A stretch of DNA of 35,522 nt from a virus, in the IMG/VR virus record IMGVR_UViG_3300032322_000365, positions 1 through 35,522 of that record. One strand, 5' to 3'. The notes beneath the pieces were generated by a model. It made no database searches and was not told the origin of the DNA. It saw only the letters and a program-made list of their open reading frames with translations. The position numbers were made by a program, and so were the translations under genes. Below, one piece after another: positions 1 to 35,522 of the stretch (position 1 is the stretch's first letter; each line of letters opens with the position of its first letter).

Positions 1-171
1 ATAGAAGATTCTCCAGATAGTGCTATGCGTATGCTTACCCTACTAGGTACAGTTATATACGCTAGTAGTATAGGAGAAGGCAAACAGTTTACAGATGAAA
101 TACAAGTAACAGCAGCAATGGAACAATTCGATACTAGCATTAAGGAAATATTAGATGAAGAATCCAAGTGA
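1..171 (+). CDS. C-terminal part of a hypothetical phage protein (truncated by the window edge)
   Basis: An open frame enters from the left edge in frame 1 and ends at a TGA at 169-171, giving the last 56 residues of a protein. The visible part is acidic, with a likely helix around LTLLGTVIYASS and an acidic end (EILDEESK). I recognise no family. Its last 17 bases overlap the next gene, which starts at the ATG at 155, so the two are probably cotranscribed and translationally coupled. Being an open tail it has no visible start, and its function cannot be judged from this fragment. Confidence 0.6.
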   Translation: MEDSPDSAMRMLTLLGTVIYASSIGEGKQFTDEIQVTAAMEQFDTSIKEILDEESK

Positions 172-436
172 TGTAGATGTAATTATAAAAGAACTAAGAA
201 AGATTCTACTTAAAAAGCAAGAAGACTATGGCCCATTAAATATATCTCACGCCCCAGGAGGGGCTATGAATGGGCTACGGGTCAGGATGCACGACAAGTT
301 AGCCAGGCTAAATAACCTAGTAGATAAAGGCAACACGCCCAACTTTGAGTCAATAGAAGATACTCTAATAGACCTAGCAAACTATGCTATAATAGGACTA
401 TTAGTACAAAGAGGACAATGGGAAGGTGCGGACTAA
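155..436 (+). CDS. DUF1599-like protein (nucleotide-modification-associated domain type)
   Basis: This 93-residue protein matches my memory of the DUF1599 family. It has an N-terminal helix with KKQEDYG, a central conserved segment (GLRVRMHDKLARLNNL) and a C-terminal helix SIEDTLIDLANYAIIG. The family is small, all-alpha and common in phages, and has been proposed to act in nucleotide metabolism or DNA base modification because of its gene neighbourhoods. The biochemical role is not settled. The length looks complete. The ATG overlaps the upstream gene by 17 bases and the stop lies three bases before the next ATG, so it sits inside an operon. Family assignment is fairly safe; function is inference. 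Confidence 0.75.
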   Translation: MKNPSDVDVIIKELRKILLKKQEDYGPLNISHAPGGAMNGLRVRMHDKLARLNNLVDKGNTPNFESIEDTLIDLANYAIIGLLVQRGQWEGAD

Positions 437-439
437 CCA

Positions 440-1102
440 ATGAGTGAGGCGTGGGTACAAGAGTATGATTTGCTTGTATCCTCGCTTGCCTCCGAATACT
501 ACAGAAGATATCCTATGCTTGATGTTGAGGATATCAGACAAACATTATGGATGTGGTTTGTTACCCATCCAGTTAAATATAAAGAATGGTCTAAGTTACC
601 AGCCAAAGATAAAGAAAAACTAATTGCTAAATCACTACGCAATGCAGCAATAACTTATTGTGAAAAAGAAAAATCTGCCAAGTCAGGCTATGAATTAGCC
701 GACCTTTATTATTATGATTCCTCAGTTGTTGAAGCATTCTTACCATCTATAATTGCAGGTAGTTATGAACTGCCTAATAAAATTAAAGACCTTAACTTTA
801 AGTTTGGTAAAGGTGAAGTTACAGACGGAAATAACTGGCTAGTATTACGGTCAGATATAGAAAAAGCATTCAATCAGTTGGCAGAGGCTAAACAAAATAT
901 TTTACGAATACGATTTACTGCAGATAACTATGAGTGGACTGCACTAGCAAAGGAATTAAATACATCTGCAGATGGTGCACGAATGCGAGTTACCCGTGCA
1001 GTTAATTCTTTAATCAGAATACTAGGTGGATGGCGTACCTATACGGATTCAGATACAGTAGAAACTAATTCAGAGGATAGTGATGACAGAGAAGAATCCT
1101 AA
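440..1102 (+). CDS. Sigma-factor-like / HTH DNA-binding protein
   Basis: A 220-residue protein built like a small sigma factor. Residues about 13-80 resemble region 2 (YYRRYP, then DVEDIRQTLWMWF and a basic helix ending NAAITYC). Residues about 145-195 form a region-4-like helix-turn-helix (QNILRIRF, then ALAKELNTSADGARMRVTRA). A linker of about 65 residues and an acidic tail separate and follow them. By family knowledge such proteins bind RNA polymerase and promoter DNA; here it could direct middle or late phage transcription. It lies four genes upstream of whiB, and WhiB proteins are known partners of the primary sigma factor. The start three bases after the previous stop is the only good one. 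An ordinary HTH regulator is the alternative. Confidence 0.65.
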   Translation: MSEAWVQEYDLLVSSLASEYYRRYPMLDVEDIRQTLWMWFVTHPVKYKEWSKLPAKDKEKLIAKSLRNAAITYCEKEKSAKSGYELADLYYYDSSVVEAFLPSIIAGSYELPNKIKDLNFKFGKGEVTDGNNWLVLRSDIEKAFNQLAEAKQNILRIRFTADNYEWTALAKELNTSADGARMRVTRAVNSLIRILGGWRTYTDSDTVETNSEDSDDREES

Positions 1103-1325
1103 AGAGATAAAAGATTTATTTAAAAAAGATTACAGCAAGGCAATGGACCTGCGTGGTAATCCAATAGGTGATTTTTGTTTATGTGGTTCAGAATTATTTA
1201 CTGCTATAGTAGCATTTGAAAATGGCGAGATAGCCTTTTACTTTTTAGATGGTGAGTGTGTAGACTGTGGCTCACTAGTTACCCTACCTACCCCCATAGA
1301 TGACATAGGAATGGATTGCGATTAA
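1080..1325 (+). CDS. Small zinc-ribbon-like protein (CxC...CxxC)
   Basis: An 81-residue protein with Cys33, Cys35, Cys60 and Cys63, a spacing that would suit one zinc site formed by two knuckles joined by a beta hairpin (the ELFTAIVAFENGEIAFYFL stretch between them). An N-terminal basic helix (KEIKDLFKKDY) precedes it. It overlaps the sigma-like gene by 23 bases; the start is either the GTG at 1080 or the ATG at 1083. The stop TAA shares its last base with the ATG of the next gene (TAATG). Such mini zinc ribbons are common in actinophages but without known function. Nucleic-acid or protein binding is a reasonable guess only. Confidence 0.7.
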   Translation: MMTEKNPKEIKDLFKKDYSKAMDLRGNPIGDFCLCGSELFTAIVAFENGEIAFYFLDGECVDCGSLVTLPTPIDDIGMDCD

Positions 1326-1465
1326 TGTGTTACCGTAATTTTGTTTGCCCATTATGTTCAAAGACTAGAAGTTTGTGGATATATCATAAAAGATATAACA
1401 AATATATAGTTAGATGTTTTTGTTATAGTCCAATGGAAGAAGTTTTATCTGATGCCTTACTATGA
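1325..1465 (+). CDS. 46-residue Cys-rich micro-protein, putative zinc knuckle
   Basis: A short frame starting at the ATG of a TAATG overlap. It encodes 46 residues with CPLC at residues 8-11 and CFC at 31-33, and basic, aromatic residues between them (YHKRYNKY). This is again a two-knuckle zinc-site arrangement, so it looks like a shortened relative of the gene before it. The stop (1463-1465) lies 14 bases inside the next gene, whose ATG is at 1452. The tight overlaps at both ends and the preserved Cys pairs support a real gene despite its size. No specific function can be named. Confidence 0.6.
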   Translation: MCYRNFVCPLCSKTRSLWIYHKRYNKYIVRCFCYSPMEEVLSDALL

Positions 1466-1613
1466 TTTTGAATGTAAGACTTGCAAACTAGTAGTAGAAA
1501 AAACCGACACTAATCCACCAGATTGTACCTCTTGCGGAAATTTAATGGTTCGTATATGGTCCTCCACACCAGTACATTTTAAGGGAACTGGCTTTTATTC
1601 AACAGGAGGATAA
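1452..1613 (+). CDS. FmdB-family zinc-ribbon protein
   Basis: A 53-residue protein with the hallmarks of the FmdB regulatory-protein family. It begins MPYYDFEC, with Cys8 and Cys11 in the first knuckle and Cys25 and Cys28 (CTSCG) in the second, followed by the conserved end VHFKGTGFYSTGG. The family is named for a putative regulator of formamidase/amidase genes, but small FmdB-like zinc ribbons are widespread in bacteria and phages and their role is mostly unknown. It overlaps both neighbours (14 bases before; TAATG after), so it is part of the coupled Cys-rich block that ends in whiB. The length matches short family members. Confidence 0.85.
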   Translation: MPYYDFECKTCKLVVEKTDTNPPDCTSCGNLMVRIWSSTPVHFKGTGFYSTGG

Positions 1614-1897
1614 TGTTATTTAGTGATACGCCAGCGTGTTCAGGACTTGATGTAGAACTATTCTTTACAGAAGAAAAAGGAAACTATAGTAACCTTGATT
1701 TTATAAAAAGAATGTGCAACACTTGCCCTGTACGAGTCGAATGCTTTGACTATGCAATCGAACACCTAGTCCACGGATTGTGGGCAGGTACTACTAAAGA
1801 TGAAAGGGATACATACAGAAGTAAACGTGGGATAGTTGGCAAGACAGTTGTCCCAGCCTCTGTATTTGATGATGTCTATTATAGTGAACTTGAGTAA
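1613..1897 (+). CDS. whiB: WhiB-like Fe-S transcriptional regulator
   Basis: A 94-residue WhiB-family protein. The four cluster ligands are visible as Cys9, Cys35, Cys38 and Cys44 (CNTCPVRVEC), followed by the family's Gly/Trp turn (HGLWAGTT, residues 54-61) and a Lys/Arg stretch (KDERDTYRSKR). WhiB proteins are confined to Actinobacteria and their phages. They hold a 4Fe-4S cluster and bind region 4 of the primary sigma factor; phage copies can repress or redirect host transcription (known for mycobacteriophage TM4 WhiB). The ATG comes from a TAATG overlap with the FmdB-like gene. This is the best host marker in the window. The C-terminal tail after about residue 74 is not conserved. Confidence 0.93.
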   Translation: MLFSDTPACSGLDVELFFTEEKGNYSNLDFIKRMCNTCPVRVECFDYAIEHLVHGLWAGTTKDERDTYRSKRGIVGKTVVPASVFDDVYYSELE

Positions 1898-2375
1898 AGA
1901 TGAAGTAAGAGTCTGCACTCTACTAGCAGTAGAGCGATGGCTAACTAAATTTGGTTCTAAAGATAAACCTAACTATGCACAAGGTAAAATAGATGGTAAG
2001 TTAGAGCCAGAAATAAATGCAAACATACGGGCTAATGTATGTGAGTGGGCAGTAGCAAAACAATATAATCTAGGTTGGAATACGCCTTGGTATCCTAATG
2101 CTTTACACGCTAAACGATATCCAATATCTGATGTAGGAAATAATTTAGAGGTTAGGTCTATCAGAACTCAAACTAGTATTGCTTTTTGGGGCAAGGATAG
2201 AGGAAAGATTATTATTGGAACTAAATGTTTAGATGCAGAATATTATTCTGAAGTAGAAATATATGGCTATATAAAGCCAGATGATTTTGCTAAGGAACAG
2301 TACTATGATAGTTATATAAATGGATGGCGTGTACCTATTACAGAATTTAAGGAGTATGATGTCAAAACTATCTGA
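1869..2375 (+). CDS. Hypothetical protein with a restriction-nuclease-like fold pattern
   Basis: About 168 residues from the ATG at 1869 (a second ATG is at 1872; a TTG at 1836 would add 11 residues but lies deep in whiB). A helix with ANVCEWAVAK is followed by DVGNNLEVRS, then strands GKIIIG and VEIYGYI. The order Glu-helix, Asp, Glu-x-Arg, strands resembles the PD-(D/E)XK nuclease fold, but the usual catalytic Lys is Arg here, so activity is uncertain. The start overlaps whiB by 29 bases, and its end overlaps the next nuclease-like gene by 17 bases. It may be a partner or degenerate relative of that protein. Fold assignment is inference from pattern only. Confidence 0.55.
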   Translation: MMSIIVNLSKDEVRVCTLLAVERWLTKFGSKDKPNYAQGKIDGKLEPEINANIRANVCEWAVAKQYNLGWNTPWYPNALHAKRYPISDVGNNLEVRSIRTQTSIAFWGKDRGKIIIGTKCLDAEYYSEVEIYGYIKPDDFAKEQYYDSYINGWRVPITEFKEYDVKTI

Positions 2376-2742
2376 CTTTGATTTAGATTTATCAGTTGGC
2401 CACGAAGGTGAGTCACTGGTTAATGAACTACTAACTAATGGTAAAACCATTGAGGTTAAGACAGACCTTAAGTGGAAAGATACTGGCAACTTATATATAG
2501 AAACAGTATGTTGGTCACACAATAACAACGAGTGGTATCCATCTGGCTTGTCATCAACTAAGGCTGAGTACTGGGCATTTGTTTTAGAAGGCAATGTATT
2601 TATAGTATTAACCGACACGCTTAGAAGAGCAGTTACCCTTTGGGGCCATCCTATTACCTGTAATATAGAACCTAACCCTTCAAAAGGCTATCTGATACGA
2701 CCAGATAAAATCCTCCAAGTGGCACAAGAGTTATCTAAGTAG
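2359..2742 (+). CDS. Small PD-(D/E)XK-type nuclease-like protein
   Basis: A 127-residue protein starting at the ATG at 2359, chosen because AAGGAG lies just upstream (2349-2354). Residues 14-25 (GHEGESLVNELL) form the first helix with Glu18. Residues 30-36 (TIEVKTD) carry the E-x-K signature, Glu32 and Lys34, and are followed by strands (GNLYIET) and a Trp-rich region (SSTKAEYWAFV). This matches small phage nucleases or resolvase-like proteins of the PD-(D/E)XK superfamily, which cut or process DNA using metal ions. It closes the left plus-strand operon; the terminator follows within 30 bases. Substrate unknown. A structural rather than catalytic role is possible. Confidence 0.65.
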   Translation: MSKLSDFDLDLSVGHEGESLVNELLTNGKTIEVKTDLKWKDTGNLYIETVCWSHNNNEWYPSGLSSTKAEYWAFVLEGNVFIVLTDTLRRAVTLWGHPITCNIEPNPSKGYLIRPDKILQVAQELSK

Positions 2743-2769
2743 CAGGGGAACTGCTTAGAAAACAAGAAA

Positions 2770-2807
2770 AGCCCCCGCTTTCTAGTATCTCTACTAGGGC
2801 GGGGGTT
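2770..2807. terminator. Bidirectional hairpin terminator between convergent operons
   Basis: A hairpin with a 7-bp GC arm (CCCCCGC at 2772-2778, GCGGGGG at 2799-2805), a 6-bp inner arm (CTAGTA/TACTAG at 2782-2787 and 2792-2797) and a 4-base loop. Read on the minus strand it is followed by a T-rich run (complement of 2761-2770), the classic intrinsic form. Read on the plus strand the tail is weaker (TTATT). It lies exactly between the plus-strand nuclease-like gene and the minus-strand holin gene, so it should stop both operons. A 14-base perfect palindrome (2824-2837) lies between it and the holin gene. Confidence 0.88.
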
Positions 2808-2849
2808 ATTCGTGTCTATAAACAGCCTTTAAAGGCTAATTAAAGGTAT

Positions 2850-3062
2850 TTATTTAGAGCCTAGACCGTATTCCTTTTCGGTCTTATCTGCCCATTTAGC
2901 CAATGGTGCGGCTACTGAACCGATTAGGATTGCATATTCTGGTGTGAGGTCAGCAGCCAGTGCTAGTCCCATTGTTACTGCTGATGCTAATACAGCACGA
3001 AGGTAAGACTTGACTGCAGCCTTTGTCTTCTTGCTCTTTAACTTAGCAATTAAATCTTTCAT
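2850..3062 (-). CDS. Holin-like small membrane protein
   Basis: Seventy residues from the ATG at 3062, preferred over a longer frame because GAAGGAG lies just upstream and the ATG overlaps the endolysin stop (ATGA). The protein has a basic N-terminus (KDLIAKLKSKKTKAAVKSYL), then one or two hydrophobic segments (residues about 24-37 and 42-57, with a turn at ADLTPEY), then a charged tail. The size, charge pattern and position directly after the endolysin gene fit a two-segment holin, which would form lesions in the host membrane and release the endolysin. It is the last gene of the late operon. Sequence alone cannot distinguish holin from antiholin. Confidence 0.7.
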   Translation of the reverse strand: MKDLIAKLKSKKTKAAVKSYLRAVLASAVTMGLALAADLTPEYAILIGSVAAPLAKWADKTEKEYGLGSK

Positions 3063-3508
3063 TTGTTCTCCTTCTTCGGTAAAGGCTTTGTTGCCGCTAC
3101 CACTTTGTTTATTGTTGTTGCTTTTCCCAGCCAAGGAAACCAAGGTGACGTATCGTTACCGCAGTTATCTTTGATGGAAATATGTAGGTGTTTATTATGT
3201 TGATTTACTCCAGTATATCTGGCTTCACCATTTTTGGCTGACCAAATCTTACCTTGAAATATTAAATACTTTACTCGTTTATCTGACTGTAATTTCTCAT
3301 AGATTTCAAAACAATCTATACCACCATTAGGGTCGTGAGTTAAGTCGGCTGCATACCCAGTATTATGGTCTGAGTTAGGACTCTGTTTTAGATGAGCAGC
3401 AGATGGAAGCAGACCATCGCTGGCTTTCTTGCGCTTCGGTCTTAACGCCGTCGCTTGGCGCAGTACAGCAATCGCAGCAGGTGTGGCTCTCTTGGCAACA
3501 GTTGTCAT
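3059..3508 (-). CDS. Endolysin, M15-family peptidase
   Basis: A 149-residue zinc peptidase of the M15 (D-Ala-D-Ala carboxypeptidase / endopeptidase) type. The signature is visible: SDHNTGYAADLT at residues 46-57 gives His48 and Asp55, and HLHIS at 107-111 gives His109, the three expected zinc ligands. The fold region covers about residues 30-112. The Lys-rich C-terminus (KPLPKKENK) may contact the wall or the membrane. The role is cleavage of peptidoglycan stem or cross-link peptides at lysis. No signal peptide is seen, so export would need a holin; holin-like genes lie on both sides. The ATG follows the methyltransferase stop directly, and the gene's stop overlaps the holin start. Confidence 0.88.
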   Translation of the reverse strand: MTTVAKRATPAAIAVLRQATALRPKRKKASDGLLPSAAHLKQSPNSDHNTGYAADLTHDPNGGIDCFEIYEKLQSDKRVKYLIFQGKIWSAKNGEARYTGVNQHNKHLHISIKDNCGNDTSPWFPWLGKATTINKVVAATKPLPKKENK

Positions 3509-4093
3509 TTACTTTTTCCTTATCCATACTTGCCATCCTTTACGTATTATTTCTATTTCATTCTTATGTTTTGCTAGCCAAGCATCTATTGCTGGCTTAG
3601 GGTTCTTATCAAATCCATCTGGATGGTTCCACTCATAGTCATCAAATGCCATAATGCCACCAGACTTAAGTAAGTCCCAAGATAAATTTGCATCTAAAGT
3701 AACTGATTCTGGTAGATGGTCACCATCAATATAAATAAAATCAAACTTAACTTCTCTATGTTCTTTTAACCAGTCACCACTAAATGCTTTATGTGATGCT
3801 ACCTCATTAGTATAAGGCTTTATCTGTTCTTTGTAGGCTTCTTGTATATCATCCCAGTCATATACTGACTCGTGAGGTAGGTTTCCACACCAAGGGTCTA
3901 TATCTACAAGTAATGATGTTGGGTCTGTAAGAATATTTTTTAGTAACCAAGCAGATGCGTTACCAGTAAAGACACCTATCTGTAAAAACTTAAGATTCTT
4001 TTTACCCTTGAACTCTGCTAGTCCATTCTCAAAGTCATCTACTGTTCCATTATCATAAAACCATTTAGGAAAGTTATCTGCTTTCATCCCCAC
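3509..4093 (-). CDS. SAM-dependent methyltransferase (class I, Methyltransf_24-like)
   Basis: A 194-residue Rossmann methyltransferase. Motif I is FLQIGVFTGNASAWLL (about residues 37-50). The motif II acid is in LLVDIDPWCG (Asp64/Asp66), and FDFIYIDGDH (about 117-126) is motif IV, followed by LLKSGGIMAFDDY. That IDGDH plus GG-I-AFDDY pattern is typical of Methyltransf_24 and TylF/macrocin-type O-methyltransferases, which often act on sugars. A DNA-methyltransferase catalytic motif (DPPY or PC) is absent, so base methylation is unlikely. The start is the GTG at 4093 or the ATG at 4087, both just after the holin-like gene. Together with two glycosyltransferases upstream it may modify a virion or surface glycan; substrate is inference. 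Confidence 0.82.
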   Translation of the reverse strand: MGMKADNFPKWFYDNGTVDDFENGLAEFKGKKNLKFLQIGVFTGNASAWLLKNILTDPTSLLVDIDPWCGNLPHESVYDWDDIQEAYKEQIKPYTNEVASHKAFSGDWLKEHREVKFDFIYIDGDHLPESVTLDANLSWDLLKSGGIMAFDDYEWNHPDGFDKNPKPAIDAWLAKHKNEIEIIRKGWQVWIRKK

Positions 4094-4099
4094 TACTTT

Positions 4100-4294
4100 C
4101 TACTTCTGTATTAAAATCTGGTAAAGCGTATCTACTTTTTGCTCTAACCTATTGACCTGGTCTTTGACACTTGAGCCACCATTAGGGCGAAGTTCAGATA
4201 AGTAGTGTTTAACTAAGTGTCTTACTGCTATCGCTAGTGTTCCAAGTAAAGTAGTTATGGCAACTGCCAGTGCAGCCCAGTCATTAGGTGTCAT
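4100..4294 (-). CDS. Single-pass membrane protein, possible holin
   Basis: Sixty-four residues: a short N-terminus (MTPNDW), one hydrophobic segment (about residues 8-26, LAVAITTLLGTLAIAV) running into a basic stretch (RHLVKHYLSELRP), then a C-terminal coiled-coil-like helix (VKDQVNRLEQKVDTLYQIL). One membrane segment plus a cytoplasmic coiled coil is a common design for actinophage holins or lysis accessory proteins. It lies two genes upstream of the endolysin and six bases after the large tail protein's stop. With the 70-residue protein at the operon's end, the phage has two lysis-type membrane proteins, so a holin/antiholin pair is possible. Assignment rests on topology and context, not on a named family. 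Confidence 0.65.
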   Translation of the reverse strand: MTPNDWAALAVAITTLLGTLAIAVRHLVKHYLSELRPNGGSSVKDQVNRLEQKVDTLYQILIQK

Positions 4295-4299
4295 AAGTA

Positions 4300-6492
4300 T
4301 TATACCGTTCTAATAGTTATCTCAATTACTCCGCCAAACCCATCAAATCTTTTATCAGGTGGGGTCATACGGGTAAATGAGATTTCTTCAACAACTACCT
4401 GACGACTTTCGCCAGTAGTAAGGTCTTGCCAGGTAACAACGTCGCCATTCTCTTCAACTCCTTCTAGTAGTTGTAGTCGTGCTAGTGCTTTACCTTCATA
4501 TCCAGATACCACATTGTATCTATCTGTTTCAATGTCAAAACAATAAACAGGAAACTTCATAACTCTTTGACGTGGTGTAGCAATAGTAGCCTTTGCTTGA
4601 TAGCCCTTAAATACTGGACCTTGGCTAGTAGTTGTAGCATCACGGTTAAGAACAAACTTGTAGGCTACATACTCTTGTGCTGTATCAGGGTTGTTAGTAC
4701 CAACCTCAACTGCAGTTACTCCTGCTTCGTAGGTAATATGGTCATACTCAACACCATCTTTATCTACAGTTTCAAGTACTAATGAACCTTTATTAAAGTC
4801 ACCACGAGCAAGTAAACGCTTAAAGTTTTTAGGCTCAAGGGTGCCATATCTAATATATCCTGTAGTTAGATAACCAGTAGACATCAATGTAGATTCTGCC
4901 TCTATGTACGAATAGCCAGGCTTGCCAACAAATCCAGTAGTTACTGCAGTAGATGCAATAGTTCCAGATGTAGTAGTTGTATATGTAATTGTATTTGTAG
5001 TTACTGAAGTGATAGTCCAGTTACCATCTAATGCTGCATCTACACCTATAACATATATGTAATCTCCAGCCACATAACCGTGTGCATTAGATGTAATAGT
5101 TGCAGTAGTACCAGTGCGTTCCTTATTGGTTACAGACTTTTGGTCAACTGCTTCTGTGCAAAATGCAAGTCTGTTTGTTTCTCCCAAAAATCCACAGGCT
5201 GTAGTATGAACTCCAGATACACCTGTATAATATAAATCATTAGCATAGGCAAAGCGCAAGGTTTCTATCTCATTACCAAGGTCAATGCGGATAACTCCTG
5301 GCTCACCATCTACGCTAGTTGCACACCATACGAATCTATCTCTGGCTGCAAAGTCATAGCAAGGTTGAGTAGTTTCTACAATTAGTGGGCCATAATTTAT
5401 AGAACCATCTTGGTCAGATACAGTTGCTGCACGAATTCCCTTATTGGTTCCTATCATCATATAACCTAGATAGTAATAAATCTTATGTATTACTTCACCA
5501 ACTGGCATCTCCGCAGCAGTAATGGCTGAGGTAAGACTAGGCATAGAACCAGATGTATTAAGGGTAAACTTAAATATAAATGATTGGATACCACTAAAGC
5601 CAGCGATATAAATAGCGGGACCTGATGCTGTAATAGAAGTAAAAATAATATCTGAATCTGAGTGTGTATATATAGCAGTAGGTAATGATGATGCTGAGGT
5701 AGAAAACTCATATATCTTATTATTAGCAGCCATAACAATACGGTCTTTAACGTATTCCATAGCAGCATTAGTTACTGTAATACCAGCAGCAGTAAACAAT
5801 ACTGTTTTAGAGGTAGATGCATCTCCAGTTAAAGGCTTTTTATTTACTTCTAGTTTTCCAGATGGGCCAGTGTCATTAGTTACCCAATAGGCATCAGTAC
5901 CATCATCACAGATTGCATATACCTTGTCATCTGAACCAGCATTAAAGTCAATGAAGTGAGTTTCTACGCCAGCAGTATCAATTTTATCTACATCATATCC
6001 ATCGTGTAGTAGTACACCGTTATTACTGCCCCATTTAATAGAGCGTAATTGTTGGAATGCACGACCATTAGATTCAACTGGGTATGTAGTTACGTGGCCA
6101 GTAGCAACATTTTTAAGTAATGTTACTTCACCCTTAGTCCAGACATTAACACCTTTACTATCTGTAAATCTATGGGAAACTGTCTCGCCAGCAGATGGGT
6201 CATAGAACTTAATACCTTCACCACCGTGAAATGATGACTGACTTCTAATCCACCAACCAGTAAGTGATTGCTCACCTGGTTCTGCTCCATTATCAAACTG
6301 GTCCTTCTTGTAAGGTGCAGTCTGTCTAATGTATGGACGTTGGTCATTTATGGCATAGAAGAATGGTTGTCCACCAACTGCTACATCATATGAGTCAGAT
6401 GTATTTTGCCAGTATTGAGATGTAGATACAATACCAACATCAACAGCAATTGCTTGTTCGGCACGACCTTCGGTAATATCACGACCTGCCAC
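4300..6492 (-). CDS. Large tail protein, probable beta-rich tail nozzle/hub component
   Basis: A 730-residue protein. Its central part (about 150-450) consists of repeated short strand-turn units (DDKVYAICDDGTDAYWVT, DRIVMAANNKIYEFS, GYMMIGTNKGIRAA, RFVWCATS) that look like beta-propeller blades. A small Thr-rich beta domain is inserted at about 455-520 (TGTTATITSNAHGYVAGDYI onward). The C-terminal third is again beta-rich. Propeller-like nozzle proteins close the tail of several podoviruses, so a tail nozzle or hub is my best guess. The start is a GTG at 6492 preceded by AAGGAG. It sits between glycosyltransferase 2 and the holin-like gene. Another virion role, such as receptor binding, remains possible. 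Confidence 0.65.
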   Translation of the reverse strand: MAGRDITEGRAEQAIAVDVGIVSTSQYWQNTSDSYDVAVGGQPFFYAINDQRPYIRQTAPYKKDQFDNGAEPGEQSLTGWWIRSQSSFHGGEGIKFYDPSAGETVSHRFTDSKGVNVWTKGEVTLLKNVATGHVTTYPVESNGRAFQQLRSIKWGSNNGVLLHDGYDVDKIDTAGVETHFIDFNAGSDDKVYAICDDGTDAYWVTNDTGPSGKLEVNKKPLTGDASTSKTVLFTAAGITVTNAAMEYVKDRIVMAANNKIYEFSTSASSLPTAIYTHSDSDIIFTSITASGPAIYIAGFSGIQSFIFKFTLNTSGSMPSLTSAITAAEMPVGEVIHKIYYYLGYMMIGTNKGIRAATVSDQDGSINYGPLIVETTQPCYDFAARDRFVWCATSVDGEPGVIRIDLGNEIETLRFAYANDLYYTGVSGVHTTACGFLGETNRLAFCTEAVDQKSVTNKERTGTTATITSNAHGYVAGDYIYVIGVDAALDGNWTITSVTTNTITYTTTTSGTIASTAVTTGFVGKPGYSYIEAESTLMSTGYLTTGYIRYGTLEPKNFKRLLARGDFNKGSLVLETVDKDGVEYDHITYEAGVTAVEVGTNNPDTAQEYVAYKFVLNRDATTTSQGPVFKGYQAKATIATPRQRVMKFPVYCFDIETDRYNVVSGYEGKALARLQLLEGVEENGDVVTWQDLTTGESRQVVVEEISFTRMTPPDKRFDGFGGVIEITIRTV

Positions 6493-6504
6493 GTTGCTCC
6501 TTAA

Positions 6505-7206
6505 TTATTTTTGTTGGGTTTTTGAATTCCAATATAAAGCGTATAAGTCCATATCCCACACAGTAGTCTTCATATGCTTGGCTACTGCACCAGTATGTGC
6601 GTGTAATGAAATACCAGCAGTCTTACATTTGCGGAAGAAAGATATATCTTCTCCTACAAACTTATCATTCTTCTGGTCATTCTCGGCAAAGAAAGATACT
6701 TCATTGCCATACTTTTCACGTAGTTTAGTTACTACATCTCTATGCATAACTACAAATCCCATACCTGCCATATCAATTTTAAGTACTTGATTAGGTGGTA
6801 GTGGGTGATGATACTTAACTGTGTATTCATCTATGTCATCAAAGATAACTGGCATAAATACTGGCAGACTGCCATCTCTATCTTTGGCTATGAAATAAAT
6901 ACCACTTACCATTGGGTGGGTATCTTTATCAGCAGTATCGTGTAGTAGTTTCCATATATTCATATCTACTACTATGTCTGAATCTACCCATAACAACCAG
7001 TCAGTTTTAATCTTATCATACCAATGGTCTAATAAAGACTGTCTTTGTCTGGCTATCTGATTACCTTGTACCCTAATAGAACTAGCAATAGGCATACCAT
7101 TGTTAGCCCCAGCAAGGATTATAGATACTAACCCTTCAGTAAACTTACCGTCAGTAATGCCATTATCGCACCAGCCAATAGATACTGTTTCATTTGGTTT
7201 AATCAT
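6505..7206 (-). CDS. GT-A-type glycosyltransferase 2 (paralogue of the protein at 13645-14385)
   Basis: A 233-residue GT-A-fold glycosyltransferase. Visible signatures are QGNQIARQRQ (about 48-57), the metal-binding DSD in LLWVDSDIVV (Asp75/Asp77), the acceptor-side FVGEDISFF motif and HAHTGAVAKHMK near the C-terminus. By family knowledge DxD enzymes transfer a sugar from a nucleotide-sugar using Mn2+ or Mg2+. It shares all these motifs in order with glycosyltransferase 1, but the two differ widely in between, so it is an old duplication or two separate acquisitions. AAGGGGAC lies seven bases before the ATG. It sits between a DUF6065-like gene and the tail protein, so virion decoration is plausible. 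Sugar and acceptor are unknown. Confidence 0.85.
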   Translation of the reverse strand: MIKPNETVSIGWCDNGITDGKFTEGLVSIILAGANNGMPIASSIRVQGNQIARQRQSLLDHWYDKIKTDWLLWVDSDIVVDMNIWKLLHDTADKDTHPMVSGIYFIAKDRDGSLPVFMPVIFDDIDEYTVKYHHPLPPNQVLKIDMAGMGFVVMHRDVVTKLREKYGNEVSFFAENDQKNDKFVGEDISFFRKCKTAGISLHAHTGAVAKHMKTTVWDMDLYALYWNSKTQQK

Positions 7207-7221
7207 TTTGTCCCCTTGTGA

Positions 7222-7914
7222 TTATTCGTAACTTTTTTTATTCCAATATTTATTTTTGTAGTAGCCTCTAAACTTGCTTCTACTTTTTAGATTCTCTTTG
7301 TTTGCCCACTCAGTTAATGAGTCATCTATTTTTGATTTCCAACCTTCTCTTTTAAAAGGTATTATCTGTATGATTGGAGTTCCTGCAGGTATAACACCCT
7401 CAAAGTCTTTTCTAATACCAAATGGTTGGTTACCCCATATACCCCACTCATCAGTATCTACAATACCTGTGCTAGTTATAAAAGGTAAATCTGTTCTATT
7501 AAATGGATGGGTCAATAAACAACTATAACCTTTAGGAGTTTTGATACCCCAATGTGTGCGCCAAGTAAAAATCATTGGGTCAAAGCCAGGCATTGCTGGC
7601 ATACCAGGGTCAACCCTACTGGTTAAAGGAATTAACTCGTAATCAGTATGACTCCAAGTAACTCTTTTACCACCAGGAGTATTCTTTACTAATACATCAC
7701 ACCATAGTTCAAAGGTATATCCTGATGTTAATGAATCTAAAAATGGCATACAGGCTTTTGCCGAGTAGTTTGCATCTCCATTTTCAACCTCAAGTTTATT
7801 ACCACTTTGATACACAGATAGTTTCTTAAACCAATCTGGTGCAGTAATAGGTTTTGGTGCATCTATTATGCTTTCTATATATTTAGATTTTGGATAGAAA
7901 ACTATTTCTTTCAT
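7222..7914 (-). CDS. DUF6065-like phage protein of unknown function
   Basis: About 230 residues from the ATG at 7914, chosen over an upstream start because AAAAGGGGAC precedes it and the longer version would overlap the previous gene. The pattern is distinctive: APDWFKKL, then KACMPFLDSLTSGYTF, HWGIKTPKGYSCLLTHPFN, a middle GIVDTDEWG, and GTPIIQIIPFKREGW. I recall the same order in proteins of marine and freshwater phages grouped as DUF6065. No enzymatic signature is evident; the fold looks cupin-like or beta-rich. It is adjacent to glycosyltransferase 2 and in the fibre/adhesin section, so a role in glycan handling or in the virion is possible but unproven. Confidence 0.65.
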   Translation of the reverse strand: MKEIVFYPKSKYIESIIDAPKPITAPDWFKKLSVYQSGNKLEVENGDANYSAKACMPFLDSLTSGYTFELWCDVLVKNTPGGKRVTWSHTDYELIPLTSRVDPGMPAMPGFDPMIFTWRTHWGIKTPKGYSCLLTHPFNRTDLPFITSTGIVDTDEWGIWGNQPFGIRKDFEGVIPAGTPIIQIIPFKREGWKSKIDDSLTEWANKENLKSRSKFRGYYKNKYWNKKSYE

Positions 7915-7936
7915 TGTGTCCCCTTTTGTTTTTAGT

Positions 7937-8197
7937 CTATCTATTAGCCAATGCTGCAGCAACTGCTGCTGCTACGGCATCATTAAATGCCTGTTGCTTT
8001 GCTGCTTCTTCTGCTGCTTTGGCTTCTGCTTCGGCTGCAATTCTAGTTTCTTTTTCTATACGAGCATCAGCCCACTCAGAAATAACTGCATCATAATCAG
8101 CGCCAGTTAACTCTATATAACCATTATCTTCATCTCCAACTTTTAATGTTGGATTTTCTGCTTTAATTATTTCAATCATTTTTTCTTTTGTTGTCAT
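7937..8197 (-). CDS. Small coiled-coil protein in the fibre gene cluster
   Basis: Eighty-six residues. An N-terminal segment (TTKEKMIEIIKAENPTLKVG) and a short strand region (GYIELTGADYDAVI) are followed by a long uninterrupted helix rich in Ala, Glu and Lys (residues about 48-86, KETRIAAEAEAKAAEEAAKQ and on) that is likely a coiled coil. The ATG comes from a TAATG overlap with the upstream beta-rich protein. Similar short proteins with an Ala/Glu helix occur next to tail-fibre genes, where they may be fibre-associated or chaperone-like. That is context-based inference; no family name is certain. Confidence 0.65.
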   Translation of the reverse strand: MTTKEKMIEIIKAENPTLKVGDEDNGYIELTGADYDAVISEWADARIEKETRIAAEAEAKAAEEAAKQQAFNDAVAAAVAAALANR

Positions 8198-8727
8198 TAT
8201 GATTTCGCCAATCCATAAACTGCCACTGTGCCAGTTATATTTGATGATGCTGATTTAAGTCTAAAACCAGTATAAGTTCCTGTATTATTAGATTGCCCAA
8301 AAAATAAATTATAGGAAGCACCAGAAGTTCCCATAATAAATCCATTCATAGTTGTTAATATATTAGTTCCTATATTGTTAACAAAAATTTGACCAATAGC
8401 AGGAAGACTAGTGCTTGCATTATCAAAATATATTGTTATTTGATTAGTATTACCAGATGAAGTATTGCTCCAAGTAGATGCATTATAAGCATTTTGCATA
8501 GTGTTTCCATAATGAGCGGTAGCATCAACACCACTTGCTCTAAATACAAACTGTAAATCATCACCTGCGGTTGCTGAACCTAAATTTTCAATTTCAAGCA
8601 AATAACTTACATAGTTACTAGTAAACACACCATCAAAAGTTGTGCCAGTTCCAGCAACACTTGAAAATGAACTGCGTTTAATTAAATTAAAAGTACTACT
8701 AGGAGCAGGTACTTGAATAAGTGCCAT
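8197..8727 (-). CDS. Beta-rich tail-fibre/receptor-binding-like protein
   Basis: A 176-residue protein with a pattern I recognise from phage fibre-tip or lectin-like domains. It has NLIKRSSFSSVAGTGTTFDG near the N-terminus, then SYLLEIENL, LQFVFRASGVDATAHYG, a central F-V-N-N segment, then GFRLKSASSNITGTVAVYG at the end. All predicted secondary structure is beta. Such domains usually form trimeric fibre tips that bind host-surface sugars. The gene is coupled at both ends by TAATG. It lies in a run of short virion-type genes after the adhesin, so it may be a separately encoded tip or a small fibre. The receptor is unknown. Confidence 0.65.
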   Translation of the reverse strand: MALIQVPAPSSTFNLIKRSSFSSVAGTGTTFDGVFTSNYVSYLLEIENLGSATAGDDLQFVFRASGVDATAHYGNTMQNAYNASTWSNTSSGNTNQITIYFDNASTSLPAIGQIFVNNIGTNILTTMNGFIMGTSGASYNLFFGQSNNTGTYTGFRLKSASSNITGTVAVYGLAKS

Positions 8728-9032
8728 TAGTAAACCTCGTAACCTGCAATATGGAAGTCAACTGCGGTTGTAGATGCAGAGCCAGTAATAGTTTCACCAT
8801 TGTAGATAATCTGCTCTAGGTCAATGAACTGAGTAGTATTAGCAGCAAGGGCTATGCTTGATACCAATGGTATGGTAGCCAAGTTAATCGTTGCAGTAGC
8901 AGCAGAAGCAGTATCATTAACAATAGCAATATTAGTTACGGCTACAGCAACACTTGCTGGAGATGTGTATAGGGTTGTATTAGAGGTCGCTGCTGCGCCT
9001 CTATACAGCGTGATTGATGTATCTGATGCCAC
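8727..9032 (-). CDS. Small beta-sandwich virion-like protein A
   Basis: A 101-residue, all-beta, Thr/Ala-rich protein (ITLYRGAAAT, VTNIAIVNDTASAATATINL, IPLVSSIALAANTTQFIDL, GETITGSAS). The layout resembles small immunoglobulin-like or decoration proteins: strands with nucleotide-free loops and no catalytic motif. It has the same general plan as the 109-residue product of 10583-10912, in particular the I-I-N-D/N-T strand followed by a T-L/F-I-D strand and a G-E/T-x-I/V turn, so the two may be distant paralogues. The start is a GTG in a TAGTG overlap with the previous gene. It is probably a virion component; exact role unknown. Confidence 0.6.
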   Translation of the reverse strand: MASDTSITLYRGAAATSNTTLYTSPASVAVAVTNIAIVNDTASAATATINLATIPLVSSIALAANTTQFIDLEQIIYNGETITGSASTTAVDFHIAGYEVY

Positions 9033-9406
9033 TATTCTACTTCCTTCCAGGTTAAGTCATCTTCTGACCATAGGTAATCTTTTCCATCAGTAGGGAAAGG
9101 TATTGGGGCTTTCCATTTACAAGTTGCTTCATCTAATACCCAAGAGTTCCAGTCTTTAGGGGCTATAAAAGCATCTCTTGTTGCATCATAGGTATAGTTA
9201 ATACCTGCATAGTTTTTACGGAAGTTCCCATTGTAAGATGTTCTTTTACATACTTGACCTCTAAGGTTACCGTAAAAAGTTTCCCAAGCCTCAGTTGAGC
9301 CACCAACTTGAGTACCATCTGTATCGGTCTGAATTATATTTTCGTCAACACCTACAATTACCTCAGTAACTATATTGTTGCTATCTAAAAAAGCGTAATG
9401 AGCCAT
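9032..9406 (-). CDS. Conserved aquatic-phage virion/fibre-associated protein
   Basis: A 124-residue protein of a type I know from cyanophages and pelagiphages. It begins MAHYAFLDSNNIVTEVIVGVD, has a conserved middle (CKRTSYNGNFRKNYAGINYTYD) and an end with repeated W and P (APKDWNSWVLDE, WKAPIPFP, YLWSEDDLTWKEVE). In those phages it is encoded beside tail-fibre genes and is considered a virion or fibre-associated protein. The exact function is not established. The TATTTTTCC-type leader gives only a weak ribosome-binding site. The gene ends in a TAGTG overlap with the next. Presence of this family supports an aquatic phage. Confidence 0.7.
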   Translation of the reverse strand: MAHYAFLDSNNIVTEVIVGVDENIIQTDTDGTQVGGSTEAWETFYGNLRGQVCKRTSYNGNFRKNYAGINYTYDATRDAFIAPKDWNSWVLDEATCKWKAPIPFPTDGKDYLWSEDDLTWKEVE

Positions 9407-9422
9407 TTATATTTTTCCTCTC

Positions 9423-10583
9423 TTATGCCCAGGACACATTGCCTGTGCCAGCAGTAATTACTTTGTATGAGTAGTTGCCATCTGTACCTGTAGCATCAGC
9501 AGTAAGTCCAGCACCAACGGTAATAGTATAGTTGCTTGGGTATCTTAGAATTACAACACCTGAACCGCCATTTTTACCAGACTGTCCATCACCACCACCA
9601 GTACCTCCACCGCCTCCGCCTGTGTTTGCAGTTCCTGCAGTAGCGTTAGATGAAACTGAACCACCTGAGCCACCGCCACCTAAGGCTGGAGTAGTAGAAC
9701 CTGAGGAAATCATACCACCACCACCACCTGCGTAGCCAACACTTGAACCAGTAATGCTTACAGAAACACCAGCACCACCAACACCAGTTATAGCACCTAC
9801 AGCGCCAGCACCACCGCCACCACCGCAAGGTACTTCTTGATTTGCTGCTCTACTTGCTCCAGCATAACCTTGGTTGGCTGTACCTGTACCACCAGTTGGA
9901 ACTGGGTCAGCAACTGCACCTCCACCAGAACCACCATTTTTAGTATCATTACTATTGCTACCTTGGTCAGCACAACCTGAACCACCACCAACAGATGTTA
10001 TTGTAGAGAATACAGAGTTACTACCTTGACCAGAACTGTTTGGATAAGAACGACTACTACTTCCTGAACCACCAGCGCCAACAGTTACTGTGTAATTAGT
10101 TCCTGTAGAGAAGGATAATGCAGACTCAAGAGTACCGCCACCACCAGTAGCAGTAACAGTTGAACGAAGTCCACCTGCTCCTCCACCACCAGAGCGACCT
10201 CCTCCAGCACCTCCACCACCTGCAACTACTAAGTAATCTACTATTTGAGGCAATAAAACTTCTACAGTATTTGATGTTGTAGTTAGTCCATCAGTTCCGT
10301 TGTAGTTATTTGCAACAACCGAAAAAGAATATATTTTTGATGCAGTTAAACCACTAATAGTTGCAGTAGTAGCAGTTGTTGCAGCAACTAAGGTAGCACT
10401 TGAAGATGCTCCACCATTTGTTGATGCTGCTGTAATTGTATAACTAGTTGCTTGTGGACCAGCAGAAGTATTTGGTGTAACTGTTACTAATGCAGAACCT
10501 CCAGTTGTTGCTGCTGTAACTGTGCTTGGTTTAGAAGGCTTTGCGTAGTTTCTTTTACCGCCTCTGATATTTCCTGTTGCCAT
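9423..10583 (-). CDS. FN3 plus polyglycine adhesin-like protein
   Basis: A 386-residue protein. Residues about 17-110 form a fibronectin-type-III-like domain (PSTVTAATTGGSALVTVTP, ATISGLTASKIYSFSVVANN). From about residue 114 a glycine-rich domain begins with VDYLVVAGGGGAGGG, continues with many runs of three to six Gly, and ends at GGSGVVILRYP. A short C-terminal beta segment follows. Such glycine-rich domains pack as polyglycine-II bundles in phage adhesins (known for S16 gp38), and the loops between them bind receptors. So a host-recognition tip or adhesin is likely. It is coupled by TAATG to the small upstream protein and follows the main fibre gene by two genes. Confidence 0.75.
   Translation of the reverse strand: MATGNIRGGKRNYAKPSKPSTVTAATTGGSALVTVTPNTSAGPQATSYTITAASTNGGASSSATLVAATTATTATISGLTASKIYSFSVVANNYNGTDGLTTTSNTVEVLLPQIVDYLVVAGGGGAGGGRSGGGGAGGLRSTVTATGGGGTLESALSFSTGTNYTVTVGAGGSGSSSRSYPNSSGQGSNSVFSTITSVGGGSGCADQGSNSNDTKNGGSGGGAVADPVPTGGTGTANQGYAGASRAANQEVPCGGGGGAGAVGAITGVGGAGVSVSITGSSVGYAGGGGGMISSGSTTPALGGGGSGGSVSSNATAGTANTGGGGGGTGGGDGQSGKNGGSGVVILRYPSNYTITVGAGLTADATGTDGNYSYKVITAGTGNVSWA
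9549..10232 (-). repeat. Glycine-rich repeat tract inside the adhesin gene
   Basis: The DNA for adhesin residues about 118-345 is built from short GGN-type codon runs, seen on the plus strand as many ACCACCACC and CCACCGCC strings. The runs of Gly are separated by short variable Ser/Thr/Asn loops. Low-complexity DNA of this kind is prone to slippage and recombination, so loop number or sequence may vary between relatives. Confidence 0.7.
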
Positions 10584-10912
10584 TATGCAATCTCGCTTCC
10601 GTATAGATTAAATGCTAAAGTTGCTGCTCCTGCATAAACAGTTACAACATCAGTAGCATTTAGGGTTATTCCTAAAGTTAAAGTATCTGTGCTTTGTGGG
10701 GCTACGCTTGAGTCATAAACAACATAGTGTTTAGTAGCCAAAGACTCCCCATCTGGTCTGACAGCAATACGATATGTAGTTGGATAACCACCTGTATTGC
10801 AGATTGTAATAGTTGATATTACAGTTTCTGTAGCAGACGGAACTGTATACGCAGTCGTTGCTGTTGTTGCGCTGGGATTAACCTGACCCAGCACTTTATA
10901 TGTTGCAGCCAA
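10583..10912 (-). CDS. Small beta-sandwich virion-like protein B
   Basis: A 109-residue beta-rich protein. It begins with ATYKVLGQVNPSATTATTAYTV, then VISTITICNTGGYPTTYRIAV, KHYVVYDSSVAPQSTDTLTLG and a last strand AATLAFNLYG. The start is a TTG at 10912, one base after the stop of the tail fibre; no stronger start exists in frame. The composition and strand pattern resemble the small protein at 8727-9032. By position between fibre and adhesin it is probably a virion component, perhaps a fibre adaptor. I recognise no defined family with certainty. It is coupled to the adhesin gene by TAATG. Confidence 0.6.
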   Translation of the reverse strand: MAATYKVLGQVNPSATTATTAYTVPSATETVISTITICNTGGYPTTYRIAVRPDGESLATKHYVVYDSSVAPQSTDTLTLGITLNATDVVTVYAGAATLAFNLYGSEIA

Positions 10913-10913
10913 G

Positions 10914-12692
10914 TTAGGCTCCCATCAGTAGTAGTGGATTAAATGTTTCACCCTGCGCTGTTCCTGTAGAAGCAGAGGTAATTCTACCATAAGCATCTAC
11001 AGTAATAGTAGAGAGGGTATAAGTATTAGCGGTTACTCCACTAGTACTTAAATCTATTGTCGGGGCAGTAGCCGTACCGCCAACAGAAATTCTATTTGTA
11101 TTTCCTGAGGTAACAGAGGTTACAACAGAAGATGTATCAATAGCCAAAGTTACGGTTCCTGAGGTACCACCACCTGTTAAACCTGTGCCAGCAGTTACGC
11201 CAGTTATATCTCCTGGATTAGGTGCAGACCAAGCAAGTCCTGAAGTTGTTGCTGAATCAACAGATAATATATATCCAGCAGTTGAAGCCACTGGTAAAAT
11301 TACATAGGCATCATTTGCGCTACCAACAATTAAATCACCCTTTGCGTTAATGTCAGTCTTGTTAACAGCATTAGCAGCATTGGATTGTTGAGCATAATAT
11401 TTAGCAGAGTACTCTGAACCATCTACTGTGCCATCAGTTTTAGTTGCCCAAGCCTGAGCAGATGTGGCAGATGCTGCAGCACTAGTTGCACTAGTGGCTG
11501 CTGATGTAGCAGAGGTAGCCGCACTTGTAGCAGATGTTGCTGCTGCGCTAGCAGATGTTGCAGAAGCAGTAGCACTTGTAGCCGATGCTGTAGCACTTGT
11601 GGCAGAACTTGTTGCTGAAGTAGCAGCACTTGTGGCTGAAGTTGCTGCAGATGTAGCACTAGTTGCAGCACTATTTGCAGATGTAGTAATTGTGGCCACA
11701 GAGTTAGCAGCAGCGGTAGCACTGGCTGCAGCGCTTGTAGCGCTAGTTGCAGCAGCAGTAGCAGAAGCAGCAGCGGATGTCGCTGAAGTTGCTGCAGCAG
11801 TTGCGCTAGTAGCAGAACTAGTAGCACTGGTAGCAGCAGCAGTTGCACTGGTTGCTGAAGATGTTGCTGAAGTCTGAGCACTACTTGCGCTTGTTGCTGC
11901 GCTAGATGCTGATGTGGCTGCTGAAGAAGCACTAGTAGCAGCAGATGCTGCTGAGGTAGATGCTGCAGTTGCAGAACCTAGAATGCTATCTACATAATCT
12001 TTTGGAGTAGCAGATGATGAAATCATACCTGCACTAGATAGACCAGTAATGACTGGAGTACCTGAAATAGTAGGACTTGTTAAAGTTTTGTTAGTTAAAG
12101 TATCTGTAGTATCACGAAGTACTACACGTCCAGAAGCATCTGGTAAATCAATTTGTCTATCTGCAGTTGGGTCTACTACTGTTAATGTAGTTTCAAAGGC
12201 ATCCGCAGTAGCACCTTCAAATACAATAGAGGTAAATTCTGCACCAGCACCAGCAGTAATTGTTGGACTGGTAATTGTAGGGGCAGTTAAAGTTTTATTG
12301 GTAAGTGTCTGAGTATCAGTTGTACCTACTACGTTTGAAGTAGCAGCAATACCGTGTACTCCATTAGAAGTTTCAATATGGGTATTGGCTTCACGATAAT
12401 CTCTACCAATTGCCATATGGCGTACTACAGCACCAGCAGAGTGGGCTACACCAGATGAGCCATCAATACCACGAGTAATAGTAAGAGTGTTAGTCGCAAC
12501 CGCCGTTACATCTACAATTTCTTCAAGCGCTGTATCTGGGTCAATTACTACGGTGAAAGTTTGACCAGCAGATATGGTCACACCACCTAGTAATGAAGTT
12601 CCTGATACTACGGTTGCTGAAGTACCAGATGAGGTTAACGCCGAAGCCAGAGTTGTCTGCTGTGAGCGTGAGGAGTATTTACGTGTTGTCAT
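10914..12692 (-). CDS. Tail fibre with Ala/Ser/Thr heptad-like repeats
   Basis: A 592-residue tail fibre. Residues 1-125 form an N-terminal attachment region (TFTVVIDPDTALEEIVDVTA, then VRHMAIGRDYREANTHIE). Two TLTNKTLT motifs (about 129-136 and 198-205) are typical of phage fibres. Residues about 240-416 are almost only Ala, Ser and Thr, with a seven-residue rhythm (AATSATS), as in the lambda side-tail-fibre shaft. QAWATKTDGTVDGSEYSAKY (about 413-432) and the VTAGTGLTGGG segment are also recurrent fibre motifs. It would reach from the tail to the receptor. The C-terminus is short (ITSASTGTAQGETFNPLLLMGA), so the receptor-binding tip may be a separate protein, such as the adhesin downstream. 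Confidence 0.85.
   Translation of the reverse strand: MTTRKYSSRSQQTTLASALTSSGTSATVVSGTSLLGGVTISAGQTFTVVIDPDTALEEIVDVTAVATNTLTITRGIDGSSGVAHSAGAVVRHMAIGRDYREANTHIETSNGVHGIAATSNVVGTTDTQTLTNKTLTAPTITSPTITAGAGAEFTSIVFEGATADAFETTLTVVDPTADRQIDLPDASGRVVLRDTTDTLTNKTLTSPTISGTPVITGLSSAGMISSSATPKDYVDSILGSATAASTSAASAATSASSAATSASSAATSASSAQTSATSSATSATAAATSATSSATSATAAATSATSAAASATAAATSATSAAASATAAANSVATITTSANSAATSATSAATSATSAATSATSSATSATASATSATASATSASAAATSATSAATSATSAATSATSAAASATSAQAWATKTDGTVDGSEYSAKYYAQQSNAANAVNKTDINAKGDLIVGSANDAYVILPVASTAGYILSVDSATTSGLAWSAPNPGDITGVTAGTGLTGGGTSGTVTLAIDTSSVVTSVTSGNTNRISVGGTATAPTIDLSTSGVTANTYTLSTITVDAYGRITSASTGTAQGETFNPLLLMGA
11445..11975 (-). repeat. Repetitive Ala/Ser/Thr-coding tract of the tail fibre
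   Basis: About 530 bases coding for fibre residues 240-416. On the plus strand it appears as endless variations of GTAGCAGCAGTTGCACT-like units with GCA, GCT and GTA alternating. The unit is about 21 bases (seven codons). Third-position differences between units show that the tract is old or under selection against identical repeats. The false long open frames on the opposite strand arise from this composition. Confidence 0.8.
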
Positions 12693-12700
12693 TTATCTAC

Positions 12701-13633
12701 CTATCGGCTGTAGTGGATGCGGATTGGATATGTTGCTTGTTGTCTTGATGTTTCCTCAGAGAGGCGTTGTGTATAAAGTGCTAGCAATTGACGGGATGCA
12801 TTCTGAGAAGAACCATACGGCCTCTTGCTATCTGTTTCATCTGCCTGTGGACTAACTTGAGCCGCACGTGCTGGGTCAAGGTAGGTAAGCAAACGGTATG
12901 AAGCACCAAGTACTACCACATCCTTACAGGATTCTGGTAGCCCTGTTTGTGTTGCAAAATCTTGAACATTAGTTGTAAATGCTACAGGCTCAGTTGCATA
13001 TACAATCTTTACAGTTCTACCTGGAGTAATGTAATCTCCGATAGTTACTGTCTGAACATCATCTGTAGATGCATAACCAAAGGCTGTAGGCTCAGCAAAA
13101 GAATCAAATGACCATCTACGAACTGGTATCCATTCTTTAGATGGACCAATCTCTTGCCACATAATTGTTAAGATATTATCTATATTTAGGTTAGCAAATG
13201 CATATGTAGTAATTGCTGCATTGTAAGTAAATGAAGTGTTGTTTACTGCAAATATAGTAGCGCCCATTGCTTTAATGGTGTCATTAACTGCACGCTTAAT
13301 TACGTGGCGTGGGAAGGTAGGGGAGATAGTAACCTTAGTATCTGCTGTGTGTGTAGCAGCAGTAGTACCTAGATAGCCACGGCCATATGGGGCTACAGTG
13401 GCTGTATTAGCCACACGGTCAAATGAATCTACCCACATTAACTCTTCATCAATCTCAACTACACCTTTACCTAGATTCTCAGTAGAACCTAAAGATAAAA
13501 TAGTAGGTGAAGATGATGGTGATGTTAGAGTGCTAACTGCACTGGTTAAGTGAGTTGCTCTATCTTGTTGGTATGTATATCCAGCCAAGTTAATCTGGAT
13601 TTCATCCATTATGTTCGATAGGGTAGTTGTCAT
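12701..13633 (-). CDS. Head-tail adaptor / connector-like protein
   Basis: A 310-residue protein. An N-terminal helix (SNIMDEIQINLAGYTYQQDRATHL) is followed by a beta domain (VVEIDEELMWVDSFDRVANTATVAP, YGRGYLGTTAATHTADTKV), then a helical core (FPRHVIKRAVNDTIKAMGATIF) and a C-terminal helix (RQLLALYTQRLSEETSRQQA) ending in basic residues. The mix of helical core plus an EEL-x-W-V beta insertion fits adaptor proteins that join the portal to a short tail. Position, after the capsid genes and before the fibre, agrees. AAGGAAGAT precedes the ATG. I cannot exclude another tail-completion role. Confidence 0.65.
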   Translation of the reverse strand: MTTTLSNIMDEIQINLAGYTYQQDRATHLTSAVSTLTSPSSSPTILSLGSTENLGKGVVEIDEELMWVDSFDRVANTATVAPYGRGYLGTTAATHTADTKVTISPTFPRHVIKRAVNDTIKAMGATIFAVNNTSFTYNAAITTYAFANLNIDNILTIMWQEIGPSKEWIPVRRWSFDSFAEPTAFGYASTDDVQTVTIGDYITPGRTVKIVYATEPVAFTTNVQDFATQTGLPESCKDVVVLGASYRLLTYLDPARAAQVSPQADETDSKRPYGSSQNASRQLLALYTQRLSEETSRQQATYPIRIHYSR

Positions 13634-13644
13634 ATCTTCCTTTA

Positions 13645-14385
13645 TTATCTAGGTGTAATGATTTTCTTGTCGGGTGTAATAAGTTTTGACTTAGGTTCTT
13701 CTTTTGGTTTACCAAAAAATGCTTGATAGTAATGCTCATCAAAAGAGAACCGCTTCATATGCGGAGCAGTTGCCCCAGTATGGGCATATAGTGGAACCTC
13801 AGCCTTATCGCATAAAGCAAAGAAGAATATATCTTCGCCTATAAATTTCTTACCTCTACCCATTTCCATAAAGACGACTTTGTCAATTGCTACTTCACGG
13901 ACTTTAGGTACTATGCTTCTATGCATTAGGATAAATCCCATACCTGCTGCATCAATTTTAATTAGTTGATTCTGAGGCATAGGATGTACTCTGGCTAATC
14001 CAAAGCCACCATCTTCATTAGCAACAAAACTAAACAATGTAGGCATTGGAACCATCAAGGGTTCCTCAGGATTATCTGTAGTAAAATATACTCCAGTAAT
14101 CATTGGACGCTTTTCTGCGTCCCTGTTGTCCCATAATAGTTTAAACTTTTCTGGACTAACTACTACATCTGAGTCTACCCAGAATAACCATTCGTAATCA
14201 GTCTTGTCATACCAATAATCAAAAACTGTTTGTCGCTGCCTGCCAATTTGATTACCTTGGCTACGTAATGTTGTAGCAAATTCTACGCCAGACTTTAGCA
14301 TTACATCTGCTACGCCTTGCATAAACTTGCCATCTACCATTCCATTATCGCACCATACAAGTGCTATAGAATCTTTTTTACTCAT
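13645..14385 (-). CDS. GT-A-type glycosyltransferase 1
   Basis: A 246-residue glycosyltransferase with the same motif chain as the protein at 6505-7206: CDNGMVDGKF (12-21), QGNQIGRQRQ (about 43-52), DSD in LFWVDSDVVV (Asp71/Asp73), IDAAGMGFILMHR, KFIGEDIFFF and HTGATAPHMK. The DxD pair should bind the metal and nucleotide-sugar. The C-terminal tail is Lys-rich (KEEPKSKLITPDKK), absent in the paralogue. AGGGGAC lies just before the ATG. It sits between the tiny basic proteins and the adaptor gene, that is, in the head/tail assembly section. Glycosylation of a capsid or tail protein, or of a host-surface molecule, are both open. Confidence 0.85.
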   Translation of the reverse strand: MSKKDSIALVWCDNGMVDGKFMQGVADVMLKSGVEFATTLRSQGNQIGRQRQTVFDYWYDKTDYEWLFWVDSDVVVSPEKFKLLWDNRDAEKRPMITGVYFTTDNPEEPLMVPMPTLFSFVANEDGGFGLARVHPMPQNQLIKIDAAGMGFILMHRSIVPKVREVAIDKVVFMEMGRGKKFIGEDIFFFALCDKAEVPLYAHTGATAPHMKRFSFDEHYYQAFFGKPKEEPKSKLITPDKKIITPR

Positions 14386-14399
14386 AGTCCCCTATGTCC

Positions 14400-14636
14400 C
14401 TATCTGTACTTTGCTGCTTTTTTGGCTATTGATTTAGGTTGTTTTACAAACTGTTTACCTTTAGCATTACCTGCAGCCTTGGCTTTATTAGTAGCAGCCT
14501 TTTCAGCAGGACTTAATGCAGCCCAAGCCTTTTCAGGTAAATATCTTTTCTTGCCTTTAGATGGCTTACCATCAGAAGTTTTCCACTTTTGTGCAGTCCA
14601 GTCTTTTAAAGACTTCTGAGATTTAGCAAGTGCCAT
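14400..14636 (-). CDS. Tiny basic protein 7 (DUF5872-like)
   Basis: Seventy-eight residues, very rich in Lys and Ala. The pattern LKDWTAQKWKTSDGKPSKGKKRYLPEKAWAAL, split by conserved Trp and RYLP, then SPAEKAATNKAKAAG and KQFVKQPKSIAKK, resembles small basic proteins I associate with DUF5872, found in viruses of several kinds. No enzyme motif; likely nucleic-acid binding by charge. It is the last of seven tiny basic proteins and is coupled to the previous one by TAATG. A role in DNA condensation or as a minor virion component is inference. Confidence 0.7.
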   Translation of the reverse strand: MALAKSQKSLKDWTAQKWKTSDGKPSKGKKRYLPEKAWAALSPAEKAATNKAKAAGNAKGKQFVKQPKSIAKKAAKYR

Positions 14637-14824
14637 TACTTATAACCTCCGCCTGATTTTTTATATTGAACTGCAAGTAATTGTGCCTTACGGGCTGACC
14701 ATTCTCCTGGGTCTCCACCCTTAGAACCAGCCTTAATCTTCTTAAATAACGCTGCTCTCATACCAGGTTTGGTATAGTTACCAGCAGCATTAACCTTAGA
14801 CTTTGTTTTCTTCTTGGCTACCAT
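14636..14824 (-). CDS. Tiny basic protein 6 (conserved small phage protein)
   Basis: Sixty-two residues: a Lys-rich start (MVAKKKTKSKVN), then AAGNYTKPGMRAALFKKIKAG, SKGGDPGEWSARKAQLLAVQY and a Gly-rich end KKSGGGYK. I recall the NYTKPGMR and GEWSARKAQ motifs from several aquatic-phage and giant-virus small proteins, in which function is unknown. The ATG overlaps the upstream gene's stop by seven bases; the gene itself ends in TAATG. Positively charged and Gly-flexible, it is probably nucleic-acid binding. Confidence 0.7.
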   Translation of the reverse strand: MVAKKKTKSKVNAAGNYTKPGMRAALFKKIKAGSKGGDPGEWSARKAQLLAVQYKKSGGGYK

Positions 14825-15075
14825 TTTACTTTATCCGCCCAATATGCTGCAGACATCTTGCCTTTGGCAATATTCTTAGCGTGACGTGCCTTAAATGATT
14901 TCTGTCTAGCAGTAGGTTGTCTATCCCCAGTTACACCTTGCTGTCCAAATCTAATTGTTTTAACTTGACTACCAACCTTAGCCACTACTACGTGTGATTT
15001 AGTTGGATGATTAGGGGTACGCTTTGGCTTATTGAAGCCAGATACTCCTGCCCTCTTTAATCTTGAGTCTTTCAT
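14818..15075 (-). CDS. Tiny basic protein 5 (conserved aquatic-phage protein)
   Basis: Eighty-five residues. The order LKRAGVSGFNKPKRTPNHPT, KSHVVVAKVG, KTIRFGQQGV, and the end RQKSFKARHAKNIAKGKMSA followed by AYWADKVKW is one I recognise from many cyanophage, pelagiphage and other aquatic-phage genomes. The function is unknown; the Arg/Lys-rich C-terminal half suggests DNA or RNA binding. The ATG overlaps the upstream stop (ATGA) and the gene's own stop overlaps the next start. Of the seven basic proteins it is the most clearly conserved. Confidence 0.78.
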   Translation of the reverse strand: MKDSRLKRAGVSGFNKPKRTPNHPTKSHVVVAKVGSQVKTIRFGQQGVTGDRQPTARQKSFKARHAKNIAKGKMSAAYWADKVKW

Positions 15076-15215
15076 TTACTCCCCTTAATTTGTTCTTTTG
15101 TCTTAGGGTCAAGGCGCATTTTCTCACGCCCGTCTTTACGAAGAATAACAATTACACCATCCCGCATAATTGATTTATTCCAACCGTCGTGACGCTTACG
15201 TTGACCCGATGACAT
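15072..15215 (-). CDS. Tiny basic protein 4 (47 residues)
   Basis: A 47-residue frame beginning with MSSGQRKRHDGWNKSIMRDG, then VIVILRKDGREKMRLDP, then KTKEQIKGSK. The start is the ATG of a TAATG overlap at 15215 and the stop makes an ATGA overlap with the next gene at 15075, so both junctions match neighbouring genes and support a true gene. It is basic, with a short beta hairpin (GVIVILRKDG). I recognise no named family. Confidence 0.68.
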   Translation of the reverse strand: MSSGQRKRHDGWNKSIMRDGVIVILRKDGREKMRLDPKTKEQIKGSK

Positions 15216-15403
15216 TACTTTCCTCGTCCTGCTTTTCTCATACCCTTAACCTTTAATAGGTTAGGGTTCTTTTTAATTGCAGCCTTACTTGCTTTCCTCG
15301 CACCCGCAGCCAAGATGGCTCCAGCACGTTCCATAGAGACTCCCTGCTTGGCAGAGATTTTCTTTTGGGCTGCTTTGAATCCCATTCCCTTTTTGGCTTT
15401 CAT
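15215..15403 (-). CDS. Tiny basic protein 3
   Basis: Sixty-two residues, rich in Lys and Ala: KKGMGFKAAQKKISAKQGVS, MERAGAILAAGARKASKAA, IKKNPNLLKVKGMRKAG. The middle resembles a short amphipathic helix pair, reminiscent of minimal DNA-binding helices (KISAKQGVSMERAGAILA). ATGA overlap at the start, TAATG at the end. Probably nucleic-acid or capsid associated; no certain family. Confidence 0.68.
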   Translation of the reverse strand: MKAKKGMGFKAAQKKISAKQGVSMERAGAILAAGARKASKAAIKKNPNLLKVKGMRKAGRGK

Positions 15404-15645
15404 TTCTTTCCAACTTTCTTTACTCCAGCCTTTGTGCGTGTTTGAGGTACAAACATTCCTGGGTATTTTTTCTCAATTGCTTTACGAGCAGCAGTTTCTG
15501 CTGCAGCAACACCCTTAGGAGATATTTGATTCTGAAACTTTTTCATTTCTGATTGAGCCTTGCCTCTGGCAATCATATCTTTAACATAATTGGAGTCACC
15601 AGCACCAGAAACTTTTAGTTTAGATTTAGGTTTAGGAGTAGGCAT
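15400..15645 (-). CDS. Tiny basic protein 2
   Basis: Eighty-one residues: a Lys/Pro-rich start (MPTPKPKSKLKVSGAG), a helical centre (YVKDMIARGKAQSEMKKFQN, then AAAETAARKAIEKKYPG) and a Lys-rich end (TRTKAGVKKVGKK). It starts one base after the stop of the previous gene and overlaps the next by ATGA. Histone-like composition without a recognisable fold. Assigned only as a real, unknown basic protein. Confidence 0.68.
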   Translation of the reverse strand: MPTPKPKSKLKVSGAGDSNYVKDMIARGKAQSEMKKFQNQISPKGVAAAETAARKAIEKKYPGMFVPQTRTKAGVKKVGKK

Positions 15646-15646
15646 A

Positions 15647-15796
15647 TTACTTCTTCTTGCCCATCTTCTTCATACCCTTTTTCATTTCCATTCTTTTCTC
15701 TGCTTTAGATTCCATCTTCTCGCCTTTAGCATAAGCCTTGGCAGCAGCCTTTCCTTTGGCTGTGTATGGGAACTTTTTCTTTCCTACTTTTGGCAT
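15647..15796 (-). CDS. Tiny basic protein 1 (49 residues)
   Basis: A 49-residue frame, MPKVGKKKFPYTAKGKAAAK, then AYAKGEKMESKAEKRMEMKK, then GMKKMGKKK. About four of every ten residues are Lys, so it is among the most basic proteins here. The PYTAKGKAAAKAYAK segment recalls small phage proteins of unknown function. It starts by TAATG overlap at 15796 and ends one base before the next ATG. Too short for many gene callers, but coupling on both sides argues that it is translated. Confidence 0.7.
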   Translation of the reverse strand: MPKVGKKKFPYTAKGKAAAKAYAKGEKMESKAEKRMEMKKGMKKMGKKK

Positions 15797-16107
15797 TACA
15801 TTCCTACCTCTCGCATTGTGTTTGCTACCCGTTGGTCTATCTTCTGAGCCGCTGGCATAGTGTTTGCATCATATGGTTTATTTAACTTTTCAGAGGCTTC
15901 CCGTGCTGCATTTATTTGCCGCCAAGTTGTCCCTCCTGGTTGGATACCTTCGGCCCTAGCAGCCCGATAAGCAGCCAATTCTCCGTCCCATTTCTTTTGG
16001 GCAATTGGTTTTCTGGCATCTCCAGGTGCTAGTTCTAGAGTACCAATCTTGCAACCAAAACATCCTTCTACAAATTCTGGATGTGTTCTTTCTTGATGTA
16101 AACTCAT
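15796..16107 (-). CDS. Hypothetical protein with an N-terminal CFGCK motif
   Basis: A 103-residue protein. HQERTHPEFVEGCFGCKIGT at residues 4-23 contains Cys16 and Cys19 in a C-x-x-C pair, possibly a metal site completed by nearby His. The rest is helical and charged: QKKWDGELAAYRAARAEGIQ, then WRQINAAREASEKLNK. I have seen the EGCFGCK motif in several actinophage proteins located near capsid genes, but no function is known. ATGA overlap at the start and TAATG at the end. It lies just before the tiny basic proteins. Confidence 0.65.
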   Translation of the reverse strand: MSLHQERTHPEFVEGCFGCKIGTLELAPGDARKPIAQKKWDGELAAYRAARAEGIQPGGTTWRQINAAREASEKLNKPYDANTMPAAQKIDQRVANTMREVGM

Positions 16108-16373
16108 ATCGCTGTAAAGTTCGCTTCCGTTACTCCAACGCCACCAGCAATTAATGCTGCCTTAGTTGTATCATCAACCGTATGGGTATAACCACCACGA
16201 TAAAATTCATCATAGTTTGCTATATCTTCATCTACTGCATATCTTACCCGTGAGTAAGTAGCACCAGATTTAGCAATACTTATACCCCTATTTAATTTAT
16301 AAAAGTAAAACAGCCTAGCACCACCTGCTGGTCCCTCTTCTACATTAGGTGTCTTAAATAGATAATATGCCAT
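16104..16373 (-). CDS. Small beta-rich protein downstream of the capsid gene
   Basis: Eighty-nine residues from the ATG at 16373, which has AAGGAGAAC directly upstream; a longer frame would run through the hairpin after the capsid gene and is rejected. The sequence MAYYLFKTPNVEEGPAGGAR, LFYFYKLNRGISIAKSGATY, SRVRYAVDEDIANYDEFYRG, GYTHTVDDTTKAALIAGGVG appears beta-rich. The position after the major capsid protein suggests a head-completion or decoration protein. That role is inferred from position only. Confidence 0.6.
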   Translation of the reverse strand: MAYYLFKTPNVEEGPAGGARLFYFYKLNRGISIAKSGATYSRVRYAVDEDIANYDEFYRGGYTHTVDDTTKAALIAGGVGVTEANFTAI

Positions 16374-16395
16374 TGTTCTCCTTAATGAACTTACT

Positions 16396-16437
16396 GTAAG
16401 ACACTGCAACGTATTCGCCGTATAAACAGTGTCTTAC
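16396..16437 (-). terminator. 11-bp hairpin just downstream of the major capsid gene
   Basis: A perfect inverted repeat, GTAAGACACTG at 16396-16406 and CAGTGTCTTAC at 16427-16437, with a 20-base loop that can fold further. It begins 11 bases after the capsid stop, read on the minus strand. No T-run follows, so it is likely an attenuator or an mRNA 3'-end stabiliser that lets capsid mRNA accumulate over downstream genes. Type set to terminator for want of a better class. Confidence 0.6.
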
Positions 16438-16447
16438 CGTCAATCAA

Positions 16448-17416
16448 CTAAGCAGCGATTGAAGAACCTGATTCGATTCTGTATAGAGCCTCTTCGCGGT
16501 AGCGAGCAAATCCTAATACGCCGTACCAACCCATTGGGCGATGACGCATTAAGCGGTCTACTACTGGTCCGATTACTGTGTGTGGCTCTTCAGCAACAGC
16601 CTCAGCAAGTGCTTGCTGTCCGCAAATAATTGTGCGGTATACGCTGTTAGCAGCAGTTCCACCAGAACCATCTTGTGCCTTGTACATACGTGGAGTCTCT
16701 ACGAAGTATGCTCCGCCGTATACACCGATTTCTCCAGCCCATACGCGGTCTTGTGAAGCACCGTATTGGTTTGGTACTAACCAGTTACCTGTGTCAGTAG
16801 CAAGGCGGAAATCGTGTGATACCTCTGGGTGGATACCAGCCCAGAAGTTTGTACCCTTACGAGGTACTGCTTTGTTAGCACGTAGTTTTGCAACTGCCTT
16901 TAGAACGTTAGCAGAACTTAGAGTTGCTGCTGAAGTAATTGTTGCAGTTGAAGTTGCTGTTGAACCTGAATAGATTACGTTTGAACCACCACGCAATGTT
17001 GTCATTGCGATAGAGTCAATAGAATCCGCAAGGTTAAATGCAATGATGTTAGCAATTGCTGGGTCTACATCTGCAAGAGAGAATAACTCTAATGCACGTG
17101 TTACCAATACTGAGTTACCGTACTCTGAAAGAGTAATGGTTACTGAGGTTGGTGTAGACAGCGCCACTGAATCGACATCATCTGTCTCTGTCAATGGTGA
17201 TGTTGCTGTTGAAAGGTCAACGTAGCGTTGTAGAACAACTGTTGAGCCTGGGATTGCTTGTCTTGCTGGACGCTTATCTGCTACTGAACGAATTAGTGGT
17301 TCAGAACGGAGAGCGAATTCTAGAAGACGGTCATACGCCTTCTGTACTAAGCCAGCAGAACCAGCGGTTCCTCCAAGAGAGGATGAACCTGTGGTTGTAT
17401 AATTTACTGTAGGCAT
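16448..17416 (-). CDS. Major capsid protein (N4-gp56 family, HK97 fold)
   Basis: A 322-residue major capsid protein. An N-terminal arm (to about residue 25, Gly/Ser-rich) leads into YDRLLEFALRSEPLIRSVAD, RQAIPGSTVVLQRYVDLSTA, then VTITLSEYGNSVLVTRALEL and the long helix DVDPAIANIIAFNLADSIDS, the layout of the N4-gp56 capsid family. The middle WAGIHPEVSHDF and WAGEIGVYGGAYFVETPRM segments are also conserved there. It should form the icosahedral shell with HK97 fold. A near-perfect Shine-Dalgarno precedes it, a hairpin follows it, and the scaffold gene lies directly upstream, all expected of the most abundant virion protein. Confidence 0.9.
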   Translation of the reverse strand: MPTVNYTTTGSSSLGGTAGSAGLVQKAYDRLLEFALRSEPLIRSVADKRPARQAIPGSTVVLQRYVDLSTATSPLTETDDVDSVALSTPTSVTITLSEYGNSVLVTRALELFSLADVDPAIANIIAFNLADSIDSIAMTTLRGGSNVIYSGSTATSTATITSAATLSSANVLKAVAKLRANKAVPRKGTNFWAGIHPEVSHDFRLATDTGNWLVPNQYGASQDRVWAGEIGVYGGAYFVETPRMYKAQDGSGGTAANSVYRTIICGQQALAEAVAEEPHTVIGPVVDRLMRHRPMGWYGVLGFARYREEALYRIESGSSIAA

Positions 17417-17419
17417 TCG

Positions 17420-17427
17420 TCACCTCC
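17420..17427 (-). promoter_or_regulatory. Very strong ribosome-binding site of the major capsid gene
   Basis: On the minus strand GGAGGTGA ends three bases before the capsid ATG (six from the GGAGG core). It is the longest anti-Shine-Dalgarno match I see in the window, where most genes have weak sites or start by overlap coupling. It fits the need for high capsid output. Confidence 0.85.
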
Positions 17428-17448
17428 AAGTGACTATGAACGGAATTG

Positions 17449-17919
17449 TTATTGTTGTGACCGCAGTAAGGCAATTAACTCATCAGCAGATTGAGCATTG
17501 TCAATCTTAGAGTTAAAGTCTTGTTCACGGTCTGGTGTAACTGCACCTTGAGTAACTACATCTTGCTGGCGTAATGCCGCAAGGGATGCGTTATCTGCAT
17601 TGGACTGAGCAGGAACATTGATTCCAAACAAATCTGCGTTATCTTCGAGCCAGTTAGAAACTGTATCTTCATTAACATCATCTAAGTCTTTTAGTACTAG
17701 TCTTGCTGCTTTAAGGTTTACACCTTTCTTTTCTAGGACTTCTTTGACGACTCTCTCACGCTGCACCTTGGTTAAACCCTCAAGTTGCTCAGTAAGTTCC
17801 TTGATACGCTTTTCATCTGCACGTTTGGCTTTTCTTAGTTTCTTAACTAAGTCATCACCTTGCAGAGGTGTATCGTTATCTTGGTCTTCGTCTTCGTCTT
17901 CCCAGTAATTGTTGCTCAT
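17449..17919 (-). CDS. Capsid scaffolding protein
   Basis: A 156-residue protein, starting at the ATG at 17919 because AAAGGG lies eight bases upstream (a GTG at 17928 is an alternative). It opens with an extremely acidic stretch (NNYWEDEDEDQDNDT), followed by a long charged coiled coil (LVKKLRKAKRADEKRIKELTEQLEGL) and a C-terminal helical end with DELIALLRSQQ. Acidic, helical, elongated proteins encoded right before the capsid gene are scaffolds: they guide shell assembly and leave the procapsid. The putative Ntn hydrolase of the operon may digest it. No family-specific motif exists, so the call depends on composition and position. Confidence 0.8.
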   Translation of the reverse strand: MSNNYWEDEDEDQDNDTPLQGDDLVKKLRKAKRADEKRIKELTEQLEGLTKVQRERVVKEVLEKKGVNLKAARLVLKDLDDVNEDTVSNWLEDNADLFGINVPAQSNADNASLAALRQQDVVTQGAVTPDREQDFNSKIDNAQSADELIALLRSQQ

Positions 17920-18007
17920 AGCAACCACCCTTTCTATTCGTTGATTAGTTCGCAGACCACAGTTCAGTTCGGGGAAACTGGCTGGCTTCTACTCCCAGAC
18001 TTATACA

Positions 18008-18034
18008 CCTCACGGGGCTGGTAGGTCCGTGTAG
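18008..18034 (-). other. Hairpin in the leader of the scaffold-capsid pair
   Basis: The 124 bases between the 409-residue gene and the scaffold ATG form the longest gap in the late operon. They contain an 8-bp hairpin (CCTCACGG/CCGTGTAGG with one bulge) and, nearer the ATG, a small CAGTT/AACTG stem. No T-run follows. It may be an RNA-processing site or the leader of a secondary promoter for the capsid genes. No clear -35/-10 pair is visible. Confidence 0.45.
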
Positions 18035-18043
18035 GGAATCTAT

Positions 18044-19273
18044 TTAGAAATAACCTGCTGAACTTGATTGACGCAGGTATGTAGTCTTTAATCCAGCAGG
18101 TGCTACACCTGATGAACCTTGGAAGGCTGCTTCTTCACGAGCCTTTAGTTGTTCTCTCTTACGCTTAGCAGATGCTAGTTGTTTAAATGTTGCTTGCTCT
18201 GCCTCTGCCTGTCCGTAAGTAATTCCTTCTTCATCATAAATCTGACTTAGTTTAGTAGCAGTAGGTAACTCTTCAGCAATAACTGAATAACCAACCTGTG
18301 CTTGTTCTCTACTAATACCAAATCTAGCAAGGTCTTCTGCACTAGCAGCAGTGGCTGGTAGTCCTTGTCCTATTGCAGCGCCACCAATTTCAGCAGCAGT
18401 TGCTTTCTCTTTAAGAGTAACTAAAGCCCTAGTTGGGTCTAAGAAATATCTAGCAAGGTCTGCTTCACCAATTCCATAGAATTGTTGGAATGCACTCTTA
18501 GTAGCAGGGTCAGCCATCTTAACTCTATCTACCGCAGTAGATACTCTGTCTTTAAATTCAACTGCAGATATATCTTTACCTATTACATCTGCTATTGCTT
18601 TTTGACGATTCTTGCGTTCAGCAACAGTAACTCCTGCACCAAAGTAATCTTGTAAACCATATGCCTTAAGAGTCTCTGAATAACTATTTTCTAGGTCAAG
18701 ATACTCTGCTTCACTAACTACATTTAATCCAGCAGTACGGCGCAATTCATTGCCATAAAATCTTTCTTTATAAGCATTTGATTGCTTTAATAAAATAGTG
18801 GCTTGATTAGAACCAATGCCTTGTTTCATATAGCCTTCAATTTCTGTGGCTAATTCTGGCAAACCATAGGAGTTAAATACATCCTTTAGTAGAGCAAATG
18901 CATCTTGTCTGGCTTTTTCATCTTGCATCTTAGCATAAGCAAGACCTGCATCTTCAACCTTAGTTTCGGTTGTATCTTCTTTAGTATCTTCATCAATAAT
19001 ATCGCCACCAGTTAAGGTTTTACCTAAGCCTTTTAATGTCTCAAAGTTTTTATTAATATCTTTAAATAACTTATCAATGGCTGCTTGATTAGATGATTTA
19101 CCAGATGACTTACCACTTGGTGTAGATGGAACAAGTTTTGTACCTGTTGCAGCCTTACCGCCACCTTTAGGTGCTGCTCCTGATGATTTTGTAGCAGGGG
19201 CAGGTGCAGCAGGTTTAGCAATTACTGCAGGTATTTTAGATGCTGTGCTTTTCTTTGCTCCGCCAGTTGCCAT
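18044..19273 (-). CDS. Virion-associated protein of the three-protein set (409 aa)
   Basis: A 409-residue protein. Residues 1-65 are a disordered Ala/Pro/Lys/Ser-rich tail (KPAAPAPATKSSGAAPKGGG and similar). The rest is mostly helical: ALLKDVFNSYGLPELATEIE, MKQGIGSNQATILLKQSN, NVVSEAEYLDLENSYSETLK, then RKREQLKAREEAAFQGSS. There is no catalytic motif. It follows the 529-residue gene with a TAATG overlap and precedes the scaffold. The helical content and placement next to the 1713-residue protein suggest an internal virion or ejection protein. No family name is certain. Confidence 0.6.
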   Translation of the reverse strand: MATGGAKKSTASKIPAVIAKPAAPAPATKSSGAAPKGGGKAATGTKLVPSTPSGKSSGKSSNQAAIDKLFKDINKNFETLKGLGKTLTGGDIIDEDTKEDTTETKVEDAGLAYAKMQDEKARQDAFALLKDVFNSYGLPELATEIEGYMKQGIGSNQATILLKQSNAYKERFYGNELRRTAGLNVVSEAEYLDLENSYSETLKAYGLQDYFGAGVTVAERKNRQKAIADVIGKDISAVEFKDRVSTAVDRVKMADPATKSAFQQFYGIGEADLARYFLDPTRALVTLKEKATAAEIGGAAIGQGLPATAASAEDLARFGISREQAQVGYSVIAEELPTATKLSQIYDEEGITYGQAEAEQATFKQLASAKRKREQLKAREEAAFQGSSGVAPAGLKTTYLRQSSSAGYF

Positions 19274-20862
19274 TATGCCATCAATCCGAAGTCTTTAAGG
19301 ACTTCATATGCGTATCTAGATGCTTCTTCACGAGCATTTCTTGTTCTAGCCCAACGTGGGTCATTACGTAACATTCTATCAAAGTCAGTTAAGTTCATAG
19401 TTCCTTTGTTTCCGTTGTTCTTAAGTGCAGTCTGAACAGTTGGGTCTAATGCATCAATGTCTTTAGGATTTAATTCTAATACTTCTGCCATATTGTAGAT
19501 GTAGTTAGATGATAAATCTTTTAGGCTTACTTCATCTGATAGCACATCAGATAGATTACTATATGTAGACTTTGCTACAGCAAGTATCTTTGCATTTACT
19601 TTCTTTAAATCTTTTTGACCTAATCTAAGTTCATTGGCTACATAACCTAATGCATCTTTGTTAGATAGTTTTACACCATAGTTCTTAGCCTGTGATATAA
19701 TAGAGTTAACATCTTGCGCTGCACCAGCACCGCCTTTTAATATGGTATCAATATCAGAACCATTAAGGGCTTTACCAGCAACCTTACGCATTAACTCTGC
19801 TCTATCTAAATCATCTATAAACTCACCAGCAATATTTTGGGAAGTTTCTGTTGTGGTGGTAGTTTTAATTGCCTTCTTTTCTAAGGCTCTTAATTGCTTA
19901 TAATACTCATCGTGTTGTTCTTTAGTAGCGCCTACACCTAAGTAATCCATAAAGAATCTATCTAGGTCAGATGCTGCAGTATCACGGGTAGTAGTTACTG
20001 AACTATATTTTACATCTGGACCAGCAGGGGTAAACTGTTTATCTAAATAATCATCAAAAGATATTGGGTCTTTTATGCCACCAATTTCATAATCACGAGT
20101 TGTTTTTTTAGTGTACTCTCGTAATGCATACATTAAACCAGAAGTAAAATCACTGGTTTCAATTGCTTTGGTATCATAGGTTTGTTTTTTAATTAAACCT
20201 GCTTTATACAATCTATCAAATAAAGCCTGCATTCCTCCAGGTTTGGAGTTAGCATCTTGAAGAATCTTCTTTTCTACTTCATTATAACTAGCACTAACAT
20301 CAACTGTAGTATCTTGGACAGTACTACTAAACCCAGGAAGTTTGCTTTTGAATCCACCTTTACGGCCCCAAACAAAGTGTTCAGAACCATTATTGGCATA
20401 GCCTTCCATACTAGACTTGACAACACTTTTACCAGTTTCGTCAGTATCTACTATTAAGCCTGCTTTTCTGATGACATTACCAAATTCATCACCCTCTACA
20501 TATTGAGGTCCATCAAGTTTAGGGTCAGATGGATTATTAATAGTTGCATTTAAATCAGCAATTTGCTCACTAAGTCTATTAGCCTCATCTGTATTACCAG
20601 AGTCTAATGCTCTTTGATAGGCTGATTGAACCTTAGTTATTTTAGAAGTTGCTAGTTGTCTTTTAAGAGTACCAATATCTTCTCTAAGTTTTCTAGCCTC
20701 AGCAGCAGCCTTTTTATATTCAGGTGTACCTTCTGCAAATTTATTTACTCTTGCATCAGGGCCATTAAATGCTTTAAGTTGGCCATTAAGTTTATCTATT
20801 TGTTTCTGTATCTTTTGTTCCTCTGTAAGGGGAACTACTCGACCACTAGGTCCGACTGCCAT
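19273..20862 (-). CDS. Virion-associated protein of the three-protein set (529 aa)
   Basis: A 529-residue protein. The N-terminus is a coiled coil (EEQKIQKQIDKLNGQLKAFN, ARKLREDIGTLKRQLATSK, NEADRLSEQIADL-like region to about 110). A central conserved-looking segment (QALFDRLYKAGLIKKQTYDT and SGLMYALREYTKKTTRDY) is followed by further helices and a basic C-terminus (RTRNAREEASRYAYEVLKDF). The RLYKAGLI-Y and GL-YAL-EY patterns recur in actinophage virion proteins I have seen, with unknown role. Coupled by TAATG on both sides. Probably an internal or ejected protein working with the 1713-residue partner. Confidence 0.6.
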   Translation of the reverse strand: MAVGPSGRVVPLTEEQKIQKQIDKLNGQLKAFNGPDARVNKFAEGTPEYKKAAAEARKLREDIGTLKRQLATSKITKVQSAYQRALDSGNTDEANRLSEQIADLNATINNPSDPKLDGPQYVEGDEFGNVIRKAGLIVDTDETGKSVVKSSMEGYANNGSEHFVWGRKGGFKSKLPGFSSTVQDTTVDVSASYNEVEKKILQDANSKPGGMQALFDRLYKAGLIKKQTYDTKAIETSDFTSGLMYALREYTKKTTRDYEIGGIKDPISFDDYLDKQFTPAGPDVKYSSVTTTRDTAASDLDRFFMDYLGVGATKEQHDEYYKQLRALEKKAIKTTTTTETSQNIAGEFIDDLDRAELMRKVAGKALNGSDIDTILKGGAGAAQDVNSIISQAKNYGVKLSNKDALGYVANELRLGQKDLKKVNAKILAVAKSTYSNLSDVLSDEVSLKDLSSNYIYNMAEVLELNPKDIDALDPTVQTALKNNGNKGTMNLTDFDRMLRNDPRWARTRNAREEASRYAYEVLKDFGLMA

Positions 20863-23800
20863 TAGAATCGCTCCTTCGCTGTGTAAGTATCACGGGAGTA
20901 GTAATCAAGGATAGCCCTGAACACAGCCCTATTTGCTTCTTTCAAGATTGGGTCTCCAACTTGTAGTTCATCAATTAACGCTTTAATATCTTCCTTCATA
21001 TTACGCTTAATCTCAGAGAAGTTAGATAACTCTCTCTTTGATGGGTCGTTAGCAAGGGAAACAAACTGTCTAATTCTAGAAGAAACCATAGCCAATCTTT
21101 GCTTGGTTCCAGGGTCTAGAGAAATCTTTCCGTCAATTACAATTTGTTCTACGCTACTTAGCATTGCTAACTCACTACCAACTTCATTACCACCTGCAGT
21201 TAGTGCTGCCTCTAGTAATGGATTGCTAGCCTTAAGAGCATTACGTCTTAATGTAGAATTTTTAATCATTGCTTTGCGGGCTAATGTATCGCCAGAAGAA
21301 GCAAGGAAAGCCTTCTCTTCTTTGGCTATATCGTAATAAGCCTGCTTATCTCTAGATACTAATACATCTCTGTAGTAGTTTTCTAGACTCTTATTGCCTA
21401 GTAATCCAGCACCTTCTAGCCAAGCATAAGTACTGATATCGAAATCACCTGTATTAGGTGCAAAGATAAAGGCTGCTTCGCCGTAGGCTTTAACATTGTC
21501 TTGATTCTCTATAGCCCAGTTTTTTAATTCTTTAGTCTTGTTAATGATTACATTTGTTTTCTTATCATCACGAGAAACTGTATAGATTAATTTACCTGGA
21601 TTCTTACCTATGAATGTAGCAACTGCTAGTTCATATGGGTCTTGAATATCACCCTTATACTTCTCAGTTACTGCATTTAATATATCAAAGAACTCTGGAC
21701 GTAATCCTGTTATACCTACCTCTTTAAGATAGTCTGGTACTCCAATTGATTCTTGCATAGATGGAGCAACTGGAGATATTAACCCTAAGATAGAACGCAT
21801 AACTATGATGTTATGTGCTGATAAACGGATATTCTTTAGATATGTAAACTTCTCTTGCTCTGTTGCATTAGGGTCCAACATATAGCCCTGAGATGCATTA
21901 TATGCAATAGCCTGCATTGCTGCCGTGGCTTCTTGTCTACTCTTCTCATTTGCTGGTAATAATGAATATAACTTCTGCAAAGATGAAGGAACTAAAGCAC
22001 GGTATACATCTATGTTTTCACCAATGCTACCTAGTGCAAAGTTATCTAACTCTTGTCCAATCTTTTGGCCTGTAGTTCCGCCTACTTGACCAAGGATATT
22101 CTTCATAGCAATAACGCTTAATGCACCAATTGGACCAGATAGTGTAGGTAAACCTGCATCTGGAGTAAAGGATGGGTTAGCCAACTTTAACTTCATAGTG
22201 AAGTCATTGAATATTGGTTGTCCAAATCCTGATTCGCCAGGTGTTAATGTACGAACAACATTATCTACTGTCTTAAAGATAATATCATCCATAGGCATCA
22301 TTACATATGGGTCACCATTTTGGTCTTCATATATACCACCAGATGCATCTAAACCTATATGCGCTAGTCTGGTTCTGTATAGAACTCTTGGTGCTACATC
22401 CTTTAAACGAAGAATACGGCGCCAGAAATCTTCAGTAGCACGGTAGTATCTGCCAACGTTTCGGGCTGATACTGCAAAATTAGAACGGATAGTTGGGTTA
22501 TCAACAAACTTTAATACCTCATCTGCAGCCTGTTGAACAGATACTTCAGAGAAATACTTTTGTGATATTAACTGTGCTTGTAGTTCTGCATCTAATCTAT
22601 TGAAACTCTTGCCTTCATCAATGGCTTTCATTTCCATATCATCAATAAGTTTCTTTGTATAAGCCTTTTCAGACTGAGCATAGAACTTACGTAGTCTTAG
22701 ATATGTAACCATTGTGGCTGGTTGACGGATAATACCTGTAACCTGACGGTCCATAATCTCCATTGCTTTGTTACCAAAGCGCTGGTATAGGGTAGGAAAA
22801 TCATCTAATCCCTCTATTTCAAGGGTGGTATACATCTTGCCAGATGGTTGAAAACCTTTAGTTAAGTCAGAGAACTCATCAAATGTTAAAGCCTTAGTTG
22901 CTTCATTCCAAGCATTAGGAACAAACTCTGTTCCACCTTTAGTTATTTCATCATACTTTGACTTAATAGTATCAACTAATGCTTGGTTGTACTTCTGAGA
23001 ATCTCCGTGGAAATACTTATATGTATCTGCAAGTATTGCTCTAACTAAGTTACGGGCAATATCTATATCGTCTAATCCTTGTGAACGTAGAGTATTTGTA
23101 TAACTTCTACTTTCTAAGAAACTATCTAAAGCCTTCTTATCCCTAATACCATATAGGAATTTACCCTGTAATTCATCTAAGGTTAATTGGGTTAAATCAT
23201 CATAAGCGCCTTCTACATTACGCTCAATACCTATCTTAGATAGCAGTCTATTGGTAGCATTGTACCAATCTTTGGTATCTCTTAATGCATTGTTTCTAAA
23301 GAATACATCTGCTGGATTAAAGTTATAATCTTCAATAAAGCCGTATATCTTCTTACGGTTTCCATAGAATCTCTTTATGAAGTTTTCAAAGTGAACAACA
23401 TTAACACCCATACCATTAAGGATGTTATCTCTTATTAACTTTGATGCATCTACTTCTTTACCCTTTAAGCCTTTTTCAATCTTAAAAGTTTCTTGTAAAT
23501 ACTTAATTAGGTTATCAAACTGGTTCATATCCAGGAACTCTTCGGCTACATCTGGAGCCTGCTTACCAGTTATGTTGGCAGCACTAGCAATAGAACGGGT
23601 TGCTGAACCTAGATATTGTGAGTTTAAAGCAAGGGCTTGAATTAAATAATCAGCCTCTTCTGCATCTAATTTAGATATCATATTGGTGTTATAGATATCA
23701 ACAGCGGCTAAAGCCTGTGCCCATTTACGTTGGTCTGAGGTTAACTCACCAACATTTTCAAAATTATTATCTAAAGCATACTTTTCTAAAGCCTTGTTTC

Positions 23801-26003
23801 TAGTTGCTTGGTCTAAAGCATCTACTGGGTTTCTTAATCCCAGTTTGCGAGCAAGTGCTTGCCGTACTTTTTCTCCAGATTTAGAGCCAGAGTAGGCTGC
23901 AGCAATATTACCTGCTGCATATCCTTTTCTATTACCAAATACTCCAAAGATATTCTTAGCAGGAGCAGTTAGAAGATACATCATTGATTCATCAATGGCG
24001 CTTCGTATACCCAAACGTGGGAACAATGTAAATAAAGACCAGAAGTTAACGATTTCAGTTGATAATCTAGACTGAGTAGAGCCACCAACTGCTAATAATA
24101 GATTCTTTTTACTCTTTAACTCATAAGATATCTGACTTAGGTTAAAATAATCTAGCGCTCCAACAGCATTTGTCTCTTGAAATGGTTGAATAATGCTACC
24201 AGTTTTAAGATATGGTACGCCTTCTTTGTAAACTACAAAATCTTTAGATAAAATTTGCGCTACATCTGGACGGATTGCTAATTCTGCTGTCTCATCCATA
24301 GCATTGGCTACACCATACTTAGCATTAATGATTGTTTCTGCTAATTCTTTACCACCAGGATGACCAGTAATACCATAACGCTCAATAATTGCGTAGTCAA
24401 CTGCCTTCATAATCGCAAGTTGGTCATTTTGTGTAGAGGTAATAAACTTCTGAGTCATAAACTCAGCCATATTTTTAGGCATAACCTGTTGTGCAGTTAA
24501 TCTAAAAGCATTGGCAGTTTTTACTGCATCTTTTCCAAGTTTAATTACTGAACCTTGTGGGGAACGAGTAAACTGGCGGGCTAAAGCAACCTGAGCCTTT
24601 TGCTTCTTAGTTAAAGAATCGTGGAATTTCTTTATATCAGTTGCTTCTTGAGCAACAAATCCATTTTCTGGAGATTGCTTTTGAAAAGCATCCCATAATT
24701 CATCTGACTTCTTTAGCGCTTCTTCTTCAGAACCAAACAATCTTGGATTAATAATCTTATTTACCTGGTCACCAACCCACTTAGATAATCTATTGTGGGT
24801 GCTTGCAGTAGCAATTCCGTTGCGGAAGTATTGAACTCCATCTACACGGCCAGCCATAAATTTAGGTAAGTTTTCTGCCTGTTGAAAGAATGATAATGCA
24901 GAGTTAGCATTTACTAACTTAGAATCTTCAAGCATTTTAATTGCTTCGTCATTATTAAATGCTGGATGATTTCTTTTTATATCATCAGTAATATTTTTTT
25001 GCGCTACTCTATCGCCTGCTTTTTTAGCATCTATAAGGTCTGAAACCTTAGGCCCTAGTTGTTCATCCCAAAGTTTACGAACACCAGTCTTTTCATTTTC
25101 AAATACCATTTTAACGCCAGTAGCATCAGGAAACCTTCTCATAGTTTCTGCCGCTCTAGCACCAGCACGGGCTGCAGCGGTTAAGCCACCGCTTGCCCAA
25201 GTAAGTGGGTCTACTGCTAATTGATAAAAGAAATCAATAAAGCCAGAAAGATTCTTTGTCTTTCCATCAATGTAATCTCCAGTAGCAGTACTGCTATTTG
25301 GATTCTTACTAAAGAAAGAACGGGCTAAATCTCTACCTGGAGATACTTGAGAATACTTAACTGCATCCATTACCTGTCTAAAATCTTCTGGATTGTTAAG
25401 TGACTCTTCTAAAGCACCTAATAGTTTTTCATTTACAGTTCCACCCTGTGATGAAATAATCTCACCAGGTGTTTTACCCGCTAGAAAACCTTTTGCTACC
25501 TCAATCTTTTCATTACCAAAATAATTGATAGCCTCAGTTAATGCACCGTGGTCATATACTCTACGGCCATCCCAAGCATCAGTAAATGTTTGCTTGCTAA
25601 ATAAACCTTCACCTTGAGCAGCCTGACGTGCTACTAGGTATGGAGTATTAATAACTCTATTGAATACACCAGCAGCCTTGAATATACCAATTAGAGGAGA
25701 TGCTAATACTTTACCAGCAGTCTTTAATGCACCAACTGCATAATCGCTAGCATCTGGTGCTTCTTGCATATAATCTGCTTTAGGATATAAATACTTAAGT
25801 TTTTCTTGAACCTCTGGGTCTAACTCGTTGTATTCTTTTCTGGCAGCATCAACAGACATTTGATTAAGTTTTTTATTTTTATCAACTGTCCAAGAAAACT
25901 GTTCTAATTGAGATACTTGGTCCTGCGGTAAGTTCGCAGCCTTAGCAGCAGCATAAAGATTAGGGTTATTCTTGGCTACTATAAGATTAACTTTTACAGC
26001 CAT
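20862..26003 (-). CDS. Giant virion-associated protein (1713 aa), probable internal/ejection protein
   Basis: The largest gene here, 1713 residues. It is mostly helical and rich in charged and Asn residues. An Ala/Gly-rich hydrophobic patch lies near the N-terminus (YAVGALKTAGKVLASPLIGI, about 90-110) and others at DFFYQLAVDPLTWASGGL, VNFWSLFTLFPRLGIRSAID and GPIGALSVIAMKNILGQVGG. These could contact membranes. I see no lysozyme, protease, polymerase or MuF motif. Size and helicity suit an internal virion protein that forms a DNA-ejection channel, as gp16 of T7 does, or a very large tail protein. The gene order, ahead of scaffold and capsid, differs from T7. Coupled to both neighbours by TAATG. 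Confidence 0.6.
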   Translation of the reverse strand: MAVKVNLIVAKNNPNLYAAAKAANLPQDQVSQLEQFSWTVDKNKKLNQMSVDAARKEYNELDPEVQEKLKYLYPKADYMQEAPDASDYAVGALKTAGKVLASPLIGIFKAAGVFNRVINTPYLVARQAAQGEGLFSKQTFTDAWDGRRVYDHGALTEAINYFGNEKIEVAKGFLAGKTPGEIISSQGGTVNEKLLGALEESLNNPEDFRQVMDAVKYSQVSPGRDLARSFFSKNPNSSTATGDYIDGKTKNLSGFIDFFYQLAVDPLTWASGGLTAAARAGARAAETMRRFPDATGVKMVFENEKTGVRKLWDEQLGPKVSDLIDAKKAGDRVAQKNITDDIKRNHPAFNNDEAIKMLEDSKLVNANSALSFFQQAENLPKFMAGRVDGVQYFRNGIATASTHNRLSKWVGDQVNKIINPRLFGSEEEALKKSDELWDAFQKQSPENGFVAQEATDIKKFHDSLTKKQKAQVALARQFTRSPQGSVIKLGKDAVKTANAFRLTAQQVMPKNMAEFMTQKFITSTQNDQLAIMKAVDYAIIERYGITGHPGGKELAETIINAKYGVANAMDETAELAIRPDVAQILSKDFVVYKEGVPYLKTGSIIQPFQETNAVGALDYFNLSQISYELKSKKNLLLAVGGSTQSRLSTEIVNFWSLFTLFPRLGIRSAIDESMMYLLTAPAKNIFGVFGNRKGYAAGNIAAAYSGSKSGEKVRQALARKLGLRNPVDALDQATRNKALEKYALDNNFENVGELTSDQRKWAQALAAVDIYNTNMISKLDAEEADYLIQALALNSQYLGSATRSIASAANITGKQAPDVAEEFLDMNQFDNLIKYLQETFKIEKGLKGKEVDASKLIRDNILNGMGVNVVHFENFIKRFYGNRKKIYGFIEDYNFNPADVFFRNNALRDTKDWYNATNRLLSKIGIERNVEGAYDDLTQLTLDELQGKFLYGIRDKKALDSFLESRSYTNTLRSQGLDDIDIARNLVRAILADTYKYFHGDSQKYNQALVDTIKSKYDEITKGGTEFVPNAWNEATKALTFDEFSDLTKGFQPSGKMYTTLEIEGLDDFPTLYQRFGNKAMEIMDRQVTGIIRQPATMVTYLRLRKFYAQSEKAYTKKLIDDMEMKAIDEGKSFNRLDAELQAQLISQKYFSEVSVQQAADEVLKFVDNPTIRSNFAVSARNVGRYYRATEDFWRRILRLKDVAPRVLYRTRLAHIGLDASGGIYEDQNGDPYVMMPMDDIIFKTVDNVVRTLTPGESGFGQPIFNDFTMKLKLANPSFTPDAGLPTLSGPIGALSVIAMKNILGQVGGTTGQKIGQELDNFALGSIGENIDVYRALVPSSLQKLYSLLPANEKSRQEATAAMQAIAYNASQGYMLDPNATEQEKFTYLKNIRLSAHNIIVMRSILGLISPVAPSMQESIGVPDYLKEVGITGLRPEFFDILNAVTEKYKGDIQDPYELAVATFIGKNPGKLIYTVSRDDKKTNVIINKTKELKNWAIENQDNVKAYGEAAFIFAPNTGDFDISTYAWLEGAGLLGNKSLENYYRDVLVSRDKQAYYDIAKEEKAFLASSGDTLARKAMIKNSTLRRNALKASNPLLEAALTAGGNEVGSELAMLSSVEQIVIDGKISLDPGTKQRLAMVSSRIRQFVSLANDPSKRELSNFSEIKRNMKEDIKALIDELQVGDPILKEANRAVFRAILDYYSRDTYTAKERF

Positions 26004-26410
26004 TAGTACCCTTCGTCAAGTAAAGTTCTATAAACCAACTCTGCATCACCAGATGGGTCGTATGGGATTAAGTTTCTAATTACCTCTGCAATTGTATAAG
26101 CCCTATTAGGTAGAGTTCCCATTGCTTCTGAACCTGGACCTTCACCGCGGTCAATACCAGCAGTAATAGGTTCTGAAGGTCTAGCAGTAGGTGCAAGTAA
26201 TGGTGTTGGCATTTCCATCTTAGGAACTGGATTACCAGCCATAGGCACTGCTACTTGGTTGTTGTAGGTTTCTTGTCCTTGTCCATATGGTAATCCTGAA
26301 ATATAGGTTGCGGCTTGTGTTGGTCCCCCGTCAGTGCGTTGACTAAGAGCGCCAGGGCCTGATACTGGGGCTGGGTTAGTCGGCTTTCTATATCCACCTT
26401 GTTGTGCCAC
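26003..26410 (-). CDS. Pro/Gly-rich small protein between protease and giant protein
   Basis: A 135-residue protein; residues 1-95 are disordered, rich in Pro, Gly and Gln (GGYRKPTNPAPVSGPGALSQ, PKMEMPTPLLAPTARPSEPI), and residues 100-135 form a short ordered end (YTIAEVIRNLIPYDPSGDAE, LVYRTLLDEGY). The GTG start at 26410 has AGGAGG five bases upstream. The final helix could dock on another virion protein, the tail acting as linker or as substrate for the adjacent protease. I recall similar openings in actinophage proteins, without function. Confidence 0.6.
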   Translation of the reverse strand: MAQQGGYRKPTNPAPVSGPGALSQRTDGGPTQAATYISGLPYGQGQETYNNQVAVPMAGNPVPKMEMPTPLLAPTARPSEPITAGIDRGEGPGSEAMGTLPNRAYTIAEVIRNLIPYDPSGDAELVYRTLLDEGY

Positions 26411-26418
26411 ACTTCCTC

Positions 26419-26988
26419 CTACTTAGTAAATTGTGTTTTGACATTAACTGGTCCACCACACCAAACATTATATTGGATTGCTATATTGACTGCTTTCTTA
26501 GCAGCGCTTGATGCTTTAGCGTGTGTCTTTGTTTCTGATTCCATTGCTGATAGTGCACCAAGGGCTAAAGACCCACCTGCACCAATTCCATACAAACCTT
26601 TATCGTCCCGCATAAATCCATAATCATCACTTACTTGATATAACTTTCCATTAAAACAGATTAATGCATCCCATCCAGAATCATCATCATTTTTATTCTT
26701 AGGTGCTGGGTCATAACCTGCTTCAGTTAGAGTTTGCTTTATAGATGGCAATACTCTAATCATCATAAATCTATCTGGGTCTTGCGTCTTAACTACTTTA
26801 GGTGGTTGCCATAAGTTATTAAGAATATCTCCTGCTATAGCATCACCTGCTACTGCAACTAAATACTCATTAACCTTAACTATCTTTTCACAGCCTTTGG
26901 CTACATACGGTTTATCCGTATATGTAGTCATTGAGTCTGCGCCTAAAACAGCCCAGCCTTTTCCTTGAATACCTACAATGGCAGTCAT
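26419..26988 (-). CDS. Proteasome/HslV-type Ntn hydrolase, putative prohead protease
   Basis: A 189-residue member of the proteasome beta/HslV superfamily. After removal of Met1 the new N-terminus is Thr2 (TAIVGIQGKGWAVLGADSMT). Asp18 and Lys35 (CEKIVKVNEYLVAVAGDAIA) match the catalytic Thr1, Asp17, Lys33 triad, Lys being one residue displaced, and GLYGIGAGGSLALGALSAME is the conserved Gly-rich segment. No propeptide is present. By family knowledge it should hydrolyse peptide bonds in a ring-shaped, self-compartmentalised assembly. It sits between portal and scaffold/capsid genes, where prohead proteases are encoded, and no other capsid protease is seen. AAGGGGACT precedes the ATG. Interfering with host proteolysis is the alternative. 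Confidence 0.82.
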   Translation of the reverse strand: MTAIVGIQGKGWAVLGADSMTTYTDKPYVAKGCEKIVKVNEYLVAVAGDAIAGDILNNLWQPPKVVKTQDPDRFMMIRVLPSIKQTLTEAGYDPAPKNKNDDDSGWDALICFNGKLYQVSDDYGFMRDDKGLYGIGAGGSLALGALSAMESETKTHAKASSAAKKAVNIAIQYNVWCGGPVNVKTQFTK

Positions 26989-27002
26989 AGTCCCCTTCTA
27001 AC

Positions 27003-28751
27003 TTATCTTCTTACAACTGTCCTTGCACTTGCACTGGCTTGTCCACCAGCAGTTAAACTAGATAAAAGACTTTGTAGTCCGCCACCTTGTTCTTGCGGTA
27101 ATGAGATGCCTCCTACTGGAGCGGCGGGAGCAGGGGACGTTTGCTCAACCTGAGGTGCGCCAGCAGGAGGTAATTCTTCAGGCTTGAAGATTTCTTCAAT
27201 TGCATCCTCAATTGCTACTCCCTTTTGACGGGCTTTAATTACATCTGAAATTTTTACAATGATATCAGATGGGTCCATTCCTTGTGTAGCCATTTGAGGT
27301 ATTGCTTGAGTATACGCCCCTAACGCACCCAGTAAAGAGTTACGCATTTCTTCAATCTCAATTTTTTCTTGTTCTTGAGTTACGTTAATACCAAATGGTA
27401 GTTCACGCATAACCATATCTTTAGAAATAATTTTAGCGCCTAATGCCTGTAGCATAAAGATAAGTCCCTGCGCTGGATTAAGGCCAGCAAGCATACCATA
27501 GCGGACATCGGCTGAGTAATCTTTCTTAATATCCTTTGATGGTTTGTAATCAATGCTGTAAGGAGAACCAGCATCTACACCACGAACTGTCTTTTCAAAG
27601 TCATAGAATTTCTCATCTACCTCAAAGCAGACAGAGATAACATCTTTAAGTGCTGAAGCAAAGATAGCCTGAGCAGACTTAACCTGTGTATCAAAGCCAC
27701 CCATAAGGGCTTGAACACCTTGACCAGTAATGATGCTTGCATCAAGATTACCAGTACGTGACTCTGGGTAACGAGTTCCAGTTCTTAACTCTTGTTGTAG
27801 TAATGTTTGTTCAGTAAATGCACCATTAGGTATAGGTAATTCAACACGGCGTACGCCTGCTGGATTAGCGGTTCGAATAATCGAATCTCCGCCAAACTCA
27901 ATTTCCTGAACATCTTGTGGAACAACGATTGGTGATTGAACAGATTTCTCTGCTGCTTCCATCGCAAGTAATGCGAACCTATTACGAAGCAGTTGGATAC
28001 CTAATACATCATCAAACTGTCCACGCATTTCACCATCAACGCTTGGTCGTCTAGCAACAACAACCATCATCTTTCCAAGCGGATTAATTGCTTGAGATAG
28101 AATCAGATTGCTACGGCTAGGAACATAAATTAAAGATTGGTCTTTATCGTAATAACGAACAAAGTCAATTCTTGCTGATAGGTTCTGCTTATAACCATCT
28201 GGTCCTAAGAGTTGTGACTCATATTCTGGGAATTGAGATACTAACTCAGCGATTGATAGTTCATATCTTTTAGCGAAGGCAATGCAGCGTCCGTAGCGGT
28301 CAAACTCTGGGTAAGCCCCAATTGGACTTTCTACTCGAATACGCGGCAGCCCTGCCTCTTCGTCTAATTCAATGATGAATGGGACGAAACCGAATGTGAT
28401 GTAATGGTCTGCACCTGTGTACATCTGCACTTGTAAATCTGAATGAGCAAAATAGTTAGCAGCAATGCGGGTACGCTTATCAGCAAAAGAACGAGCACGG
28501 TCACTTACTTGGTTAGCAGCAGAACAATTAACTGCAGGTAGTGGTGCCATAACCTCTGACAAGTCACGAGCAACAATGTCAATAAAGTTGGCAACTACGT
28601 TTGCGTCTACACCCTCTGGAAAGAACTCTGGATATACAGAAGCAATCTTGCCCTTACGGACAGCGAGTACATCTTGCGCTCTAGCATCACGGTCAGCAGC
28701 ACGGTCTTTAAGAGAGTCTACTCTCGCTGCAATTTGTTCAATACTTAACAT
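27003..28751 (-). CDS. Portal protein
   Basis: A 582-residue protein starting at the ATG at 28751, directly after the terminase stop with AAGGA between; a frame opening at 28799 overlaps the terminase and lacks a good site. The N-terminus is helical (SIEQIAARVDSLKDRAADRD). The body has the wing/stem layout of portals: ITFGFVPFIIELDEEAGLPR, VESPIGAYPEFDRYGRCIAF, then NRFALLAMEAAEKSVQSPIV, and TGTRYPESRTGNLDASIITG before the long helix QALMGGFDTQVKSAQAIFAS. The C-terminus is Pro/Gly-rich. It forms the dodecameric channel at one vertex, to which the terminase docks. Position after terL supports this strongly. Confidence 0.85.
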   Translation of the reverse strand: MLSIEQIAARVDSLKDRAADRDARAQDVLAVRKGKIASVYPEFFPEGVDANVVANFIDIVARDLSEVMAPLPAVNCSAANQVSDRARSFADKRTRIAANYFAHSDLQVQMYTGADHYITFGFVPFIIELDEEAGLPRIRVESPIGAYPEFDRYGRCIAFAKRYELSIAELVSQFPEYESQLLGPDGYKQNLSARIDFVRYYDKDQSLIYVPSRSNLILSQAINPLGKMMVVVARRPSVDGEMRGQFDDVLGIQLLRNRFALLAMEAAEKSVQSPIVVPQDVQEIEFGGDSIIRTANPAGVRRVELPIPNGAFTEQTLLQQELRTGTRYPESRTGNLDASIITGQGVQALMGGFDTQVKSAQAIFASALKDVISVCFEVDEKFYDFEKTVRGVDAGSPYSIDYKPSKDIKKDYSADVRYGMLAGLNPAQGLIFMLQALGAKIISKDMVMRELPFGINVTQEQEKIEIEEMRNSLLGALGAYTQAIPQMATQGMDPSDIIVKISDVIKARQKGVAIEDAIEEIFKPEELPPAGAPQVEQTSPAPAAPVGGISLPQEQGGGLQSLLSSLTAGGQASASARTVVRR

Positions 28752-28758
28752 TGTATCC

Positions 28759-30645
28759 TTATCCGTAGGTTTCTTGCCATTGCTCAGCAAAGGCTTCATC
28801 TAAGTTAATTGAGAATCTTTTTTCTTTTTGTGCTCTGGTTGCCCAGCGGTTATTTGCGTATCGACTTATGTTACTTGACTGTTGCATAAATTCCCTTGCT
28901 CTAAGCACGGTAAACCACAACGCCATAACACAGTCAGTCTTACCACGGGTATTAGGCTTCCAAGTTATTAATTGTTGGATTAAAGCCTTCAGACCCTCTG
29001 AGTGTTCCGTAGAAGGAAACTCAATAATGTTATTCTTTTGGAACTTATCATCTCTTAAAGTTCCCATCAGCATAGACATACCTGCTACACCAAAGTTAGA
29101 ATCCCATTTGTTCTTGCTAGTAAAGTGAGACTCTAATCTACACCCATACGCAGCAAGCCAGTTTCTTAAGTTATCATCTAATGAGTAGGCTTTTTGGTGA
29201 GCGTTAATCTCAACCCTTAGTTCCTGTGGTTTGTATTTATCAACCAATTGCTCAATAGCATCTTGAATCTTTTGCGGTGTTGGGTCTGCCATATTTACGC
29301 AGTCAAGAATATATATCTTGCCATCACGTCTGTTAAAGGTAGATACCACAAACGCGGCATTCCCGCCCATTGCGGGGTCAAACCCTATTATTGTATACCC
29401 CTCAATGTGCGAGGGATGTCCCACGGCACCCGCTTTCAGCGGGCCGCGTTTGCGCTGTCCGTTAATACAACCTTGAACAATCGCAGGTGGAAATATAGAA
29501 TCTACTTGAACATCTTCTTGTTGATATACCAGTGCCCAAGTTGACGGCGTTACTTCGCTACGCCTTTTGGCTAGCGCTTTACCATCCCACTTCGGGAAGA
29601 ATCCTTCTTCGTCAGGAACATCAGAATCCCCATCCCAGGGAGCATCCGACTTAGGCCAGAGCGTTTTCCAATCTTGCGTGCTTTCCGCATATTCCAATAC
29701 AGCAGGCATACCCATATAAGTAAAAGGGCTTTTACCACCAGACCAGTGTTTGGCCTCGCGGAGTTCTTTGTAGAAGTCTTGTGGTGCAATTCGCGTCCCT
29801 ACGATTAGTAACTTACCGTTCTTACCCAAACGGGTAATAACTTCTTTTTGTAGCCAGTTGATTTGCTTATCAAACTCGTGAGCGTTGGCTGTAGTAATAC
29901 AGTCGTCCAAAATAATTAAATCGGCACGTGCTCCGTAAATCTGTCCACCCATACCAAGTGCTTGGATGGTTGGGTCTTTCTCAGATGAATTTCGGGCATC
30001 GCCCCCAAGGTAAACGGTATCAACTCGCCAAGTATCTGAGTCCTCTTTCCAACCCCCCTCTGGTCCAAAAGTTGTTTGCAACTTTAACCATCTTGGGTGG
30101 GAGAGTCTCTGCTTGATTGCGTACACGAACTCGCGTGCTTTGATTAACGTTTTAGAAACCACAATGATGCGGACATTCGGATTGAGGGCGATACGATATG
30201 TGGAGTAGTTTACGGTGATGACTGTGCTCTTGGCGTGCTCAGGTGGCACGTTGATTAGCAGACGTGTTGGGTCAGCCTTTTCGTAAACCATACTAGGGTG
30301 GAGCCAAGAAGGCTCCCTACCCTCTAGTAGGTCAATCCAATCCATATGGTGAGGGAATACCCTCTGTTGTAAAAATATCTCGGAGAACTTAGGAAAGTCT
30401 ATTTCCTCTTTTGGGATACCCAGCGAGGCAAGGGAAGCATCCTTTGCGGTCTCCTTAGCCTCGGCTAAATCGGCGGCAAACTTTTTATCTCGTAGGCACC
30501 AGATTCGGACGGTGTCGGGTTTCTTCCCGCACATCTCCATAGCCTTGTGGACAGAGTGGCCTTCGGCCACGAGGGCTAAAACTTTAGCCTTTGCTCCTGC
30601 CATAGCCAGGGTTTTGGGGTTAGTATTTCCCTTGTTGAAAGTCAT
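28759..30645 (-). CDS. terL: Terminase large subunit with an N-terminal HTH domain
   Basis: A 628-residue terminase. Residues about 15-65 form a helix-turn-helix (VLALVAEGHSVHKAMEMCGK, then PDTVRIWCLRDKKFAADLAE) as in small subunits. The ATPase has Walker A VPPEHAKST (133-141), Walker B LIILDDC (Asp247/Asp248) and coupling motif VGTR (282-285). The RNase-H-like nuclease has Asp423 (IIGFDPAMGG), Glu479 (RVEINAHQK) and Asp571 (KTDCVMALWF). It cuts concatemeric DNA and drives it through the portal. No separate small subunit gene lies nearby, so the N-terminal HTH may do DNA recognition. It is the first gene of the late operon. Walker B has Asp instead of the more usual Glu as second acid. Confidence 0.92.
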   Translation of the reverse strand: MTFNKGNTNPKTLAMAGAKAKVLALVAEGHSVHKAMEMCGKKPDTVRIWCLRDKKFAADLAEAKETAKDASLASLGIPKEEIDFPKFSEIFLQQRVFPHHMDWIDLLEGREPSWLHPSMVYEKADPTRLLINVPPEHAKSTVITVNYSTYRIALNPNVRIIVVSKTLIKAREFVYAIKQRLSHPRWLKLQTTFGPEGGWKEDSDTWRVDTVYLGGDARNSSEKDPTIQALGMGGQIYGARADLIILDDCITTANAHEFDKQINWLQKEVITRLGKNGKLLIVGTRIAPQDFYKELREAKHWSGGKSPFTYMGMPAVLEYAESTQDWKTLWPKSDAPWDGDSDVPDEEGFFPKWDGKALAKRRSEVTPSTWALVYQQEDVQVDSIFPPAIVQGCINGQRKRGPLKAGAVGHPSHIEGYTIIGFDPAMGGNAAFVVSTFNRRDGKIYILDCVNMADPTPQKIQDAIEQLVDKYKPQELRVEINAHQKAYSLDDNLRNWLAAYGCRLESHFTSKNKWDSNFGVAGMSMLMGTLRDDKFQKNNIIEFPSTEHSEGLKALIQQLITWKPNTRGKTDCVMALWFTVLRAREFMQQSSNISRYANNRWATRAQKEKRFSINLDEAFAEQWQETYG

Positions 30646-30671
30646 TAGTCCTGTCCCGTTTTCATTCTGTT

Positions 30672-30708
30672 ACAGTCTGTTAGTAACAGGTAGTAGATAC
30701 AGTCTGTA
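30672..30708. promoter_or_regulatory. Pair of ACAGTCTGT dyad operators upstream of terL
   Basis: ACAGTCTGT occurs at 30672-30680 and again at 30699-30707, the second inside the perfect dyad TACAGTCTGTA. Their centres are 27 bases apart. A CTGTTAC/GTAACAG inverted repeat encloses the first. They lie 27-63 bases upstream of the terL start, so binding here could control late transcription. They look like repressor or activator sites. The binding protein is unknown. Confidence 0.55.
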
Positions 30709-30710
30709 AC

Positions 30711-30731
30711 GCAAGTTCCGAAAGAACTTGC
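30711..30731. other. 8-bp inverted repeat GCAAGTTC/GAACTTGC
   Basis: A perfect stem of 8 bp with the five-base loop CGAAA, at 30711-30718 and 30724-30731. No T-run follows on either strand, so it is not an intrinsic terminator. It is located immediately beyond the ACAGTCTGT pair in the probable terL leader and may be a protein- or RNA-level control site. Confidence 0.55.
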
Positions 30732-30779
30732 TACTGTAAAAAATAAAATAGTCTCTATATAGTATTAACCTGTTCAAAT

Positions 30780-30802
30780 GGCCAAAACGAACGTTTTTGG
30801 CC
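30780..30802. other. 8-bp inverted repeat GGCCAAAA/TTTTGGCC
   Basis: Arms at 30780-30787 and 30795-30802 with a seven-base loop (CGAACGT). On the plus strand a TATTTTT run follows nine bases later, which is weakly terminator-like; on the minus strand none follows. It may be an operator or part of an origin. Confidence 0.5.
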
Positions 30803-30936
30803 CAACTATTTTTAAAAGCCTGCCAAAAAATAGTACAAAATAGGACATAACGGTATAGCAAAGGACTGTGAACACTGTACGGAAAAATCTTTTTGGTAGA
30901 TACATATACATACTCAGCACAGTATTAATCAGTCTG

Positions 30937-30980
30937 GGGTCAAGATAGTTGACCCATAGCCTGATACTGAGACCTACTAT
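30937..30980 (+). promoter_or_regulatory. Candidate plus-strand promoter overlapped by an inverted repeat
   Basis: TTGACC (30949-30954) resembles a -35 box and TACTAT (30975-30980) a -10 box, but the 20-base spacing is longer than ideal. The -35 box is one arm of the inverted repeat GGGTCAA/TTGACCC (30937-30943, 30949-30955), with an ATCAG/CTGAT pair outside it. Two ACAGT boxes follow at 30981-30990. The architecture suggests a regulated promoter for the operon at 31554, with a long leader. Unproven. Confidence 0.35.
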
Positions 30981-31136
30981 ACAGTACAGTGTGATGCTGA
31001 ACAGAAGGCAGTCTCGGCGCTCCTTTGCTAACACATCCGCGCCCAGTTAAAAACTAAAAACAAAAACATAAATGGCTAACAGGTGGTACCTGACGACGCT
31101 AGACCAATGGTCGTAATCCGTCCTATGCTTCGTGGT

Positions 31137-31167
31137 CAAAGGGAACGCGCCTGCTTTGTTCCCTTTG
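31137..31167. other. 10-bp hairpin CAAAGGGAAC/GTTCCCTTTG
   Basis: Perfect arms at 31137-31146 and 31158-31167 with an 11-base loop. It is the leftmost strong stem of the GC-raised half of the region. No T-run follows. A similar stem with AAGGGAAC recurs at 31970-32004. Confidence 0.65.
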
Positions 31168-31190
31168 CCCCGCGAATCAAAGGCGGACCA

Positions 31191-31227
31191 GACGGCGATA
31201 CAATTCTCTAGAATTGATATCACCGTC
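31191..31227 (+). other. Long hairpin, terminator-like on the plus strand
   Basis: GACGGCGATA (31191-31200) pairs with TATCACCGTC (31218-31227) with one mismatch, and inside it CAATTC pairs with GAATTG around the tetraloop TCTA, with one bulged A. TTTTAC follows, so on the plus strand it could act as a weak intrinsic terminator or attenuator. It may equally be a domain of a larger RNA. Confidence 0.6.
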
Positions 31228-31263
31228 TTTTACTTATGACCCCTTTGATTATATCTCCATCAG

Positions 31264-31349
31264 CAAAATAGCAAGCCTACTTAACAATGATTCCCGTCAC
31301 GCCCTTCAGGCATGACAGTAATCACAGTTAAGTCTGTACTTGCTATTTG
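31264..31349. ncRNA. Five-segment nested stem, part of a putative structured RNA
   Basis: Five complementary pairs nest in order: AAATAGCAAG (31266-31275) with CTTGCTATTT (31339-31348), ACTTAAC (31279-31285) with GTTAAGT (31327-31333), TGATT (31288-31292) with AATCA (31320-31324), GTCA (31296-31299) with TGAC (31313-31316), and GCC (31301-31303) with GGC (31309-31311), closing a five-base loop. Small internal loops separate them. Total pairing is about 29 bp in 86 bases. It is not a tRNA: no acceptor/T-arm layout. Strand of transcription is unknown. Confidence 0.5.
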
Positions 31350-31392
31350 AGTCACCATTAATCTATGACTGCCTGGCTGGGCTGCTGATGAC

Positions 31393-31495
31393 GGCTCTCG
31401 ATTTTGAGCATTCGAGTCTTGGCAAGCACAAGCCTCTCATAAACGCGCTCAAAATAGGCTGGCAGGCTAAAGCCTGCGTAGCCATTGCTCGAGCC
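31393..31495 (+). ncRNA. Three-way-junction-like RNA structure in the leader
   Basis: A closing stem GGCTC (31393-31397)/GAGCC (31491-31495) encloses two further stems. The first is ATTTTGAGC (31401-31409) with GCTCAAAAT (31447-31455), 9 bp perfect. The second is GGCT-GCAGGC (31457-31467) with GCCTGC-AGCC (31472-31483) around a TAAA loop. Such a junction so close to a start codon (58 bases downstream) resembles a cis-regulatory RNA or the 3' domain of a larger RNA. No known riboswitch is recognised. Plus strand chosen because of the operon downstream. Confidence 0.5.
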
Positions 31496-31513
31496 TAAGA
31501 TGTTTGGGCGTTG

Positions 31514-31530
31514 CCCTTAAAATTTAAGGG
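31514..31530 (+). promoter_or_regulatory. 17-base inverted repeat just upstream of a ribosome-binding site
   Basis: CCCTTAAA and TTTAAGGG flank a single A. The repeat ends 11 bases before AAAGGAG, the ribosome-binding site of the gene at 31554. It could be an operator for a dimeric regulator or an RNA switch. As RNA it would make a stem with a small loop that limits access to the site. Confidence 0.5.
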
Positions 31531-31553
31531 TGGTAACAGAAAAGGAGATAAAA

Positions 31554-31958
31554 ATGAATACTGAAATCATAGTTCAAAGCCAACTTACCCTAATGAACGA
31601 ATGCTATCAGTGCCAACAACTGAATGAACTATGCTCTGACTGCCTCGAAGCCAAGGAGGCTCGAGACGCAGTCATAGCCCACAAACTGGTTGATGAGTAC
31701 GAACCAATGTATCTAAATATGGCTACTATCCAGGATGAGCCTTCGGCTCACGACTGGATTTCCGCCGAAGTGGTTACATACGTAAATCCAAAGACTGGTG
31801 AAAAAACCACTCGGACTGAGTTCTTTGAACAGTCCTCCTGGTTAATAGATAGAATCTTCAATCTTGATGACTCTATCGAACTATCCAAGCACGAAACAAT
31901 ATGTGACTCTTGTCACTACACAATAAACAAACACGCAGTTTGTCCTAACTGCAACTAA
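31554..31958 (+). CDS. Hypothetical protein with two Cys-pair clusters
   Basis: A 134-residue protein starting at the ATG at 31554 with AAAGGAG seven bases upstream; a GTG at 31530 is rejected as it lacks a site and lies in the inverted repeat. The N-terminus carries CYQCQQLNELCSDC (residues 17-30) and the C-terminus CDSCHYTINKHAVCPNC (about 117-133). Each half has two C-x-x-C knuckles, so two zinc sites, or one shared site, are likely. The middle is acidic with a beta segment (EVVTYVNPKTGEKTTRTEFF). First gene of the right-hand operon. It may bind nucleic acid or protein; no family recognised. Confidence 0.7.
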   Translation: MNTEIIVQSQLTLMNECYQCQQLNELCSDCLEAKEARDAVIAHKLVDEYEPMYLNMATIQDEPSAHDWISAEVVTYVNPKTGEKTTRTEFFEQSSWLIDRIFNLDDSIELSKHETICDSCHYTINKHAVCPNCN

Positions 31959-31969
31959 CTATACAGACT

Positions 31970-32004
31970 GGCAGTCCCTTGTCCCAAGTGCCAAGGGAAC
32001 TGCC
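31970..32004 (+). other. 12-bp intercistronic hairpin
   Basis: GGCAGTCCCTTG (31970-31981) pairs with CAAGGG-A-ACTGCC (31992-32004), one A bulged, with a ten-base loop. No T-run follows. It fills the gap between two genes and probably affects mRNA stability or processing. It shares the AAGGGAAC core with the stem at 31137-31167. Confidence 0.65.
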
Positions 32005-32025
32005 CTTAGTAGAAAAGAGATAGCA

Positions 32026-32349
32026 ATGAACGTAGTAAATTACAGCAACGTAGTTCTGAAAGATTTGGAACTAAAGGCAGACGGTACTATCGTGACTGGA
32101 CGCCTTAATGATTACGATTTCAATGGTCAGGGCAAGAAATACACAACCCTTACCACACCTATCGTAATATTCGAGAAGGCCGTTATTGATAAACTAACTG
32201 ACTGGATTAAGTCTGGCTCAGAGTTTGAAGTTGTATCAGCAATTGGTGTTCACTCTACCCGCTTTGACCGTTCTCCAGCAAAGGATAACTCAGAGCGCCG
32301 TAAACCTTGGACTCAAGTAGTATTGACTGACGTTCAAGTAACTAAGTAA
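32026..32349 (+). CDS. Hypothetical protein, possible OB-fold/ssDNA-binding-like
   Basis: A 107-residue beta-rich protein: SNVVLKDLELKADGTIVTGR, LNDYDFNGQGKKYTTLTTPI, VIFEKAVIDKLTDWIKSGSE, FEVVSAIGVHSTRFDRSP and a last strand WTQVVLTDVQV. The order GRL, long loop, T-P-I-V strand, helix, G-S-x-F-x-V strand and a final strand recalls single-stranded-DNA-binding OB folds, but conserved aromatic contact residues are not clear. It has a weak purine-rich site (AAAAGAGAT) before the ATG. Last gene before a strong terminator. The OB-fold idea is inference. Confidence 0.6.
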   Translation: MNVVNYSNVVLKDLELKADGTIVTGRLNDYDFNGQGKKYTTLTTPIVIFEKAVIDKLTDWIKSGSEFEVVSAIGVHSTRFDRSPAKDNSERRKPWTQVVLTDVQVTK

Positions 32350-32358
32350 TATATAGCG

Positions 32359-32400
32359 GGTGGGCGGGCTTCGGCTCGCTCACCTACTCTCTTTTTTTTT
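32359..32400 (+). terminator. Rho-independent terminator
   Basis: An 11-bp stem (GGTGGGCGGGC at 32359-32369 with GCTCGCTCACC at 32374-32384, two G-U pairs) capped by the stable TTCG tetraloop, followed by CTACTCTC and nine T at 32392-32400, more T after one A. This is a textbook intrinsic terminator ending the two-gene operon 31554-32349. Confidence 0.93.
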
Positions 32401-32437
32401 ATTTTTTGCCCCGCCTGGTAGATGCTACGGAGCAATA

Positions 32438-32457
32438 ACAGTCGAGCCAAACACAGT
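32438..32457 (+). promoter_or_regulatory. Two ACAGT boxes in the leader of the second right-hand operon
   Basis: ACAGT at 32438-32442 and 32453-32457 lie 15 bases apart in the 80-base gap between the terminator and the next ATG. The same word is strongly over-represented upstream of the divergent operons (30672-31328). A shared regulator is suggested. No clear -10/-35 pair is evident. Confidence 0.4.
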
Positions 32458-32480
32458 ACGAGTCGAATAGGAGATAACAG

Positions 32481-32642
32481 ATGTATCTAGATGTATCAGC
32501 AATGATAGGAATTATGATAGCCCTGACCGCAAGCCTGCTTGCATTGGGCTATTCAGTATATATAATCAGACTGCAAGACCAGCACATTGAACGCTTAACT
32601 AGGAATAACTACAACAGAACTAGGAGAGAAACAAATGCGTAG
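32481..32642 (+). CDS. 53-residue single-pass membrane protein
   Basis: The ATG at 32481 has AGGAGATAACAG upstream. The product begins MYLDVSAMIGIMIALTASLL, has one membrane segment (about residues 7-30, ending GYSVYII) and a polar, basic tail with Asn/Arg (RLTRNNYNRTRRETNA). The stop overlaps the next gene's start (eight bases). It is first in an operon with another micro membrane protein and a secreted lytic-transglycosylase-like protein. It could be a membrane-perturbing, holin-like or exclusion protein; no family recognised. Confidence 0.6.
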   Translation: MYLDVSAMIGIMIALTASLLALGYSVYIIRLQDQHIERLTRNNYNRTRRETNA

Positions 32643-32799
32643 CCTTGAGGAACTAATGAAAATCAAAGAAGCATTTGCCTATGCAATGCTTGACCTACTA
32701 GATGTATATGATGAACTGCTAGAAACAGGTAGGGTATGGGTAGCCCCAGAGCCAACCATTAATGACCTACTAAAGAACGAGGAGGAATCCAATGCTTGA
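32635..32799 (+). CDS. 54-residue acidic helical protein
   Basis: Starts at the ATG at 32635, inside the previous gene's end, with TAGGAGAG upstream as ribosome-binding site. MRSLEELMKIKEAFAYAMLD, then LLDVYDELLETGRVWVAPEP, then TINDLLKNEEESNA: an acidic, probably two-helix protein. It overlaps the next gene by eight bases. No motif or family; assigned by coupling and coding-like composition. Confidence 0.55.
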   Translation: MRSLEELMKIKEAFAYAMLDLLDVYDELLETGRVWVAPEPTINDLLKNEEESNA

Positions 32800-32977
32800 G
32801 GAGGACACACCAGTATGGGAGCATACCGTGTGGATTATGGCAAAAGTTAGACGCCGAACTACACATATAAATGTAGACACCGCAGGTGATGAAGCACTTG
32901 AAGACCCATCAGAATGGTATGTATTAGAATTTGATACAGGTATAAAGCATAGCCAAGAGATTGTTAGGGTGAAATGA
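32792..32977 (+). CDS. 61-residue hypothetical protein
   Basis: GAGGAGG lies just upstream of the ATG at 32792. The sequence MLEEDTPVWEHTVWIMAKVR, RRTTHINVDTAGDEALEDPS and EWYVLEFDTGIKHSQEIVRV looks like a small beta-rich fold with two Trp near the start. It overlaps the next tiny membrane protein by ATGA. Unknown function; the strong ribosome site supports translation. Confidence 0.58.
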   Translation: MLEEDTPVWEHTVWIMAKVRRRTTHINVDTAGDEALEDPSEWYVLEFDTGIKHSQEIVRVK

Positions 32978-33072
32978 TTGACGAGTTCATTGCAAGTTCA
33001 TACCTCACGGCAGCACAAACCTGGACATTCCTCATACTCTTTGGATATATCGTATGGAAGGTTATTAAATGA
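32974..33072 (+). CDS. 32-residue membrane micro-protein
   Basis: A frame of 32 residues, MIDEFIASSYLTAAQTWTFL then ILFGYIVWKVIK. It has one hydrophobic segment (about residues 14-29) and a basic end. Both its start and stop are ATGA overlaps with neighbouring genes, which is the main evidence that it is real. It directly precedes the secreted lytic-transglycosylase-like gene, so a joint function at the envelope is possible. Confidence 0.5.
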   Translation: MIDEFIASSYLTAAQTWTFLILFGYIVWKVIK

Positions 33073-33488
33073 AAAAGTTATTAGCGAAGTATTTGAGTTG
33101 GCTACTGGCATTATTCTCAATGCCATTCTTACCGAGTCCAAACTACGCAGCAGCAGTAGCCATACAAATACAAAACAACTGCGAGAACATAGAGAGTTGG
33201 ACACCACGAATGGCAAAGGCATATACCAAAGCCTTACTAAAGTGGGAGTACCCACATTGGAACAGGTCTGAATGGTCAGCCCTTGCAAAACTTTGGGGTA
33301 AAGAATCAGGCTGGAAACATACTGCAGATAACCCTAAGTCTAGTGCATATGGAATTGCACAAGTATTAAACACTAAACCAGGAACCCCAGCCCCGCTCCA
33401 GATTGAGCGCGGGCTGGTGTATATCGAGCATCGCTATCAAAAACCATCAGTTGCTTGGGCACATTGGCGAGCAAAAGGATGGTACTAA
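33069..33488 (+). CDS. Secreted lytic-transglycosylase-like protein (SLT type)
   Basis: A 139-residue protein. Residues 1-31 look like a signal peptide: basic start MKKLLAKYLSW, hydrophobic LLALFSMPFL, small residues NYAAAVA before a cleavage point. The mature part has EWSALAKLWGKESGWKHTAD, where Glu79 is the likely catalytic acid, then NPKSSAYGIAQVL and an end with VYIEHRYQKPSVAWAHWRAK. This E-S-G-W ... S-A-Y-G-I-A-Q order is that of SLT-type transglycosylases, which cleave the glycan strand of peptidoglycan. It is shorter than most and Cys38 is alone. It lies away from the lysis cassette, in what looks like the early operon. Confidence 0.78.
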   Translation: MKKLLAKYLSWLLALFSMPFLPSPNYAAAVAIQIQNNCENIESWTPRMAKAYTKALLKWEYPHWNRSEWSALAKLWGKESGWKHTADNPKSSAYGIAQVLNTKPGTPAPLQIERGLVYIEHRYQKPSVAWAHWRAKGWY

Positions 33489-33513
33489 ACAACCAACTAA
33501 CAAAGGAGATACA

Positions 33514-33942
33514 ATGGCAAGAGGAAATGGCAGGACTCTTAATGTAAAGATACCTACAGCCAAGGTAGTCATAGCATTAGAGAAAGCACTAAACAAACTA
33601 GAAACAGATTACGCATCACAAGATGTAGCCGAAACTAAATATCAAAAGTCTATGGAAAAATGGCGTAAAGAAATGAACAAATGGGCTATTGATAATTTCA
33701 GTAAGGCTGAAAATGTACGCACTAATTATCGTTCTTGGAACTCAACAGTCAATATTGATTTTGATATTGTAACTACTGGAACTAATTTTCCACCAGAACC
33801 AGAGCGTAATTTTGAAACAATGAATGTTCATACTTATCGTGATGCTAAAGAGGAAATCGAAAATGCTATTCGTATTTTAAAAATGACTGATGAAGAAACA
33901 GTATCAACATCTACTTACAATTCAATAGCCAGATATCTATAA
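33514..33942 (+). CDS. Hypothetical helical protein (142 aa)
   Basis: Starts at the ATG at 33514, which has AAAGGAGATAC upstream; an earlier in-frame start would overlap the transglycosylase and is rejected. The product, MARGNGRTLNVKIPTAKVVI, then ALEKALNKLETDYASQDVAE, a basic helix with Trp (KWRKEMNKWAIDNF), a beta region (VNIDFDIVTTGTNFPPEPER) and an acidic helix (DAKEEIENAIRILKMTD), is of unknown family. It could bind DNA through its N-terminal basic part. Followed by a short GC-rich hairpin. Confidence 0.65.
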   Translation: MARGNGRTLNVKIPTAKVVIALEKALNKLETDYASQDVAETKYQKSMEKWRKEMNKWAIDNFSKAENVRTNYRSWNSTVNIDFDIVTTGTNFPPEPERNFETMNVHTYRDAKEEIENAIRILKMTDEETVSTSTYNSIARYL

Positions 33943-33963
33943 GTAAGTCGGGCGCCCGCCAAC

Positions 33964-33979
33964 AGGGGCGCAGCGCCCT
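33964..33979 (+). other. Small GC-rich hairpin between genes
   Basis: AGGGGCG and CGCCCT-type arms around a three-base loop, just after GGGCGCCC. Ten bases follow before AAAGGAG of the next gene; no T-run. It stands out from the AT-rich surroundings and may affect processing or translation of the following gene. Confidence 0.45.
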
Positions 33980-33998
33980 CCAAAACAAAGGAGATAAA

Positions 33999-34547
33999 GT
34001 GATAGACAGCAACATAATGGATACACTTCGTGAAGAAGTAAAGTCCGAGTTGATTAATCAAGAAGGTAGATACAATCCCAGTGACCGTGATGTAAATGTC
34101 CGTATCGTTGAGGATATTCGTATAGCAATTGATGAGTTAGCAGATGGAGTTATACCATCAGCCCAACATATAGCAGAGGTAGCCATTGCTACCAATGAAA
34201 ATGTACAAATCCGCGATTTTCTAATGGGTGTTAGATTAGAAAAAGATATTAATTTTGTGGGTGAATACATATCATTACTTGGTAATGTAGTAGTAAAAGA
34301 AAAAGCAATACCATTAGCCACAATATTTTGTGGATACTTATATGAAGCAGAAGAAAAAGAATATGCATCAGAGTTTCTTAATACTATTTTAGAAACTAAT
34401 CCTGATTATTCTTTGGCTAAACTATTACGCCGAGTATTTGATGCAGAATGGCCAGCATCTGAGTTCAGAAAAATGGCAGAACATTTACATCCAAAAGTAA
34501 TTGATACTATATATGAAATAGATAATGGAGATAGCAATGACAACTAA
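33999..34547 (+). CDS. DUF4192-like protein
   Basis: A 182-residue protein with a GTG start at 33999, supported by AAAGGAGAT upstream. The C-terminal two thirds resemble the helical part of DUF4192, an actinobacterial family: VQIRDFLMGVRLE (about residues 68-80), IPLATIFCGYLYEAEEKEYA, then LNTILETNPDYSLAKLLRRV and a short end WPASEFRKMAEHL. In that family the same order, RD, then W/L-x-G-x-A, then NPxYxLA, is typical. The function of DUF4192 is unknown. It overlaps the DUF932 gene by 11 bases, so the two may act together. It supports an actinobacterial host. Confidence 0.68.
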   Translation: MIDSNIMDTLREEVKSELINQEGRYNPSDRDVNVRIVEDIRIAIDELADGVIPSAQHIAEVAIATNENVQIRDFLMGVRLEKDINFVGEYISLLGNVVVKEKAIPLATIFCGYLYEAEEKEYASEFLNTILETNPDYSLAKLLRRVFDAEWPASEFRKMAEHLHPKVIDTIYEIDNGDSNDN

Positions 34548-35520
34548 TACTATATATGGAACAGCACGCAAAGCAGCGTGGCATAAAGCAGGTGTAGCAG
34601 TAGAGGCTACATCAGCCAGCGAGGTAGCCAGTCAAGCAGGACTAGACTGGTCAGTATCTTTGCACGATTTAGAAGCAAACTATGTAGTTCCAGGTAGCGA
34701 TACAGTTAATCGTATACCAGTTGAAAACAAGAAAGCAGTTATTAAAACCACACCATTTGGTGAGACATCAGCAATAGGTGTAGTTGGTAATCGCTATAAA
34801 GTATTTCAAAATGCTGAAATCTTTGGAGCACTAGATAGTTTAATTGATTCTGGTGGTATGAGATATGCAGCAGCAGGTGAGTATGATGGTGGTGGTAAAG
34901 TCTGGATGCTAATGGAGATGCCATTAGAGATGACTATTGCCAACGACCCACACTCTGCATTCTTACTAGCCAAGACTAGTCACGATGGTAGTAGTTCAGT
35001 AATCATCAGGCCAATCATTGAGCGTTTGTTTTGTATGAATCAAATCAATAAGATATACAGAGGTAAGAACAAGTATACTTATCAGTTAAGCCATACAACT
35101 AATGCAGTACTATCAGTATCAGAGATTAGCAATATCATTCAACTAAGTTATGATATGGCTACTGATTACACAGCACTAGCAGATACATTGCTAGCCAAAG
35201 AAGCAAGCCACGAGCACGCAAGAAATTATTTCAAGCGTGTGTTTCCACTACCAACTAAGATAGAAGAAGTTAGATATGACTTACTATCTACAGGTGAAAA
35301 GAAACAATATACTCGTGCAATGCAGGCCAGAGAAACAGCATTCAATATCTATGCTGCCTCTCCAACACAGGAGAACATACGCAACACAGAGTTTGGTATG
35401 TGGCAAGCAGTTATAGAATGGGCTGATTACAATGCAAAGGGTAAGAACCTAGCATTGCGTGCTATGTCTGGTGCTAGTGATAACATCAAGACCAGAGCAT
35501 TAGAATTACTAGGTGTATAA
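34537..35520 (+). CDS. DUF932 (phage/plasmid-like, TIGR03299-type) protein
   Basis: A 327-residue protein, start at the ATG at 34537 with GGAGATAGC upstream (an ATG at 34525 is possible). It has the DUF932 course: AWHKAGVAVEATSASEVASQ, VVGNRYKVFQNAEIFGALDS, GAGEYDGGGKV-like region, LLAKTSHDGSSSVIIRPIIE, then RLFCMNQI and a C-terminal helical part with NAKGKNLALRAMSGASDNIK. Members are common in phages and plasmids, often beside DNA-recombination or replication genes, and their function is unknown. Complete: the stop TAA shares its last base with an ATG at 35520-35522, the start of a further gene cut off by the window edge. Confidence 0.85.
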   Translation: MTTNTIYGTARKAAWHKAGVAVEATSASEVASQAGLDWSVSLHDLEANYVVPGSDTVNRIPVENKKAVIKTTPFGETSAIGVVGNRYKVFQNAEIFGALDSLIDSGGMRYAAAGEYDGGGKVWMLMEMPLEMTIANDPHSAFLLAKTSHDGSSSVIIRPIIERLFCMNQINKIYRGKNKYTYQLSHTTNAVLSVSEISNIIQLSYDMATDYTALADTLLAKEASHEHARNYFKRVFPLPTKIEEVRYDLLSTGEKKQYTRAMQARETAFNIYAASPTQENIRNTEFGMWQAVIEWADYNAKGKNLALRAMSGASDNIKTRALELLGV

Positions 35521-35522
35521 TG

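Follow-up and report, generated by a model that had tools for sequence, protein, structure and literature searches.

A covarying, probably minus-strand RNA module in an exchangeable slot upstream of terL in phages of presumed freshwater Actinobacteria

Introduction

What occupies the gap of about 900 nt that, in the viral genome IMGVR_UViG_3300032322_000365, separates the gene of the terminase large subunit (terL), read leftwards, from an operon read rightwards? The whole 35,522-nt stretch of this record was analyzed and is referred to here as the window. An earlier note, made from its letters alone, had proposed that positions 31080-31530 within the gap form a large structured non-coding RNA. 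Few such RNAs are known from phages, and what the ornate ones do has not been established for any of them. Both GOLLD and ROOL are large, phage-borne and without a known function; GOLLD rises during lysis, and proximity to tRNA islands is usual for both but not obligatory (PMC12286853).

Results

Genes run leftwards from 30645 and rightwards from 31554. On the left, terL (28759-30645, minus strand; phrog_38, E 1.6e-70) is the first gene of the leftward late arm. About 400 nt adjoining it are conserved among relatives, whose alignment delimits a conserved control region upstream of terL (30646-31044, no strand assigned) that forms the left wall of the slot described below. Direct repeats of CAGTCT occur there at 30673, 30700, 30930 and 31009, and the motif averages 4.35 copies per relative vs. 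0.2 expected (74 relatives). The region also holds a conserved hairpin, GCAAGTTC-CGAAA-GAACTTGC, at about 30710-30730, and it is possible that the repeats and hairpin serve as operators or iterons. On the right, the slot is bounded by a gene for a cysteine-rich protein of unknown function (31554-31958, plus strand), in which two CxxC pairs are visible by eye and for which no PHROG or Pfam match was found. Homologues of this protein adjoin the slot in 33 contigs found directly, and are also present in the carriers of the module (29-45% identity). The protein accompanies the slot in most cassette types, and is a candidate nucleic-acid-binding regulator or RNA partner.

The genome also encodes a sigma factor (440-1102; phrog_354), WhiB (1613-1897), a portal and a major head protein, whereas no tRNA gene was found in the whole window. 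WhiB is an indicator of actinophages (PMC10202952), and among cultured phages the TerL relatives are E7 and F5, which infect 'Ca. Planktophila' (TerL 62% identical). Because of WhiB and this kinship, we infer that the host is a freshwater actinobacterium, probably one of the Nanopelagicales.

The region 31080-31550 folds with an energy of -178 kcal/mol on the plus strand and -189 kcal/mol on the minus strand, corresponding to z-scores against shuffled sequence of -6.6 and -7.9, respectively, with no shuffle folding as well. GC content had been counted by hand as about 49% against about 38% next door, and these values were borne out by measurement: 48.3% for 31080-31530 vs. 38.4% for the left flank and 40.2% for the whole window, a level reached by only 3.8% of equal-sized windows. 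The statement that no protein frame fits was likewise upheld, since the longest ATG frame in the window's copy is 40 aa, the best frame varies among relatives, and none is conserved across them.

Relatives were gathered from IMG/VR by means of the flanking proteins and short conserved DNA stretches, and the module was found in 27 contigs besides the window (28 members in all). The last pattern matched 28 contigs, among which L144 was a chance match of just 24 nt; L144 and L150 were dropped because just 22-24 nt matched, and L138, recovered by one 18-base pattern, lacks the module. The full-length copies of 18 relatives are mostly 83-93% identical to the window at the nucleotide level, whereas in the same contigs terL DNA is mostly 70-75% identical, and the right-hand neighbor protein is 29-45% identical in distant copies. 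Since the RNA's identity exceeds that of terL, either the element is the better conserved of the two or it has been passed from phage to phage. The copies in L143 and L146 have diverged (77% over 305 nt) and carry different sequence for one domain; in L143, other sequence stands in place of the domain at 31393-31495. Exchange or loss of domains is also seen in GOLLD, whose 5' region is less conserved.

The consensus structure of 21 full copies comprises 159 pairs in 18 helices. Its core (31095-31539, about 445 nt) rests on conservation and covariation; the A-C/G-U asymmetry given below places it most likely on the minus strand, with the RNA's 5' end at the right. The extent first suggested, 31080-31530, is corrected in that the core spans 31095-31539 and the 3' end probably lies near 31045-31075. 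The 5' two thirds of the RNA are closed by a long-range helix between 31497-31531 and 31239-31257; its parts (31527-31531/31239-31243, 31519-31523/31248-31252 and 31497-31501/31253-31257, minus strand) are supported by covariation, the outermost five pairs being less certain (89.5% paired). Enclosed by it are a three-way junction (31393-31495), with a stem at 31393-31400/31488-31495 and arms at 31457-31483 and 31401-31455 (tip 31410-31440), and a central domain (31258-31390), made of a stem (31258-31265/31383-31390), a small hairpin (31349-31371) and a long arm (31266-31348). In the tip of the junction one pair is G-C in 16 sequences and A-U in five. Toward the 3' end follow a 17-pair hairpin with a four-base loop (31190-31228; 99.7% of cells paired, one pair being G-C in 18 and A-U in three), a 27-pair arm (31115-31189) and a small hairpin, GACC-AUU-GGUC (31102-31112; 94% paired). 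Confidence is lower for outer helix 1 and for parts of arms 11 and 13. All five stems named in the earlier note are present and recur in the consensus: 31137-31167 is the inner part of the 27-pair arm, 31191-31227 corresponds to the 17-pair hairpin, 31264-31349 to the long arm closed by the stem of the central domain, and 31393-31495 to the three-way junction. The last, 31514-31530, is a genuine inverted repeat, but the minus-strand consensus pairs its arms otherwise. A hammerhead-like CUGAUGA noticed by eye on the plus strand was rejected, as no ribozyme family matched.

In the 21 aligned copies, 97.2% of pair cells hold, compared with 35.8-41.6% when the partner is slid by one to three columns. 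Both sides have changed in 21 pairs vs. 10.5 in shuffles, and none of 500 shuffles scored as high. Using our own R-scape-like implementation (not R-scape itself), in which substitutions are re-dealt along the tree and a G-test with APC is applied with the structure given, six pairs in four helices were significant at E<0.05. Four of these lie in the 27-pair arm, the best-supported helix, where seven pairs have changed on both sides. The long-range helix is also represented (31498/31256): column pair 42-288 is U-A in 16 sequences and G-C in five (E=0.0014 under the tree null). The covariation among relatives that had been put forward as a check was accordingly observed, and the comparative evidence as a whole supports a large structured non-coding RNA. 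However, the structure supplied was predicted from the same alignment, and when all pairs were tested as one set nothing was significant, so that the six pairs hold only with the structure supplied beforehand. We therefore regard the covariation support as good but not overwhelming.

The strand was addressed with strand-neutral helices, for which G-U pairs were forbidden and the same 131 of about 140 pairs were predicted on both strands. Read on the plus strand, these helices contain 40 A-C vs. 12 G-U cells, and among single interior mismatches there are 69 A-C vs. 0 G-U cells. Counted by position in 22 copies, A-C occurs at 33 vs. 12 for G-U (binomial p 0.002), and an unrelated cassette, type E, shows the same bias (17 vs. 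4; p 0.007). The alifold energy is -295 on the minus vs. -260 on the plus strand. Since A-C on the plus strand is G-U on the minus strand, the RNA is most likely made from the latter. Judged from these substitution patterns, we consider it very likely that the RNA shares the strand of terL and runs opposite to the rightward operon. The inverted repeat at 31514-31530 is an exception, having G-U on the plus strand, as would an element of the rightward mRNA. No strand signal came from types B, C, D and H, which offer too few informative cells, and the short type F and G cassettes lean to the plus strand without significance.

Evidence for the ends of the RNA is weaker. A T-rich tract directly follows the core (31045-31075, minus strand) and, from its sequence, is the probable 3' end and termination region. 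At the left end of the slot, a hairpin followed by a T-run is present on the minus strand in 21 of 72 relatives and on the plus strand in five of 72, mostly in other cassettes; in copies of the module itself (type A) the hairpin at that place is not a clear, textbook terminator. No convincing promoter for a minus-strand RNA was found on inspection of 18 copies and of other cassettes. The phage's own sigma factor may explain the absence of recognizable sigma-70 promoters near the RNA. A candidate promoter of the rightward operon, CTAAGA-17-TAAAAT (31495-31523, plus strand), falls within the module at its right end. A stronger form, CTGAGA-17-TAAAAT, occurs in two relatives (L131 and L129), and TAAAAT is retained in all aligned copies except where a flanking T is lost, but matches of this type are no more frequent than expected by chance or in shuffles. 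Synonymous conservation at the start of the neighboring gene, examined as a possible sign of an overlapping promoter, was 0.88 for codons 11-30 vs. 0.71-0.89 elsewhere (0.48 over three codons).

Between the control region beside terL and the rightward operon, the sequence changes completely among relatives, and we refer to this site as a swap slot. Ninety-five distinct loci fell into 12 sequence clusters, seven with at least three members (31, 24, 14, 8, 6, 4 and 3) and five singletons. Of the 49 slots scored, 44 fold with z of -2.5 or lower, whereas most control stretches from the conserved region gave -2.2 to -3.6; most, though not all, of the larger and smaller cassettes can thus be said to fold strongly. 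Domains recur between some cassette types: about 90 nt is common to E and C, the 3' part to B and D, and the 5' 80 nt to F and G. When cassette type was placed on the TerL tree, at least 29 changes were required, and two loci with identical TerL rows (L026 and L007) carry different cassettes. The uniformity of type A on that tree is attributable to ascertainment, because its distant carriers were located by searching for type A itself. Neither the slot nature of the locus nor the minus-strand placement and the long-range helix is in the earlier note.

Homology searches did not connect the RNA with a known family. A cmscan of the window and 10 relatives against Rfam gave no family at the gathering threshold; the suggested likeness to GOLLD and ROOL did not translate into membership, as there was no GOLLD or ROOL hit up to E 5 in 30640-31560. 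Hits up to that value were due to chance (MIR6425, 17.5 bits; Mu-gpT-DE, 16.4 bits). With blastn (word size 11), no match was found in 50,697 phage records, the Alma/LadyBird-type ncRNA included, or in plasmid records. An 18-base pattern gave three hits in 84,980 prokaryote genomes, none with the module, vs. about 7.5 expected by chance by our own arithmetic. A covariance model of the 3' domain, run against 48 sources including other cassettes, recovered known type A copies only. No 13-nt match or complementarity of the RNA was found elsewhere in the window or to other phage genes, nor did we find a partner or a repeated protein-binding motif for it. A literature search of partial coverage yielded no description of the RNA. 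Large structured phage RNAs are a known kind, whereas this RNA family and its multi-cassette slot appear to be new.

Discussion

We have little doubt that the module is a functional structured RNA. Its fold, covariation, lack of a conserved ORF, slot and swapping can be read from the sequences compared; that it is a stand-alone transcript is inferred, and seems probable rather than assured. Our best explanation, which in the absence of transcript data we hold at about even, is that the module encodes a minus-strand structured phage ncRNA of about 450 nt (31540 to about 31060) and represents one allele of the slot. The RNA would end near the T-rich tract, short of the conserved region that precedes terL. 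It would be made during infection, fold, and act in trans, either by attaching to a factor of the host (ribosome, polymerase, nuclease or a defense component) or by assembling as a GOLLD/ROOL-like scaffold. An arms race over the bound factor, in conflict with hosts or with other phages, would then explain why cassettes are exchanged so rapidly. Action in trans as a decoy or scaffold is itself an inference, offered tentatively and with somewhat less than even confidence. Several observations count against this explanation as a whole, namely the missing minus-strand promoter, the want of a textbook terminator in type A, the lack of transcript data, the plus-strand G-U of 31514-31530, the silence of types B, C, D and H on strand, the plus-strand lean of F and G, the failure to find a partner, motif or 13-nt match, and the absence of tRNA genes from the window.

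The module resembles GOLLD and ROOL in being phage-encoded, hundreds of nucleotides long, elaborately folded and non-coding, and GOLLD was first described from lake material. In contrast to those RNAs, it measures about 450 rather than 660-800 or more nt, lacks an Rfam match and tRNA genes in the window, and lies between divergent terL and rightward operon in a slot with many alternative cassettes. It is also conceivable, although we think it rather unlikely, that the site is a dedicated locus of interchangeable RNA cassettes, exchanged through recombination like immunity or incompatibility alleles, which sets what phages can share a cell or what host factor is blocked. The cassettes would in that case be different, mostly complex structured RNAs, some with common domains.

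Among the rival explanations, the best is that the minus-strand RNA primes or opens replication with the host polymerase at an RNA-based origin, the A/T-rich tract being the melting site. On balance we consider it unlikely, though the cassette types would then be incompatibility groups, which would explain their diversification and swapping. In cluster A mycobacteriophages, a reverse-oriented ncRNA upstream of parA is needed for extrachromosomal replication; in LadyBird and Alma the deleted ori segments are about 400-500 bp, and like replicons are incompatible (PMC7157519). The origins of Alma, LadyBird, RedRock and Et2Brutus share with our module an actinobacterial phage setting and the same geometry, an ncRNA of about 400-500 nt running in reverse, upstream of a forward gene. 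CAGTCT direct repeats and an A-rich stretch flank the 3' end of our RNA, no DNA_pol_A match was found in eight relatives, and all eight encode a RecA/DnaB-like ATPase. Cumulative GC skew reaches its minimum near 31985, next to the slot, which fits as well, but this point coincides with the change in gene direction, which alone would produce it. Moreover, no sequence similarity to the cluster A ncRNAs, or to any phage in the collection searched, was detected. The precedent serves prophages with parABS, in which those ori regions were shown to act, and lytic growth of Alma persisted after deletion of its ori (PMC7157519). The phages studied here are not known to form prophages, and a search of 11 related contigs, which included fragments, matched neither ParA (PF13614) nor a tyrosine integrase (PF00589) (ParB and parS were outside that search), so that a role in prophage maintenance is not favored. 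Conservation of the fold is not reported in the parts of the cluster A papers available, and a primer RNA would have no need to maintain a fold of 450 nt with column identity of about 90%.

More doubtful is a late-operon leader, in which transcription would start to the right of the module, pass through the RNA and, dependent on antitermination, continue into terL and the structural genes. The model here is the lambda arrangement of 6S RNA, tR' and Q, with which the module may share a terminated leader that precedes the packaging genes on the late strand; lambda 6S RNA is 194 nt long and little structured by comparison. In its favor, terL and the rest of the late arm are read from the RNA's strand, some cassettes have minus-strand terminators between the RNA and terL, and the phage encodes a sigma factor of its own. 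On the other hand, the region between slot and terL has a promoter-like conserved stretch of its own, seen by eye near 30750-30775, and simple antitermination requires neither a 450-nt fold nor many exchangeable ones.

An improbable alternative is that the module is the plus-strand 5' leader (UTR) of the rightward operon, as a cis-regulatory RNA or mRNA-stability element. The module ends only 15 nt ahead of the operon's start codon, its last hairpin has G-U on the plus strand, and the plus-strand fold is also stable. Nevertheless, the asymmetry in two unrelated cassettes and the complete lack of plus-strand G-U among single interior mismatches argue for the other strand, and the candidate plus-strand promoter, in the module's right end, lies downstream of most of the module. 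Packaging sites often adjoin terL, and a DNA-level element without any RNA role (single-stranded or cruciform hairpins acting as packaging site, origin or recombination target) would suit this position, the strong inverted repeats and the sharp swap boundaries, but it is the least probable reading of all, as one-strand G-U substitutions, long-range nested helices and covariation fit an RNA, and a cos or pac site would be expected to track the terminase, yet identical TerL is found with different cassettes.

The module adds to the few large structured phage RNAs one that has 28 members and covaries well, from phages that infect what are probably the most abundant freshwater Actinobacteria. The surprising part is the swap slot. 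It amounts to a natural experiment, related phages having different RNA cassettes, so that function could be tested by exchange. Distant relatives are already in culture, although without the type A RNA: LanE43AprE7 and LanE43AprF5 (OX376640 and OX376641) likewise have about 900 nt of non-coding sequence upstream of terL (PMC10202952), but no type A homologue was found in them and their slots fold weakly (z about -2.5 to -3.8). These two phages have 96.8% ANI and most of their shared genes are nearly identical, yet the stretches upstream of terL differ.

Two minor observations concern the slot in other relatives. The shorter cassettes with strong hairpins (types F and G, cluster M1), found in L036, L038 and about 30 related loci, occupy a slot of 130-180 nt upstream of a gene of 100-113 aa, and no other cassette is as common in the close relatives sampled. 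Finally, seven contigs (L035, L037, L039, L063, L066, L084 and L087) terminate at the slot's edge, 299-371 nt upstream of terL, which likely reflects assembly breaks from cassette polymorphism or a packaging end.
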